64,000 nt of DNA from Isoptericola sp. AK164 (lineage in GTDB: Bacteria; Actinomycetota; Actinomycetes; Actinomycetales; Cellulomonadaceae), in NCBI RefSeq assembly GCF_029643425.1, contig NZ_CP119106.1, positions 1,798,001-1,862,000 on the forward strand, read 5' to 3'. The notes beneath the pieces are model-generated. The model was not told the DNA's origin. It searched no databases and saw only the letters and a list, made by a program, of their open reading frames with translations. Both the position numbers and the translations under genes were made by a program. Positions 1 to 64,000 of this stretch are shown piece by piece (positions within the stretch are counted from its first letter, which is position 1; every line of letters starts with the position of its first letter).

Positions 1-216
1 GGCGTTGGAGCAGCCGGCCCGTTCGCGCACGGTGCTGACCGTGACGGGCTCGTCGTCGGCGAGCAGGGCGTCGGCCGCGGCGAACACGCGGTCGCGCGCG
101 GTGACCGGTGGCGGGGGAGCGGCCGGCCCGGAGGCCTCCGGCGACGGCGGGTCGGCGGAGTATCGCGCGGCCTCGGGCTCGACGTCCGGATCCCGCGGAG
201 TAGTCTGCGTCATCAT
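1..216 (-). CDS. KfrA-like DNA-binding protein, N-terminal part (cut by window edge)
   Basis: Seventy-two codons are visible and the frame runs off the left edge. After a Pro/Ala-rich leader of about 35 residues comes VTARDRVFAAADALLAD followed by VTVSTVRERAGCSNA. This is the pattern of the KfrA N-terminal DNA-binding domain, in which a short helix-turn-helix precedes a long coiled coil; the coiled coil would lie outside the window. KfrA proteins are autoregulated plasmid or island DNA-binding proteins. ATG at 216 is preferred because AGGAGG lies 11 bases upstream; a second ATG follows directly at 213. The start codon sits inside a perfect inverted repeat, as expected for autorepression. The gene is downstream of, and codirectional with, the integrase. 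Family call is by motif only. Confidence 0.62.
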   Translation of the reverse strand, partial: MMTQTTPRDPDVEPEAARYSADPPSPEASGPAAPPPPVTARDRVFAAADALLADDEPVTVSTVRERAGCSNA

Positions 217-227
217 GCCAGACTACT
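199..227. promoter_or_regulatory. Inverted repeat over the KfrA-like start codon (probable operator)
   Basis: AGTAGTCTG (199-207) and CAGACTACT (219-227) are perfect 9-bp arms around an 11-bp spacer that contains the start codon. Another GAGTAGT lies just upstream of the Shine-Dalgarno on the coding strand. Binding here would block translation start and transcription, so autoregulation is the simple reading. An 8-of-9 half-site match (AGACTACT) recurs at 1784-1791, seven bases before the integrase start. Confidence 0.55.
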
Positions 228-252
228 CCTCCTACTACTCTTAAGACACCGA

Positions 253-275
253 CACCCGCTTTTCCAAAGCGGGTG
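253..275 (-). terminator. Hairpin downstream of the integrase gene
   Basis: CACCCGCTTT (253-262) pairs perfectly with AAAGCGGGTG (266-275) around a 3-base loop. It lies between the end of the integrase gene and the start of the KfrA-like gene, both leftward. There is no U-tract, so it is a candidate terminator of the actinobacterial type. A role in the recombination site next to the integrase is also possible. Confidence 0.45.
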
Positions 276-319
276 CGCAGGAATGCGCGGGAATGCCGCA
301 GAGAGGTCGTTCCTGCAGG

Positions 320-1777
320 TCAGCGCGCCACGCGGGCGGTCAGATCGACCAGGCCAAAAGGTGCTTCTGCACCGTCAGTGAGCACATCGTGAGCGGTGTC
401 TGCCGGGTCGTGCGCCGCGAACTGCTCGGACATCGACTCGCCGAGGCGGTCGAGGTCGTCCTCGAACAGACCGGCGTAGGTACGCAGCGTCAGCACGGGG
501 GACTCGTGGCCGAGCATGCGCTGGACGGCCTTGACGCTCGCGCCGCTGGCGATGGCCAGGGAGGCCGCCGTGTGCCGCAGGTCGTGCAGGGTCAGCGGGG
601 CGAAGTCCTCGGCGCCGGCGCGCAGGGTCACCCGGGCCACGACGTCGAGGCGACGGGTGCGCGCGATCTTCTCGCCACGGGTCATCCCGTCGCGACGGGT
701 GCGGTCGGCCGCGACCAGCACCGCCCAGGTCGCGGGGTCCACGACCCCGGTGACCGGCAGCTCGTGCTCGGCCTGGACCCGGCGCACTGCGGTCAGGGCC
801 GTCGTGTCGTAGAACCCGGTCGCGGTCAGCCCGAGCAGCTCCTGCAGCGTGCTCACCGCAGCGCCGGCGGCGCGCACGGCCGGACGGAAGGCGTGCCGGT
901 CGAAGGACTCGCGGCGCAGCGGGCCGCCGTCGCGCGCCGTGAACAGCAGCGCGGTGCCCGGGCGGCCGCCGAGCCGGTCGGCCAGCTCGGGCTCCAGCAC
1001 GCGAGGGACCGGCACCTCCCGGCGCGCGTGGGTCTTGGTGTTGCCGAGCAGCAGGGTGCCGTCGTCCAGGCGGGTGTAGGCGCGCTCGACCATGACACGA
1101 CGGCGCAGCAGGTCCACGTCCCCGGTGCGCAGCGCCGAGACCTCGCCCCAGCGCAGCCCGGTCAGCCCGGCCAGCAGCACCAGCGGGCGCGCCTGGGCGG
1201 ACGTGGTCGCGTCGGCCACCCGGCGCAGCTGCTCGTGGGACAGGTACCGGTGCGGCTTGGTCTTGGGCGCGCGCGGCAGCGACGGCACCCGGCCGGACGG
1301 GGTGCGCGCCGGGTTCGACGTCAGCCGGCGGGCGTCCACCGCCGCGTCCAGCAGCGCCACCAGCAACCGCACCGCGTCACGGCGCCGGGCGGAGGAGGCC
1401 GGCTCGGTGCGTCCGGGGCCGCGCATCTCGACCGCCCAGCGGGCGACGTCGTCGTGCGTCACCCGGCGCAGCGGCTCCTCGCCGAAGGTGGGGGCGACCA
1501 GGGAGCGGAACCGTTCGCGCTCGGACTCCAGGGTGCGGGGGGCGCGGTCCGCGCGGGCGGCCTGCCACGCGGAGAACCACTCGGCCACGGTGAGCATGCC
1601 GGACCTCGGGTCGACCCAGTCGCCGCGCTTGCCTGCCTCCTCGGCCCGGCGTGCCTCGGCCAGCGCGTCGCGCCGGGCCCGGAACGCCCGGGTGCTGCGC
1701 AGGCGGCCGTCGATCCGGAAGCGCCCCACGTACGACGTCGTGCCGCCGGTTCCGGTGCGCTTCTCCGTGTAGGCCAT
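320..1777 (-). CDS. Tyrosine recombinase/integrase with an inserted peptidoglycan-binding-like domain
   Basis: 485 residues. The N-terminal part has an Arm-type start (MAYTEKRTGTGG) and a core-binding domain (about 60-160). The catalytic domain shows R209 in LTGLRWGE, a likely lysine near 248 (NTKTH), H398 and R401 in LHDLRHTAAS, H424 in MLGHES and Y434 in TLRTYAGL, so all key residues are present. Between FRPAVRAAG (about 305) and LHDLRH there are roughly 90 extra residues. Of these, 308-354 read as a PG_binding_1 unit: STLQELLGL, TGFYDTTALTAVRRVQ, LPVTGVVDPATWAVL. Phage or island integrases do not normally carry this domain. The frame is open throughout, so it is not an annotation artefact of a frameshift. 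It probably mobilises a nearby island with the KfrA-like gene; no attachment site could be identified. Confidence 0.9.
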   Translation of the reverse strand: MAYTEKRTGTGGTTSYVGRFRIDGRLRSTRAFRARRDALAEARRAEEAGKRGDWVDPRSGMLTVAEWFSAWQAARADRAPRTLESERERFRSLVAPTFGEEPLRRVTHDDVARWAVEMRGPGRTEPASSARRRDAVRLLVALLDAAVDARRLTSNPARTPSGRVPSLPRAPKTKPHRYLSHEQLRRVADATTSAQARPLVLLAGLTGLRWGEVSALRTGDVDLLRRRVMVERAYTRLDDGTLLLGNTKTHARREVPVPRVLEPELADRLGGRPGTALLFTARDGGPLRRESFDRHAFRPAVRAAGAAVSTLQELLGLTATGFYDTTALTAVRRVQAEHELPVTGVVDPATWAVLVAADRTRRDGMTRGEKIARTRRLDVVARVTLRAGAEDFAPLTLHDLRHTAASLAIASGASVKAVQRMLGHESPVLTLRTYAGLFEDDLDRLGESMSEQFAAHDPADTAHDVLTDGAEAPFGLVDLTARVAR

Positions 1778-1783
1778 GGGGGG

Positions 1784-1829
1784 AGACTACTGGTCCGGGC
1801 ACGGCGATGACCTGCACCGACGCAGGTCA
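1784..1829. promoter_or_regulatory. Integrase upstream region: operator half-site and inverted repeat
   Basis: AGACTACT (1784-1791) repeats the arm of the operator at 199-227. Further upstream TGACCTGC (1808-1815) and GCAGGTCA (1822-1829) form a perfect 8-bp inverted repeat with a 6-bp spacer. Both lie within 60 bases of the integrase start and are candidate binding sites for its repressor or for an excisionase. Function is inferred from position only. Confidence 0.35.
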
Positions 1830-1898
1830 GAGTCACCCATGTCGGCGTGTCACGGACGCTTTCAGCGGGCAACCCGGTGATGGCGGCCCGACGACTGC

Positions 1899-2396
1899 TC
1901 AGCGATCGCCCTCAGGAGGCGGGACAGGCAAGGCGAACGTCATGAAAACGCTGTTCGGATCGGGCACGTAGTCGGCGAACGGCTCGCACTCGACGAACCC
2001 GTGGCGGGTGTAGATCCGCCGTGCCGGGGCGAAGAACTGCTCCGAGCCGGTCTCCAGGCTCACCCGTTCGTAGCCGCGCTCGGCGGCCAGGGCGAGCAGC
2101 TCGCCCAGCAACCGGGTGGCGACTCCGAGCCCTCGAGCGCTCCGGGCGGTGCGCATCGACTTGATCTCGCCGTGCCCGCCCGGGCCCGGGGCGAGCTCGC
2201 TGAGGGCCCCGCACCCCAGCAGGGCGCCGGTCTCGTCGCTGCGGGCGGTGAGGAACGTGATGGTGGGGGCCGTGAGCGCCGCCGGGGCGAGGGCGTGGAC
2301 GGACTCCTCGGGCGAAGTGGCGCGCATCTCGGTCAGGTGCTCGTCCAGCAGGGCACGGACGTCGTCGCGGGCGGGGGAGTCGACGGCGATGTTCAT
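1899..2396 (-). CDS. GNAT-family N-acetyltransferase
   Basis: 165 residues with one Gcn5-related acetyltransferase domain. The acetyl-CoA pyrophosphate loop is in the segment SARGLGVATRLLGELLALA, where the classic Q/RxxGxG/A is RGLGVA. The C-terminal part has FAPARRIYTRHGFVECEPFADY, the usual beta-bulge and Y/F-xx-GF segment of the PaiA/YsnE-like branch. The substrate is unknown; small amines or amino acids are typical. It starts with ATG at 2396, has no strong Shine-Dalgarno, and is followed upstream by another minus-strand gene 72 bases away, so cotranscription with the hydrolase is possible. Confidence 0.85.
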   Translation of the reverse strand: MNIAVDSPARDDVRALLDEHLTEMRATSPEESVHALAPAALTAPTITFLTARSDETGALLGCGALSELAPGPGGHGEIKSMRTARSARGLGVATRLLGELLALAAERGYERVSLETGSEQFFAPARRIYTRHGFVECEPFADYVPDPNSVFMTFALPVPPPEGDR

Positions 2397-2468
2397 CCGG
2401 GCATCATCGTCCAGCCGTGTTTCGCACCGGTTGCCGCGGACACCGACCCGCGCGGGGGAGGGGTGGCG

Positions 2469-3260
2469 TCACGGTGCGTGCACGGTGGGGTCGTCGCGCA
2501 GCACGTCGAGCAGGAGCGGCTCGATGGCGTCGGGGTTCTCCAGGGTGGGCAGGTGGCCCGCCCAGTCGAGGTCGAGGTGCTCGGCGCTGGGCAGGGCGGC
2601 CACGAGGCGCTCGGCGACGGCGCGGAAGTGGTCGAGGTCGTGGGCACCGGAGACGACCAGAGTGGGCACGTGGATCTGGTCGAGGTCGATCGGTACGGGT
2701 CGGGGGGTGCCGACGGCGGCGCCGCGGACGTCCGCGTCCGCCTCGGCGGCGAGCTGGATGTCGAAGGCACGGTGCTGCATGCGTGCCAGCGCGGCCCGGG
2801 TGTCGTCGTCGGCGGCGGGCCCGAGCCAGGTGTCGACGTTGAGCGCGACGGCGGCCTCGAGGTCGCCGGCGTCGAGCAGGGTCTCCTCGCGGGCGATGAA
2901 GTCGTGCAGGGCGTCGCTGGGCGGCAGGTCGGGGTAGGCCGGCGAGAGCAGCACGAGCTCGCGCACGCGGGCGGGGTGGCGGGTAGCGAGCTCGAGAGCG
3001 ACGCGTCCGCCGAGGCTGTTGCCGACCACGACGGCGTCGTCCATGCCGCAGGCGTCCATGACCTCGGCGACGTCGTCGGCGTCGACGTAGTCCTCGGCGG
3101 GCAGCGGAGTCTCGCCGAACCCCCGCAGGTCGGGCCGCAGCACGCGGAAGACCTGGGTCAGCCCGTGCATGACGGGGTCCCACATGTTCCGGTCGGCGAC
3201 GCCGGCGTGCAGCAGGACGACGTGCGGGCCGGTGCCGGCGATGTCGTGGGCGAGCAGCAT
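2469..3260 (-). CDS. Alpha/beta-fold hydrolase
   Basis: 263 residues. Oxyanion-hole region VVLLHAGVADRNMW (about 14-27), nucleophile elbow GNSLGG with Ser82, acid residue Asp208 or Asp210 in VSGAHDLDHF, and catalytic His236 in WAGHLPTLENP make a complete triad. The architecture is that of small esterase, haloalkane-dehalogenase or MhpC-like carbon-carbon hydrolases. Nothing in the sequence fixes the substrate. It is divergent from the LLM oxidoreductase, sharing a 71-base intergenic region. Confidence 0.88.
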   Translation of the reverse strand: MLLAHDIAGTGPHVVLLHAGVADRNMWDPVMHGLTQVFRVLRPDLRGFGETPLPAEDYVDADDVAEVMDACGMDDAVVVGNSLGGRVALELATRHPARVRELVLLSPAYPDLPPSDALHDFIAREETLLDAGDLEAAVALNVDTWLGPAADDDTRAALARMQHRAFDIQLAAEADADVRGAAVGTPRPVPIDLDQIHVPTLVVSGAHDLDHFRAVAERLVAALPSAEHLDLDWAGHLPTLENPDAIEPLLLDVLRDDPTVHAP

Positions 3261-3331
3261 GCCCCCACGCTAGGAGCACGGGGTGCCGGTCGCACCCGGG
3301 CCGGGAATGTCGCGCCGGTCCATCGGTTGTC

Positions 3332-4357
3332 ATGGACATGAAGCACATCGGTTTCCTGTCCTTCGGTCACTGGACCGACCACCCGTCCTCGGCCACCCGC
3401 AGCGCGGCGGACGTGCTGCACCAGTCGATCGAGCTGGCCGAGGCGGCCGAGGAGCTCGGGGCCGACGGCGCGTACTTCCGGGTGCACCACTTCGCCCGGC
3501 AGCTGGGCAGTCCGTTCCCGCTGCTGGCCGCAGTCGGTGCGCGCACGCGTCGGATCGAGATCGGCACGGGCGTGATCGACATGCGCTACGAGAACCCGGC
3601 CTACATGACCGAGGACGCCGGCGCGGCGGACCTCATCGCCGGCGGGCGGCTGCAGCTCGGCATCTCGCGCGGCAGCCCGGAGCAGGTGATCGAGGGCTAC
3701 CGGCACTTCGACCACGTCCCGGCCCCGGGGGAGTCGGACGCGGACATGGCGCGCCGGCACACCGCGCGGTTCCTGGAGCTGCTGACGGGCGAGGGGTTCG
3801 CCGAGCCGAACCCGCGCCCGATGTTCCCCAACCCGCCGGGCCTGCTGCGCCTGGAGCCGCACTCGCCGGGGCTGCGCGAGCGCATCTGGTGGGGTGCGGG
3901 GTCGCGGGCGACCGCCGAGTGGGCCGCGACCCAGGGGATGAACCTCATGAGCTCGACGCTGCTGACCGAGGACACGGGGGTGCCGTTCCACGAGCTGCAG
4001 GCCGAGCAGATCCAGCGGTTCCGCGACGCGTGGGCGGCGGCCGGTCACGCGCACACCCCGCGGGTGTCGGTGTCCCGGTCGGTCTTCCCGATCACCGACG
4101 ACCGCGACCGCGCCTACTTCGGGATGCAGACGGGGTCGACGGACCAGGTGGGGATGCTCGACGGCGGCCGGGCCCGGTTCGGCAAGACCTACGCCGGCGA
4201 GGTCGACCAGATCGTGGCGGACCTGGCCGAGGACTCGGCCGTCGCGGCGGCGGACACGCTGCTGCTGACGGTGCCGAACCAGCTCGGGGTGGACTACAAC
4301 GCTCACGTCATCGACAACGTGGTGCGGCACGTGGCCCCGCAGCTCGGCTGGCGCTGA
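3332..4357 (+). CDS. LLM-class flavin-dependent oxidoreductase (luciferase-like)
   Basis: 341 residues with the bacterial luciferase TIM-barrel pattern: HIGFLSFGHW at the start, ELGADGAYFRVHHFA, EIGTGVIDMRYENPAYMTEDAGAADLIAGGRLQLGISRGSPE, where the last segment is typical flavin phosphate-binding sequence. Such enzymes use reduced FMN or F420 for monooxygenation or hydride transfer. ATG at 3332 is used; a second ATG at 3338 is possible since there is no clear Shine-Dalgarno. The gene ends three bases before the convergent GlxA-type regulator. The substrate is unknown. Confidence 0.87.
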   Translation: MDMKHIGFLSFGHWTDHPSSATRSAADVLHQSIELAEAAEELGADGAYFRVHHFARQLGSPFPLLAAVGARTRRIEIGTGVIDMRYENPAYMTEDAGAADLIAGGRLQLGISRGSPEQVIEGYRHFDHVPAPGESDADMARRHTARFLELLTGEGFAEPNPRPMFPNPPGLLRLEPHSPGLRERIWWGAGSRATAEWAATQGMNLMSSTLLTEDTGVPFHELQAEQIQRFRDAWAAAGHAHTPRVSVSRSVFPITDDRDRAYFGMQTGSTDQVGMLDGGRARFGKTYAGEVDQIVADLAEDSAVAAADTLLLTVPNQLGVDYNAHVIDNVVRHVAPQLGWR

Positions 4358-4360
4358 CCG

Positions 4361-5389
4361 TCAGGACGACTTGGCCGCCGGGCCGCGGAACGTGGCCCGG
4401 TAGGCCGACGGCGTCACGCCGAGGCGCTCGTGCAGGTGGGTGCGCAGGGACACCGCCGTGCCGAACCCGACCTGGGCGGCCACCCGGTCGACGGACAGGT
4501 CGGTGCTCTCGAGGAGCTCGCGGGCGCGGGCCACGCGCTGGGCCGTCAGCCACTGCCAGGGCGACAGCCCGGTCTCCTGGGCGAGGCGGCGGGTCAGGGT
4601 GCGCACGCTCAGCGCCTGGGCGGCGGCCCAGGAGGCCAGCGAGAGGTCCTGGTCGAGGCGGTCCAGCGCCCAGGCGCGGGCCGAGGCCGTCACGGGCCCG
4701 TGCGGGGAGGCGGCGGGGCGCGGGATGTACTGCGCCTGCCCGCCCTCGCGGTACGGCGGCACGACGGCGGCACGGGCGACGTCGTTGGCCACCGCCGCGC
4801 CGTGGTCGCGCCGGATCAGGTGCAGGCACAGGTCGATGCCGGCCGCCTCGCCGGCGGAGGTGAGCACGTCGCCGGTGTCGACGAACAGCACGTCGGGGTC
4901 GACCTGCACGGCGGGGAAGCGGCGTGCCAGGTCGGCGGCGGAGTTCCAGTGCGTCGTGGCGCGCCGGCCGTCCAGGACGCCGGCGGCGGCGAGCACGTAC
5001 GCGCCGGTGCAGATCGAGGCCAGCCGCGCACCGGGTCGCACCCGGTCCCAGGCGGCGGCCAGGTCGGGGCCCAGCGTGCCGGTGGTCTCGGTCTCGCCCG
5101 GGGCGTGGGAGGCGAGCACGACGACGGTGTCCGCCGCGGCCAGCGCCTCCGGCCCGGCGGCGACGTCCACCGTGAAGTCGGCGTCGGTCGGCACGGGACC
5201 GGGTGCGGGCGCGCACGTGGTCACGGTGTACAGCGCGCGGCCGTCCGCGTCGCGGGCCCGGCCGAACAGCTGGTGGCACAGGCCGAGCTCGAGCGGCATC
5301 ACTCCGGGACGGACCAGCACGGCGACGCGGTGGGGCCGGGAGACGGCGTCGGCCCGGCGGGCGGGACCGGATCCCGGCTGGACGGACAT
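4361..5389 (-). CDS. GlxA-type transcriptional regulator (DJ-1/PfpI domain plus AraC helix-turn-helix)
   Basis: 342 residues. Residues about 18-190 are a DJ-1/PfpI glutamine-amidotransferase-like domain with ICTGAYVLAAAGVLDGRRATTHW, where the cysteine occupies the nucleophile-elbow position. Residues about 225-330 are an AraC/XylS double helix-turn-helix: LSVRTLTRRLAQETGLSPWQWL and DRVAAQVGFGTAVSLRTHL. This is the architecture of GlxA/FtrA regulators that act on amine or choline-type metabolism and efflux. It is divergently transcribed from the MFS transporter with a 71-base gap, which suggests that it controls that pump. Confidence 0.9.
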   Translation of the reverse strand: MSVQPGSGPARRADAVSRPHRVAVLVRPGVMPLELGLCHQLFGRARDADGRALYTVTTCAPAPGPVPTDADFTVDVAAGPEALAAADTVVVLASHAPGETETTGTLGPDLAAAWDRVRPGARLASICTGAYVLAAAGVLDGRRATTHWNSAADLARRFPAVQVDPDVLFVDTGDVLTSAGEAAGIDLCLHLIRRDHGAAVANDVARAAVVPPYREGGQAQYIPRPAASPHGPVTASARAWALDRLDQDLSLASWAAAQALSVRTLTRRLAQETGLSPWQWLTAQRVARARELLESTDLSVDRVAAQVGFGTAVSLRTHLHERLGVTPSAYRATFRGPAAKSS

Positions 5390-5460
5390 GGCCCGATTCT
5401 TTCATCACCTGACCTTCTGGCCACTCGTGGGGCAGGTCGCCCGCCGCGCACCGTGGAGCC

Positions 5461-6819
5461 ATGGCACTCCGACGACGCTCCCGTCCTGCACCGCACCCCG
5501 TGACCTCGCCGCCGACGGCGGGCCCACCGGTGACCCGCGCGGTGGTCGTGGCCGCCACCGCGTTCGTGGTCATCGTCTGCGCCGGGGTGTTCGTCGGCCT
5601 GCCCAACCTGCTCGTGGGCCCGCTGCACGAAGAGCTCGGCTGGTCCTACGGCACGATCTCGGTCGCGATCGCGGTCAACACGGTGCTGTACGGGCTCACC
5701 GCGCCGTTCGCCGCGGCGGCGACGGACCGCCTGGGCGTGCGCCGTGTCGCCGTGGCGGCCCTGCTGCTCGTGGCCGGCGGCGCCGTCACGACCACGGCCG
5801 TGACCGCCCCGTGGCAGCTCGTGCTGGCCTGGGGCGTGCTGGTGGGCCTGGGCTGCGGCGCGATCGCCACCGCCTTCGGCGCGCTGGTGGCCGAGCGGTG
5901 GTTCACCCGGCACCGGGGGCTGGTCACCGGCCTGCTGACGTCGGGGACGATGTTCGGCGGCATGGTGCTGCTGCCGGTGCTGGCCGGGCTGACCACGACG
6001 GCGGGCTGGCGGGCGGCGACCTGGGTCGTGGCCGGCGTGGCCGGGGCGGTGGCGCTGGCCGCTGCCGGCCTGCTGCGCGACCGGCCCGGAGCCGACCGCC
6101 CCGATCGCCGCGCCTCGGTGGGGGCGCCGTCGGCGGCCGCGTCGGCGCCCCGGGCGGCGGACCCGGCCCCGGGTGCCGTGCGCCGCAGCCTGGCCGCGCT
6201 GGCGCGCCTGGCACGCACGGGTCCGTTCTGGCTCGTGGTGGTCACCTTCGCGGTGTGCGGGGCCTCGACCAACGGGGTGATGATGAGCCACTTCGTGCCG
6301 GCGGCCGCCGACGTCGGGCTCGGCCCCGCGCTCGCCTCGACGCTGCTGGCGGTGATGGGGGCGGTCAACGTGGCCGGCACGGTCGCGGCCGGGTGGGGCA
6401 CCGACCGGGTGGACCCGCGCCTGCTGCTCACGGGCACCTACGCCCTGCGGGCGGTGAGCCTGGCGGCGCTGCCCGTGCTGCTCGGGCCGGACCTCACCCC
6501 CGCGCTGGTGGTCTTCGCCGTCTCCTTCGGCCTGCTGGACCTGGCCACCGTGCCGCCCACGGTCGCGCTGTGCCGGGAGTACTTCGGCCTCGACGGCGCC
6601 GTGGTGTTCGCCTGGCTGACCGGCGCCCACCAGGTCGGGGCCGCCGGGGCCGCGCTGGGCGCCGGCGTCGTGCGCGACCTGACGGGCTCCTACGCCCCGG
6701 CGTTCGTCGCCGTGGCGGTCCTGTGCGCCCTGGCGGCGGCCGCCAGCGCGCTGATCCGCCGTCAGCCGATGGCCCCGGCCGCCTCCTCGTCCGCGAGCGC
6801 CGCGGCGATCATCCGGTGA
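5461..6819 (+). CDS. MFS transporter
   Basis: 452 residues with about twelve hydrophobic segments in two halves. The linker (about residues 205-240) is polar and Ala/Pro-rich. The first cytoplasmic loop, AATDRLGVRRVAV, matches the MFS signature between helices 2 and 3, and GTDRVDPRLLLTG is the equivalent in the second half. It is likely a proton-coupled exporter or metabolite carrier; the substrate cannot be read. It is divergent from the GlxA-type regulator. The last 58 bases overlap the convergent kinase gene tail-to-tail. Confidence 0.9.
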   Translation: MALRRRSRPAPHPVTSPPTAGPPVTRAVVVAATAFVVIVCAGVFVGLPNLLVGPLHEELGWSYGTISVAIAVNTVLYGLTAPFAAAATDRLGVRRVAVAALLLVAGGAVTTTAVTAPWQLVLAWGVLVGLGCGAIATAFGALVAERWFTRHRGLVTGLLTSGTMFGGMVLLPVLAGLTTTAGWRAATWVVAGVAGAVALAAAGLLRDRPGADRPDRRASVGAPSAAASAPRAADPAPGAVRRSLAALARLARTGPFWLVVVTFAVCGASTNGVMMSHFVPAAADVGLGPALASTLLAVMGAVNVAGTVAAGWGTDRVDPRLLLTGTYALRAVSLAALPVLLGPDLTPALVVFAVSFGLLDLATVPPTVALCREYFGLDGAVVFAWLTGAHQVGAAGAALGAGVVRDLTGSYAPAFVAVAVLCALAAAASALIRRQPMAPAASSSASAAAIIR

Positions 6820-7664
6820 CCCTGCGCCTCCAGCGACGACGCCCCGACCCGGTGGGACCAGACCGCCGCGGCGATCGCCTCGCGCAGGCGCACGCGCCGC
6901 CAGCCGGGCCCGCGGCGGAGGTCGGTGCCGTAGCCCTCGACGAACGCGGCGGTCAGGTCCGGCCGGCCGGCGAGCTGCTGGGCGTCCAGGCGCGCCAGGT
7001 CCGTGACGGGCGGACGCCAGGCGTGGCGCCCGAAGTCGATGAGGCGCACGGTCCCGTCCTCGTCGACGACCCAGTTGCGCGGGTGGAAGTCGCCGTGGGT
7101 GGGCACCACCCGGACCGGCGGGTGCTCGTGCCGGGCCAGGGCCGCCCGCAGGCGGGCGACGGTCGCCGGGGCGATGCGGTGCTCGGCCGCGAGCAGGCCC
7201 AGGGCGCGGGAGTGCTCGGCCGCCTCCCAGTCGCCGTCCACGCGCGAGCCGGCCGCGTGCAGCCGGGCCAGCAGCGTCCCGGCCTGCCGGTAGGTCTCGG
7301 GCAGCTCCTCGGCCGGCTGGTGCTCGACGAGTCGGCCCGGGAGCCAGGCGAGCGCGAGCAGGCGGTGGTCGCGGTCGGCGCCGAGCAGCCGCGGGAAGCG
7401 GTCCTGGTCGGCCTGGTCGGCGTGGGCGGCCTGGTCAGTCATGTCGGCCAGGACCTGGGTGTGCGCGGCCAGCTCGCGCTCGAAGTGGCGGTCGGCGCCG
7501 GCGTAGCGCTTGACGGCCGCCCGGGTGCCGTCGTCGGCCCGGACCTGCCACACGCGGGTCCCGAGCAGGCCCGAGGAGTGCTCCGCCACGACGCGGACGG
7601 GCCCCAGCCACGCGGCCACGAGCTCGTGCACGACGGTGTCGAGGTCCTGCTGCTGGGGTGTCAC
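6762..7664 (-). CDS. Aminoglycoside-phosphotransferase-fold kinase
   Basis: 300 residues from GTG at 7664 (VTPQQQDLD). The APH/choline-kinase fold is shown by the nucleotide-binding lysine region RAAVKRYAG, the catalytic loop THGDFHPRNWVVD (HGDxxxxN) and the metal-binding LIDFGRHAW. The family phosphorylates hydroxyls of antibiotics, choline, homoserine or other small molecules, and the substrate is not evident. Much longer readings of the same frame to the right (up to 9116) are antisense shadow of the malic enzyme and were discarded. It overlaps the MFS gene by 58 bases at its 3' end. Confidence 0.88.
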   Translation of the reverse strand: MTPQQQDLDTVVHELVAAWLGPVRVVAEHSSGLLGTRVWQVRADDGTRAAVKRYAGADRHFERELAAHTQVLADMTDQAAHADQADQDRFPRLLGADRDHRLLALAWLPGRLVEHQPAEELPETYRQAGTLLARLHAAGSRVDGDWEAAEHSRALGLLAAEHRIAPATVARLRAALARHEHPPVRVVPTHGDFHPRNWVVDEDGTVRLIDFGRHAWRPPVTDLARLDAQQLAGRPDLTAAFVEGYGTDLRRGPGWRRVRLREAIAAAVWSHRVGASSLEAQGHRMIAAALADEEAAGAIG

Positions 7665-7784
7665 CGGGGCACGATAACCACCGCCCGGTGCGGGGGCGAC
7701 GTCCGCGCTGGTCGACGCGCCATACTGGGGCCCTCGACCCGTTCTCGACCGGGCGGCACCGTCGCCGCCGCGGAAGGATGCACC

Positions 7785-9170
<1,386 letters not shown>

Positions 9171-9176
9171 CGCCCC

Positions 9177-9192
9177 GCACCCGGCCGGGTGC
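9177..9192. terminator. Perfect 16-bp palindrome between convergent genes
   Basis: GCACCCGG (9177-9184) is followed directly by CCGGGTGC (9185-9192). The palindrome lies just after the malic enzyme stop and before the 3' end of the convergent ThuA gene, with CGCCCC and GGGGCG flanks that could extend pairing. A bidirectional terminator is the likely role. Confidence 0.5.
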
Positions 9193-9224
9193 GAGGCGCC
9201 GGCCCTGCCTGACGAGGGGCGGGG

Positions 9225-10376
9225 TCAGGACGTGGTGGCCACGGCCTGCTGCCAGGTGATCAGGTCGGCGACCTTGCCGGCCAGGTGCTCGGCCGCGGCG
9301 TCGTCGGCGACCAGGGCGCCGGCCAGGGCGCGGGCGGGGCGCAGGGTGCGCACCGCGTCGTCGTGCTCGCCGGCCTCGGCGTGCTCGCGCGCGGTGTCCA
9401 GGCGCTGCTCGAGCTGGGTCAGCGCGACCCGGTCGCGGGCCGTGTCGGCGGGCAGCTCGGCCACCAGCGCGTCGACCTCGCCGAAGGTGACGCAGTCCCC
9501 GCCGCCGCTGACGGTGCCGGCGGTCCACCGGATGCCGCGCAGCACCGAGGTCAGGAAGGTCGGGTCGGACCAGGACTCGTCGACGTGCCCGGCGCCCTGG
9601 TGCCAGGAGCGCCCGCCCTCGAAGTTCTGGCACCAGGCGATCGGGTGGTCGGCGCCCATGCTGCCGCCGTCGTAGGTGGACTCGTCCAGGGTCATCAGCA
9701 CCTGGACCTCCCCGCGGGGGTTGAGCGTGTAGTTGTACCACTCGTCCCAGCGCTCCCAGGCGGTGGGCACGTCGAGCATGGACGGGTGCGCCGGGTTCTC
9801 CACGCGCATGGTGGCGGTCTGCTGCTGGGGGTGCCCGGCGAACCGCGCCCCGCCGCCGATGAGGTCGGTGAACCAGCTCGAGGTGTGCATCGTGTCGGTG
9901 GCGGCGTGGATGCCCACCACGCCGCCGCCGTCGTGGACGTAGCCCTGCAGCGCGGCGAGCTCGGCGTCGTCGAGCAGTCGCGGCTGGTCGGGGTCGAGGT
10001 TGTTGGTGTTGTCCACCGGGGAGACGAACACGATCGAGTCGTACTGCTCGAGGTCGGCGGCGGTGGTGAACGGGGTGGTGTCCATCGTCAGGTCGGGCTG
10101 ACCGGGCGAGCCGGGGCCCCACCAGCCACCGGAGTCGTTGGGCGGGTCCCACACGTCGACGTCGAAGCCGTGCTCGGCGCCGAGGTCGATCAGGGCGTGG
10201 GTGGTCTCGTCGATGTGCGAGTGCCGGAACCCCAGGGTCTTGCCGACCACGAGGATCTCCTCCAGCTCGTGCTCGGCGGCGGCGGCCGGGGCGGTGGCCG
10301 CGGCGCACAGGCCCACGGCGACGGCGCCGGTGGCGGACGCCGCGACGAGGCGGCGCGAACGGGTCGAGGAAGTCAT
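9225..10376 (-). CDS. Secreted ThuA-domain protein
   Basis: 383 residues with an N-terminal export signal: [29 protein letters not shown], a possible twin-arginine type with cleavage near AAA-AEH. The ThuA (class I glutamine amidotransferase-like) domain follows: [60 protein letters not shown] and [21 protein letters not shown]. ThuA domains occur in sugar-related secreted proteins of unknown exact chemistry. The last 90 residues are a helical Ala/Asp/Arg-rich extension like FIMS/ThuA-associated spacer domains. The Shine-Dalgarno AAAGGAGCG sits five to seven bases before ATG at 10376. It is convergent with the malic enzyme. Confidence 0.88.
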
Positions 10377-10547
10377 GACGCTCCTTTGCGCAGACGAATT
10401 GATCTCGTCCGCTCAACTTATCGGCGTCGACGGACTTTGTCAGCCGCAGCGGTCACAAGTCTGTCGACCAGCAGCGAAAGTGCCGCGCGAGCGTGCCGGG
10501 CCGCGGGGTACCGGGCGCCGCCGGGCGGGCGCCGCTAGCGTGGACGC

Positions 10548-11516
10548 ATGTCCGACGCCGCCCCGTCCCGCCCGTGGCTGCTGTTCGCCGTCACCCCGCC
10601 GCGGCGGTCCACCGAGCCGGCCGAGGCCCGCCGCATCGCCGAGCGCACCTGCGCGCGCCTGCGCGACCTGGACCTGGACGCGCTGGTGATCTACGACATC
10701 GACGACGAGTCCGACCGCAACCCGCACGAGCGGCCCTTCCCCTACCTGCCCACCCTCGACCCGGGGGACTTCGCCGAGGAGCACCTGGGCTCCTGGGACC
10801 GGCCGGTGATCGTCTACCGCAGCGCCGGCAAGCACGACCCGCGGGCGCTGGCGGACTGGTTCGCCGCCCAGGACGCCCGCCGCGTGCGCACGGTGCTGGT
10901 GGGGGCCTCCTCCTCGGACAGCGCGGTGCGCACCACGCTGCCCGAGGCCTGGCGGCTGCGCCGCGAGCACGCGCCGGACCTGGCCACCGGCGGGGTGGCG
11001 ATCCCCGAGCGGCACGCCTCGCGCGGGGGAGAGCACGAGCGCATGCGCGCCAAGCAGGCGGCCGGGGCGAGCTTCTTCGTCACCCAGGTCGTCTACGACG
11101 TCGGGGCGGCCAAGTCGATGGTCTCGGACTACCACTACGCCTGCGGCGACGCGGGCAGCACGACGGTGCCGGTGGTGTTCACGCTGTCGGTGTGCGGCTC
11201 GGAGCGCACCCTGGCCTTCCTGGAGTGGCTGGGGGTGCACGTGCCGACCTGGATGCGCAACGACCTGCGGCACACCGACGACCCGCTGGCCACCAGCTAC
11301 GACCAGTGCGTGGCGATCGCCGAGGACCTGGCCCAGTTCTGCACGCGGCACCGGATCCCGTTCGGGTTCAACGTGGAGTCGGTCTCCATCCGACGCGCCG
11401 AGATCGAGGCGTCGGTGCGCCTGGCCGCGCACCTGCGCGACCGCCTCGGCGCGGGGGACGGGGCTCAGGCGGCGGCGGCCAGCGCCGCCAGCACGCCGGG
11501 CCAGCCACGGTCGTAG
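10548..11516 (+). CDS. Methylenetetrahydrofolate reductase-family protein
   Basis: 322 residues. The pattern LLFAVTPPRRS, DALVIYDIDDESDRNPHERPFPYLPTLDP, RPVIVYRSAG, VLVGASSSDS, GGVAIPERHASRGGEHERMRAKQAAGASFFVTQVVYD is that of the divergent actinobacterial MetF-like (MTHFR) family. Canonical MetF uses FAD and NADH to make 5-methyl-THF. Divergent mycobacterial members have been described as acting without bound flavin, and which type this is cannot be told here. It stands alone, away from methionine genes, and overlaps the convergent SRPBCC gene by 52 bases. Confidence 0.8.
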   Translation: MSDAAPSRPWLLFAVTPPRRSTEPAEARRIAERTCARLRDLDLDALVIYDIDDESDRNPHERPFPYLPTLDPGDFAEEHLGSWDRPVIVYRSAGKHDPRALADWFAAQDARRVRTVLVGASSSDSAVRTTLPEAWRLRREHAPDLATGGVAIPERHASRGGEHERMRAKQAAGASFFVTQVVYDVGAAKSMVSDYHYACGDAGSTTVPVVFTLSVCGSERTLAFLEWLGVHVPTWMRNDLRHTDDPLATSYDQCVAIAEDLAQFCTRHRIPFGFNVESVSIRRAEIEASVRLAAHLRDRLGAGDGAQAAAASAASTPGQPRS

Positions 11517-11890
11517 GCCTCCCGCGCGGCGCGGGGGTCCCGGTGCGCCGGCCATCCGGTGTGCACGAGCTCGACCCGGGTGCCCCCGGCGCCGTCGTCG
11601 GCGAAGGTGACCCGGACGTGGGTCGCGGCCTCGGGCGGGGCGCCGGGGTGCCAGGTGAAGGCCAGCAGGCCGGGCTCGGCGACGTCGGTGAGCGTGCCCC
11701 ACACGGCGGTGCGCCCGTCCGGGCCGGTCTCGACGATGCGCCCCTCGGTCACGGTCACGGTGCCGCCCGCGCCGAAGACGCCGTGCTCGCCCAGCGGCCA
11801 CCAGGTGCCGATGTCGTCGACGAACAGGCGGTGGGCCCGTGCCGGTGGGCAGGGCACGACGACCTGGCGCACGACGGGTTCGATATTCAT
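11465..11890 (-). CDS. SRPBCC (AHSA1-like) domain protein
   Basis: 141 residues from ATG at 11890. VRQVVVPCPPARAHRLFVDDIGTWWPLGEHGVFG, TLTDVAEPGLLAFTWHPG, VRVTFADDGAGGTRVELVHTGW and GWPGVLAALA are the typical strands and C-terminal helix of the START/Bet v 1-like AHSA1 family, which binds hydrophobic ligands or acts in stress responses. Its start codon overlaps the stop of the ArsR gene (ATGA), so the two are translationally coupled. ArsR plus SRPBCC is a common actinobacterial pair. The 3' end overlaps the convergent MTHFR-like gene. Confidence 0.88.
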   Translation of the reverse strand: MNIEPVVRQVVVPCPPARAHRLFVDDIGTWWPLGEHGVFGAGGTVTVTEGRIVETGPDGRTAVWGTLTDVAEPGLLAFTWHPGAPPEAATHVRVTFADDGAGGTRVELVHTGWPAHRDPRAAREAYDRGWPGVLAALAAAA

Positions 11891-12225
11891 GGTGACCTCC
11901 GTTGGTCGGCGTGCTCGAGGGTCTCGACGTGCTCGGCGAAGGCCCCCAGGACCTCGCCCCACTGCTCGGTCAGCCACGCCTGGACGGCGTCGCGGCCCGC
12001 CGGCGCCAGGGAGTACAGGTGTCGCGTGCCCACGGCGGTGTGCCGCACCAGCCCGGCGTCGGTCAGCACGCGCAGGTGCTTGCTGACGGCGGGCCGCCCC
12101 ACGGGCAGCGCGTCGGCCAGCGCGCCCACCGGACGGGGGCCGTGGCCCAGGCGCTCGACGATCTGCCGACGGGTCGGGTCTCCGAGGGCGTCGAGCACGG
12201 CGTGGGCGGACACAAGGTTGCTCAT
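11887..12225 (-). CDS. ArsR-family winged-helix repressor
   Basis: 112 residues. ALGDPTRRQIVERLGHGPRPVGALADALPVGRPAVSKHLRVLTDAGLVRHTAVGTRHLYSL is the ArsR helix-turn-helix and wing. No metal-binding cysteine motif (CxC) is present, so the signal is probably not arsenite or a similar thiophilic metal. It is the first gene of a two-gene unit with the SRPBCC protein. A near-perfect inverted repeat begins two bases before its start codon, so it is likely self-repressed. Confidence 0.92.
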   Translation of the reverse strand: MSNLVSAHAVLDALGDPTRRQIVERLGHGPRPVGALADALPVGRPAVSKHLRVLTDAGLVRHTAVGTRHLYSLAPAGRDAVQAWLTEQWGEVLGAFAEHVETLEHADQRRSP

Positions 12226-12226
12226 C

Positions 12227-12239
12227 AGTAACCGTTACT
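12227..12239. promoter_or_regulatory. Probable ArsR operator
   Basis: AGTAAC-C-GTTACT is a 6-bp-arm inverted repeat with a single central base, two bases upstream of the ArsR start codon. It is AT-rich for this genome and has the size of ArsR half-sites. Repressor binding here would block its own promoter or start. Confidence 0.6.
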
Positions 12240-12249
12240 CTACAGCAAC

Positions 12250-12310
12250 CGATAGACGTGGCGCATTCCACACCGTTCCGGGGCCTATGGTCTGACCACA
12301 AGCGATAGAC
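12250..12310. promoter_or_regulatory. Direct repeats and palindrome before the alcohol dehydrogenase gene
   Basis: CGATAGAC occurs at 12250-12257 and again at 12303-12310 within the longer matches CAACCGATAGAC and CAAGCGATAGAC. TGGTC-T-GACCA (12288-12298) is a perfect 5-bp-arm inverted repeat just before the second copy. The cluster lies between the ArsR operator and the alcohol dehydrogenase gene and is a likely regulatory region for the latter. Confidence 0.4.
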
Positions 12311-12393
12311 TCGTCGTGGAGCCGGGGAGCCGCCGCACGGCAGCGGCGGGCACCTCCCGAGACATCGCCCCGGCGCGACCCTAGGAGGTCACC

Positions 12394-13422
12394 ATGAGCA
12401 TGAAGGCAGCCGTCGTCACCCAGTTCGCCGCGCCGTTGGAGATCACCGACGTCGCCCTGCCGGAGCCCGGTCCCGGCCAGGCGCTGGTCAAGGTCCTGTA
12501 CTCCGGCGTGTGCCACACCGACCTGCACGCCGCCCACGGCGACTGGCCGGTCAAGCCCGCCCCGCCGTTCGTGCCCGGCCACGAGGGCGTCGGCGAGGTC
12601 GTCGCCGTGGCCGACGACGTCACCCGCCTGGCCGTGGGCGACACCGTCGGCAACGCCTGGCTGTGGAGCGCGTGCGGCGAGTGCGAGTTCTGCGAGACCG
12701 GCCGCGAGACCCTGTGCCCGCACCAGACCAACGGCGGCTACAGCGTCGACGGCTCCTTCGGCCAGTACATGCTGGTCGACGCGCGCTTCGCCCCGATCAT
12801 CCCCGCCGGCGTCGACCTGGCCGCCGCCGCCCCGATCCTGTGCGCCGGGGTCACGGTGTACAAGGGCCTCAAGCAGTCCGAGGTCAGGCCCGGCCAGTGG
12901 GTCCTCGTCTCCGGCATCGGCGGACTGGGCCACATCGCCGTGCAGTACGCGCGCGCCATGGGCATGCGGGTCGTGGCCGTCGACGTCGCCGACGACAAGC
13001 TCGCCCTGGCCCGCCGGCACGGCGCCGAGGCCACCGTCAACGCCGCCACCGAGCCCGACGTCACCGCCAGGATCCAGGAGGTCACCGGCGGGGGAGCGCA
13101 CGGCGGTCTCGTCACCGCCGTGGCCGGCCGCGCCTTCGGCCAGGCCGTCGGCGGGCTGCGCCGCGGCGGCACCGTGTCCCTGGTGGGCCTGCCGCCGGAG
13201 GAGTTCGGCCTGGACATCTTCTCCACCGTGCTGTTCGGCCTGACCGTGCGCGGCTCCATCGTCGGCACCCGCGCCGACATGGCCGAGGCGCTGGACTTCT
13301 TCGCCCGCGGCGAGGTCGACCCGACCTACACGGTGCGCCCCCTGGGCGACATCAACGAGATCTTCGACGAGATGCTGGCCGGCGCCATCGACGGCCGCGT
13401 CGTGATGGACATGCGCGGCTGA
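12394..13422 (+). CDS. adhP: Zinc-dependent alcohol dehydrogenase (AdhP-like)
   Basis: 342 residues of the medium-chain dehydrogenase family. Catalytic zinc ligands are in YSGVCHTDLHAAHGDWP and GHEGVGEV; the structural zinc cysteines are in CGECEFCETGRETLC. The Rossmann motif is VSGIGGLGHIAVQYA followed by VVAVDVADDKL, where the acidic residue after the second strand predicts NAD+ preference. The length and the GDWP/HQTNGGY segments fit ethanol-active AdhP enzymes. AGGAGGT lies six bases before ATG at 12394. A strong hairpin follows the gene, so it is probably monocistronic. Confidence 0.92.
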   Translation: MSMKAAVVTQFAAPLEITDVALPEPGPGQALVKVLYSGVCHTDLHAAHGDWPVKPAPPFVPGHEGVGEVVAVADDVTRLAVGDTVGNAWLWSACGECEFCETGRETLCPHQTNGGYSVDGSFGQYMLVDARFAPIIPAGVDLAAAAPILCAGVTVYKGLKQSEVRPGQWVLVSGIGGLGHIAVQYARAMGMRVVAVDVADDKLALARRHGAEATVNAATEPDVTARIQEVTGGGAHGGLVTAVAGRAFGQAVGGLRRGGTVSLVGLPPEEFGLDIFSTVLFGLTVRGSIVGTRADMAEALDFFARGEVDPTYTVRPLGDINEIFDEMLAGAIDGRVVMDMRG

Positions 13423-13475
13423 GGCCGCGCAGCACGCCGGGCGCACCTTCCCCTCCGCGCCCGGCCGGACCCGAC

Positions 13476-13510
13476 GTCCGGACCCGCCGACCCCTGCGGC
13501 GGGTCCGGAC
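13476..13510 (+). terminator. Strong hairpin after the alcohol dehydrogenase gene
   Basis: GTCCGGACCCGCC (13476-13488) pairs perfectly with GGCGGGTCCGGAC (13498-13510) around a 9-base loop. There is no U-tract. Position 54 bases after the stop codon supports a terminator. Confidence 0.7.
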
Positions 13511-13618
13511 GCCGTCCTGGCCGCGGCACGTGGCGCCCACGGCACGTGGCACCATGGCACGCGCACGGCCACCCCGTGCCCCTGCCCGCCCACGGACCCA
13601 CGAGGACCCGACCCGCCG

Positions 13619-14257
13619 ATGACCACGCCGCCCGCGCCCGCCGACCAGCCGACCGCCCCCACCGCCGTCAAGCACACCCCGTTCGAGGACGCCCTCGGCA
13701 TCCTGACCGGCACCTTCGTGGTCTCCCTCGGACTGTTCCTGCTCGAGTCCGTCTCGGCCGTCACCGGCGGCACCGCCGGACTGTCGCTGCTGGTCAGCTA
13801 CGTCGCCCCGCTGCCCTTCGCCGTGCTGTTCGCCGCGGTGAACCTGCCGTTCTTCCTGCTGGCGATCACCAAGAAGGGCTGGAGCTTCACCCTGCGCACC
13901 GGCGCCGCCATCGCCCTGGTCTCCGGCTTCTCCGTGCTGCACCCGGCCGTGTTCGGCACCGTGGACCTGCCACCGCTGTACGGCGTCCTGGCCGGCAACG
14001 CCCTGGCCGGGGTCGGCCTGCTCATCCTGTTCCGGCACCGCTCCAGCCTCGGCGGGTTCAACATCGTCGCCCTCATCGCCCAGGAGCGCCTCGGCTGGCG
14101 CGCCGGGTACGTCCAGATGGCCCTGGACACCGCCGTCGTGCTGGCCGCCTTCGCCGTCGTGCCGGCCACCACCGTGCTGGTGTCCGCCCTCGGCGCCGTG
14201 CTGCTCAACCTCGTGCTGGCCATGAACCACCGTCCCGGGCGCTACACCGGCTACTGA
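13619..14257 (+). CDS. YitT-family membrane protein
   Basis: 212 residues with five to six hydrophobic helices: ALGILTGTFVVSLGLFLLES, AGLSLLVSYVAPLPFAVLFAAVNLPFF, TGAAIALVSGFSVL, GVLAGNALAGVGLLILF and TAVVLAAFAVVPATTVLVSALGAVLLNLVLAMN. The motif FRHRSSLGGFNIVAL matches the YitT/DUF161 core GGTD/SSLGG-type loop. Members are integral membrane proteins of unclear role, sometimes proposed as transporters. The gene stands alone between a terminator and the AraC cassette. Confidence 0.85.
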   Translation: MTTPPAPADQPTAPTAVKHTPFEDALGILTGTFVVSLGLFLLESVSAVTGGTAGLSLLVSYVAPLPFAVLFAAVNLPFFLLAITKKGWSFTLRTGAAIALVSGFSVLHPAVFGTVDLPPLYGVLAGNALAGVGLLILFRHRSSLGGFNIVALIAQERLGWRAGYVQMALDTAVVLAAFAVVPATTVLVSALGAVLLNLVLAMNHRPGRYTGY

Positions 14258-14330
14258 GCCCCTGACGCGCCCCGCCCGGACGCCCGCGGGCAGTGCGCGC
14301 GTGCGCCGCCGGCACTGGCAGGATCGGGAC

Positions 14331-14774
14331 ATGACCCGCCGCGCCGCTGAGGAGCACCTGGCCGACCTCGCGCTGCTGCGCCGCGTGCGCGACCGCATCG
14401 ACCGCGACCACGCCCAGCCGCTGGACGTGCCGGCGCTCGCGGCCGGGGTGGGCATGTCGGCGGGGCACCTGTCGCGCCGGTTCAAGGAGACCTACGGCGA
14501 GTCGCCCTACAGCTATCTGATGACCCGGCGCGTGGAGCGGGCGATGGCGCTGCTGCGCCGCGGCGACCTGAGCGTGACCGAGGTGTGCTTCGCCGTCGGC
14601 TCGTCCTCGCCGGGCACCTTCACCACCCGCTTCAGCGAGCTCGTGGGCATGCCGCCGGGGGAGTACCGCCGTCGGGCCCGCACCGCGCCGGCCGGCGAGC
14701 TGCCCTCGTGCGTGACCAGGCAGGTGGACCGGCCGATCAGGAATCGAGAAGCGCCGCCGTCGCCGGATGTCTAG
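14331..14774 (+). CDS. Small AraC-family transcriptional regulator
   Basis: 147 residues from ATG at 14331. This start is chosen over the upstream GTG at 14301 because the extra residues are outside the family pattern. The protein is little more than the AraC double helix-turn-helix: LDVPALAAGVGMSAGHLSRRFKETYGESPYSYL and LSVTEVCFAVGSSSPGTFTTRFSELVGMPPGEYRR. There is no ligand-binding domain, so it may act as a SoxS/Rob-type direct activator. Its stop codon is ten bases before the VOC start, and the three-gene set with VOC and UvrA-like genes is probably one operon that it controls. Confidence 0.88.
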   Translation: MTRRAAEEHLADLALLRRVRDRIDRDHAQPLDVPALAAGVGMSAGHLSRRFKETYGESPYSYLMTRRVERAMALLRRGDLSVTEVCFAVGSSSPGTFTTRFSELVGMPPGEYRRRARTAPAGELPSCVTRQVDRPIRNREAPPSPDV

Positions 14775-14784
14775 CGTGACCGGT

Positions 14785-15195
14785 ATGGACATCCGCATTC
14801 ACACCACGTTCCTGCCACACACCCGCCCCGAGGCGTCGCTGGCCTTCTACCGCGACCTGCTGGGCTTCGAGCTGGTCCAGGACGTCGGCTCCGGCGAGAT
14901 GCGCTGGCTCACGCTCGTGTCGCCGTCCCAGCCCGACGTGCGCCTGGTGCTCGCCCCGCCCGCCGCGGACCCGGGCATCAGCGACGACGAGCGCCGCACC
15001 ATCACCGAGCTGATGGCCAAGGGCAGCTACCAGTCGATCATCCTGGCCACCTCGGACCTCGACGCCGCCTTCGCCCGGATCGCCGGCGCGGCGGTCGAGG
15101 TCGTCTCGGAGCCGGCCGAGCAGCCGTGGGGCGTGCGCGACTGCGCCTTCCGCGACCCCGCGGGCAACATGGTGCGCATCGACGAGGTCGGCTGA
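14785..15195 (+). CDS. VOC-family (glyoxalase/bleomycin-resistance-like) protein
   Basis: 136 residues from ATG at 14785 ([11 protein letters not shown]); an earlier in-frame ATG at 14767 overlaps the AraC stop. Two beta-alpha-beta-beta-beta units are visible: [28 protein letters not shown] and [47 protein letters not shown] proteins bind metals or drugs, or isomerise small thiol adducts. The position between a small AraC regulator and a UvrA2-like ATPase hints at a drug-binding or detoxifying role. Confidence 0.88.
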
Positions 15196-15199
15196 GCCG

Positions 15200-17596
15200 A
15201 TGGCGACCCGCACCGGGACCACCGCCGCCGGCGTCCACCCGGCCGACGCCCACGACGTCATCCGCGTGCGCGGCGCCCGCGAGAACAACCTGCGCGAGAT
15301 CGACGTCGACATCCCCAAGCGCCGTCTGACGGTGTTCACCGGCGTGTCCGGGTCGGGCAAGAGCTCGCTGGTGTTCGCCACCGTCGCGGCCGAGTCACGG
15401 CGCCTGATCGACGAGACCTACTCGACGTTCCTGCAGGGGTTCATGCCGTCGCTGCCGCGTCCGGACGTCGACGACCTGTCGGGCGTCACCACCGCGATCC
15501 TGGTGGACCAGGAGCGGCTCGGGGCCAACGCCCGCTCGACCGTGGGCACCGTGACCGACGCCCACGCGATGCTGCGCCACCTGTTCAGCCGTCTCGGCGA
15601 GCCCTACGTCGGCCCGCCGACGGCGTTCAGCTTCAACGTGCCCACCTCGAGGGCCAGCGGCGTGATGACGACCGACCGGGCCGGCGGCACGACCGAAAAG
15701 ACCGTGGTCCGCGACCAGGTCTACCTGGGCGGCATGTGCCCCGGGTGCGAGGGCCGTGGCACCGTGTCCGACCTCGACCTGTCCGTCATCGTCGACGAGT
15801 CGAGGTCGCTCAACGAGGGCGCCATCCTCGTGCCCGGCTACAAGGCCGACGGCTGGATGGTGCGCGGTTTCTCCGAGTCCGGCTTCGTCGACCCCGACAA
15901 GCCGGTGCGCGACTACAGCGACACCGAGCGGCACGACTTCCTGTACCGGGACAAGGGCAAGATCAAGGCCCTGGGCATGAACATGACCTATCAAGGCCTC
16001 ATCCCGAAGCTGCGCGAGTCGATGTTCTCGCGCGACCCCGCCTCGCTGCAGCCCCACGTGCGCCGCTTCGTCGAGCGCGCCGCCGTGTTCGGCCCCTGCC
16101 CGGCCTGTGGGGGCACCCGACTCAACGAGGCAGCCCGCTCGGCCACCGTGCACGGCGCCACCATCGCCGACGTCGCCCGGATGCAGATCACCGACGCCGC
16201 CGACTGGGTGCGCGGCGTCGACGAGCCCGGGGTCGCACCTCTGGTCGCCCACCTGGTGGCCCTGCTCGACTCCGTCGTCCAGATCGGGCTCGGCTACCTC
16301 TCGCTGGACCGGCCTGCCGGCACCCTGTCCGGGGGAGAGGCGCAGCGCGTCAAGATGATCCGCCACCTCGGCTCGGCCCTGACGGACGTCACCTACGTCT
16401 TCGACGAGCCCACCATCGGCCTGCACCCGCACGACATCGCCCGCATGAACGAGCTGCTGGTCGACCTGCGCGACAAGGGCAACACCGTGCTCGTCGTCGA
16501 GCACAAGCCCGAGGCCATCGCCGTGGCCGACCACGTCGTCGACCTCGGGCCCGGGGCCGGGTCCGACGGCGGCACGCTCTGCTACGAGGGCACCGTGGAC
16601 GGGCTGCGCGCCAGCGACACCCTCACCGGCCGCCACCTCGACGACCGCGCCCGCCTCAAGGACACCGTGCGCGAGCCCACCGGCGCCCTGGAGATCCGCG
16701 GGGCGAGGCAGAACAACCTGCAGGGGATCGACCTGGACATCCCCACCGGGGTGCTCACCGTCGTCACCGGCGTCGCCGGGTCGGGCAAGAGCTCGCTGAT
16801 CCACGGCAACCTCGCGGGCCGTGACGGCGTCGTCGTGGTCGACCAGGGCACCATCAAGGGCTCGCGGCGCTCCAACCCCGCCACCTACACCGGCCTGCTC
16901 GAACCGGTCCGCAAGGCCTTCGCCAAGGCCAACGGCGTCAAGCCCGCCCTGTTCAGCGCCAACTCCGAGGGCGCCTGCCCCACCTGCAAGGGCAACGGGC
17001 GCATCTACACCGAGCTCGGCTTCATGGAGACCGTCGAGACACCCTGCGAGGACTGCGGCGGGCGCCGCTTCATGGCCGAGGTGCTCGACCACACCCTGGG
17101 CGGCAAGAACATCGCCGACGTCCTCGACCTGTCCGTCACCGAGGCCCACGCGTTCTTCTCCTCCGGCGAGGCCCGGGTCCCGGCCGTCGCGACGACCCTG
17201 ACCCACCTGCGCGACGTCGGACTCGGCTACCTGCACCTCGGCCAGCCGCTGAACACCCTGTCCGGGGGAGAGCGCCAGCGGCTCAAGCTCGCCATGCACA
17301 AGGGGGACTCCGGCGGCACCTACGTGCTCGACGAACCCACCACCGGACTGCACCTGGCCGACGTCGAGAACCTCCTGGCGCTGCTCGACCAGCTCGTCGA
17401 CGCCGGCAAGACGGTCGTCGTCATCGAGCACCACCAGGCGGTCATGGCCCACGCCGACCACCTCGTCGACCTCGGCCCCGGCGCCGGGCACGACGGCGGT
17501 CGCGTCGTCTTCGAGGGCACCCCGGCCGAGCTCGTCGCCGACCGGTCCACCCTGACCGGTCGGCACCTGGCCGACTACGTCGTCACCGGCGGATGA
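15200..17596 (+). CDS. UvrA2/DrrC-like ABC ATPase
   Basis: 798 residues, shorter than the roughly 950 of UvrA. It has two ABC modules: Walker [10 protein letters not shown] (48-56) with LSGGEAQR (from about 376) and [10 protein letters not shown], then GVAGSGKSS (from about 524) with LSGGERQR (from about 687) and [10 protein letters not shown]. Zinc-finger cysteine pairs [25 protein letters not shown] and CEDCGGRRF remain. The segment between the first Walker A and the first CPxC is short, leaving no room for the UvrB-binding domain. Such UvrA2/DrrC-like proteins bind DNA and are linked to resistance to DNA-intercalating drugs rather than to UvrABC excision. It starts four bases after the VOC stop. 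Confidence 0.9.
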
Positions 17597-17601
17597 CCCC
17601 A

Positions 17602-17631
17602 CCGCCGGGCGCGGCCCAGCGCGCCCGGCGG
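17602..17631 (+). terminator. Hairpin after the UvrA2-like gene
   Basis: CCGCCGGGCGC (17602-17612) pairs perfectly with GCGCCCGGCGG (17621-17631) around an 8-base loop, five bases after the stop codon. It ends the AraC-VOC-UvrA2 unit and separates it from the GNAT gene. Confidence 0.65.
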
Positions 17632-17647
17632 CCGGTACGGTCGGCGC

Positions 17648-18148
17648 ATGAGCTCGCCCCGGGTCCGCCCCGCACGCCCCGACGACGCCACGGCGATGGC
17701 CCGTGTGCACGTGCGCTGCTGGCAGCAGACCTACCGCGGGCTGATGCCCGACCACGTGCTCGACGACCCCGGGTTCGTCGACGCCCGCGAACGGCTGTGG
17801 ACCCACGTGCTGGCGGTCCAGGACGACCGCGGACACCGCACGGCCGTCGCGACCGCCGACGACGAGATCGTCGGCATCGCGATGTCCGGCCCACCCGTGG
17901 ACGACGACGCCGCCTGGTCGAGCCAGCTGTTCGTGCTCTACCTCGACGCCGCCCACCACGGCACCGGAGCGGGCCCCGGGCTGCTGGAGGCCGTGATCGG
18001 CCCGGAGGAGTCCGCGGCACTCTGGGTCGCCGAGCCCAACCCGCGCGCCCAGGCCTTCTACCGCAAGCACGGCTTCACCCCGGACGGCGCCACCACCGTC
18101 GCCGACGGCGTCACCGACCTGCGCATGGTGCGGACCCCGGAGGCGTGA
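17648..18148 (+). CDS. GNAT-family N-acetyltransferase
   Basis: 166 residues. RPARPDDATAMARVHVRCWQQTYRGLMP is the RimI-like first strand and helix with the YRG motif common in this branch. The acetyl-CoA loop is degenerate (HHGTGAGPGLLEAV instead of QGRGxG), followed by ESAALWVAEPNPRAQAFYRKHGFTPDG, which is strongly conserved. The substrate is unknown. It lies four bases before the start of the downstream phosphotransferase and is probably cotranscribed with it. Confidence 0.85.
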   Translation: MSSPRVRPARPDDATAMARVHVRCWQQTYRGLMPDHVLDDPGFVDARERLWTHVLAVQDDRGHRTAVATADDEIVGIAMSGPPVDDDAAWSSQLFVLYLDAAHHGTGAGPGLLEAVIGPEESAALWVAEPNPRAQAFYRKHGFTPDGATTVADGVTDLRMVRTPEA

Positions 18149-18152
18149 CCCG

Positions 18153-19013
18153 GTGGCGCACGAGACCCGCTACCCGCGCCCCGACCAGCCGACGCTGGAC
18201 GCCCTCGTCGCCGCGGCGCTCGCGGACGTCGGCCCGCCGGCGCGCGACGTCGAGTGGGTCGAGCACGGGTCCAACACCCTGGTGGCGCTGACCGACCGCG
18301 CGGCGGTCCGCATCGCACGACAACAGCAGGCCGGGGGAGAAGTGCTCCGGGCGCAACGACTCGTGGACGCCCTGCCCGACCTGCCGTTCGACGTGCCCCG
18401 GTCACTCGCCGCGCCCGTCAAGATCGACGGATACACCGCCCTCGCGACCCACCGCCTGCACGGCAGCCCCCAGCCGACCACCCGCCCCGACGCCGGCGCC
18501 CTGCGCGAGGTGCTCGACGCCGTGCACGAGATCGACGCAGACCCGCTCGAGCCGCACCTCGCGCCGCGTCGGGCGTTCTGCGGGGGAGAGGACTGGGAAG
18601 CGACCCTCCGCGACCGCGTCGTCCCCCTGCTCGACGCCGACCTGCAGGGCGATGCCGTCCGACGCATCGACGCGCTCGCCGCCGTCGAGCACGCGCCCCG
18701 CACGGTGAACCACGGCGACCTCGGCAGCACCAACGTGCTGTGGCACGGCGACCGGAACGGTGCGGTGCTCGACTGGGACCTCACCGCGCGCGAGGACCCC
18801 GCCGAGGACGTCGCCACGGTGGCCGCCTCCTTCGACCTCTGGTCGGCGGCCGGGGCGCTCGCGGACCCGGACACCGTGCGCCGCGCCCGGAGCTTCGCCG
18901 GCACCTTCCCGTTGCAGGTCGTCGCCTTCGCCCTGCTCCAGGACCGACCGGACGACGAGCTCGCCCGGACCGTGGCGCGGGCGCAGCGTGCGCTGCGCCG
19001 GAGCGGGGCGTGA
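18153..19013 (+). CDS. Aminoglycoside-phosphotransferase-fold kinase
   Basis: 286 residues from GTG at 18153. The APH pattern is VEHGSNTLVALTDRAAVRIARQ, LATHRLHGSPQP, TVNHGDLGSTNVLWHGD (HGDxxxxN catalytic loop) and VLDWDLTAREDPAEDVATV (metal ligand). The usual nucleotide-binding lysine appears as an arginine in VRIAR, which is seen in macrolide and hydroxyurea-type kinases. The substrate is unknown. It pairs with the acetyltransferase just upstream. Sequence similarity to the kinase at 6762-7664 is limited to the family motifs. Confidence 0.85.
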   Translation: MAHETRYPRPDQPTLDALVAAALADVGPPARDVEWVEHGSNTLVALTDRAAVRIARQQQAGGEVLRAQRLVDALPDLPFDVPRSLAAPVKIDGYTALATHRLHGSPQPTTRPDAGALREVLDAVHEIDADPLEPHLAPRRAFCGGEDWEATLRDRVVPLLDADLQGDAVRRIDALAAVEHAPRTVNHGDLGSTNVLWHGDRNGAVLDWDLTAREDPAEDVATVAASFDLWSAAGALADPDTVRRARSFAGTFPLQVVAFALLQDRPDDELARTVARAQRALRRSGA

Positions 19014-19022
19014 CCAGCGGCG

Positions 19023-19394
19023 TCAGACGTGCTGGTCGACGAGCACGGGATTGCCGTCGGGGTCGATGAGCACGAAGCTCGCCGGCCCGGTCGTCGCCTC
19101 GTCGGCCGTGGTCTCGAGCTCGGCCCCGGCCTCCCGCACCTGGCGCTGCAGCTCGCGCACGTCGGTGAACTCGCCCACGGGACGCGCCTGCTGGTCCCAT
19201 CCGGGGTTGAACGTGAGGATGTTGCGCTCGAACATGCCCTGGAACAGCCCGATCACGTGGTCCCCGTTGCGCAGCATGAGCCAGTTCTGCTCGGCGTCGC
19301 CGCCGAAGACGGTGAACCCGAGCCGCTCGTAGAAGTGCCGGGACGCGTCCAGGTCCTGCAGGGCGAGGCTGACGGAGAAGGCTCCGAGGTCCAT
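19023..19394 (-). CDS. VOC-family protein
   Basis: 123 residues from ATG at 19394, with CAGGAGCC as Shine-Dalgarno. The pattern SVSLALQDLDASRHFYERLGFTVFGGDAEQNWLMLRNGDHVIGLFQGMFERNILTFNPGWD followed by LQRQVREAGAELETTADEATTGPASFVLIDPDGNPVLVDQHV is a single-domain glyoxalase-like fold found in many actinobacteria. No enzymatic role is known for this branch. It is divergent from the ArsR-VOC operon, and the shared upstream region holds the ArsR operator. Confidence 0.87.
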   Translation of the reverse strand: MDLGAFSVSLALQDLDASRHFYERLGFTVFGGDAEQNWLMLRNGDHVIGLFQGMFERNILTFNPGWDQQARPVGEFTDVRELQRQVREAGAELETTADEATTGPASFVLIDPDGNPVLVDQHV

Positions 19395-19506
19395 GGCTGG
19401 CTCCTGTCGAGAGGTGTCCGGTGACGTCGACCGGTCCCATCGTCCGTGACGGTCGCCGTCTCGCAACCAGGCAGGGGAGCGGCGGCGTGGTCTCGCTGCT
19501 CTAGAC

Positions 19507-19526
19507 AGGCAAGCGCGCACTTGCCT
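19507..19526. promoter_or_regulatory. Probable ArsR operator between divergent VOC genes
   Basis: AGGCAAG (19507-19513) and CTTGCCT (19520-19526) are perfect 7-bp arms with a 6-bp spacer, ending 11 bases before the ArsR GTG start. The site can control both the ArsR-VOC operon and the divergent VOC gene. Confidence 0.65.
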
Positions 19527-19537
19527 ATGCTCGATCC

Positions 19538-19831
19538 GTGGCCGAGGACCTCTACAAGGCGCTGGCCGACCCGACGCGGCGCACGATCCTGGACGAGCTC
19601 GCCGAGCAGTCCGGACAGACGCTGTTCGAGATCTGCACGCGGCTGACCATGAAGCACGGGTTGTCGATGTCCCGCCAGGCGGTCTCGCAACACCTGGCCG
19701 TGCTCGAGTCGGCGGGGCTCGTCACCACGCGCCGCGAAGGTCGGTACAAGTTCCACGACCTCGACACCTCACCGCTGCGACAGATCGTCGAGCGGTGGCC
19801 CGTGCCCGACGAGCGGAAGGACGCATCATGA
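19538..19831 (+). CDS. ArsR-family winged-helix repressor
   Basis: 97 residues from GTG at 19538. LYKALADPTRRTILDELAEQSGQTLFEICTRLTMKHGLSMSRQAVSQHLAVLESAGLVTTRREGRYKFHDL is the ArsR fold. It has no metal-binding cysteine pair, so it responds to another ligand. Its stop overlaps the start of the downstream VOC gene (ATGA), so the two are coupled. An inverted repeat 11 bases upstream is the likely operator. Confidence 0.92.
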   Translation: MAEDLYKALADPTRRTILDELAEQSGQTLFEICTRLTMKHGLSMSRQAVSQHLAVLESAGLVTTRREGRYKFHDLDTSPLRQIVERWPVPDERKDAS

Positions 19832-20217
19832 GGATCCACCTGACGAGCATCTTCGTCGACGACCAGGAGGTCGCCCGCCGGTTCTACACCGAAGCTCTCG
19901 GCTTCGTCGTCCGGCACGACGTCCCGACGGGGGAGAACCGCTGGCTCACCGTGGCGTCGCCGCAGGATCCCGACGGCCCCGAGCTGCTCCTGGAGCCGTC
20001 CGACCACCCCGCCGTCGGGCCGTTCAAGGCCGCCCTGGTGGCCGACGGGATCCCCGCGGCCCAGTTCGCCGTGGACGACGTGCACGCCGAGCACGAGCGC
20101 CTGCGCGACCTCGGCGTGCGGTTCACCCAGGAGCCGCTGTCGATGGGCCCGGTGACCACCGCCGTGCTGGACGACACGTGCGGCAACCTGGTCCAGATCG
20201 CCGCCATGGACGTCTGA
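19828..20217 (+). CDS. VOC-family protein
   Basis: 129 residues from ATG at 19828, which overlaps the ArsR stop and follows GGAAGG. MRIHLTSIFVDDQEVARRFYTEALGFVVRHDVPTGENRWLTVASPQDPDGPELLLEPSDHP and ERLRDLGVRFTQEPLSMGPVTTAVLDDTCGNLVQIAAM form the two halves of the fold. This branch is regularly paired with an ArsR regulator in actinobacteria. The role is likely binding or conversion of the compound sensed by the repressor; this is inference. Confidence 0.9.
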   Translation: MRIHLTSIFVDDQEVARRFYTEALGFVVRHDVPTGENRWLTVASPQDPDGPELLLEPSDHPAVGPFKAALVADGIPAAQFAVDDVHAEHERLRDLGVRFTQEPLSMGPVTTAVLDDTCGNLVQIAAMDV

Positions 20218-20306
20218 TCCTCCACCCAGGGCCCGAGAGCCGATGAGTCCGGGGCGCCGCCGTCGTCCACGAGGACGAGGGCCCACGAACGAGCGGAGGA
20301 GGATCG

Positions 20307-20750
20307 ATGCGCAGCGGACCCATGCAGCGCCTCGACGCACTGACCGGGACCTGGCGGACCACGATGCACGACGCGTGGTTCCTGGAACCTGCCGAGCAGC
20401 CCGTCGTCGGGACCACGACGATCGAGTGGTGGCACGACGCCTTCGTGCTCTGCCGGTGGACGACGCCGGGTGACGGCGCCGCCGGCAGCGCGATGAGCCT
20501 GGCCCTCGGGCACCACGACGTGCTCGACGCCTACACGGCGCTCTACCACGACGAGCGCGGCGTGAGCCGCGTCTTCGCCATGGACTTCGGCGACGGGCGC
20601 TGGACGCTGAACCGCGAGGACGACGACATGTTCCAGCGTTTCGTCGCCGAGGTGGCGCCGGACCGGATCACGGGTCGCTGGCAGGCGTCGGACGACGGCG
20701 GCACCACGTGGCGCACCGACTTCGTGCTCGACCTCGCACGGACGGACTGA
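20307..20750 (+). CDS. DUF1579-like hypothetical protein
   Basis: 147 residues. MQRLDALTGTWRTTMHD followed by GTTTIEWWHDAFVLCRWTTPG, then VLDAYTALYHDERGVSRVFAMDFGDGRWTLNRED and FVAEVAPDRITGRWQASDDGGTTWRTDFVL has the beta-rich rhythm of DUF1579 or lipocalin-like proteins, which often open with LxxLxGxW. No catalytic motif is visible. A good Shine-Dalgarno (GGAGGAGG) precedes ATG at 20307. It is followed by a strong bidirectional hairpin and is 89 bases downstream of the ArsR-VOC pair, so it may be the third gene of that unit. Confidence 0.7.
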   Translation: MRSGPMQRLDALTGTWRTTMHDAWFLEPAEQPVVGTTTIEWWHDAFVLCRWTTPGDGAAGSAMSLALGHHDVLDAYTALYHDERGVSRVFAMDFGDGRWTLNREDDDMFQRFVAEVAPDRITGRWQASDDGGTTWRTDFVLDLARTD

Positions 20751-20757
20751 GCAGCAC

Positions 20758-20805
20758 GAACGCCGCGGGGGCCGGACCGTACACGGCCCGACCCCCGCGG
20801 CGTTC
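20758..20805. terminator. Bidirectional terminator hairpin
   Basis: GAACGCCGCGGGGG (20758-20771) pairs perfectly over 14 bp with CCCCCGCGGCGTTC (20792-20805). The 20-base loop has further internal pairing (CGG with CCG). It lies between the 3' ends of two convergent genes. Confidence 0.8.
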
Positions 20806-20820
20806 ATCGCCCGGTGCCTG

Positions 20821-22281
20821 TCACAGCGCGGACGCCGGCGAGACTCCCTTGCCGTTGTTCTGCGAGGAGCTCTTGGCCCGCGACTGCAGGACGAACAGGC
20901 CCTCGTCGCTGCTGGTCACGACGACCTTCCCGTCACCGAAGTAGGGGTAGTTGCCCCAGGTGCCGAAGAACTCCGTCCGGTCGTCGGACGGGAAGACGTC
21001 GAAGAAGCCGCGCGACGTCACCCGACCCTGGTCGGCCTTCCAGGTGTCGTAGATCCACAGCCCGGAGGTGTAGTTGGACTGGTACAGCAGCCCGTCCTTG
21101 ACGAACATGTTGTGGTCGATCGACGAGTTGCCGTCGCCGTGGATGCCGATGAGCTCGGCGTCGTCGAGGTCGGCGAAGTCCCAGATGTAGGTGGTGCGCT
21201 CCGGGGTGGTGCCGTAGAGCTCGTCGAGCTCGTCACCGAGGAAGAAGAACCGGTGGTCTTCGCTGAGCCAGCCCTGGTGGGTGTAGGCAGCCGCCTCGTA
21301 GTCGAGCCGGGACAGCACCACGGGGTTGTCGATGTCCGTGACGTCGTACAGCGTGACGGTGTCCTCGTTGGACCCGATGCAGATCTCGCGGCCCTGGTAG
21401 TCCTCGTCCGGGCCCTCGTAGACCACGCACTGGATGTCGTGGGTGTACCCGTCCTCGTTGAGGCAGCCGATGAGGCTGGGCGCGGCCGGGTCGCCGTTGA
21501 GGTCGTAGACGATCGCGCCGCCGGAGCCGCTGAACACCGGCGCAGACCCTGCGACGGCGCACTCGTTCTTGACCGAGTACACCGCGCCGACGACGTACAT
21601 CCGGCCCGTCTCGGTGTTGATCGAGACGTTGTGGCTCTGGGTGAAGTCGGTGATGCGCGGTTCCTCGACGACCTCGATCTCCTCGGTCACGCCGCGGAAC
21701 TGGGTCAGGTCGACGATCTGGACGCCGTTGCCCTCGAGGTAGCCGGTGGCCGGGTTATAGGTGCTGAGGTCGATCGACTCGGTGACGATGTAGGCGGTGT
21801 CCTCGAAGACGCGGACGTCGCCCCACGTGTTGCCCGAGTCGCCGGGGTCCACCGCGCCCAGCGTCCCGAGCAGGACCGGGTTCTCGCCGTCGGTGACGTC
21901 GACGAACGCGGTGCCCTCGTAGGTGCCGACGATCGCCAGCTGCATGCCGGTGACCTCGTCCTCCCAACCCCACAGGTCGTTGAGGAACGTGGAGTCCAGG
22001 TCCTGCAGCGGAGTGAAGGAGGCCAGGTCGACCTTGTGGCACGGGAAGAGGTCCGCGGCCATGCCGTCCTCGCACCGCTCACCCGACAGCGCCTCCATCG
22101 GCACGCCGCCAGGGCTGACGTCGCCGACGACGCCGTTGTCGAAGTAGCGCTCCTTGAACGGCTTGCTGTCGCCGCTGAAGTCGTGGCCAGGGTGTGCCCC
22201 GGCGACCGAGGCCCCTCCGAGAAGGAGCCCACCCACCATGAGGGCCGCGGTAGCCGCCCTGAGTGACTTTCTGCCTGACAT
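20821..22281 (-). CDS. Secreted choice-of-anchor-B / LVIVD-repeat protein
   Basis: 486 residues. ATG at 22281 is chosen because GGAGAGGT lies six bases upstream; a longer reading to 22308 is possible. The signal peptide SLRAATAALMVGGLLLGGASVAGA is followed by mature AHPGHDF. Repeated segments such as LAIVGTYEGTAFVDVTDGENPVLLGTL, VQIVDLTQF, ICIGSNEDTVTLYDVTDIDNPVVLSRL and GLWIYDTW are LVIVD-type beta-propeller blades. HIDNMF-like and HDIQ/HQGW histidines are spaced through the propeller. The family is extracellular with unknown function. The C-terminus shows no LPxTG anchor, so the protein is probably released. Confidence 0.85.
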   Translation of the reverse strand: MSGRKSLRAATAALMVGGLLLGGASVAGAHPGHDFSGDSKPFKERYFDNGVVGDVSPGGVPMEALSGERCEDGMAADLFPCHKVDLASFTPLQDLDSTFLNDLWGWEDEVTGMQLAIVGTYEGTAFVDVTDGENPVLLGTLGAVDPGDSGNTWGDVRVFEDTAYIVTESIDLSTYNPATGYLEGNGVQIVDLTQFRGVTEEIEVVEEPRITDFTQSHNVSINTETGRMYVVGAVYSVKNECAVAGSAPVFSGSGGAIVYDLNGDPAAPSLIGCLNEDGYTHDIQCVVYEGPDEDYQGREICIGSNEDTVTLYDVTDIDNPVVLSRLDYEAAAYTHQGWLSEDHRFFFLGDELDELYGTTPERTTYIWDFADLDDAELIGIHGDGNSSIDHNMFVKDGLLYQSNYTSGLWIYDTWKADQGRVTSRGFFDVFPSDDRTEFFGTWGNYPYFGDGKVVVTSSDEGLFVLQSRAKSSSQNNGKGVSPASAL

Positions 22282-22316
22282 GTTGATACCTCTCCGACGA
22301 GTGATCATTCCGAACA

Positions 22317-22328
22317 GACGTGCACGTC
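22317..22328. promoter_or_regulatory. Palindrome GACGTGCACGTC upstream of the LVIVD-protein gene
   Basis: A perfect 12-bp palindrome lies 36 bases before the start codon of the secreted LVIVD-repeat protein, in operator position. No matching regulator is recognised in the neighbourhood. Confidence 0.4.
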
Positions 22329-22723
22329 ATGACTACCAGCGCAATGCTTCCTGGATGTCACCAGGATGTATCCAGATGCATCGTTCATGCTGCGGTCAAG
22401 CAATCTCGCTCGCACGCCAGGGGAGAGGTGCGGAGTTCAAGGGGACGCAAGGTCCGGCACGTACCTGCACCCGCGCGGCGTCTCGGGCGGCGCCCGCGGG
22501 TCGTCCGGGGAACGGGTCGCGGTCGCGACATCCGACCGGACGTCGTGCCGGGCCGGGCGTTCGACCGGGTCACCGTCGTCCCGTCGTCGCGCGCGGCACG
22601 CCGCGCGACGGATCCGGGTCACGATGTCGAGGCAGCGCGCAGGAGGCGGATACGGGCGATCCGGACCGGCGAGCGGCTCGAGAGGGTCTGAGGCCCGGAT
22701 TCCTGCGGATCCCCAGTAGGCCG

Positions 22724-22737
22724 ATAATGTACATTAT
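22724..22737. promoter_or_regulatory. Perfect AT-rich palindrome ATAATGTACATTAT
   Basis: Fourteen bases are perfectly symmetric and almost all A/T, which is very rare in this GC-rich sequence. It ends 97 bases before the start of the acetyltransferase gene. It resembles the size of Zur-, MarR- or GntR-type operators but does not match a site I can name. Confidence 0.5.
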
Positions 22738-22834
22738 GTCATTTTGCGGGATGAGGACCCCTGCTCGAGCGCCTGCTCCACGTCCCCCGGGTCGACCCCT
22801 GGTCGCCGGGGTCACCGCTCACTACAGTCGAACC

Positions 22835-23440
22835 ATGCCGCACCAGGACCCCGGCTCGACGACGATCAAGGCCCTGACCCCGGACACCTGGCCGCTGTTC
22901 GCCGCGCCCGTGGAACGCCACCACGGCATCTTCGGCGGGTGCTGGTGCACCAACTTCCATCCCGACCGGGACGACCGTGGCCCGGGCTACGACGGCAACC
23001 GGGCGTTCAAGAAGCGCCTCGTCGACGAGGGTGTCGCCCACGCGGCGCTCGTGGTCCGTGAGGGCGACGACGGCGAGGAAGCGGTCGCCTGGGCCGAGTA
23101 CGGGACACCGGCGGAGCTGCCCCGCCTCCACCACCTCAAGCAGTACCTCGCCGAGCAGGACCTCGAGCCGGACTACCGGATCACCTGCCTCTTCGTCGAC
23201 AAGCGGTTCCGCCAGCACGGCCTGGTGACCGTGGCGCTGCAGGGCGCCCTCGACCTGATCGCACGGGACGGCGGAGGGATCGTCGAGGGCTACCCGCACA
23301 TCCCCGGCGAGCGCCGCCTCTCCTCGTCGTTCCTGTACAACGGGACCAAGGCCGTCTACGAGCGCGCCGGCTTCGACTTCATCCGGCCCAAGGGCATGAA
23401 GAACACGGTGATGCGCCGCAGCGTGGCGCCGTCGCGCTAG
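22835..23440 (+). CDS. GNAT-family N-acetyltransferase
   Basis: 201 residues from ATG at 22835. The N-terminal GIFGGCWCTNFHPD with a CWC motif is typical of a GNAT branch found in many soil bacteria. ITCLFVDKRFRQHGLVTVALQGALDLIA holds the acetyl-CoA loop (RQHGL, degenerate), and YNGTKAVYERAGFDFIRPKGMKNTVMRRSV is the conserved C-terminal segment. The substrate is unknown. It is tail-to-tail with the guanidinium exporter (4-base gap). The AT-rich palindrome upstream may regulate it. Confidence 0.85.
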   Translation: MPHQDPGSTTIKALTPDTWPLFAAPVERHHGIFGGCWCTNFHPDRDDRGPGYDGNRAFKKRLVDEGVAHAALVVREGDDGEEAVAWAEYGTPAELPRLHHLKQYLAEQDLEPDYRITCLFVDKRFRQHGLVTVALQGALDLIARDGGGIVEGYPHIPGERRLSSSFLYNGTKAVYERAGFDFIRPKGMKNTVMRRSVAPSR

Positions 23441-23444
23441 CTGC

Positions 23445-23759
23445 TCAGGTGGTGATCTTCAGCCCGGCGACGCAGGCCACGATCCCCAGGATCAGCGCGA
23501 TGCGCACCACGGTGACCGGTTCGGCGCCCGTCGCCATGGCGTAGCCGGCCGTCAGCGCCGCGCCGATACCGACCCAGACGGCGTAGGCCGTGCCGACCGG
23601 CAGCTCGCGGAGCGCGTACGCCAGGCCGGCCATGCTGGCCGCCAGCGCCACGCCGAAGACGATCGACGGCACGAGTCGGCTGAATCCGTCCGACCGGTCC
23701 AGCGCGGTCGCCCACACGGCTTCCAGCACGCCGGAGAGCACGAGAAGAACCCAGGACAT
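23445..23759 (-). CDS. gdx: Gdx/SugE-type guanidinium exporter (SMR family)
   Basis: 104 residues from ATG at 23759, chosen because GGGGAG sits eight bases upstream; GTG at 23768 is an alternative. Four hydrophobic helices are visible. The helix-1 glutamate is in LSGVLEAVWATAL, and helix 3 has AYALRELPVGTAYAVWVGIGA, the signature of the Gdx (formerly SugE) branch rather than of the EmrE branch of small multidrug resistance proteins. Gdx exports guanidinium in exchange for protons as a dual-topology homodimer. A guanidine-III riboswitch lies directly upstream, which independently supports this assignment. Confidence 0.93.
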   Translation of the reverse strand: MSWVLLVLSGVLEAVWATALDRSDGFSRLVPSIVFGVALAASMAGLAYALRELPVGTAYAVWVGIGAALTAGYAMATGAEPVTVVRIALILGIVACVAGLKITT

Positions 23760-23775
23760 GACCACCACTCCCCGA

Positions 23776-23816
23776 TGCCGTCTTGTCGCGCTCCGGGTAC
23801 GGCACCCCTCGTCCGG
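23776..23816 (-). promoter_or_regulatory. Guanidine-III riboswitch (ykkC-III class)
   Basis: The minus-strand RNA reads CCGGACGAGG, GGUGCCGUACCCGG, a short linker, then GACAAGACGGCA. This aligns at nearly every position with the published guanidine-III aptamer, including P1 CCGG/CCGG, the pseudoknot UGCCGU/ACGGCA and the invariant GACAAGACGGC. The ribosome-binding site GGGGAG (23768-23773) starts two bases after the aptamer, so control of translation initiation of the exporter is expected, with guanidine turning expression on. Confidence 0.93.
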
Positions 23817-24014
23817 GAGTCCTGGTCGTGGACTCTGTCCCGGACGCTAGCACGCGGCCTGGACGCCAGGACGCTCGCAGAACGGCCGATCTGGTGACGT
23901 CGCGCACCACGGCGCGCACCTTGCTATCCTGAAACGGACAATCACCTCATACCATTGTGTATAGGGCAACACAGTTGTCTGAGCAGTCCTGCGCGTCGCG
24001 AGGCCGGGTGGCCC

Positions 24015-24725
24015 TCACTCGGCCTCGGCCCGGAGCTCGGCCAGCGTGGCCACGTCGACCGGAAGACTGCCCGGCGTCCTGCCCTGCCGCTGCGGCGGTA
24101 GCGCCTCGCCGTCGCGGCGCTCCTCCTCCGCCGCGCGCGCCGCGGTCAGCACCGGCCACGTCACCGTTCCGTCCCCGGCCACCTCCCCCAGCAGGCTCCA
24201 GTCCAGGCTGACGACCCAGCCCGTCCGCTCGGTGAACAGCGGTCGGTTCAGGAACACGGCGACCCGGTCGACGGCGACGAGCTCGTCGGCCACGTCGGCG
24301 AGGTCGCGATCCTCGAAGAAGCCGTCGGCCAGCAGCACCCGCGCGGTGTCGCCCACCGTCACGTCCGGCCCGGTCGAGACGACCTCGTCCACGGCGAGGT
24401 CGAGCACCGCTCCCCTGCTGTAGACGTCCCACTCGTCGGCGTCGCCGCTCCAGTGCACCGGCCGCCGGGGCTCGGCGGACCGCCACCCCGTGAACGTCCC
24501 GACGATCACGGCGTCGGCGACGTCCACCGGCGCGGCGCCGCCGTACGGGTCCCGGTAGCCCACGCCGGGCATCGCGCCGCGCACCGAGTCCGGCCACGGC
24601 TGGGTGTCGCCCAGCTCGGCCCCGTCGGCCAGCGCCGCACCGTAGGACGGCGGCGGCGTGCAGCCCGACAGGAGCGTCACGGACAGGACCAGCAGGGCGG
24701 CGAGAGCGCCGAGAGAACGGGGCAT
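24015..24725 (-). CDS. Lipoprotein, family A (paralogue of 42243-42965)
   Basis: 236 residues from ATG at 24725; GTG at 24734 is an alternative. The signal SLGALAALLVLSVTLLSGC ends in lipobox LLSGC, so it should be lipid-anchored outside the membrane. No known domain is recognised. The segments VGTFTGWRSAEPRRPVHWSGDAD, LDLAVDEVVSTG and LLGEVAGDGTVTWPVLTAA are matched in order by ITGWQRG, VAWSGDAD, LEVDEVVAAG and LLGDLDDGDLTWPVLEAA in the lipoprotein near 42.6 kb. It is divergent from the recombinase gene. Confidence 0.8.
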   Translation of the reverse strand: MPRSLGALAALLVLSVTLLSGCTPPPSYGAALADGAELGDTQPWPDSVRGAMPGVGYRDPYGGAAPVDVADAVIVGTFTGWRSAEPRRPVHWSGDADEWDVYSRGAVLDLAVDEVVSTGPDVTVGDTARVLLADGFFEDRDLADVADELVAVDRVAVFLNRPLFTERTGWVVSLDWSLLGEVAGDGTVTWPVLTAARAAEEERRDGEALPPQRQGRTPGSLPVDVATLAELRAEAE

Positions 24726-24824
24726 CCCGGTCACCCTGTCAGAGGTGCGCCCTATCGTGAGCGACGACGTCGCAGGTCACCGGCCTGCGCCCGCCCCGCC
24801 GCCGGCCGACGAAAGAGGCACCCG

Positions 24825-25931
24825 ATGGTCGCACCGCCCCGCCCCGAACGGGTCTCCGTCGTCGACGCCGCCGAGCGCTACCTCGCCGCGGTCCGTGTCG
24901 AGACCGTCCGGGGCGTGCTCTCCGCCGCCACCGAACGCTCCTACCGTCGCGACGTGCGCGAGCTCGTCGACCTGCTCGGGCCGGACCGGGTGCTCGACGA
25001 CGTCACCGGCGACGACGTCGACGCCGCGCTCGTGCGCTACCAGGCCGGACCCGACGGCCGCTTCACCGACCCCGCCCGCAAGACCGGCCCCGGCCGCTCC
25101 ACGGCCACCGTGAACCGGTTCCGCCAGTCGGTGACCCGCTTCTTCTCCCACGCCGCCCGCCACGCCTGGGTCCAGGCCGACCCGATGCAGTGGGCCGCTC
25201 CCCCGGCCAAGGTCCGCGAACGCGTCCGGGTCCAGCGCACCGCCCTGTCGGCCTCGGCCGCCCAGGCCCTGCTCGGCACCGTCCAGCAGGAGGCCACCGA
25301 CCCCACGCAACGCACCCGCCACGACCAGGCGCTCGCGGCCCGCGACCGCCTCGTGGTCGCGCTGCTGATGGTCCTCGGCCCCCGCGTCTCGGAGCTCGTG
25401 CGCGCCGACGTCGCCGACTTCCGCCGCGAGCCGGACCAGACGTCTTGGCGGATCCTCGGCAAGGGCGGCGGCACGCGGACCGTCGCCCTGACGGCACCCC
25501 TGGCCGGGGCGCTGGAGACCTACCTGTCCACGCTGCGGCCACGGCTGGCCGAGCGCCGTCCCGACGACGCGGACGCCCAGGACGCGCTGCTGCTGTCCTG
25601 GCGGGGCCGCCGCCTGGACACCCAGGCGGTGCGGTCGCTGCTCGCCCGGGCGGTGGCCCGGATGCCCGAGCCGTACCGTCGCCCCACGACGCCGCACGCG
25701 CTGCGGCACACCACCGCGACGCTGCTGGTCGCCGACGGGTGGGACGTCAAGGTCGTCGCCGAGCTGCTCGGGCACTCCTCGATCGCGACCACCGACGTCT
25801 ACCTCGACCGCATCGACGGCGAGCTGGCCGCCGCGCTGCGCACCCACCCCCTGGCACGCTCCTTGGAGGACGCCCCGCGGGTGGACCTGTCCGATTCGCC
25901 GGGCAGATCCTCCGAGTCGTCGCTACGGTGA
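24825..25931 (+). CDS. XerC-like tyrosine recombinase
   Basis: 368 residues from ATG at 24825 with AAAGAGG upstream. The N-terminal SAM-like core-binding domain spans about 10-130. The catalytic set is R in LGPRVSELVRAD, K in ILGKGGGTRTV, H and R in PHALRHTTATLL, H in ELLGHSSIATT and Y in DVYLDRI, all present. It looks like a chromosomal XerC/D-type enzyme or an orphan integrase. No phage or transposon gene is adjacent. Because the housekeeping xerC/xerD contexts are absent here, its target is unknown. The phospholipase-like gene starts four bases after its stop. Confidence 0.9.
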   Translation: MVAPPRPERVSVVDAAERYLAAVRVETVRGVLSAATERSYRRDVRELVDLLGPDRVLDDVTGDDVDAALVRYQAGPDGRFTDPARKTGPGRSTATVNRFRQSVTRFFSHAARHAWVQADPMQWAAPPAKVRERVRVQRTALSASAAQALLGTVQQEATDPTQRTRHDQALAARDRLVVALLMVLGPRVSELVRADVADFRREPDQTSWRILGKGGGTRTVALTAPLAGALETYLSTLRPRLAERRPDDADAQDALLLSWRGRRLDTQAVRSLLARAVARMPEPYRRPTTPHALRHTTATLLVADGWDVKVVAELLGHSSIATTDVYLDRIDGELAAALRTHPLARSLEDAPRVDLSDSPGRSSESSLR

Positions 25932-25935
25932 GCCT

Positions 25936-27216
25936 GTGCCCGATGGATCCTTCCGCTCCGCCCTTCCCATCGACGTCCAGGTCGACTGGCGCCGAGTCCT
26001 GCGACTCGCCGGCCGCGCCGCGGCCGTCGCGGCCGCCATCCCGGTGACCGCCGGCGCCGCCGTCATGGCGATCGACAAGGTGCGCGGCCAACGCCACCCG
26101 CTGGACGCCCGCTTCCCCACCGCACCGCCGTCGACCACCGACGTCGAGGGGTCCGACGCCACGCTCTACACCTTCGGCGCCGACCTGTACGAGGACATGA
26201 TCGAGGCGATCGAGTCCGCCGAGGACACGGTCATGCTCGAGTCCTACATCTGGAAGGGCGACCGCACGGGCGAACGGTTCAAGCAGGCCATCGCCGACGC
26301 CTGCGCCCGCGGGGTCCAGGTCTACGTCGTCTACGACGGGTTCGCGAACCTCGTCGTGCCGCCGTCGTTCTTCGTCTTCCCGCCCCAGGTGCACGTCCTG
26401 CGCTTCCCCGCGTTCCGTGCCGGGCTGATGACGCTCAACATCCGCCACTCGGGTCGTGACCACCGCAAGATCCTCGTCGTCGACGACCGGGTCGCCTTCG
26501 TGGGCGGGTACAACATCGGCGACCTGTACGCCACGCAGTGGCGCGACACGCACCTGCGCATCGAGGGCCCCGCCGTGTGGGAGCTGCGCAACGCCTTCGT
26601 CGACTTCTGGAACCGGTGGCGCGGTCCGCGCCACCCGGTCCTGCAGGACAAGGGCGCCGAGCACTGGCAGCCGGCCCTGCGCGCCGCGCGCAATGCCCCC
26701 AGCGACCTCGTGTTCCCCATCCGGGGCATCTACCTCGACGCGATCGACCGCGCCACCAGCCACATCTACATCACGCAGGCCTACTTCATCCCCGACCGGG
26801 ACATCCTGCAGGCCCTGCTGGCGGCGGCTGCTCGCGGCGTCGACGTGCGTGTCCTGGTGCCCGAGCGGTCCAACCACGCGCTCGCGGACTGGCTCGCCCG
26901 GGGCCGGTACACGAAGCTGCTCCGCGGCGGGGTGCGGATCATGCTGTACCAGGGCGCGATGGTGCACGCCAAGACGGCCACGATCGACGGCCGGTGGGCG
27001 ACGGTCGGCACGGCGAACATCGACCGGCTCAGCCTCACCGGCAACTACGAGATCAACCTCGACATCGTCGACCGGGGGCTCGCCGCCCGGCTCGAGGACG
27101 TGTTCCGCATGGACGAGTCGAACTCGCGGGAGCTGACCTACGAGGAGTGGCTGGGCCGCTCGTTCGTCAACAAGGTCGCCGAGCGCGTGCTGGAACCGCT
27201 CGAGCCCCTGCTCTGA
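25936..27216 (+). CDS. Phospholipase D-family protein, cardiolipin synthase-like
   Basis: 426 residues from GTG at 25936, four bases after the recombinase stop. One N-terminal hydrophobic segment (VLRLAGRAAAVAAAIPVTAGAAVMA) anchors it in the membrane. Two HKD motifs are present: HRKILVVDDRVAFVGGYNIGD and HAKTATIDGRWATVGTANID, each with the expected Asp. The protein resembles bacterial cardiolipin synthases, which join two phosphatidylglycerols, and the PLD-type transferases. The close spacing to the recombinase suggests cotranscription, which is an odd functional pair. Confidence 0.9.
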   Translation: MPDGSFRSALPIDVQVDWRRVLRLAGRAAAVAAAIPVTAGAAVMAIDKVRGQRHPLDARFPTAPPSTTDVEGSDATLYTFGADLYEDMIEAIESAEDTVMLESYIWKGDRTGERFKQAIADACARGVQVYVVYDGFANLVVPPSFFVFPPQVHVLRFPAFRAGLMTLNIRHSGRDHRKILVVDDRVAFVGGYNIGDLYATQWRDTHLRIEGPAVWELRNAFVDFWNRWRGPRHPVLQDKGAEHWQPALRAARNAPSDLVFPIRGIYLDAIDRATSHIYITQAYFIPDRDILQALLAAAARGVDVRVLVPERSNHALADWLARGRYTKLLRGGVRIMLYQGAMVHAKTATIDGRWATVGTANIDRLSLTGNYEINLDIVDRGLAARLEDVFRMDESNSRELTYEEWLGRSFVNKVAERVLEPLEPLL

Positions 27217-27234
27217 CAGGTCCGTCCACGGCGT

Positions 27235-27271
27235 ACCGCCGGGGCGGGCCGCCACGCGGGACCGCGGCGGT
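27235..27271. terminator. Possible bidirectional hairpin
   Basis: ACCGCC (27235-27240) can pair with GGCGGT (27266-27271) across GC-rich sequence between the convergent phospholipase and MerR genes. The stem is short and alternatives exist, so the call is weak. Confidence 0.3.
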
Positions 27272-27286
27272 CGACGGGCGGAACGG

Positions 27287-27874
27287 TCAGCCGGCGGTGC
27301 GCGCGCGACGCCGCGCGGCGAGCTCGTCGCCGGCCTGCACGGCCTCCGGGTCGTCCTGCTCGAGGGACTCGGTCGGCATCTGGGACAGGGTGCCCTCGAT
27401 CTCGCGCCACACCCGTCCGACGGCGATGCCGAAGACGCCCTGCCCTCCCTGGACGAGGTCGACGACCTCGTCGGGAGAGGTGCACTCGTACACCGAGGCG
27501 CCGTCGCTCATCAGGGTGATCTGCGCCAGGTCCTCGACGCCGCGTTCGCGCAGGTGGGTCACCGCGGTGCGGATCTGCTGCAGCGAGACGCCGGTGTCGA
27601 GCAGCCGCTTGACGATCTTGAGCACGAGCACGTCGCGGAAGCTGTACAGCCGGTGGGTCCCCGACCCGGTGGCGGCACGGATGGACGGCTCGACCAGCCC
27701 GGTGCGGGCCCAGTAGTCGAGCTGGCGGTAGGTGATGCCCACGACGCGGCAGGCCGTGGTCCCGCGGTAGCCGGTCCCGGCGTCCTGCTCCGTGAGGTCC
27801 TCGCCGAACAGGAGGCCCTGGGCGCCTGCCGGGGTGGGGTCGACCGAGGCGCTGGCCTCGCCACTGCTGTCCAC
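27287..27874 (-). CDS. MerR-family regulator (second MerR of the garA-ftsR locus)
   Basis: 195 residues from GTG at 27874 with GGGAGG upstream. The MerR helix-turn-helix is GYRGTTACRVVGITYRQLDYWARTGLVEPSIR followed by HRLYSFRDVLVLKIVKRLLDTGVSLQQIRTAV. No cysteine metal site follows. The C-terminal part is acidic and Ala-rich. It is the counterpart of Rv1830 of Mycobacterium, which lies in the same order after the bifunctional nuclease gene. The true effector is unknown. A strong inverted repeat separates it from the nuclease gene, so it may have its own promoter. Confidence 0.9.
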   Translation of the reverse strand: MDSSGEASASVDPTPAGAQGLLFGEDLTEQDAGTGYRGTTACRVVGITYRQLDYWARTGLVEPSIRAATGSGTHRLYSFRDVLVLKIVKRLLDTGVSLQQIRTAVTHLRERGVEDLAQITLMSDGASVYECTSPDEVVDLVQGGQGVFGIAVGRVWREIEGTLSQMPTESLEQDDPEAVQAGDELAARRRARTAG

Positions 27875-27964
27875 TGTGCCTCCCGTGATGTCGCTTCCAC
27901 GCTATGGCGGCCCCGGGGGGCCGTCAACGACGTCGCCTCCGGCGCACGCGGCGTGTCGCGGGCT

Positions 27965-28003
27965 GATGCCGAGCCGTGACCTGCGGTGCGGCCGCTCGGC
28001 ATC
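27965..28003 (-). terminator. Inverted repeat between nuclease and MerR genes
   Basis: GATGCCGAGC (27965-27974) and GCTCGGCATC (27994-28003) are perfect 10-bp arms with a 19-base spacer. A second short GC hairpin (CGGCCCC/GGGGCCG, 27908-27923) lies nearer to the MerR start. Together they may end the upstream operon or attenuate it. Confidence 0.5.
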
Positions 28004-28056
28004 GGCCGAGGGTGTGCTTCGAGGATACGCGCGTCCCGTCGTCGCCGGCCGCAGGG

Positions 28057-28596
28057 TCAGGGTGGCGTGTCGGGGCTCTCCTCCCCCTCCGGCGCCGTGA
28101 AGTCCTCGGGGTTGACGTGGTCGAGGAAGTCGCGGAACTTCTCGACCTCGCGCTGCTGGGCAAGGTCGACGACCTCCACGCCGGCGGCGGCCACGACCTC
28201 GGCCGAGCACAGCACCGGGCTGCCGGTGCGCACCGCCAGGGCGATCGCGTCCGACGCGCGCGAGTCGAGCCGGGTGCCGTTGGACAGCACGAGCTCGGCG
28301 AAGAAGATGCCACCGTCCAGGGCGACGATCTCGACCTGGTCGAGCTCGACACCGACGGCGGTGAGCAGGTCGCGCAGCAGGTCGTGGGTCATGGGTCGCG
28401 GGGTGGCCACGCCCGCCTGCGCCATGGCGATGGCCGAGGCCTCGCGGGCACCGATGACGATGGGGACGGCGAGCTCGGCGGAGGTGTCCAGGAGCAGCAC
28501 GACGATCTCCTGGTCGTTCTGCTGCTGGCGCACCCCGAGCACCTCGACCGGCACCATGGGCGCCTGCGCGCCCTCGTCTCTGTCCACCTTCTCCAC
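28057..28596 (-). CDS. Bifunctional nuclease-family protein
   Basis: 179 residues from GTG at 28596; ATG at 28557 (MVPVEVLGV) is a credible alternative, since neither has a clear Shine-Dalgarno. VPVEVLGVRQQQNDQEIVVLLLD, PIVIGAREASAIAMAQAGVATPRPMTHDLLRDLLTAVG and SNGTRLDSRASDAIALAVRTGSPVLCSAEVV are the conserved blocks of the BFN/DUF151 family. It corresponds to Rv1829, placed between ftsR and the second merR. Plant and Thermotoga members are linked to nuclease activity; the bacterial role is not settled. Confidence 0.88.
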   Translation of the reverse strand: MEKVDRDEGAQAPMVPVEVLGVRQQQNDQEIVVLLLDTSAELAVPIVIGAREASAIAMAQAGVATPRPMTHDLLRDLLTAVGVELDQVEIVALDGGIFFAELVLSNGTRLDSRASDAIALAVRTGSPVLCSAEVVAAAGVEVVDLAQQREVEKFRDFLDHVNPEDFTAPEGEESPDTPP

Positions 28597-28648
28597 GGTA
28601 CGACGACGCGGCGCCCTCCGCCGTGCCGGACGGCGCGTCAGGAGGTGG

Positions 28649-29392
28649 TCAGTCCGTGCCCTGGGTGCCCTGGCGGACCCAGGTGGTGTGCAGGCGGGCC
28701 AGCAGCTCGCCGAGCTCGGCGGCCAGGTCGGCGGCGGCCTCGGCACCGTTGCCGCGCTGCTGGCTGCGGTACGGGGCCACGGCCTGGTCGACGAGCGCGA
28801 CGTGGCGGTCGGCCGAGGAGCGCAGCGGGCGCAGGTGGCGCGGCTCGATGCCGTGCTCGGTCAGGCGCTGCACGATGCGGACCACCTCGGCGGCCGAGCC
28901 GTCCAGGGCCCCGTCCGGGGTGGTGTGCAGCACGCCGGCGGTGACCAGGGACCGCACCAGCTCGGCGCTGGTGCCGGTCGTCTCGGCGACCGACTCCACG
29001 GTCCAGCGCCGCCGCGACTCCCCCGGCGCCCCGGCGGGGACGGCCAGGCGCGGCGAGGGTGCGGGCGCGGGCTCGCCGGCGTCCATGGCGGCGAGACGTT
29101 CCTTGATGACCTTCAGCGGCAGGTAGGAGTCGCGCTGCTCGGCCAGGACGAACCGCAGCCGCTCGACGTCGGCGGGGCTGTACTGCCGGTACCCGGCCGG
29201 GGTGCGCACCGGCGTGATGAGCCCCTGGTCCTCCAGGAAGCGCAGCTTGGAGTGCGACACGTGCGGGAAGTCTCCGCGCAGGTGGTTCAGCACGTCGGAG
29301 ATGCGCATGCCGGCGTGCCGCGAGATGCCCCGCGGCCACGGCTCGGGCGCGTCGGGCTCCGGAGCCGAGGCAGCCCCGGAACCGGCTGTCAC
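28649..29392 (-). CDS. ftsR: MerR-family regulator FtsR
   Basis: 247 residues from GTG at 29392, overlapping the FHA gene stop as GTGA. The MerR domain is MRISDVLNHLRGDFPHVSHSKLRFLEDQGLITPVRTPAGYRQYSPADVERLRFVLAEQRDSYLPLKVIKERL, and a second, winged-helix-like part follows (about 125-245). It matches FtsR of Corynebacterium and Rv1828, which activates ftsZ and affects cell division. Position after the FHA gene and before the nuclease gene is conserved across actinobacteria. Confidence 0.92.
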   Translation of the reverse strand: MTAGSGAASAPEPDAPEPWPRGISRHAGMRISDVLNHLRGDFPHVSHSKLRFLEDQGLITPVRTPAGYRQYSPADVERLRFVLAEQRDSYLPLKVIKERLAAMDAGEPAPAPSPRLAVPAGAPGESRRRWTVESVAETTGTSAELVRSLVTAGVLHTTPDGALDGSAAEVVRIVQRLTEHGIEPRHLRPLRSSADRHVALVDQAVAPYRSQQRGNGAEAAADLAAELGELLARLHTTWVRQGTQGTD

Positions 29393-29865
29393 GACCCCGG
29401 CGCCTGGATGTCCCGGGGCGCCTGCGGGCTGGCGTGGAAGGACATGCGGAACTTGCCGATCTGGACCTCGTCACCGGTGGTGAGCACGGCCGCGTCGATC
29501 CGGTCCCGGTTGAGGTAGGTGCCGTTCAGCGAGCCGATGTCGCGCACGACGAAGCGGTCGCCCTCACGGACGAACTCGGCGTGCTTGCGGGAGACGGTGA
29601 CGTCGTCGAGGAAGATGTCGGCGTGCTCGCTGCGGCCCGCCACGGTGCGGTCGGTGTCGAGCAGGAAGCGTTCGCCCACGGCGCCGGACCCGTACTGCAC
29701 GACCAGCAGCGCGGAGTGCCGGGGCAGCGCGGACACGGCGGCCGACTCCTCGGCGGTCAGCGGGACGCGCGGGGTCTGCTCCTCCGTCGAGCCACCGATC
29801 CGGCCGAGGTGCGCGGTGGTGTCCACGCCGGCCTCGTGCGGCGGCTTGGAGCGCGGGTCCGTCAT
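29389..29865 (-). CDS. garA: FHA-domain protein (GarA/OdhI homologue)
   Basis: 158 residues. The FHA domain (about 70-145) has FLLDTDRTVAGRSEHADIFLDDVTVSRKHAEFVREGDRFVVRDIGSLNGTYLNRDRI, with the phosphothreonine-binding R, S and N residues. The N-terminus has VDTTAHLG at residues 14-21, in the position where GarA and OdhI carry ETTSVF with the kinase-targeted threonines. GarA/OdhI bind 2-oxoglutarate dehydrogenase E1 and are released by PknG or PknB phosphorylation. The retained TT supports the same switch here, although flanking residues differ. AGGAGGACGA precedes the start. Confidence 0.85.
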   Translation of the reverse strand: MTDPRSKPPHEAGVDTTAHLGRIGGSTEEQTPRVPLTAEESAAVSALPRHSALLVVQYGSGAVGERFLLDTDRTVAGRSEHADIFLDDVTVSRKHAEFVREGDRFVVRDIGSLNGTYLNRDRIDAAVLTTGDEVQIGKFRMSFHASPQAPRDIQAPGS

Positions 29866-29970
29866 TCGTCCTCCTGCTGGATCACACGGTCGACGTGCAC
29901 CGTCGTCCGCTCAACCTATCTTCTCACCACCCACGGACGGAAGCGGCCCTGCGGCCCGACGGGGGTGGTT

Positions 29971-31134
29971 CTACTCCTCGGGGCGCTGCGGCGTCGCGTA
30001 CTGCGGTTCGCTCGGTACCCGCACGGCGGAGATCTCGACCTCGTCGCGCTCCACGGTGGTGGCCTCCGCCCCGTCGTTGCGCACGGCGGCCAGCGCACCG
30101 CCGGGGATCTCCAGCGCCGGAGTCAACGTCGCCGGGTCGCCGATGACCTGCCACCGGTAGGGCGGCTCGATCAGCCGGCCGTCGACGATGACGCCGCCCT
30201 CGCCGTCCATGAACCACGTGGACGTCACCAGCCGCACGTCGTTGACGGCCACGACCTCCGCGCCGGCGTTGCGCAGCTCCTCGAGCATGTTGAACAGCTT
30301 CGACGCCGCCAGCACGCGCTGCGGGTCGCTGATGCGGATCTCCAGGCCCGGCCCGACGGCGGGCAGCCGGCCCGACAGGATGCCCTCCGACGTCGCGCGG
30401 TTCTCGGCCAGCTCCAGGGCGGCCTGGGCCTGCCCGGTGCCCGAGGCCAGCTCGTCGCGCGTCCGGGTGAGGTCGGCCACCTCGTCGCCGAGCTGCTCGG
30501 CGCGCTGCGTCACCTCGTCCAGCAGACGCACCAGGTCGTCCTGGCGGGCCGAGGACAACGGGTCCTGGGAGGACTGCTGGACCTGGACCACGAGCGCGAA
30601 GCCCAGGGCCGCGCACAGCACCGCCGCCAGCAGCTGGGACCGGTTGCCGCGCGGGTGCATGGCCTCGCCGAGCGCACGCCACCCGGTGGCCGGGGTCGCT
30701 GCCTGCTCGGCGTCGGCGGGCTCGTCCGCGTCCGCGGACTCGTGGGCGTCCTGCTCAGCAGGCGCTCCCCGCTCGTCCTCCGGCCGCTCGTCCTCGGGCT
30801 GCTCGTCCTCGGGAGCGCTCGCGGCGGCGTCCTCCGGCCGCTCGTCCTCGGGCTGCTCGTCCTCGGGAGCGCTCGCGGCGGCGTCCTCCGGCGAGGCGTG
30901 CTCGGGCGGGGTGTCCTCGAGCTCGGAGATCCCGGTGTCGGCCCCGTCGGTGTCCCCCGCAGGCGCCTCGGGGGCGTCCGCGGCCTGCGCCGGTGCGCGG
31001 TCCTCCAGGCGCTCCACGGGGACCGACCGGTCCAGCGGGTCCACGGCCGGCTGCGGCCCGTCCGCGACCTCGGGCGCCTCCGGGGTGTCCTCGCGCGGCT
31101 CCACCGGCTCCTCGCGCTCGTCCTTGTCGTTCAT
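29971..31134 (-). CDS. DUF881 membrane protein with repeated acidic N-terminus
   Basis: 387 residues from ATG at 31134. The first 165 residues are acidic and Pro/Ala/Glu-rich, including two exact copies of an 18-residue unit. One transmembrane helix follows (SQLLAAVLCAALGFALVVQVQ), then a coiled coil (LLDEVTQRAEQLGDEVADLTRTRDELA) and the DUF881 domain (LPAVGPGLEIRISDPQ, LFNMLEELRNAGAEVVAVNDVRLV, PPYRWQVIGDPATLTPALEIPGG). It is the counterpart of Rv1825 in the pgsA2-DUF881-DUF1290-DUF881 operon. A role in envelope or divisome assembly is suggested by context. It begins two bases after the sbp stop. Confidence 0.88.
   Translation of the reverse strand: MNDKDEREEPVEPREDTPEAPEVADGPQPAVDPLDRSVPVERLEDRAPAQAADAPEAPAGDTDGADTGISELEDTPPEHASPEDAAASAPEDEQPEDERPEDAAASAPEDEQPEDERPEDERGAPAEQDAHESADADEPADAEQAATPATGWRALGEAMHPRGNRSQLLAAVLCAALGFALVVQVQQSSQDPLSSARQDDLVRLLDEVTQRAEQLGDEVADLTRTRDELASGTGQAQAALELAENRATSEGILSGRLPAVGPGLEIRISDPQRVLAASKLFNMLEELRNAGAEVVAVNDVRLVTSTWFMDGEGGVIVDGRLIEPPYRWQVIGDPATLTPALEIPGGALAAVRNDGAEATTVERDEVEISAVRVPSEPQYATPQRPEE
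30775..30892. repeat. Tandem 54-bp repeat inside the DUF881 gene
   Basis: Two perfect copies (30781-30834 and 30835-30888) with a few flanking matching bases give about 2.2 units. Each encodes an 18-residue acidic block containing SAPEDEQPEDERPEDAA. The identity at DNA level indicates recent duplication and likely length variation between strains. Confidence 0.85.
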
Positions 31135-31136
31135 CC

Positions 31137-31469
31137 TCACGCCTTGAACAGGTGCCGTCGGATCGCGGCCGCGTTCGAGAAGATCCGGATACCCAGCACG
31201 ACCACCACCGCGGTCGACAGCTGCGACCCAACCCCGAGCTGGTCGCCCAGGAACACGATGAACGCCGCCACCAGCACGTTGGACAGGAACGAGACCACGA
31301 AGACCTTGTCGTCGAACATCCCGTCCAGCTTGGCGCGCAGACCACCGAACAACGCGTCCAGCGCCGCCACCACCGCGATGGGCAGGTACGGCTGCAGAGC
31401 CACCGGCACGGTCGGCTCCAGCAGCAGACCGGCCACCACGCCGATCACGAGCCCGACGACGGCGATCAT
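31137..31469 (-). CDS. sbp: Small basic protein Sbp (DUF1290)
   Basis: 110 residues with three hydrophobic helices: IAVVGLVIGVVAGLLL, YLPIAVVAALDALFGGLRA and FVVSFLSNVLVAAFIVFLGDQLGVG. ALDALFGGLRAKLDGMFDDKVFVVSFLSN is the conserved core of the DUF1290/Sbp family, which in Bacillus lies in the division gene region. It is placed between two DUF881 genes, as Rv1824 is. Its start overlaps the stop of the upstream DUF881 gene (ATGA). Confidence 0.93.
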   Translation of the reverse strand: MIAVVGLVIGVVAGLLLEPTVPVALQPYLPIAVVAALDALFGGLRAKLDGMFDDKVFVVSFLSNVLVAAFIVFLGDQLGVGSQLSTAVVVVLGIRIFSNAAAIRRHLFKA

Positions 31470-32320
31470 GAGTTCCCCTCCTGGTCTGCGTCCGGACCCA
31501 CCGGCTCCGCGTACCGCAACAACTGGCTGCCCACGCCGGGCAGGTCCAACGAGTCCGCCGTCGAGACCGACGACGCGATGCCGTACTGGGACGACAGCAG
31601 CTGGGTGTAGGCCGGCGCGTCGGTCCGAGCGTACGCGGTCTGCATCGCCTCGGGGTCACCGATCGCCCGCACCTCGTAGCTCGGTCCCGGCAGCGGCACC
31701 AGGTCGACCATGATCGCCTGACCGGCGTGCCGGATCGCCGACACCGACGTCAGGCGCTCGCCGCCGACGCTGATGGCCTCGGCGCCCGAGGCCCACAGCG
31801 CGTTCACCACCCGCTGCAGGTCCACGGCCTGCACCGGCGCCGACGACGCCGTGCCGTCCGGCGTCGTGCCCGCGGCGCCGTCGCTGAGCGTCACCACCAG
31901 CCCGGGCCCGGAGACGGGCACCGACCCGGTCGTCACCCCGTCCAGCCGCACCCGGTCCAGCAGCTCGGCGTCCTGCGCCGCCAGCGCCTCCTCGTTCAGC
32001 GTCGCGATCTCCGCCGACAACGAGGCCGACCGCTCCCGCAGGTCGTCGGCGATCGCCTGGCGCTCGGTGATCTCCTCCTCGAGCACCTCGCGGGCGGAGA
32101 CACCCTCCACCGGCGCTCGCAGCTGCTGCGCGGCGGCGACCGTCATCAGCCCCAGCAGCACCGCCACCAGACCGAGCAGGAGCCAGGTCGCACGGCTCGG
32201 GCGCTCGCCGGCCGCCCGGCGCTCGGCCGCCTGCGCGTACCCGGGGTCCAGCGGGCGCTCCATCACCTCGACCAGCAGCGTCATCGACTCGTCAGGGCGC
32301 CGCTGCGTCGGAACACTCAT
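31466..32320 (-). CDS. DUF881 membrane protein
   Basis: 284 residues from ATG at 32320, overlapping the stop of the phosphatidyltransferase (ATGA). A short cytoplasmic N-terminus and one membrane helix (WLLLGLVAVLLGLMTVAAAQ) precede a coiled coil (EEEITERQAIADDLRERSASLSAEIATLNEE) and the DUF881 domain (VPVSGPGLVVTLSDG, LQRVVNALWASGAEAISVGGERL, PLPGPSYEVRAIGDPEAMQTAY). It is the counterpart of Rv1823. Two DUF881 proteins around Sbp probably form one membrane complex. Confidence 0.9.
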   Translation of the reverse strand: MSVPTQRRPDESMTLLVEVMERPLDPGYAQAAERRAAGERPSRATWLLLGLVAVLLGLMTVAAAQQLRAPVEGVSAREVLEEEITERQAIADDLRERSASLSAEIATLNEEALAAQDAELLDRVRLDGVTTGSVPVSGPGLVVTLSDGAAGTTPDGTASSAPVQAVDLQRVVNALWASGAEAISVGGERLTSVSAIRHAGQAIMVDLVPLPGPSYEVRAIGDPEAMQTAYARTDAPAYTQLLSSQYGIASSVSTADSLDLPGVGSQLLRYAEPVGPDADQEGNS

Positions 32321-32958
32321 GCCGCACCCTCCGTCTGCGCGTCGTCTCGGTCGTCGTCCACCAGCCGGCGCACATGACGCACGTACTGCAGACCTGCCCA
32401 CCAGTACAGGCCGATGCCCCACCAGGCGAAGGCCCAGCCGACCACGTGCGCCACCGCACCGACGCCACCGGGCATCGAGGCCAGCAGCAGCAGCGGGAAC
32501 GCGTACAGCAGGGCGAACGTGCCGGCCTTGCCGACGAAGGTCACCGGCACCGGACCGTACCCCCGGCGTGCCAGCGGCCGCACCAGGAAGGCCAGCATGA
32601 CGTCGCGCGACACGATGACGGCCAGCACCCACCACGGGATGACCTCGCGCCACGCCAGGCCGATCAGGGTCACCAGGATGAACAGCCGGTCGGCGGCCGG
32701 GTCGAGCATCTGACCCAGCTTCGTCACCTGGTTCAGACGACGCGCCAGTACGCCGTCGAGCCAGTCCGTCGCCCCGGACACGGCCAGCACCACCAGCGCC
32801 CACACGTCCTCGCCCGTGACGATGAGGACCGCGAACACCGGGACCAGCGCCAGCCGGAGCATGCTGACGACGTTCGGCACCGTCCACACCGCCGAGTCGG
32901 CCTGCCGACCTGCCTGCACGTTCACCGCCTGCGTCCACCGGGCTGCTACCCCGCACAT
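32317..32958 (-). CDS. CDP-alcohol phosphatidyltransferase (PgsA-like)
   Basis: 213 residues from ATG at 32958; GTG at 32925 or an earlier GTG are alternatives because no Shine-Dalgarno decides. The CDP-alcohol transferase motif is complete: DWLDGVLARRLNQVTKLGQMLDPAADR (DxxDGxxAR-x8-GxxxDxxxD). Five to six membrane helices are visible. It transfers a phosphatidyl group to an alcohol such as glycerol-3-phosphate or inositol phosphate. It is the first gene of the DUF881/Sbp operon, as pgsA2 (Rv1822) is in Mycobacterium. Confidence 0.88.
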   Translation of the reverse strand: MCGVAARWTQAVNVQAGRQADSAVWTVPNVVSMLRLALVPVFAVLIVTGEDVWALVVLAVSGATDWLDGVLARRLNQVTKLGQMLDPAADRLFILVTLIGLAWREVIPWWVLAVIVSRDVMLAFLVRPLARRGYGPVPVTFVGKAGTFALLYAFPLLLLASMPGGVGAVAHVVGWAFAWWGIGLYWWAGLQYVRHVRRLVDDDRDDAQTEGAA

Positions 32959-33192
32959 CCTACGCACCGGCGGCCACCGCACGACGTAGTGGGCAAACTC
33001 ACCGGACCGGGCACTGCCCACGGCGAGCCCCTCCCCGTAGCATGGAGGGACATCCTTCGGAGTTCGTCGTCTTCCCGCGTGTTCAAGGGTCCCGTCATCA
33101 GCGGCGGGGCAGGTGTGTGTCCGGGACCGAGCGACCGCCTCGCCGTCACGGCGACGCAGGACTCCCCCGCACCCGACGAACGGTCATCGCTC

Positions 33193-35004
33193 ATGAGCAC
33201 CCCTGACTCCACGCTGCCCACCGACGCCCAGCCCACCTTCCGCGACCTCGGCCTGCCTGCGCCGCTGCAGAGCGCCGTCGACGACCTGGGCTTCACCACG
33301 CCCTCGCCCATCCAGGCCGAGGCCGTCCCCGCGCTCCTCGCCGGCCGCGACATCACCGGTGTCGCCCAGACGGGCACCGGCAAGACCGCCGCCTTCGGCC
33401 TGCCCCTGCTGGCCGCCCTCGACGCCGACGCCGACGTCTCCCGCGGCCACGTGCAGGCGCTCGTGCTCGCCCCCACCCGCGAGCTCGCCATGCAGGTCGC
33501 CGAGGCCGTCGAGTCCTTCGCCACCCACCTGCCCGGCGTGCAGGTCCTGCCCGTCTACGGCGGGGCCCCCTACCAGCCGCAGCAGCGCGCCCTGCGCGAC
33601 GGCGTCCACGTCGTCGTCGGCACCCCCGGCCGCGTCATGGACCACCTCGACCGCGGCGCGCTCCACCTCGACACCGTGAAGTTCCTCGTCCTGGACGAGG
33701 CCGACGAGATGCTGCGCATGGGCTTCGCCGAGGACGTCGAGACCATCTTCGGCCAGGCACCCGCCGAGCGGCAGGTGGCCCTGTTCTCCGCCACCATGCC
33801 GCCTGCCATCCGCCAGGTCGCCGACACCCACCTCACCGACCCCGTGCAGATCGCCGTCAGCCGGCAGTCCAGCACCGTCACCACCGTCGAGCAGACCTAC
33901 GCCGTGGTGCCGTTCCGCCACAAGGTCGGCTCCCTGGTCCGCGTCCTGGCCACCTCCGACGCCGACGCCACCATCGTCTTCACCCGCACCCGTGCGGCCG
34001 CCGAGGAGGTCGGCGTCGCCCTGGTCGAGCGCGGCGTCTCCGCCGCCACCATCTCCGGCGACGTCGCCCAGAAGGAGCGCGAGAAGATCGTCGAGCGGCT
34101 GCGCAGCGGCGCCCTCGACGTCCTGGTCGCCACCGACGTCGCCGCCCGCGGTCTCGACGTCGACCGCATCGGTCTCGTCGTCAACTTCGACCTGCCCCGC
34201 GAGGCCGAGGCCTATGTCCACCGGATCGGCCGCACCGGCCGCGCCGGCCGCACCGGCAAGGCCCTGTCCTTCGTGACCCCCCACGAGCGCGGCAAGCTCA
34301 AGCACATCGAGCGCACCATCCGCACCCGCCTCGTCGAGGCCGAGATCCCCTCCCCCCGGGACGTCTCCGCCCACCGGGCACGCACCATCCTGTCCACGGT
34401 GCCCACGCGCCTCGAGGCCGGCCGGCTCGACCTGTACACGCAGCTCCTCACCGAGCACCTGACGCCCGGCGAGGACGGCACCACGCCCGACCCCACCCAG
34501 GTCGCGGCCGCCCTGCTGGCGCTCGCGGTGGGCGACGACGGTCCGCAGCACCTCGCCGCCCAGGCCGAGCACGAGAAGGAGCGCGCCGAGGTCAAGGGCG
34601 GTCGCACCCGTGAGACGAAGCGCGCCGAGCGCTCGGACCGCGACGGCGACCGCACCCGGCGCCACCCCCGCGCCGACCGCGACGGGGACCGCCCCCGCGG
34701 TATCCGCCGTGCGGCCGAGGGCACCCGCTACCGGGTCGCCGTCGGCCACGCCCACGGCGCCCAGCCCCGCGGCATCGTCGGTGCGCTGACGAACGAGGGC
34801 GGCCTGCGTGGTGCCGACATCGGCAAGATCGACATCTTCGGCAGCTTCTCGCTGGTCGACATCACCAAGCCGCTCGACGACGCGGCCATGAACAAGATCG
34901 GCCGGGCCAACGTGGCCGGCCGCCAGCTGCGCATCGCTCCGGACAAGGGTGCGCCGCAGGCTCGCGCCCCGCGCAGCGAGCGTCGCCCGGCGCACACGGC
35001 CTGA
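33193..35004 (+). CDS. deaD: DEAD-box RNA helicase (DeaD/CsdA-like)
   Basis: 603 residues from ATG at 33193. Motifs in order are the Q motif (FTTPSPIQAEAVP), Walker A AQTGTGKT (58-65), PTRELA, TPGR, DEAD (168-171), SAT, VFTRT, VATDVAARGLD and HRIGRTGR. After about residue 460 comes a basic, Arg/Asp-rich tract (SDRDGDRTRRH) and a DbpA-type RNA-binding domain (YRVAVGHAHGAQPRGIVGALTNEGGLRGADIGKIDI). It unwinds structured RNA in ribosome assembly or cold adaptation. The 170-base leader is long and could be regulated. The gene ends at a strong bidirectional hairpin. Confidence 0.95.
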   Translation: MSTPDSTLPTDAQPTFRDLGLPAPLQSAVDDLGFTTPSPIQAEAVPALLAGRDITGVAQTGTGKTAAFGLPLLAALDADADVSRGHVQALVLAPTRELAMQVAEAVESFATHLPGVQVLPVYGGAPYQPQQRALRDGVHVVVGTPGRVMDHLDRGALHLDTVKFLVLDEADEMLRMGFAEDVETIFGQAPAERQVALFSATMPPAIRQVADTHLTDPVQIAVSRQSSTVTTVEQTYAVVPFRHKVGSLVRVLATSDADATIVFTRTRAAAEEVGVALVERGVSAATISGDVAQKEREKIVERLRSGALDVLVATDVAARGLDVDRIGLVVNFDLPREAEAYVHRIGRTGRAGRTGKALSFVTPHERGKLKHIERTIRTRLVEAEIPSPRDVSAHRARTILSTVPTRLEAGRLDLYTQLLTEHLTPGEDGTTPDPTQVAAALLALAVGDDGPQHLAAQAEHEKERAEVKGGRTRETKRAERSDRDGDRTRRHPRADRDGDRPRGIRRAAEGTRYRVAVGHAHGAQPRGIVGALTNEGGLRGADIGKIDIFGSFSLVDITKPLDDAAMNKIGRANVAGRQLRIAPDKGAPQARAPRSERRPAHTA

Positions 35005-35007
35005 CGA

Positions 35008-35043
35008 CGAGGCGCCCGGCGTCAGTCGACGTCGGGCGCCTCG
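35008..35043. terminator. Bidirectional terminator hairpin
   Basis: CGAGGCGCCCG (35008-35018) pairs over 11 bp with CGGGCGCCTCG (35033-35043); after a G-T mismatch the stem continues with CGTC/GACG around AGTC. It starts four bases after the helicase stop and overlaps the last codons of the convergent PH-domain gene. Confidence 0.75.
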
Positions 35044-35480
35044 CCCAGCCGCTGCACGAGGGACTGCAGCCGACGCGCCTCGGCCATGCCCCGTTCACCG
35101 TCGGCGCGCTGGATCGCCATGACGGCGAGCGTGCCACCGTCGGCCAGGTCCAGGACGACCCACGGGTCGTTCGGAGTCATGCGCACGGCGACGATCTCCG
35201 GCCAGGCGACCCGCCGGGTGCGCACGACGTTGCGGACGGTCAGACCGTCGTCGTCGGGCCGGGCGTGCACGCCGCCCAGCCGCCAGAGCAGCCAGACGAC
35301 GAACACGGCGAAGAGGACGAACGTCAGCCGGGTGCCCTCCCCCAGGAGGACTCCCGTCGGTGCGAAGAGCCCGACCAGCAGGCTGCCTCCGGCCGCGACG
35401 GCACCGGTGATCGCCACCGACACCCTCGCCCAGAACGGACGGAACGTGCGGTACGCGGGCCCGGTGCCGTCGTCGGACAT
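35022..35480 (-). CDS. PH-domain membrane protein (bPH type)
   Basis: 152 residues. Two hydrophobic helices (VSVAITGAVAAGGSLLVGLFAP and LTFVLFAVFVVWLLWRLGG) are followed by a small bacterial PH domain (VHARPDDDGLTVRNVVRTRRVAWPEIVAVRMTPNDPWVVLDLADGGTLAVMAIQ). Proteins of this type sit next to hisG or ribH in many actinobacteria, and the function is unknown. The start is four bases after the hisG stop, so it is the last gene of the his unit. Confidence 0.87.
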   Translation of the reverse strand: MSDDGTGPAYRTFRPFWARVSVAITGAVAAGGSLLVGLFAPTGVLLGEGTRLTFVLFAVFVVWLLWRLGGVHARPDDDGLTVRNVVRTRRVAWPEIVAVRMTPNDPWVVLDLADGGTLAVMAIQRADGERGMAEARRLQSLVQRLGEAPDVD

Positions 35481-35484
35481 CGGG

Positions 35485-36333
35485 TCAGAGGCGCGAGGCG
35501 AGGATCGAGGTCACCAGGATCCCGCGGGCGCCCACCTCGTAGAGGGCGTCCATCACCCGGTTGGTGTCGGCGCGACGCACCATGGACCGCACGGCGGCCG
35601 AGTGGCCGTTGTGCAGCGGGGACACGGTGGGCGACTCGAAGCCCGGCGTGACGGCGACCGCGGCGTCGACGAGCTCCATCGGCACGTCGTAGTCCAGCAG
35701 GACGTACTCGCGGGCGGTGATCACGCCCTGCAGACGGCGGGTCAGGACGTCGAGGCCGACGGGCTCGTCCTGGTGGGCGTGCCGGATCATCACCGCCTCG
35801 GAGCGCAGGATCGGCTCGCCGAAGACCTCCATGCCCGCGGCACGCAGCGTGCTGCCCGTCTCGACGACGTCGGCGATGACGTCCGCGACGCCGAGCCGGA
35901 CCGAGCTCTCCACCGCACCGTCCAGGTGGACGATCGCCGACGGTTCGATGCCCTGACGGGCCAGGTAGCCCGCGACGAGCGTCGTGTACGACGACGCGAC
36001 GCGCTTGCCGGCGATGTCCTCGACCTGGGTCGCGCTGCCCGCCGGCGCGGCGAAGCGGAAGGTGGAGCCGGCGAACCCGAGCGGCAGGTGCTCGACCGCC
36101 TCGGCGCCGGAGTCCAGCAGCAGGTCGCGGCCGGTGATCCCGACGTCGACGGTGCCGGCACCGACGTAGACGGCCACGTCGCGAGGACGCAGGAAGAAGA
36201 ACTCGACGTCGTTGTCGACGTCGGTGAGCACCAGCTCACGGTTGTCACGGCGCTGGCGGTAGCCCGCCTCGCGCAGCATCTCGGTGGCGGGCGTGGACAG
36301 CGAACCCTTGTTGGGGACGGCGATGCGGAGCAA
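35485..36333 (-). CDS. hisG: ATP phosphoribosyltransferase HisG
   Basis: 282 residues, long-form HisG with C-terminal ACT-like regulatory domain. The start is TTG at 36333 ([13 protein letters not shown]): GAGG lies eight bases upstream and the family begins here, while longer readings add non-homologous residues. [70 protein letters not shown] and [21 protein letters not shown] are the conserved blocks, and [18 protein letters not shown] is in the ACT domain. It catalyses the first step of histidine synthesis and is histidine-inhibited. It lies 80 bases after hisE. Confidence 0.95.
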
Positions 36334-36413
36334 CGGTTTACCTCGTTCTGGGACGGAGCGGCAGGAAGACGTCGGAGCGCGCTGCCCGGGTGCGCGGGAG
36401 CACCCGAGGGCGC

Positions 36414-36677
36414 TCACAGATGGTCGTAGACGTCCTCCAGCGTGAGCCCCTTGGCCAGCATCAGCACCTGCAGGTGGTAGAGCAGCTGCGAGATCTCCTC
36501 GGCGGCCGCCTCGTCGGACTCGTGCTCGGCCGCCATCCAGACCTCGGCGGCCTCCTCCACGATCTTCTTGCCGATCGCATGGACGCCGGCGTCCAGCTGC
36601 GCGACGGTCCCCGACCCGGCGGGACGGGACTCGGCCTTGGCTGACAGCTCGGCGAACAGGGAGTCGAAGGTCTTCAC
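36414..36677 (-). CDS. hisE: Phosphoribosyl-ATP pyrophosphohydrolase HisE
   Basis: 87 residues, the usual length. The all-alpha MazG-like motif is [40 protein letters not shown], where the EExxE and ExxD/Q residues bind metal. It hydrolyses phosphoribosyl-ATP to phosphoribosyl-AMP, the second step of histidine synthesis. It is upstream of hisG in the same direction. A 140-base region with an AT-rich stretch (CACTATTTTTCAGG on the plus strand) precedes it and probably holds the promoter. Confidence 0.95.
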
Positions 36678-36796
36678 ACCCCCAGCCTAGACGGCGGGTC
36701 CCTGGCGTCCTTGCCTCGTTCCGTCGTGTGGACGGTGAGGTGCGTCATCAGGGTGCTTGGCACACTATTTTTCAGGATGCGGCGATCACCGACGAC

Positions 36797-36818
36797 AGGC
36801 GTCGGTGCCCCGACGCCT
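36797..36818 (-). terminator. Terminator hairpin after rpe
   Basis: AGGCGTCGG (36797-36805) pairs perfectly with CCGACGCCT (36810-36818) around a 4-base loop, directly after the rpe stop in the direction of transcription. Confidence 0.7.
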
Positions 36819-36819
36819 C

Positions 36820-37482
36820 TCAGTGGGTGTGCTGGTCCGCCATCGCCCGCAGCGTCTCGATCTCGGCCGGGACGTCGTCCGCCCCGTAGACCGCGGAGCC
36901 GGCCACGAAGACGTTCGCCCCGGCCTCGGCGGCCCGCTCGATCGTGGAGCGGGACACTCCCCCGTCGACCTGGATGTGCACGTCGAGGTCCTGCTCGCTG
37001 ATCGCCGCCCGGGCGCGGCGGATCTTGGGCAGCGTGCCGTCGATGAACGACTGGCCGCCGAACCCGGGCTCGACCGTCATGACGAGGATCATGTCGACCT
37101 CGGCGAGCAGGTCGAGGTAGGGCTCGACGGGCGTCGCCGGACGCAGCGCCACCCCGGCACGCGCACCCAGGCGGCGCAGCTCGCGGGCGAGGCGCACCGG
37201 AGCCTGGGCCGCCTCGGCATGGAAGGTCACCGACGCCGCACCCGCCTCGGCGTACGCCGGCGCCCAGCGGTCGGGGTCGGCGATCATCAGGTGGCCGTCC
37301 ACCGGCACCGGGGAGACCTCCACGAGCCGCTCGAAGACCGGCAGGCCGAGCGTCAGGTTCGGCACGAAGTGGTAGTCCATGACGTCGACGTGCGCGGCGT
37401 CCGCCGTCGCGATGGCGTGCAGGTCGCGCTCGAGGTTCGCGAAGTCGGCCGACAGGATGCTGGGGTGGATCAGCGCAGGCAT
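36820..37482 (-). CDS. rpe: Ribulose-phosphate 3-epimerase
   Basis: 220 residues from ATG at 37482; GTG at 37488 is also possible. The TIM-barrel signatures are [62 protein letters not shown] and [31 protein letters not shown], with the catalytic aspartates and metal histidines in place. It interconverts ribulose-5-phosphate and xylulose-5-phosphate in the pentose phosphate pathway. It commonly follows rsmB in actinobacteria; here a PAT gene and hipBA lie between. Confidence 0.96.
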
Positions 37483-37520
37483 GGGCACAGCCTAGGACGC
37501 CCACGGTCTACGCTCGCCCC

Positions 37521-38066
37521 GTGGCTGCCCTCCCCTCCCCCGACGACGCCTCCACGACGGTGATGCGCCCGCACGTGCGGCGCGCCACGGCGGCCGATCT
37601 CGACGCCGTCGCCGCGGTCCTCGCCCCGTACGTGGCGCGCACCGCCGTCACGTTCGACGAGCAGCCGCCGACCGACGCCGACTGGCGCGGCCGTCTGGCC
37701 GAGGCCGACGCCCGCGGCCTGCCCTTCCTCGTCGCCGAGCTCGACGGCGGGGTGGTCGGCTACGCCTACGCCGCGCCGTGGCGCCCGAAGGCCGCGTACC
37801 GCGACACGGTCGAGGACACGATCTACCTGACCCCGTCGGCGCAGGGCCGCGGCGTCGGGACGCGGCTGCTGTCGGCGCTGCTGGACGCCTGCACGGTCGC
37901 CGGCGTGCGCCAGGTGATCGCCGTGGTCGCCGACGACCCGGCGGCCGCCGGGTCGGTGCCGCTGCACCGCCGGCTCGGGTTCGAGGTCGTCGGCGTGCTG
38001 CGCGACGTGGGGCGCAAGCACGGCCGGGACGTCAGCACGATGCTGATGCAGCGCACGCTGCACTGA
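37521..38066 (+). CDS. Phosphinothricin-type GNAT acetyltransferase
   Basis: 181 residues from GTG at 37521; ATG at 37563 (MRPHVRRATAADL) is a possible shorter start. VGYAYAAPWRPKAAYRDTVEDTIYLTPSAQGRGVGTRLLSALLDAC is diagnostic of the PAT/Bar branch, with the acetyl-CoA loop QGRGVG intact and the conserved WRxKxAYxxTVE segment. LHRRLGFEVVGVLRDVGRKHGR follows as usual. Such enzymes acetylate phosphinothricin, methionine sulfoximine or related amino acids. It is convergent with hipA. Confidence 0.9.
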   Translation: MAALPSPDDASTTVMRPHVRRATAADLDAVAAVLAPYVARTAVTFDEQPPTDADWRGRLAEADARGLPFLVAELDGGVVGYAYAAPWRPKAAYRDTVEDTIYLTPSAQGRGVGTRLLSALLDACTVAGVRQVIAVVADDPAAAGSVPLHRRLGFEVVGVLRDVGRKHGRDVSTMLMQRTLH

Positions 38067-38088
38067 CAGTCGCCGAGGGCCGACCGGG

Positions 38089-39369
38089 TCAGGACAGATC
38101 GCCGCGCAGCGCGTCGGTGCGCGCCTGCACGGTGCGCCACGCCGCCGCTCCCACACCCGGGTGCACGTCCCGGTCGATCTCGGCCAGCGCCGTGCGCAGG
38201 TCGTCGAGCGTGGTGGTGACGACGCGCGTCGCCCGGCGGCGCGGCAGGCCCCACGAGACGCCCTCGTCCACGAGGTCGGTGCCGGTGATCGCGTCCATGT
38301 CCCGGCGTCCGACGATGTCCATCGCGAAGATCCGCGAGGCGTGGTCGTGGTGCAGGTGCATGGAGATGTCGTACGCCGGCGCCAGCGAGACCGTGCCGTC
38401 GGCCCGGCGCAGCATGGAGACGTTCTTGGCGTGGGCGTCGGTGTTGCCGAGGGCCAGGTTCAGCGTGGTCAGGGCGAGCAGGCGGTCCGGGCGGGTGCCG
38501 TCGTCGCGCAGCACCTGGGCGATCGCCTGCAACGAGGGGATCGACCGGCCGTGCTGGAACTTGCGCTCGGGGTCACGGGTGTTGATCCCGAGCGCCTGGG
38601 CGGCGTCCTCCTGGTGGATGCGGCGCAGCCCGCCGGGGGCGTCGTCGTCGGGCACGCGGTCGTAGCGGGACACCACGAGGCAGCGCACGTCCTCGAACGT
38701 CTCGACGTGCGCCTGGATCGTGGTGAGCCCGAGGCGTCGTGCGAGGTCGAGGGCGGCCGCCTCGGTGTCCACGAGGTCGGCCGTCGGCGAGTCGGCGTCG
38801 CGGGCCACCTTGAGGATGTGCGTGGTCGCCTCGTCGGGCGCGGCGCGCCACCAGGCGCCCTCGTCGCGCACGAGCCCGATCTTCGGCTCCATCCCGGGCA
38901 ACGAGCTCGTGAGGCGCTGGCTGCGCGCCTGTCCCCCGGCGCGGGCGATGCTCGCGCGCAGCAGGTCCGCGACACCGGCGTCGTCGAGGCGCACCGCTTC
39001 ACGGTCGTGTTCTCGCGGTTCGACCCCCACGGCGACGAACCGGAGTGCTCCGACGGTGTCCCCGCCGTAGGCGCCGAAGAAGCCCACCGGGTCGTCCGGG
39101 TCGACGCCGGCGTCCATGGCCATGTGGTCACGGACGCGCCCCTCGGGCATCAGCCCGTCGAGCCAGGCGGTCACCCGCGCCGGCGCGGGCGCACCGTCGG
39201 GATCCATCGGCAGCAGGTGGGACAGGACCCGCGAGCCGTACCCCCAGCGGTCGACGGCGCCCGGGTCCCACGTCAGCTCCACGCGCGGGGCGCCGCGACC
39301 GGTGTCCCGCGCGGAGAACCGGGCGATGCGTGTGCCGTAGAGCCACGCGTCCAGCTCAGGCGCGGTCAT
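38089..39369 (-). CDS. hipA: HipA-family serine/threonine kinase toxin
   Basis: 426 residues. The N-terminal subdomain (about 1-110) includes VSWL-like WLDGLMPEGRVRDHMA. The glycine/serine-rich activation loop SLPGMEPKIGLVRD, THILKVAR with the nucleotide-binding lysine, VVSRYDRV, RIHQEDAAQALGI, the catalytic loop LNLALGNTDAHAKNVS and the DFG-equivalent PAYDIS are all present, so it should be active. HipA kinases phosphorylate targets such as glutamyl-tRNA synthetase and induce growth arrest. The start overlaps hipB by 14 bases, which is usual for this toxin-antitoxin type. Confidence 0.93.
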   Translation of the reverse strand: MTAPELDAWLYGTRIARFSARDTGRGAPRVELTWDPGAVDRWGYGSRVLSHLLPMDPDGAPAPARVTAWLDGLMPEGRVRDHMAMDAGVDPDDPVGFFGAYGGDTVGALRFVAVGVEPREHDREAVRLDDAGVADLLRASIARAGGQARSQRLTSSLPGMEPKIGLVRDEGAWWRAAPDEATTHILKVARDADSPTADLVDTEAAALDLARRLGLTTIQAHVETFEDVRCLVVSRYDRVPDDDAPGGLRRIHQEDAAQALGINTRDPERKFQHGRSIPSLQAIAQVLRDDGTRPDRLLALTTLNLALGNTDAHAKNVSMLRRADGTVSLAPAYDISMHLHHDHASRIFAMDIVGRRDMDAITGTDLVDEGVSWGLPRRRATRVVTTTLDDLRTALAEIDRDVHPGVGAAAWRTVQARTDALRGDLS

Positions 39370-39604
39370 CGCTGCCCCGCTGCTCGAGACGGACCTCGAT
39401 CCCCAGCTCGTCGAACATCTCGAAGAGCCGCGTGATGTAGAGGTTTCCGACGCCGGACTCGACCTCGGAGACGTACTGGCGCGTCAGGCCGAGCTCGTCC
39501 GCGAGCGCCGCCTGGCTGAGTCCGTGCTGCTTGCGGGCTTGCTGGACGAAGCGGCCGAGGTCGCGGGGGCCGCGGGCGTGGGTCCAGCGGTCGGTGGTGT
39601 CCAT
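39356..39604 (-). CDS. hipB: HipB-like XRE antitoxin
   Basis: 82 residues. DLGRFVQQARKQHGLSQAALADELGLTRQYVSEVESGVGNLYITRLFEMFDELGIEVRLEQR is the Cro/C1 helix-turn-helix with a short C-terminal strand, as in HipB. It binds the toxin and represses the operon through its own upstream sites. Repeated GTCAG/CTGAC elements are seen just upstream. It lies downstream of rsmB in the same direction but is likely driven by its own promoter. Confidence 0.92.
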   Translation of the reverse strand: MDTTDRWTHARGPRDLGRFVQQARKQHGLSQAALADELGLTRQYVSEVESGVGNLYITRLFEMFDELGIEVRLEQRGSDDRA

Positions 39605-39605
39605 A

Positions 39606-39660
39606 CCGCCTCCGTTGTCAGGTTTTGCTGACCGGTGTTGCTGTCAGATTATCCCGACAC
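39606..39660. promoter_or_regulatory. hipBA promoter/operator region
   Basis: GTCAG (39617-39621) and CTGAC (39628-39632) form an inverted repeat; TTGCTG is repeated directly around 39626-39643; TGTC (39642) and GACA (39656) may form a second site. On the minus strand TAATCT could serve as a -10 element with TTGCGC 17 bases upstream as -35. The A/T content is higher than in flanking genes. This fits a HipB-autoregulated promoter. Confidence 0.5.
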
Positions 39661-39698
39661 CGCATCATGCGCAAGGAATTCCTGGCACCCGTCGATCC

Positions 39699-41246
39699 TC
39701 AGGCCGCTCGCCGCAGCAGCGTCAGGTGCATGGCGTCCGTGCCGTGCACGTGCGGCCAGAGCTGGACGTCCAGGCCGTCCGCGCCGCCGTCGTCGGCCCC
39801 GAGGTCGATCTGCGCCCCGGGCACGAGCACGTCGCGCACGGCCGCCCGGGCGTCGATCCGCTCGACGTCGTCGCGGCGGCGCAGCACGTCGTCGACGACG
39901 AGCCGGGTCTCGGCCAGGTGGGGCGAGCAGGTGACGTAGGCGACCACTCCCCCGGGCCGGACGGCGTCCAGGGCGGAGCCGAGCAGCTCGCCCTGCAGGC
40001 GCGTGAGCACCCCGAGGTCGGCGGGCGTACGTCGCCAGCGGGACTCGGGTCGCCGCCGCAGCGCGCCCAGCCCCGTGCAGGGGGCGTCGACCAGGACCCG
40101 GTCGTAGCCGCCGGGCTCCTCCGTGCCGAGCTCGCGCCCGTCGGAGGTGCGCACCTGCTCCACGACCCCCTCGAGGGCGGCACGCAACCCGCGGCGCACG
40201 AGGCGGGCGCGGTGCGGCTGCAGCTCGTTGGCCACCAGCCGGGCGTCCCGCTCGCCCGCGAGCGCCGCGAGGAGGGCGGCCTTGCCCCCGGGGCCGGCGC
40301 ACAGGTCCAGCCAGCGCGCGTCGGGTCCGTCCAGGGCCACGGCGGCCAGGGCGAGGGTGACCAGCTGCGAGCCCTCGTCCTGGACACCGGCGCGGCCGTC
40401 GGCGACGGCGGGCAGGTCGGCGGGGTCGGTGCCGGCGGCGAGCACGCGCGCGGTGGGCGCCCAGGCACCGGGCTCCAGGCGCACCGCGTCCGGTGCGCCG
40501 TCGTCGAGCGCGTCCGCTGCGACGAGGCCGGGCCGGGCGACGAGGGTGACCCGCGGGGGCGTGTTGTCCGCCTCGAGCAGGTCGGCGATCTCGCCCGCGT
40601 CGCGGCCGTGCCCGTGCAGGGCCTCGCGCAGGGCGCGGGTGATCCACACCGGGTGCGAGCCGGTCCGGGCGAGCCCGGTCACGGCGTCGGGGGCGTCGGC
40701 CCGCAGGTCGTCGAGCCACTCCTCCAGCGGGCGGCGTCCGACGGCGCGCAGCACGGCGTTGACCATCTGGGCCGGTCCGGCCCCGACGCGGTCGCGGCAC
40801 AGCCCCACGGTCTCGGACACCGCCGCGTGGGCGGGCACCCGCATGCCGAGCAGCTGGTGGGCGCCCAGGCGCAGCACGTCAAGCACCTCGGGGTCGAGCT
40901 GGTCCAGGGCGCGGCTGACGCAGCGCGCCAGGATCGCGTCGTAGCGGCCGCGCAGTCGCAGGGTGCCGTAGGCGAGCTCGGTGGCGAACCCGGCGTCGCG
41001 GCCGCTCAGACCGCGTTCGCGCAGCAGCGGGGGCAGCACGAGGTTGGCGTAGGCGTCCGAGCCGTCCACCTCGCGCAGCACGTCGTAGGCGGCGGTGCGG
41101 GCCGGGTCGGTGGACCGGCGGCGCTGCGAGGGCGCCTGGCCGCTGCGGTGGCCCTGCCCGCGGCTGCGAGCGGCGCCGCGCTGGCGGCCGCGGTCGTTGC
41201 GGCGGTCGTCCCGGGGCTGGTCGCGTCCCGGGCGGTCGGCGCTCAT
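39699..41246 (-). CDS. rsmB: 16S rRNA (cytosine-C5) methyltransferase RsmB
   Basis: 515 residues. A basic disordered N-terminus (about 1-45) is followed by a NusB-type RNA-binding domain ([47 protein letters not shown]). The SAM-binding domain has [18 protein letters not shown] and the catalytic cysteine loops [18 protein letters not shown] and [10 protein letters not shown]. It methylates C967-equivalent in 16S rRNA. The start overlaps the fmt stop as ATGA, so the two are coupled. Confidence 0.95.
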
Positions 41247-42205
41247 CGGGCCCCTCCCAGCGGGGCGTCGGCCTCGACGACGACGCGTCCGGCGCCGCGC
41301 GCCCAGTCGGCCGCCGCCATGGGCTTCTTGCCCACGGGGCGTACCTCACCCAGCTCGACGGCGTGCGTGGCGGTGCCCACCAGCACCTCGGACTTGGAGG
41401 CCCGGACCTGTCCCGGGGACAGGTCGGCCACGTCGGGGCGCGGGCGCACCGGGCCGAGGCCGAGCCGCGCACCCGGCGTGCCGTCGTCGGCGTCGGGCAG
41501 GGTCGTCCACGCCCCCGGGGCCGGGGTGACCGCCCGGATGCGCCGGTCGACCGCGAGCGCCGGGGCGTCCCAGCGCACCAGGGCGTCCTCAGCGGTGATC
41601 TTCGGGGCGTAGGAGGCGCCGTCCGGGCTCTGGGGCTGCGGGGACAGGGTGCCGGCCTCCAGGGCGTCCAGCGTGGCCACGAGCAGCCCGGCACCGGAGG
41701 TGGCGAGACGGTCGAGCAGGTCGCCGGAGGTGTCGCGGGGCCGGATCGTCTCGGTGGAGGTGCCCAGCACCGGGCCGGTGTCCATGCCGTCGTCGAGCAG
41801 GAACGTGGTGGCGCCGGTGACCTCGTCGCCGGCGAGGACCGCGTGCTGGACGGGGGCGGCGCCGCGCCAGGCGGGCAGCACCGAGAAGTGCAGGTTGACC
41901 CAGCCCAGGCGCGGCACGGCGAGCACGTCGGGGCGCAGCAGGTGGCCGTAGGCGACCACGGGGGCGGCGTCCACCTCGAGGTCGCGCAGCCGGGCCACGA
42001 AGTCCTCGCCGCGCGGGACGTCGGTGATCACCTCGATGCCGGCCTCCTCGGCGGCGACGCGCACCGGGCTCGGCACGAGCCGGCGCCCGCGACCGGCGCG
42101 GGCGTCGGCGCGGGTCAGCACGGCGACGACCTCGTGGTCGGAGTCGATCAGTGCCTTCAGGGCGGGCACGGCGGGTTCGGGGGTTCCGGCAAACAGCAGA
42201 CGCAC
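41243..42205 (-). CDS. fmt: Methionyl-tRNA formyltransferase
   Basis: 320 residues from GTG at 42205. [82 protein letters not shown] (with the catalytic N/H/D set) and the C-terminal RNA-binding domain [12 protein letters not shown] are characteristic. It formylates initiator Met-tRNA with 10-formyl-THF. No clear Shine-Dalgarno is seen; a leaderless or short-leader transcript is possible because the divergent lipoprotein gene starts only 37 bases away. Confidence 0.95.
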
Positions 42206-42242
42206 CGTGCAAGTCTAGGGCGGGGCGGCACAGGGAGAGGGC

Positions 42243-42965
42243 ATGGCGCGTGAGCACCGCCGCGAGGGCGCGGCGAGCGGGACGAGGATCACGCCGGCGG
42301 CGGTCGGGCTCGTGGGCGTCGTGCTCGTGGCGGGTGCGTGCTCCGGACCCGAGGAGGCGTTCGCCGAGCCGATGGCGGAGCACGCCCTGTTCGACGACGT
42401 CGCGTTCTCGCCGACGTCCCTCACCGCCACGCTCCCCCAGGTGACCTACCGCGACGGCTCGTCCGCCACGACGTTCTCGGACCTCGTCGTGGCCGGCGAG
42501 ATCACCGGTTGGCAGCGCGGGCGGGCCACCGACTGGTCCACGGACGGCGGGCGCGAGGTCGCCTGGTCCGGCGACGCCGACAGCCGCGAGGTCGTCGTGG
42601 CACTGGAGGTCGACGAGGTCGTGGCGGCAGGGGACGACGACCTGGACGGCGTCGACGTCGCGCCCGGGGACACGATCGAGGTGGTGGCCACGCTGGGCGG
42701 GGACGCCGACGCCGCGGGCGACGCGCTGGCCGGGCTCGGCGACGTCGTCGTCCTGGTCGCCCACGGTCCCGGGGAGCACCGGGACGAGTGGTGGGTCGGC
42801 CTGGGCGGGATCCTGCTCGGCGACCTGGACGACGGCGACCTCACCTGGCCCGTGCTCGAGGCCGCCGGTGGGGACCTCGATGTGCGCGACGACGTCGCCG
42901 ACCTGGACGCGTTGCGTCGCGCCGCCGAGGCCGCCCCGCGGACGATCGCCGTCGGCGACTCCTGA
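42243..42965 (+). CDS. Lipoprotein, family A (paralogue of 24015-24725)
   Basis: 240 residues. The signal ITPAAVGLVGVVLVAGAC ends in lipobox VAGAC. No known domain is recognised. The segments VVAGEITGWQRG, REVAWSGDAD, VALEVDEVVAAG and LLGDLDDGDLTWPVLEAA correspond in order to blocks of the lipoprotein at 24 kb, so both belong to one family of secreted proteins. It is inserted between priA/HAD and fmt, on the opposite strand to its neighbours. Confidence 0.8.
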   Translation: MAREHRREGAASGTRITPAAVGLVGVVLVAGACSGPEEAFAEPMAEHALFDDVAFSPTSLTATLPQVTYRDGSSATTFSDLVVAGEITGWQRGRATDWSTDGGREVAWSGDADSREVVVALEVDEVVAAGDDDLDGVDVAPGDTIEVVATLGGDADAAGDALAGLGDVVVLVAHGPGEHRDEWWVGLGGILLGDLDDGDLTWPVLEAAGGDLDVRDDVADLDALRRAAEAAPRTIAVGDS

Positions 42966-42980
42966 GCCGGCGGGCGGCTC

Positions 42981-43610
42981 TCAGTCCGCCACGGGCAGCC
43001 CGAGGTCCGCGAGCGCCCGACGCAGCGCGGGCGTGCCGGTGAAGTGCACGGCGTGGAAGCCGACCTCCCGGGCGGCACGGACGTTGCGCAGCGTGTCGTC
43101 GACGAAGACGGTGCGGGCGGGGGCCACGTCGAAGCGCTCGGCGGCGAGGCGGAAGATCGCCGGGTCGGGTTTGGCCAGTCCGACGCGTCCGGAGACGAGC
43201 ACGTCGCGCAGCAGCCCGATGGCGGGGGCGGCGGGCTCGGCGGCGTCGAAGGTGTCGGCGGCCCAGTTGGTCAGCCCGTACAGCGGCACCCCGGTGGCGT
43301 GCAGCTCGGCGACGAGCTCGGCCGACCCGGGCACGGGCCCTGCCGCCAGGGTGCCGGCGTAGTCGCGGGCGTACCGGGCCGCCATCGGGGCCAGCTCGGG
43401 CCGGGTGGCCTCCAGGTGGGCGACGGCCTCGGCCCAGGTGCGCCCGGCGTCCTGGGCGTGGTTGAAGGCCGGGAAGTCGACGGCGTCCATCCACCGGTCC
43501 ACCTCGACCCGGTCGAGACCGGCGAAGGCACCGTACGGGTCCCAGCCGACCAGCACGTTGCCGAGGTCGTAGACCACGGCGTCCACGGCGGGGCGGGCGG
43601 CAGCGGGCAT
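42981..43610 (-). CDS. HAD-family hydrolase (YihX-like)
   Basis: 209 residues from ATG at 43610, overlapping the priA stop by one base (TGATG). The first motif is VVYDLGNVLVGWDP, the DLGNV variant of HAD phosphatases close to YihX, where the second acidic residue is replaced by glycine. YGLTNWAAD holds the second motif, and GLAKPDPAIF with VFVDDTLRNVRAAREVGFHAV the third and fourth. It is likely a sugar phosphate phosphatase. Coupling to priA is positional only. Confidence 0.88.
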   Translation of the reverse strand: MPAAARPAVDAVVYDLGNVLVGWDPYGAFAGLDRVEVDRWMDAVDFPAFNHAQDAGRTWAEAVAHLEATRPELAPMAARYARDYAGTLAAGPVPGSAELVAELHATGVPLYGLTNWAADTFDAAEPAAPAIGLLRDVLVSGRVGLAKPDPAIFRLAAERFDVAPARTVFVDDTLRNVRAAREVGFHAVHFTGTPALRRALADLGLPVAD

Positions 43611-45838
43611 CAGAGCATCTCCTGGGGGTCGACCTGGACACGGACGGTGCCGCCCTCGCGGCGGGCGGAGCGCACGGCCAGCGAGGCGCGCAGCTGGGCG
43701 GCGAGCTCGGCACCGGCGGCCGGGGGCACGCGCACCACGACGCGCACGCGGGCCTCGAGACGGTCGTCGACGGGCAGCTCCACGGGTCCGAGCACCGTCT
43801 CGGGCGTGGCGAGCTCGACGCGGTCGACGACGGCGCGCACGGCGTCGGCGTCGCCGGTCACCGCGGCGATGCGCACGGCGGGCGGCAGGTCGAGCTCGCG
43901 GCGCTCGTCGAGCTCGCGCTCGGCCAGGCCGGCCGGGTCGAACCGCACCAGCGCGCCGGTGGGTGCGGGGGCGGCGTCCCCGACCAGCAGCACCTGACCG
44001 TCCGGTCCCGGGCGCACGAGCGCGGCCGCGGCGATCCAGCGGTGCAGGGCGCGGGTGGCCATCGCCAGGTCGGTGCCGGCCGTGGCGGTCGCGGCGTCGA
44101 GCAGCAGCGCGGCGGCGTACCCGTCCTCGGCCACGGGTTCGGCGCCCGGGGTGGCCACCACGAGTGCGGGGTCGGCGGCCACGCTCGCCAGGATGCCTCC
44201 GGGGGCCGAGGACGCCGAGACCCGCACGGGCACACCGGCGAATGCGCGGCCCAGCTCCTCGGCGGTGCGTTCGGACCCCACGCGCACGGCGCGCACCCGG
44301 TCGTGACCGCACTCCTCGCAGCGCCAGGCGCCCGCCAGGCGTCCGCACCAGGTGCACTGGGGGATGCCGCGCGCCCCGCGCAGGCCGAGCGGCCCGTGGC
44401 AGTGCGTGCAGCGGGCGGCGGTGCGGCAGGCGGCGCACGCCACCACCGGCAGGTAGCCGGTACGCGGCACCTGGACGAGCACCGGACCGCGCTCCAGGGC
44501 CGCCCGGGCGGTGCGCCAGGCAGCCGTGGGCAGCCGGGCGGCGGCGCCGGGCCCCTCGGCGGCGAGCTCGACCGACGTCAGGGCCCGCCCGCGCGGGGCG
44601 CGCGAGCGCACCACGTCGCGCGTCGCGGCGATCTCGGCCGCCCAGCCGCGCGCCAGCATCGCCTGGGCCTGCACGGTCCGGCCGGGCGAACCCAGCAGGA
44701 ACCCGGCACCCTCGGCCTCGGAGCGCATCGCGAGGACCTCGCGGGCCGCCGGGTAGGGGGCGTGCGGCTCGTCGAGGGTCTCCTCGCCGTCGCCCCACAG
44801 CACGACCAGCCCCAGGTCCGGCACGGGGGCGAACATCGCCGCCCGGGTACCCACGATCACCGACGCCAGGCCGTGCCGGGCGTGCAGGAACGCGCGGTAG
44901 CGCGGTGCCGGACCGTCGTCGGCCTGCAGCCGGCGCACCGCGTCGACCCCGGCGGCCGCCAGCGCCGCGCACACGCGCTCGACGTCGCGGGCGTCCGGCG
45001 CCACGACCAGGGCGCGCCGTCCGCCGGCCAGGGTGGCGCGCACCGCCTCGGCGATCGCGGCGGCCCAGTGCGGGACGCGCGCCGTGGCCTCCTGCCCGGC
45101 GGGCGCCTGCAGCCCCGGCAGCGGGCTCCACACCGCCCGGGGGGCCTGGCCGCCCAGCAGGTGGCGGCAGAAGGCCTCCCCGGTGCGGTAGGGCGCCCAC
45201 ACGTCCGGCCAGCCCTCGCCGCCGGGGGGCGACGGCGGCGGCACCACGGGTGCGCCGGCCGTCGCCGACGCGGCAGCCCCGTCCTGCCCGGCGTCGTCGG
45301 CGTCGTCGGCGTCGGCCGTCTCGTCCGCCACGGCAGCCGCCTCGTCGGGGGCCGCGGCCCGCTCGGCCAGGTCGGCGAGCACCTCGGCCTCGACGCGGGC
45401 GTGCCGCGGCGGCACGGCCAGGCGCAGCACGTCGGCGACGGTGCCGGCGTAGCGGGCGGCGACCCGGCGGGCCAGGTCGAGCACCTCCGGGGTCAGCACC
45501 GGGTCGGGCGAGACGACGCGGCGCAGCGGCTGCAGCCGGCCCTCGTGCTCGGAGGTCGCGGCCCGGGCGACGACGAACCCGGCCACGTCCTGCGGGCCGA
45601 ACCGGGTGCGCACCCGCACCCCGGGCACCGCGTCGTCGGCCAGCGCCGCCGGCACCAGGTAGTCGAACTCGCGGTCCAGGTGGGCCGGGGCCAGGTCGAG
45701 CACCACGCGGGCCACCGGGTCGACGGCGGCGGGCTCTCGGCCCGGCTTGCGCCCGGGTGCGCGGCCGCGGCGCGGGGCGGCCGGGACGTCGTCGAGCCCG
45801 AGCAGGGCGCCCTGCTCGGGCTCGTCGGGGGAGGTCAC
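43610..45838 (-). CDS. priA: Primosomal protein N' PriA, helicase motifs lost
   Basis: 742 residues from GTG at 45838. The N-terminal DNA-binding region (RVVLDLAPAHLDREFDYLVP, GVRVRTRFGPQDVAGFVV) and the zinc-binding cysteines (CAACRTAARCTHCHG, CTWCGRLAGAWRCEECGH) are clear. The Walker A (normally GxTGSGKT) is absent where ALVVAPDARDVERV follows, and the DEEH box reads GDGEETLDEPHAPYP. This is the known actinobacterial form, which is not expected to unwind DNA but may still load the replisome. An acidic/Ala-rich insertion lies near residues 160-200. It is 39 bases after metK. Confidence 0.92.
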   Translation of the reverse strand: MTSPDEPEQGALLGLDDVPAAPRRGRAPGRKPGREPAAVDPVARVVLDLAPAHLDREFDYLVPAALADDAVPGVRVRTRFGPQDVAGFVVARAATSEHEGRLQPLRRVVSPDPVLTPEVLDLARRVAARYAGTVADVLRLAVPPRHARVEAEVLADLAERAAAPDEAAAVADETADADDADDAGQDGAAASATAGAPVVPPPSPPGGEGWPDVWAPYRTGEAFCRHLLGGQAPRAVWSPLPGLQAPAGQEATARVPHWAAAIAEAVRATLAGGRRALVVAPDARDVERVCAALAAAGVDAVRRLQADDGPAPRYRAFLHARHGLASVIVGTRAAMFAPVPDLGLVVLWGDGEETLDEPHAPYPAAREVLAMRSEAEGAGFLLGSPGRTVQAQAMLARGWAAEIAATRDVVRSRAPRGRALTSVELAAEGPGAAARLPTAAWRTARAALERGPVLVQVPRTGYLPVVACAACRTAARCTHCHGPLGLRGARGIPQCTWCGRLAGAWRCEECGHDRVRAVRVGSERTAEELGRAFAGVPVRVSASSAPGGILASVAADPALVVATPGAEPVAEDGYAAALLLDAATATAGTDLAMATRALHRWIAAAALVRPGPDGQVLLVGDAAPAPTGALVRFDPAGLAERELDERRELDLPPAVRIAAVTGDADAVRAVVDRVELATPETVLGPVELPVDDRLEARVRVVVRVPPAAGAELAAQLRASLAVRSARREGGTVRVQVDPQEML

Positions 45839-45877
45839 GGCGCTATGCCATCACACGACACCGACACCTCGCCGCCC

Positions 45878-47083
<1,206 letters not shown>

Positions 47084-47148
47084 GGGGCCCAGCCTACGGT
47101 TCACACGGCGTCGGGCACGTCATCAGCACCGTCAAGTCGCTCACATCC

Positions 47149-47161
47149 TGAGATTATCTCA
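47149..47161. promoter_or_regulatory. Palindrome TGAGAT-T-ATCTCA upstream of metK
   Basis: Six-bp arms flank one central base, 66 bases before the metK start and overlapping the coaBC stop codon. The strand reading GAGATAATC contains GATAAT, a possible -10 element. It is a candidate operator or promoter of metK; no regulator is identified. Confidence 0.45.
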
Positions 47162-48394
47162 CGATGCGGTCATTCGGGTCGCCACGGCGTCCCAGATGGC
47201 GTCGGCGACCTCCCGCTTGGACCCGGCGGACTTGGCCACCGTGTCGCCGCGCTCGTCCAGCAGCGTGACCTCGTTGACCTCCGTGCCGAACCCGCGGTCC
47301 GGGCCGACGGCGTTGACCGCCAGCAGGTCGGCACCCTTGCGGCGCGCCTTGGCCCGGCCGTGCTCCAGCACGCTGCCGGTCTCGTCGCCCGTCTCGGCCG
47401 CGAAGCCGACCACGACCTGCCCGGCACGGACCCGGTCGGCGGCCAGCTCGGCCAGCACGTCCGGGTTCTCGGCCAGCTCGATCGCCGGCGGCGACTGCCC
47501 GGCGACCTTCTTGATCTTCGCTTCCGGTGCGGCCAGCGGCCGGAAGTCCGCCACCGCGGCCGCCATGACGACCGCGTCGGCCGAGGCCGCCGCCCGTCGC
47601 ACGGCGTCGCGCAGCTCGGCCGTGGTGGACACGGCCACCACGTCCACGCCGTCGGCCACCAGCGGGTCGGTCAGCGGGGCGTCCACGTGCGCCGCGACCA
47701 GGGTCACCTCGGCGCCGCGCGCGCGGGCCGCGGCCGCCAGCGCCGCGCCCTGGCGGCCGCTGGAGCGGTTGCCGATGAACCGCACGGGGTCGATCGGCTC
47801 ACGGGTGCCGCCCGCGGAGACGACCACACGACGCCCCGCCAGGTCCCGGACCCGCACCTGCTCGGCCGGGTCGGCGGCCACGGCCAGGGCGACCCGGGCG
47901 ATCTCCTCCGGCTCCGGCAGCCGGCCCGGGCCGGTGTCGGTGCCGGTCAGCCGGCCCGAGGCCGGCTCGACCACGTGCACCCCGCGGGCGCGCAGCGTCG
48001 CGACGTTGGCGCGGGTGGCCGGGTGCTCCCACATCTCGGTGTGCATCGCCGGGGCCATCACCACCGGGCAGCGCGCCACGAGCAGGCTGGAGGTGAGCAG
48101 GTCGTCCGCCCGTCCGGCGGCGGCCCGGGCGAGCAGGTCCGCCGTCGCGGGGGCGACGATCACCAGGTCGGCGCCCTGGCCGAGCGCCACGTGCTGGACG
48201 TTCTCGACGTCGTCGAACACCTCGGTGCTCACCGGCTCCCCGGAGAGCGCCTCGAAGGTCGGGGCGCCGACGAACCGCAGCGCGGCCGCCGTCGGCACCA
48301 CGCGCACGGCGTGGCCCTGCTCGCGCAGCAGGCGGAGCAGCAGCACCGCCTTGTAGGCGGCGATGCCGCCGGAGACCCCGAGCAGAATCCTCAT
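47159..48394 (-). CDS. coaBC: Bifunctional phosphopantothenoylcysteine decarboxylase/ligase CoaBC
   Basis: 411 residues. The FMN-dependent decarboxylase half has ILLGVSGGIAAYKAVLLLRLL, APATADLLARAAAGRADDLLTSSLL and VMAPAMHTEMWEHPA. The ligase half has VVSAGGTREPIDPVRFIGNRSSGRQGAALA, VVMAAAVADFRPL and KIKK, GFAAETGD. It converts phosphopantothenate with cysteine and CTP into phosphopantetheine for coenzyme A. It lies 22 bases after rpoZ in the standard actinobacterial order. Confidence 0.96.
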   Translation of the reverse strand: MRILLGVSGGIAAYKAVLLLRLLREQGHAVRVVPTAAALRFVGAPTFEALSGEPVSTEVFDDVENVQHVALGQGADLVIVAPATADLLARAAAGRADDLLTSSLLVARCPVVMAPAMHTEMWEHPATRANVATLRARGVHVVEPASGRLTGTDTGPGRLPEPEEIARVALAVAADPAEQVRVRDLAGRRVVVSAGGTREPIDPVRFIGNRSSGRQGAALAAAARARGAEVTLVAAHVDAPLTDPLVADGVDVVAVSTTAELRDAVRRAAASADAVVMAAAVADFRPLAAPEAKIKKVAGQSPPAIELAENPDVLAELAADRVRAGQVVVGFAAETGDETGSVLEHGRAKARRKGADLLAVNAVGPDRGFGTEVNEVTLLDERGDTVAKSAGSKREVADAIWDAVATRMTAS

Positions 48395-48416
48395 CGACGA
48401 CGCCTCGAGGGGTGTC

Positions 48417-48755
48417 TCAGACGATCTCGTCGCCGGCGGCGTGCTCGGACTCCGCCGTCGGGTCGGCCGGCGTGGCGGCGGTGAGTTCGCTCGGCTCCGG
48501 GGCCGGCTCGGCCGTCAGCAGGCCCTCGTTGATCTCGCGCATCGCGATCGACAGCGGCTTCTCCTGGTGACGCGCCTCGACCAGCGGGCCGACGTTCTCC
48601 AGCAGGCCCTCGTTGAGCTGGGCGTAGTAGGCGTTGATCTGGCGGGCACGCTTGGCCGCGTACAGCACGAGGCCGTACTTGGACTCGCTGTGCTGCAGCA
48701 GGTCGTCGATGGGCGGGTCGGTGATGCCGATCGGCTGCGGCGTCGTTCCTGCCAT
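48417..48755 (-). CDS. rpoZ: RNA polymerase omega subunit
   Basis: 112 residues from ATG at 48755 with GGAG eight bases upstream. [71 protein letters not shown] is the omega core that supports beta-prime assembly. The last 30 residues are an acidic/Ala tail common in actinobacteria. It lies between gmk and coaBC. Confidence 0.96.
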
Positions 48756-48830
48756 GTGTCTCACTCCAAGCAGAGGTCGGGGCCGGTGGCGAGCGCCACC
48801 GGGGAAAGGTCTGGGGTTCAGCAGGTCAGT

Positions 48831-49517
48831 CTACCGCCCGCCGTGCGAGGCCTCGGGGCGACGTCGCTCACCCCGCGCCCCGGGCACGCCGAGCAGCCCG
48901 GCCAGCTCGTCGGTGGCGCGCGTGACGTCGTCGTTGACGATGGTCACGTCGAACTCCGGCTCGGCGGCCATCTCGACCTCGGCCGTGGCCAGCCGGCGGG
49001 CGCGCTCCTCGGCGTCCTCGGTGCCACGCCCCACCAGGCGGCGCACCAGCTCCTCGGTGCTGGGGGGCGACAGGAACACGAACTGCGCGTCCAGGTCGCT
49101 GTCGCGCACCGCCTCACGGACCTGTCGCGCCCCCTGCAGGTCGATCTCGAGCAGCGTCGGACGCCCGGCGGCCAGGTGCTCCTGCACCGGCCCGCGCGGC
49201 GTGCCGTACCGGTGCCGGCCGTGCACGACCGCCCACTCGAGCATCTCGCCGTCGGCGACCATCCGGTCGAACTCCGCCGGCGAGACGAACAGGTAGTGCA
49301 CCCCGTGCTCCTCGCCCGGGCGCGGGGGCCGGGTGGTCGCGGACACCGACAGCCAGACCTCGGGGTAGCGGGCGCGGATGTCGGCCGAGACCGTCCCCTT
49401 GCCCACGGCCGTGGGCCCGGCGAGCACGGTCAACCGTGCCGGGCCTCGCGGGTCGTCGGTCTCGGCGGCGTCGCGGGGTGCCGGCACGGCGGCGGATGGT
49501 GCGGAAATCTCAGCCAA
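48831..49517 (-). CDS. gmk: Guanylate kinase
   Basis: 228 residues. [19 protein letters not shown] is the P-loop; [31 protein letters not shown] and [32 protein letters not shown] are the GMP-binding and lid regions. It phosphorylates GMP to GDP. The start overlaps the mihF stop by eight bases, so mihF-gmk are coupled. A 27-residue N-terminal extension rich in Ala/Pro precedes the kinase fold. Confidence 0.96.
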
Positions 49518-49821
49518 ACCTCTCGATCAGCGCCTGGGCCTGGTGCGGTCCGAGACCACGGACCCGGCGGGTCTCGGCGATCCCGATCTCTTCCATGATC
49601 GCCCGGGCCTTCACCTTACCGACTCCGGGCAGGGACTCGAGCAGGGAGACGACCTTGAGCTTGCCCACGACGTCGTCCGTCTGACCCTGCTCGATCACCT
49701 CCTTGAGCGACCCCTGGGAGTACTTCAGACGGTTCTTGATCTCGGCGCGCACCCGACGCGCCTCGGCCGCCTTCTCGAGAGCCGCCGCACGCTGTTCCGG
49801 GGTGAGGGGAGGGAGGGCCAC
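49510..49821 (-). CDS. mihF: Actinobacterial integration host factor mIHF
   Basis: 103 residues from GTG at 49821 ([23 protein letters not shown]), chosen because AGGTG lies nine bases upstream and the family starts here; GTG at 49830 is less likely. [79 protein letters not shown] carries the helix-two-turn-helix DNA-binding fold. It is a nucleoid-associated protein essential in mycobacteria and a cofactor of phage integration. Confidence 0.96.
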
Positions 49822-49912
49822 GCAAGTCACCTACTCAGTCGGACCGACAGGGAGTTACTGCTCCCTCGAAAGTAGCCACGACCTGCGGAAGCGGCAATCG
49901 CAGGCGGGGCCT

Positions 49913-49926
49913 GTGGGAAAACCCAC
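49913..49926 (-). terminator. Hairpin between pyrF and mihF
   Basis: GTGGG (49913-49917) and CCCAC (49922-49926) pair around AAAA; in the leftward RNA the loop is UUUU. A second stem GGGAG/CTCCC (850-854 and 861-865 of 49 kb) lies closer to mihF. They sit in the gap after pyrF, so the first is a likely operon terminator. Confidence 0.45.
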
Positions 49927-49993
49927 CGCCGCGCGGCCCCGACATTCGGGCCGAACCGGATGCAACCGGGCGCCGCGACGGCGTCCGGGCCGG

Positions 49994-50850
49994 TCAGCGC
50001 GCCGGACGCAGCGCCGCGGTCACCTCGGCGGCCGCCGCCGCGGCCGCCCGGCGCAGCGCCGCCGCGTCCGGCCCGGCGGCCAGCACGCCGCGAGAGGACG
50101 AGGCCAGCACCTGGCCCCGCGCGGCGCCGAACACGGCCGCCAGCTCGCGCTCCCCCGCGCCCTGGGCGCCCACGCCGGGCGCCAGCAGCGGGCCGTTGAC
50201 CGCCGGCAGGTCCGTGCCCGTGGTGCGCGCCGCGTCGCCCACGGTCGCGCCGACCACGAGACCCACCGAGCCCAGCGGCCGCGCCCCCGCGTTGAGCGAC
50301 GCGGCCTGGGCCGCGACGGACGCGGCGACGCTGCGCCCGTCGGGGCCGACGGCGTGCTGGACCGCCGCCCCCTCGGGGTTGGACGTCAGGCACAGCACGA
50401 ACACCCCGCGACCCGTGGCCGCGGCCAGGTCGAGCGCCGGGCGCAGCGACCCGACCCCGAGGTACGGCGTCAGCGTGACGGCGTCGCCGGCCAGCGGCGA
50501 GGCGTCCGCGAGGAACGCCTCGGCGTAGCCGGCCATCGTCGAGCCGATGTCGCCGCGCTTGGCGTCCACGACCGTCAGGGTCCCCGCCGACCGCGCGGCG
50601 GCCAGGACGTCCTCCAGGGCCGCCAGGCCGCGCGAGCCGTGCCGCTCGAAGAAGGCCGCCTGCGGCTTGAGCGCCGCCACCCGCCCCCCGAGGGCGTCGA
50701 CGACGCGCAGCCCGAACTCGCGCACGCCGGAGGCGTCGTCCGGCAGGGACCACGCCTCCAGCAGCGCCGCGTGCGGGTCGATGCCCACGCACAGCGGACC
50801 GTGGTCGTCCATGGCCGCCGCGAGGCGGGCGCCGAACGGCGCCGGTGCGC

Positions 50851-50854
<4 letters not shown>
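49994..50854 (-). CDS. pyrF: Orotidine 5'-phosphate decarboxylase, mycobacterial type
   Basis: 286 residues from ATG at 50854, overlapping the carB stop (ATGA). [36 protein letters not shown] and [24 protein letters not shown] with the catalytic DAKRGDI lysine-aspartate set mark the type 2 (PyrF-Mtu) branch. It forms UMP from OMP and is the last step of the operon. The C-terminal 20 residues are Ala-rich. Confidence 0.95.
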
Positions 50855-54230
<3,376 letters not shown>

Positions 54231-54231
<1 letters not shown>

Positions 54232-55505
54232 CAGTTCTCCTTCTCGCCGGAGGTGGCGCCGCCCAGTGCGGCGAGCGCGCTGTCGGGGACGGCCACGGGC
54301 TGGCGGGTGGTCATGAGCTCGACGAAGCGGTCGAACAGGTAGGCGCTGTCGTGCGGCCCGGCGGCCGCCTCGGGGTGGTACTGCACCGAGAAGGCAGGCA
54401 GGTCCAGGGCGGTCAGGCCCTCGACGACCCGGTCGTTGAGGCCGACGTGGGAGACGATCACGCGCCCGTAGCGCACGTCGTCGTCCCGCTCGGCGTCGTG
54501 CGGCGCGGTGCTGACGGTCTCGACGGGGGCGTCGACGGCGAAGCCGTGGTTGTGCGCGGTGACCTCGACCTTGGTGGTCGTGCGGTCCAGGACGGGCTGG
54601 TTGATGCCGCGGTGGCCGTAGCCGAGCTTGTAGGTGCCGTAGCCGAGGGCACGGCCGAGGAGCTGGTTGCCGAAGCAGATGCCGAAGAACGGGATGCGGC
54701 GGTCCAGCACCTCGCGCAGCAGGTCGATCTCCGCGGTGGCGGCGGACGGGTCGCCGGGACCGTTGGAGAAGAACACGCCGCCGGGCGCGTCCTCGGGCAG
54801 GAGCGCGGCGACGTCGTCGAAGGTGGCCGACTGCGGCACGACGTGCACGCGCACGCCGCGCTCGGCGAGCCGGGCGGGCGTCATGGCCTTGATGCCGAGG
54901 TCGACGGCCACGACGGTGGCCACCGGCTCGGCGCCGGCGAAGTCGCCGGCGGGCTCGACGGTGTAGGTCTCGGCCGTGGAGACCTCGCGGGCCAGGTCGG
55001 CGCCGGCCATGGGCGGGGCGGCCTTGACCTCGGCGACGAGGTCGGCGACGTCGCGCTCGACGCCGTCCTCCACCAGCGCCTCGCCGGAGAAGATCCCGGC
55101 GCGCATGACCCCGAGCTCGCGCAGGTGCCGGGTCAGGAACCGGGTGTCGACGCCGGCGATGCTCACCACGTCCTGGGCGGCCAGGTCGTCGTCGAGGCTG
55201 CCGGTGGCGCGCCAGTTCGAGGGGCGCCGCGCCGGGTCGCGCAGGACGTACCCGGCGACCCAGATGCGGTGCGACTCGGGGTCGTCGGTGTTGATGCCGG
55301 TGTTGCCCACGTGCGGGGCGGTCATCACGACGATCTGGCGGTGGTAGGACGGGTCGGTGAGGGTCTCCTGGTAGCCGGTCATGCCGGTGGAGAAGACGAT
55401 CTCGCCGACGGTGGCGCCGCGGGCGCCGTAGGCGGTGCCACGGGCGACGGTGCCGTCCTCCAGGACGAGGATCGCCGGTTCGGTGCTGCGGGTGGTGGTG
55501 CTCAC
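54231..55505 (-). CDS. carA: Carbamoyl-phosphate synthase small subunit
   Basis: 424 residues from GTG at 55505 ([12 protein letters not shown]), overlapping the stop of the membrane protein as GTGA. The N-terminal CPSase domain ([42 protein letters not shown]) is followed by the class I amidotransferase domain with Cys in [32 protein letters not shown] and the His/Glu in [16 protein letters not shown]. It delivers ammonia from glutamine to CarB. Confidence 0.97.
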
Positions 55506-56056
55506 GGGTGATCCTTCGCGCTCGGCTCGGACGGGATGATGAGGGGCCGCACGGCCTCCAGGAGGCGGTCGCTGTCGGCGCGGTGACGCGTGCGCAGGCC
55601 GGTGTCGACGGTCGTGGCCTCGACGGCGCCGTCGCTCGGCACCTGCCACGTCAGCACGACCAGGCCGTCGCGGCCGACGTACTTGCCGGCCATGCCGGGC
55701 GCCGTGCCGGCGGCACGCAGCGCCGCGGCGGGCAGCAGCAGCGGCTCGGCGCCGTCCCGGTCGACGACGACGCCGCCGGCGTACACGCCGACCTCGGCGT
55801 GCGACCGGTCGCCGAGGCCGTGGGCGCCGAGGCGGGCCAGCCAGTCGCCGTGCAGCGTGCTGGAGACGTAGACGGCCTCGACCGGGCCGACGACCAGCTC
55901 GCCGAGCTCGCCCTCGGTCAGCGGCGGCTGCGGCGGGGCGGGCACGAGATGGCGGGTGCGGGTGGCCAGCCGGCGGCGGCCGGTCAGGACGAGCAGGAGC
56001 AGCGCGAGGCCGACGACGACCCAGATCGCGACGGCGACGGGCAGGGGCAGGTTCAT
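55502..56056 (-). CDS. Conserved membrane protein of the pyr operon (Rv1382-like)
   Basis: 184 residues from ATG at 56056. One N-terminal membrane helix ([22 protein letters not shown]) is followed by a soluble beta-rich domain ([84 protein letters not shown]) that resembles a PH-like fold. The function is unknown. The same kind of protein lies between pyrC and carA in other actinobacteria. It overlaps both neighbours by four bases, so it is expressed with the pathway. Confidence 0.85.
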
Positions 56057-57386
56057 CGGACCGCCTCCCCCGCCACGACCGGGGTGCCGTCCAGCACGGT
56101 CGCGCGGCCGCGCAGGAACGTCGCGCGGACCTGACCGGGCAGCTCGCGGCCCCGGAACGGGGTGTTCCCGCTGGCGGTGACCTGCGTGCCGCCGTCGACG
56201 GTCCGGCGGGCGGCCGGGTCGACCAGGGTCAGGTTGGCGGGCTCGCCGACCGCGACGGGTCGTCCCTGCGCGGCGGGGCCCGTGTCGACGCGGCCGATCC
56301 GGGCGGGTGCGGCGGACAGCACGCGGGCGACGTCGGACCAGGTCAGGCGGCCGGTGTCGACCATGGTCTCCTGCACGACGCTCAGCGCCGTCTCCAGCCC
56401 GGTCATCCCGAAGGCGGCCGCGCCCCACTCGCAGTCCTTGTCCTCGCGGCTGTGCGGGGCGTGGTCGGTGGCCACGATGTCGATGGTGCCGTCGGCCAGG
56501 CCCTCGCGCACGGCCTCGACGTCGGCGGCGGTGCGCAGCGGCGGGTTGACCTTGAACGTCGGGTCGTAGCTGCGGGCGAGGTCGTCGGTGAGGATCAGGT
56601 GGTGCGGGGTGACCTCGGCGGTGACGTCGATGCCGCGGGACTTGGCCCACCGCACGATCTCCACCGAGCCGGCGGTGGACAGGTGGCACACGTGCAGCCG
56701 CGAGCCGACGTGCTCGGCGAGCAGCACGTCGCGGGCGATGATCGCCTCCTCGGCGACGGCGGGCCAGCCGGTCAGGCCGATCTCGGCGGAGACGATCCCC
56801 TCGTTCATCTGGGCGCCCTCGGTCAGCCGGGGCTCCTGCGCGTGCTGGGCCACGACGCCGTCGAAGGCCTTGACGTACTCCAGGGCGCGGCGCATCAGCA
56901 CGGGGTCGGCGACGCACCTGCCGTCGTCGGAGAAGACGCGCACGTGCGCCGCCGAGTCGGCCATGGCCCCCAGCTCGGCGAGCCGTTCGCCGTCGAGCCC
57001 GACCGTCACGGCGCCGACGGGGTGGACGTCGGCCCAGCCGGCCTCCTGCCCCAGCCGGTAGACCTGCTCGACGACGCCGGCCGTGTCGGCCACCGGGGAG
57101 GTGTTGGCCATCGCGTGCACGGCGGTGAACCCGCCGGCCGCGGCAGCGCGCGTCCCCGACGCCACGGTCTCGGCGTCCTCGCGGCCGGGTTCGCGCAGGT
57201 GGGTGTGCAGGTCGACCAGACCGGGCAGCAGGACCTGCCCCGCGGCGTCGACGACCTCGGCACCGGTGGTGTCGGCCGTGCCCGCGGCGGTGATCTCGGC
57301 GATCACGCCGTCGCGCAGCACGACGTCGGCGGCGTCGCCGCCCAGGGGGCGCGCCCCCCGCAGGACGTAGGTGGTGGACTCCAGGC

Positions 57387-57390
<4 letters not shown>
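56053..57390 (-). CDS. pyrC: Dihydroorotase
   Basis: 445 residues from GTG at 57390, overlapping the pyrB stop (GTGA). [50 protein letters not shown] (metal-binding HTH and substrate arginine), [38 protein letters not shown] and [19 protein letters not shown] are the amidohydrolase motifs. It cyclises carbamoyl aspartate to dihydroorotate. No pyrD is nearby. Confidence 0.96.
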
Positions 57391-59007
<1,617 letters not shown>

Positions 59008-59023
59008 CATTAAAGGGGGTCTG

Positions 59024-59068
59024 TCCGGGTCAGCGTAACCCGGATCGTCGGCGTCCGGCACCGGACGC
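59024..59068 (-). terminator. Hairpins between nusB and pyrR
   Basis: TCCGGGT (59024-59030) pairs with ACCCGGA (59038-59044) around a 7-base loop, and GCGTCCGG (59051-59058) with CCGGACGC (59061-59068). They lie between the nusB stop and the pyr leader. They may end nusB transcription or be part of pyr leader control; the hairpin nearer pyrR is followed by CAGACCCCCUUUAAUG in the RNA. Confidence 0.45.
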
Positions 59069-59108
59069 CCGCAGGACGGACGTCCGGTGCGTCACACCGG
59101 CCGGACGG

Positions 59109-59525
59109 TCAGTCCAGCAGCGTCGGCTTGATCTCCATCAGCCGGCCCAGGACGCCGTTGACGAAGCTCGGCGAGTCGTCCGTGGACAGCTGGCCGGCCA
59201 GGTCCACCGCCTCGTCGACGGCGACGGCGTCCGGCACGTCGTCGTTGTAGAGCAGCTCGTAGGCGCCCACGCGCAGCAGCGACCGGTCCACGGCCGGCAT
59301 GCGCGCCAGCGTCCAGTCGCGCGAGTAGGTCTCGAGCAGCTCGTCGATGCGCTCGCGGTGAGCGACGACGCCCTCGACGAGCTCGACCGTGTACTGCGGC
59401 ACGCTCGCCTCGGCGTGCGGCTCGATCACGCGGTCCGCGAGGAGCACCAGCGGGTCGATCTGGCGCTGCTCGGACTCGAAGAGGATGTCGGCGGCGCGCT
59501 TGCGCGCCTTGGTCCGTGCTCCCAC
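59109..59525 (-). CDS. nusB: Transcription antitermination factor NusB
   Basis: 138 residues from GTG at 59525, one base after the efp stop. ARTKARKRAADILFESEQR, LVEGVVAHRERIDELLETYSRDWTLARMPAVDRSLLRVGAYELLYNDDVPDAVAVDEAVDLAGQLSTDDSPSFVNGVLGRL is the all-helical NusB fold that binds boxA RNA with NusE for rRNA antitermination. The efp-nusB order is conserved in actinobacteria. Confidence 0.97.
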   Translation of the reverse strand: MGARTKARKRAADILFESEQRQIDPLVLLADRVIEPHAEASVPQYTVELVEGVVAHRERIDELLETYSRDWTLARMPAVDRSLLRVGAYELLYNDDVPDAVAVDEAVDLAGQLSTDDSPSFVNGVLGRLMEIKPTLLD

Positions 59526-59526
59526 G

Positions 59527-60090
59527 TCAGTCGTTCACGCGGCCCAGGTACGACCCGTCGCGGGTGTCGACCTTGACCTTGGTGCCCTGGTCGAGGAACA
59601 GCGGGACCTGGACCTCGGCACCGGTCTCGAGCGTGGCGGGCTTGGTGCCACCGGTCGAGCGGTCGCCCTGCAGGCCCGGCTCGGTGTAGGTGATCTCCAG
59701 GACGACCGACGGGGGCAGCTCGACGTAGAGCGGCACGCCCTCGTTCATGGCCACCATGACGCTCATGCCCTCGAGCATGTAGTCCTGGGCGCCGCCCACG
59801 ACGGTGGTCGAGACCGGGATCTGGTCGTAGGTGTCGGTGTCCATGAAGACGAAGTCCTCGCCGTCCATGTACAGGTACTGGTAGTCGCGACGGTCGACGT
59901 TGGCCGTCTCGACCTTGGCGCCGGCGTTGAACGTCTTGTCGACCACCTTGCCCGAGAGCACGTTCTTGAGCTTGGTGCGGACGAACGCGCCACCCTTGCC
60001 CGGCTTGACGTGCTGGAACTCGAGAACGGACCAGAGCTGGCCGTCGATGCGCAGCACGGTGCCGTTCTTGATGTCGTTGGAGGTAGCCAC
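59527..60090 (-). CDS. efp: Elongation factor P
   Basis: 187 residues from GTG at 60090. [47 protein letters not shown] holds the tip loop PGKGGAF with the lysine that is modified in some lineages. [61 protein letters not shown] is the C-terminal OB fold. It rescues ribosomes at polyproline stretches. GAGG lies about 12 bases before the start. Confidence 0.97.
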
Positions 60091-60187
60091 GGTGTTGTTC
60101 GTCCTCGACAGGTCTCGGGAAAGGATGGTCAGCCGGAGGGCCCGGCGGGGTGCCAGCACCCCGGGCAGCAGAACGGCCCGGGACAGT

Positions 60188-60562
60188 CTACAGGGACACC
60201 AGCAGCGCCTGCCCCGCCATCCCGAGCGACCCTGCCCACACCAGCGACGCCAGGCTGCCCACGACGAAGCGCTCGCCGGCCACGGGGTGCTCGCGCAGCT
60301 CGGGCAGCCGGCCCAGCGCCTTGACCGCCACCACGACGGCGACGCCCTCCGGGTAGCCGGCCAGCAGCGTGCCGCTGATCGCGAACCGCTCCAGCAGCCC
60401 GATCCAGGTCCCGTTGCCCAGCACCGCCAGTGCCTCGGCCTGCGCCTGCGCCGCGGTGCGCGACTCGGCGTGCCGCAGCACGAGCGGGACGAGCCAGGCA
60501 CCCAGCCCGACACTGAGGGCGAGCGTGGCCACCCAGATGCCGACCGTCCACCACACGTCCAT
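60188..60562 (-). CDS. Small membrane protein of the SatD-like module
   Basis: 124 residues with three to four hydrophobic helices: [55 protein letters not shown] and [26 protein letters not shown]. The segment [41 protein letters not shown] is the best conserved-looking block. I do not recognise a function. It starts four bases after the SatD-like stop, so the two are cotranscribed and probably act together. Confidence 0.8.
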
Positions 60563-60566
60563 CGCC

Positions 60567-61247
60567 TCAGTCCTCCCCCGCGCCGTCGGCGGCGCCCGCC
60601 GCCGCGTCGGCCGCCCGCAGCAGCCGGGCCGCCAGCGGGCGGACCGCCTGCTCCTCGGCCCACAGGGCGGTGCGCAACCGCTGGCTGACCGCCTGCTCGC
60701 TCACGCCCAACGCCTCCGCCGTCTCCCGCTGCGGCGCCGCCGACGCCTCGTGCCGCCCGAGCGTATCGACGGCTTCCCAGCCGGCCGCGGACCGACGCGC
60801 CGCGACCGCACCCAGCAGCCGCAGCAGCGCCTGGGCGTCCGCGGCGATGGTGGCTCCCGGCTCCTCCGCCGTCCCCACGACGGCGACGGGGACGACGTGC
60901 CCGCGACGCTTGGCGTCCTCGACGGCCTCGCGCGCCCGGACGAAGGCGGGGCCGGAGGCCGCACGGGACGCGGCGGGCAGCGGTTCGTGCACGACGCCGA
61001 CCCCGACGCCGACCGACCAGCCCCCCTCGCGCAGCAGGTCGGCGACGACGGCCACCGCCAGGGCCGCCCCGTCGTCGCCGTCGAGCACCCCCTGGACCTC
61101 GTCGCCGACCGTGCGGTCGAATGCGACCCGGACCCCGGCCCGCGGGCGGCCGCCGTCGGTCGTGCGGTCGCCGAGCAGCTCGAGCACCTGCGGCACCAGG
61201 TCGCCGCGGGAGGTGCTGCCGCGCTGGTCGACGGTCAGGACGATCAT
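60567..61247 (-). CDS. SatD-like protein with C-terminal helix-turn-helix
   Basis: 226 residues. The N-terminal part begins [25 protein letters not shown] and continues [19 protein letters not shown] (about 40-58) and [37 protein letters not shown], which is the SatD-family pattern; TVGDE recalls the metal loop of nucleotide cyclases, though that is only a resemblance. The C-terminal [28 protein letters not shown] (173-200) is a sigma-like helix-turn-helix. It is followed by a small membrane protein and preceded by five copies of a TGCTTGAT element, which it may bind. Confidence 0.75.
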
Positions 61248-61250
61248 GCC

Positions 61251-61307
61251 TCAAGCATAGAGGCTTGATGATTGCCGATCAAGACTCGGTGCTTGATAGA
61301 TGCTTGT
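61251..61307. repeat. Five TGCTTGAT-type elements upstream of the SatD-like gene
   Basis: Copies are TCAAGCAT (61251-61258), GCTTGAT (61263-61269), ATCAAG (61278-61283), TGCTTGAT (61290-61297) and ATGCTTGT (61300-61307), in both orientations, filling the 60 bases between the aroQ stop and the SatD-like start. The stretch is A/T-rich for this genome. It is likely the promoter/operator of the SatD-like module. Confidence 0.75.
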
Positions 61308-61763
61308 CTAGCGTGAGAGCTTGTGCGCCACGGCCTCGAGGGCCAGCCGGTAGGAGTCGAAGCCGAACCCCGCCACCGTGCCCGTCGCGATCCCGGCGAC
61401 GACGGAGTAGTGCCGGAACGACTCCCGGGCGGCCGGGTTCGACAGGTGCACCTCCACCAGCAGCAGCGACGACGTCGTCACCTGGGCCGCCGCGTCGCGC
61501 AGCGCGTAGCTGTAGTGCGTGAAGGCCGCCGGGTTCAGCACCACGTGCGACCGCGTGTCCACCGCCTCGTGCAGCCACCGCACGAGCTCCGCCTCGTCGT
61601 CGGTCTGCCGCACCTCGACGTCCAGGCCCAACCGGGTCCCCCACCCGTCGGACTCGACGCGCAGGTCCGCCATCGACGCGTGGCCGTAGATCTCCGGCTC
61701 GCGGACGCCGAGCCGACCGAGGTTGGGGCCGTTGAGGATCATCACGTGCGGCGTGTCAGTCAT
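61308..61763 (-). CDS. aroQ: 3-dehydroquinate dehydratase, type II
   Basis: 151 residues. VMILNGPNLGRLGVREPEIYGHASMADL (catalytic Tyr in EIYG), VEVRQTDDEAELVRWLHEAVDTRSHVVLNPAAFTHYSYALRDAA (LNPAAFTHYS), VEVHLSNPAARESFRHYSVVAGIATGTVAGFGFDSYRLALEA are the conserved blocks, with catalytic His in EVHLSN. It dehydrates 3-dehydroquinate in the shikimate pathway. No other aro gene is in the window. Confidence 0.95.
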   Translation of the reverse strand: MTDTPHVMILNGPNLGRLGVREPEIYGHASMADLRVESDGWGTRLGLDVEVRQTDDEAELVRWLHEAVDTRSHVVLNPAAFTHYSYALRDAAAQVTTSSLLLVEVHLSNPAARESFRHYSVVAGIATGTVAGFGFDSYRLALEAVAHKLSR

Positions 61764-61800
61764 GCCCCGAGCCTAGCCAGCGGGGGCGGCGCCGGCGGTG

Positions 61801-62235
61801 TCACCGTGCCGACCAGCCGCTCCACCGCGTCGGCACGAGCCGGACCACCGTGCCCTCGGGTCGCCGACGGCGGTACGGGGCGTACCGCTGCGCCAGCGCG
61901 TCGAGCGCCTCCTCGCGACCGGCGCCGTCCAGGCGCACGAGACCGTCGACCCGGACCCACCACAGCCGGTCCCAGTCGTCGTCGTAGCGGTCGACGAGCA
62001 GCGCCGCGCGCGGGTTGGCCCGCAGGTTGCGCAGCCGGCGCAGGTCGGTCGACCGCTTCGGCTTGTGGTCCACGGCGGTGACGACGTCGACCCGCTCGGG
62101 ACCGGCGTCGAGGCCGGGCGCGAGCGCGAAGGTCACCGGCACCAGGTGCGGGACGTCCCCGGCCGACGTGGCCAGGACGGCGCGACGCTCCGCCGCGAAC
62201 CGGCGCCGGCAGGTCTCGGTGTCCAGGGTCGGCAC
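61801..62235 (-). CDS. PPOX-class F420-dependent oxidoreductase
   Basis: 144 residues from GTG at 62235. RRRFAAERRAVLATSAGDVPHLVPVTFAL, VVTAVDHKPKRSTDLRRLRNLRANPRAALLVDRYDDDWDRLWWVRVDGLVRL and ALAQRYAPYRRRRPEGTVVRLVPTRWSGWSA follow the split-barrel pattern of the TIGR03668 type. Such proteins use F420H2 or FMN. The start is two bases after the DUF1801 stop, so they form a small operon. Confidence 0.88.
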   Translation of the reverse strand: MPTLDTETCRRRFAAERRAVLATSAGDVPHLVPVTFALAPGLDAGPERVDVVTAVDHKPKRSTDLRRLRNLRANPRAALLVDRYDDDWDRLWWVRVDGLVRLDGAGREEALDALAQRYAPYRRRRPEGTVVRLVPTRWSGWSAR

Positions 62236-62237
62236 GG

Positions 62238-62612
62238 CTAGCCCGGTCGCCCGGCGTGCATCGCGTCGATCTCCTCGCGACGCAGCACCACGAGGCGCTC
62301 CACGACGTCGTCGGGCAGCGGATGCCCGGGACGGAACCCGACGGATCCCTTGGTGACCCGGAAGCCTTCCAGCCGGTCCGCGAGCGCCGCGACCACCGCC
62401 GGGCTGAACGGGTACACCCCGACGTGCCGGGCCGTGGCGACGACGCTGAGCAGCGGGCTGTCGCGGTACCGCAGGGCGGGCATGCCGTAGCTCCTGCCCT
62501 CGGTGGCCTCCGGGACCGTCCGGCGGGCACGGTCCAGGACGTCGGCGACCGCCTCCCGGTCCGGGCCGTCCAACGACTCCACGTACGCGCTGACCTCTCC
62601 CACCGCGTCCAT
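62238..62612 (-). CDS. DUF1801-family protein
   Basis: 124 residues. VSAYVESLDGPDREAVADVLDRARRTVPEATEGRSYGMPALRYRDSPLLSVVATARHVGVYPFSPAVVAALADRLEGFRVTKGSVGFRPGHPLPDDVVERLVVLRREEI has the conserved SYGMPAL/Y motif and the GVYPFS and G-S-VGF-P-PLP blocks of DUF1801 (YdhG-like). The exact function is unknown; some members are called iron chaperones by homology. It is cotranscribed with the PPOX-class gene. Confidence 0.87.
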   Translation of the reverse strand: MDAVGEVSAYVESLDGPDREAVADVLDRARRTVPEATEGRSYGMPALRYRDSPLLSVVATARHVGVYPFSPAVVAALADRLEGFRVTKGSVGFRPGHPLPDDVVERLVVLRREEIDAMHAGRPG

Positions 62613-62664
62613 GCTGGGCCGTGCCGGTCGTGCTCGCCAGCGCGGGCGGTCCCGTGGTCGCGGC

Positions 62665-64000
62665 TCAGCGCTCGGCGGGGTCGGTGACCACGAGCATGAG
62701 CACGAGCCCGGCCAGGAGCACGGCGACGATCGCCAGCGTGCCCCAGAGGGTGGCGCCGGTCAGGGCGATCACGGCGGTCCACAGCGCCGGGGTGAGGAAG
62801 GAGACGGCGCGCCCGGTGGTGGCGTACAGGCCGAACACCTCGGACTCGCGGCCCGCCGGGGTGACGCGTGCCAGGAAGGACCGGGAGGCGGACTGGGCCG
62901 GTCCGACGAACGCGGTCAGCGCCAGGCCGGCGACCCAGAACACGCCGGTGCCCAGGGGGTAGAGCGCCACGATGACGGTGCCGCACAGCACCAGGGCCGC
63001 CAGCGACCACAGGATGACGGTCCGCGGCCCGAGCCGGTCGTCGAACAGCCCGGCGACGATGGTGCTCACCCCGGCGATGAGGTTCGCGGCGATGCCGAAG
63101 ACGATGACCTCGGTGTCGTCGAACCCGTAGGAGACGGCGGCGACGATCGCGCCGAACGTGAACACCCCGGCGAGCCCGTCGCGGTAGACGGCGCTGGCCA
63201 GCAGGAACCAGAAGGTGGTGCGGGCGTGCCGCCACAGGTCGACGACGTCGCGCCACAGCTCGACGTACCCGGCGAAGAACCCCACCCGCGGCCGGTCGGC
63301 GGCGGGCGCCTCCGGCACGCGGCGGAACAACGGCCAGGCGAAGGCCACGGCCCACAGGCCGCACCCGAGGGCGATGGCGCGGTAGCCCCAGCCGTCGGAG
63401 GTGTCCATGCCGAAGAAGTCGGCGCCGTCGGCCACGACGACCAGCACCAGCGCGACGATGCCGCCCACGTACCCCAGTCCCCAGCCGAGCCCGGAGACCC
63501 GACCGACCGTGTCGCGGGTGGAGACCTGGGTGAGCATGGCGTTGTAGTTCACCCCGGCGATCTCCCCCGCCACGCTGCCCAGCGACACCAGCGCGGCCCC
63601 GAGCGCGAAGTACGCCGGGTCGGCCCGCACGAAGCCGAGACCGAACATGGCCGCGACGAGCACCACGGTGCCGCCGGCGAGCCAGGCCTTGCGGCGCCCG
63701 GTGACGTCCGCGCGACGGCCGAGGACCGGGGCGAGCAGCGCGACCAGCACTCCCCCGACGGTGATCCAGGCGCCCAGCCCGCTGGACAGCGTGGCCAGGG
63801 CGCTGTCGCGGGCCGGGTCGTCGGCGGCCAGCGCCGCGGCGTCGGGCTCCAGGAAGGCGTCGCTGGTCAGGTACAGGGCCGTGAACACGAAGGTGACGAT
63901 CACCGTGTTGAACGGCTGGGTCGCCCAGTCCCACAGCGCCCAGGCCACCACCCGGCGGCGGCGCTCGGTCGGGGGCAGCGCGGCGAACGCGGCCGAGGCG
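62665..64000 (-). CDS. UMF1-type MFS transporter (cut by window edge)
   Basis: At least 445 codons are visible and the frame stays open to the right edge, so the start may lie outside; a GTG at 63951 is an internal candidate. The segment VVAWALWDWATQPFNTVIVTFVFTALYLTSDAFL is the opening of the UMF1/ATG22-like branch. Twelve hydrophobic helices follow. PVLGRRADVTGRRKAWL is the loop between helices 2 and 3, and VGFFAGYVELWRDVVDLWRH is the central linker. The likely role is export or uptake of small metabolites. Confidence 0.88.
   Translation of the reverse strand, partial: ASAAFAALPPTERRRRVVAWALWDWATQPFNTVIVTFVFTALYLTSDAFLEPDAAALAADDPARDSALATLSSGLGAWITVGGVLVALLAPVLGRRADVTGRRKAWLAGGTVVLVAAMFGLGFVRADPAYFALGAALVSLGSVAGEIAGVNYNAMLTQVSTRDTVGRVSGLGWGLGYVGGIVALVLVVVADGADFFGMDTSDGWGYRAIALGCGLWAVAFAWPLFRRVPEAPAADRPRVGFFAGYVELWRDVVDLWRHARTTFWFLLASAVYRDGLAGVFTFGAIVAAVSYGFDDTEVIVFGIAANLIAGVSTIVAGLFDDRLGPRTVILWSLAALVLCGTVIVALYPLGTGVFWVAGLALTAFVGPAQSASRSFLARVTPAGRESEVFGLYATTGRAVSFLTPALWTAVIALTGATLWGTLAIVAVLLAGLVLMLVVTDPAER

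Follow-up and report, generated by a model that had tools for sequence, protein, structure and literature searches.

A tyrosine integrase was found whose catalytic domain contains, in the loop that precedes box II, a domain with the PG-binding fold. The gene lies in the window, which is the whole stretch of 64,000 nucleotides from Isoptericola sp. AK164 that was analysed, and its domain layout varies that of a known enzyme in a new way. In Isoptericola, Promicromonospora, Myceligenerans and Antribacter, we found a conserved neighbourhood of the integrase that includes an att-like palindrome and a KfrA-like gene and is terminal where this was measurable. This chromosomal setting, with the terminus, a matching site and a DNA-binding protein, suggested that the cell has adopted the integrase. 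The features are collected in Table 1.

Table 1. Features of the integrase region and the terminus in the window
Feature	Position	Strand	Basis or remarks
Tyrosine integrase, arm-binding-like, core-binding and catalytic domains	320..1777	-	485 aa ORF
Insert within catalytic domain, residues 304-395	593..868	-	PG-binding fold, extra helix 367-380, conserved segment ending GAEDF
PG_binding_1-like three-helix unit, residues 306-360	698..862	-	Pfam and superposition
KfrA-like gene start (DNA-binding, coiled coil), runs off the window; G000:C1:1797188-1798087	1..87	-	Gene call, Pfam KfrA_N
GTAGTAG/GGAGTAGT-type repeats upstream of KfrA-like gene	197..240	-	Sequence; similar repeats upstream in relatives
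Palindrome ACCCGCTTTTCCAAAGCGGGT, candidate recombination or binding site	254..274	.	Arms invariant, tRNA-Arg(CCT) anticodon-stem likeness
dif-like site ATAATGTACATTATGTCAT	22724..22742	+	1 mismatch to the pattern taken to be that of dif; 0 in 100 shuffles
XerC/XerD-like tyrosine recombinase, 2 kb from dif-like site	24825..25931	+	NCBIfam XerC 136 bits, cut-off 335

The insert in the catalytic domain

Judged from its sequence, the gene product is a tyrosine recombinase of the phage/ICE type whose active site is intact. Phage_integrase was matched by the ORF in Pfam (2.2e-19), and the catalytic and core-binding folds of a tyrosine recombinase (PF00589) were present, together with the R-K-H-R-H/W-Y active site of that family. 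The earlier note had listed the catalytic residues as present. All six (R209, K248, H398, R401, H424 and Y434) were found, and they were invariant in 27/27 aligned proteins, the window protein and 26 homologues. This full-length alignment consisted of 27 proteins, with L018 and L062, which were cut by contig ends or gaps, left out. The N-terminus formed a beta-sheet domain of the arm type in the AlphaFold model, and no signal peptide or export signal was seen there by eye. Box II, patch III and arm-binding are names used for such enzymes.

The interval between FRPAVRAAG (ending at residue 305) and LHDLRH (starting at 397) was 91 residues long in the window integrase, which agreed with the insertion of about 90 residues claimed earlier. 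The same interval was 5 residues in L063 and 8 residues in L019, two relatives without the insert. A profile search gave a Pfam match of the insert to PG_binding_1 (PF01471) with 37.7 bits (2.3e-9; cut-off 23), spanning residues 316-353, which corresponded to positions 20-57 of the 57 in the profile. Scores above the cut-off were also obtained for L186, L187 and L189, and no match was listed for L190. When folded alone with AlphaFold, the insert gave a separate globule with a mean pLDDT of 94.1. It showed the three-helix PG-binding fold of PF01471, and VIA-align superposed the model on the solved PG-binding domains 6tci, 9h68, 3bkh and 5nm7 with an rmsd of 1.4-1.5 Å over 54-60 residues. Because a plain Foldseek search with the insert model gave no match at E<=0.001, the fold match rests on the profile matches and the VIA-align superposition. 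The position of the insert was identical in all 26 aligned homologues (51-92% identity to the window protein), and the insert is therefore not due to chance. Thus, a genuine PG_binding_1 domain was confirmed where the earlier note had placed it, at the junction of the two catalytic-core halves. Neither of the outcomes named there as speaking against it, a profile search without a match and an unrelated loop in the homologues, occurred. Among the literature matches listed, in which subscription journals are poorly covered, there was no paper on a PG-binding domain inside an integrase, and the word peptidoglycan had no occurrence in the main text of PMC8138268.

Substitution rates were compared in nine species pairs (NG86). 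Omega was 0.09-0.26 over the whole integrase; the PG-fold part gave 0.12-0.70, and residues 394-445 gave 0-0.15. In the case of Myceligenerans and Promicromonospora, the linkers flanking the PG-fold domain were free to expand. This pattern of omega and linkers indicated a fold that is kept and a surface that is changing fast.

Distribution of the insert and mobile relatives

An insert-bearing integrase was present in 29 of the 200 genomes of the family, with the window's own counted. Named close relatives were Isoptericola, Promicromonospora, Antribacter and Myceligenerans. The insertion point was shared by distant integrases from two further families within the order (G366; G358, G460 and G549), and a degenerate insert was found at the same place in G477. 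Ten residues were invariant in 14 aligned proteins, G477 excluded: A304, A307, V308, V331, Q335, G344, L385, G388, D391 and F392. With the insert and the catalytic tail as the query, at least 10 of 347 genomes at the order level matched across the insert, in addition to the degenerate G477. The same query matched at least 2 of 325 genomes in the class-level sample, namely the window's genome and one congener. Both counts are lower bounds, with about ten candidates scored per genome. A phage origin of the insert was also considered, and none of 80 viral loci (kept of 350) had an ORF matching the insert profile; this search covered the 80 loci, and 323 phage and 7 plasmid records stood outside that count.

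Two further observations were made at or near this insertion point. In the case of L188 (G477), the motifs at both ends of the insert were kept, the middle was different, and an 18 bp repeat read by eye like a tRNA anticodon arm. Six genomes of one other family (G677, G632, G695, G599, G738 and G722) had integrases whose open frames were about 600 residues long and in which the profile match ended at 313-337, near the same point. These six integrases possibly carry a different large insertion.

A tree was built with FastTree after removal of the insert columns and was rooted at the midpoint. The insert-bearing integrases did not form one clade. L186 (G366) grouped among insert-less integrases, and its split from the other insert-bearing proteins had a support of 0.98-0.99. 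The placing of the insert-less L191, and of L217, L245 and L252 among the rest, was weakly supported (0.38-0.43). The module may have passed from one integrase to another, or may have been lost many times.

Three relatives with an insert-bearing integrase were located in delimited elements. The element of G046 was about 5.0 kb long with exact 49 bp direct repeats of tRNA-Arg(CCT), that of G366 was 8.7 kb with exact 45 bp direct repeats of tRNA-Ser(CGA), and that of G549 was 7.6 kb with exact 50 bp direct repeats overlapping tRNA-Met. A small excisionase-like HTH_17 gene was found in G366 (39.6 bits; cut-off 27 bits) and in G046 (22.7 bits, below that cut-off). In G093, the tRNA-Arg(CCT) gene adjoined the insert-bearing integrase, and a 43 bp stretch on another contig was a 91% match to the 3' part of the G046 tRNA. 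L187 and L190 showed no delimiting repeat within the stretch examined. By eye, the integrase of L187:3332-4123 (G358) adjoined the 3' end of a uppS-like gene, next to which no att repeat was found within the stretch examined. Because three relatives lie in repeat-bounded elements of 5-9 kb, the insert is compatible with mobility.

The KfrA-like gene, the palindrome and the terminus

The integrase gene was followed directly downstream by the palindrome and the KfrA-like gene. The KfrA-like neighbour combined the KfrA_N profile (PF11740; 1.5e-7, 32.5 bits, cut-off 26.1) with a coiled-coil character, seen as matches such as SMC that were far below their cut-offs. The gene was present in 27 of the 29 insert-bearing genomes and was absent from the two tRNA-Arg forms, G046 and G093. 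It was matched in one of the remaining 171 family genomes (G092, weakly, 2e-9); these counts are lower bounds, with about ten candidates scored per genome. The gap between the integrase and the KfrA-like gene was about 0.2 to 21 kb in 26 genomes, and in G133 the two lay on different contigs. In Promicromonospora, other genes part the integrase from the KfrA-like gene, and both are still kept. Ten of 18 sampled congener genomes had neither gene. In these ten, the scoring covered nearly all KfrA-like candidates and gave no match at 1e-8. Since they do without it, the cassette is dispensable.

The arms of the palindrome, ACCCGC...GCGGGT, did not vary in the 27 genomes with the non-tRNA form (27/27), and the middle varied. 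It was upstream of the KfrA-like gene in 27/27, even with the integrase kilobases off. The distance to that gene was 130-250 bp in 25 of the 27 and 0.4-0.6 kb in G110 and G116. The palindrome was then compared with the tRNA-Arg(CCT) of G046. The best 21-base match was 20/21 in Antribacter and 17-18 in four other loci tested, and the best of 30 shuffles per locus was 16-17. In the case of the window, it was 17/21 against a best shuffle of 16, which is a thin margin. In the window's own genome the tRNA-Arg(CCT) stem was altered and the palindrome was not. From this likeness and this change of the stem, the palindrome looks like an ancestral att core of the integrase, kept without the tRNA. It could also be a KfrA operator or a hairpin. 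The anticodon stem of tRNA-Arg(CCT) was altered, away from the palindrome form, in L078 (G000), L079 (G084) and L077 (G103).

With up to one mismatch, the palindrome was a single copy in 200 kb of each of four genomes and, for the window's genome, in 73 kb. The site region as a whole had no further full copy in the window's own genome. An RNA terminator was considered and rejected. The arms were invariant in 27/27 genomes with no compensatory change, and a protein site therefore fits the palindrome better. A hairpin telomere made by a protelomerase was also rejected, as G000 is a single contig that is opened at dnaA and runs through the site, with a dif-like site nearby. The GTAGTAG/GGAGTAGT-type repeats are probably the promoter or operator of the KfrA-like gene.

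Relative to dnaA, the integrase was at 50.3% in G000, 50.1% in G110, 47.5% in G116, 49.4% in G117 and 53.2% in G014, which are the five single-contig carriers. It was thus opposite dnaA and 9.5-22.4 kb from a dif-like site in 5/5, and in each the palindromic site was at the terminus near the recombinase gene. The site in the window was identified with what we take to be the dif pattern, and a counterpart was present in the four other single-contig carriers. The terminus was placed by the dnaA position and the dif-like site because GC skew was too weak to place it. The features at 22724-22742 and 24825-25931 place the window at the replication terminus. ARAGORN also called a tRNA with an incomplete anticodon at 28925-29012, which is probably false.

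The neighbourhood itself was terminal in G141, which has no cassette: galE was at 51% with the dif-like site 16.6 kb on. For this reason, the terminal position of the cassette is not independent evidence. The cassette-free locus was read in G141 and G103, two of the ten carrier-less congeners. The hydrolase and GNAT genes on either side of the cassette in the window's genome adjoined each other in G103; in G141, the hydrolase gene was missing too. Neither locus showed an integrase, a KfrA-like gene or the palindrome (<=2 mismatches, 35 kb), and the stretch of 35 kb read in G103 gave no dif-like site. By eye, the neighbours of the window integrase were ordinary chromosomal genes. The integrase distance was correlated with the distance of galE (r 0.79, 24 loci), of the KfrA-like gene (r 0.81, 20 loci) and of clusters 3, 6, 11 and 18 (r 0.63-0.90). 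It followed six of the seven neighbour families tested, with cluster 8 as the exception (r 0.13, p 0.12).

Possible roles and relation to known systems

We propose that the integrase is a domesticated recombinase that acts at the palindrome. The KfrA-like protein would be its partner, and the insert would be a docking module that does not bind peptidoglycan. We hold this with about even confidence. An element integrase would have been fixed in the ancestor of the group together with its core site and its DNA-binding partner. It would still bind the palindrome, and would probably cut or recombine it. The KfrA-like protein would be an architectural or regulatory partner. The insert would be a reused helical docking module that touches the neighbouring protomer or the partner protein, and this contact would control the assembly of the recombination complex. 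In a bolder form, the actinobacterial terminus would have a second system of site-specific recombination that has not been described before. It would consist of an adopted tRNA-targeting integrase with a PG-binding-fold docking domain, the KfrA-like coiled-coil protein and the ancestral att core, kept close to dif as a unique palindrome, and would resolve, tether or segregate sister termini. We regard this bolder form as rather improbable. Against the domesticated recombinase in general, a dif-like site and an Xer-like gene are present in the window in any case, so that there is no obvious need for it. The cassette does not stand in for XerCD/dif as the sole system, because a canonical dif-like site was present in 5/5 single-contig carriers and an Xer-like gene in the window.

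In another reading, the insert binds peptidoglycan or lipid-linked precursors and ties recombination to the envelope; a tie of integration to the envelope had been suggested in the earlier note. The insert does belong to the PG_binding_1 family and fold. However, it is flanked on both sides by a DNA-binding enzyme whose modelled N-terminus is of the arm type, and its relatives sit in small mobile elements. The passages on the AP3 endolysin give Arg6/Asp31/Asp54 as a putative peptidoglycan fingerprint, and the integrase family did not show it. The family alignment had Asp in 0/26 rows at the Asp31 equivalent and in 2/26 rows at the Asp54 equivalent; Arg6 falls outside the alignment, the loop alignment of four distant rows is uncertain, and the fingerprint itself is putative. 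Since these putative recognition positions, present in the AP3 endolysin, were mostly lost, peptidoglycan binding by the insert appears unlikely, and the envelope link found no support and is barely credible. Our best guess for the insert is a new protein- or DNA-contact module, which the same note had also proposed.

The cassette of integrase, att site and KfrA-like gene might still be mobile, with a preferred site near dif. Its absence from G103 and G141 and the delimited elements of the three relatives are in line with this. However, the single palindrome leaves no flanking duplicate, no excisionase-like gene was seen by eye among the predicted neighbours, the integrase distances track those of most neighbours, and Promicromonospora keeps both genes across the intervening ones. 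We consider a cassette that is still mobile unlikely. It was also considered whether the palindrome serves as an operator, either for the integrase or for the KfrA-like protein, with the recombinase mainly a DNA-binding regulator. The palindrome lies close upstream of the KfrA-like gene in most genomes and goes with that gene, not with the integrase, when the two are apart, and recombinase-fold repressors exist (SroF entries). We doubt this use, because the catalytic residues are invariant and the catalytic tail is nearly frozen, the palindrome is similar to the stem of the tRNA that lies next to the outgroup integrases, and the separate GTAGTAG repeat block is by eye the better operator candidate. 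A decaying remnant of an old element would fit the lack, by eye, of an excisionase or transfer gene nearby. It is very improbable, as no insert-bearing match listed had an internal stop, omega was low and the active site was invariant.

If the domesticated recombinase carries such a docking module, a wall-binding fold reused inside such an enzyme would add a new means of regulating tyrosine recombinases. Several distant integrases carry the insert at one and the same place, which makes its role open to tests by deletion or swapping. The cassette near dif, with the ancestral site still readable, would be a natural case of an integrase going from a mobile element to a chromosome function, and it is the part most deserving of experiment.

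Compared with the arm-binding tyrosine recombinases lambda Int and Tn916/Tn1549 Int, the window integrase adds the PG-binding-fold insert before box II. Integron integrases also have an extra domain within the catalytic domain; the passages of PMC9668308 and PMC8138268 place it around patch III and describe it as needed for activity. As described, this additional domain differs from the window insert in having about 36 residues and an ALER motif (PMC9229058). The PG_binding_1 domains of SleB, SleC, phiKZ gp144 and the AP3 endolysin superposed on the insert at 1.4-1.5 Å, and the insert profile matched such domains, AP3 best (2e-8). However, those domains belong to wall-acting enzymes, and the insert sits in a DNA recombinase. 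In the single-recombinase modules XerS/difSL and XerH/difH, as described in the passages of PMC2731167, the gene is linked to its own site and the site is at the terminus. The window recombinase gene is likewise near a palindromic candidate site at the terminus. Unlike these modules, it appears to encode a phage-type integrase with an arm-like domain, and it stands beside a canonical dif-like site and an Xer-like gene.
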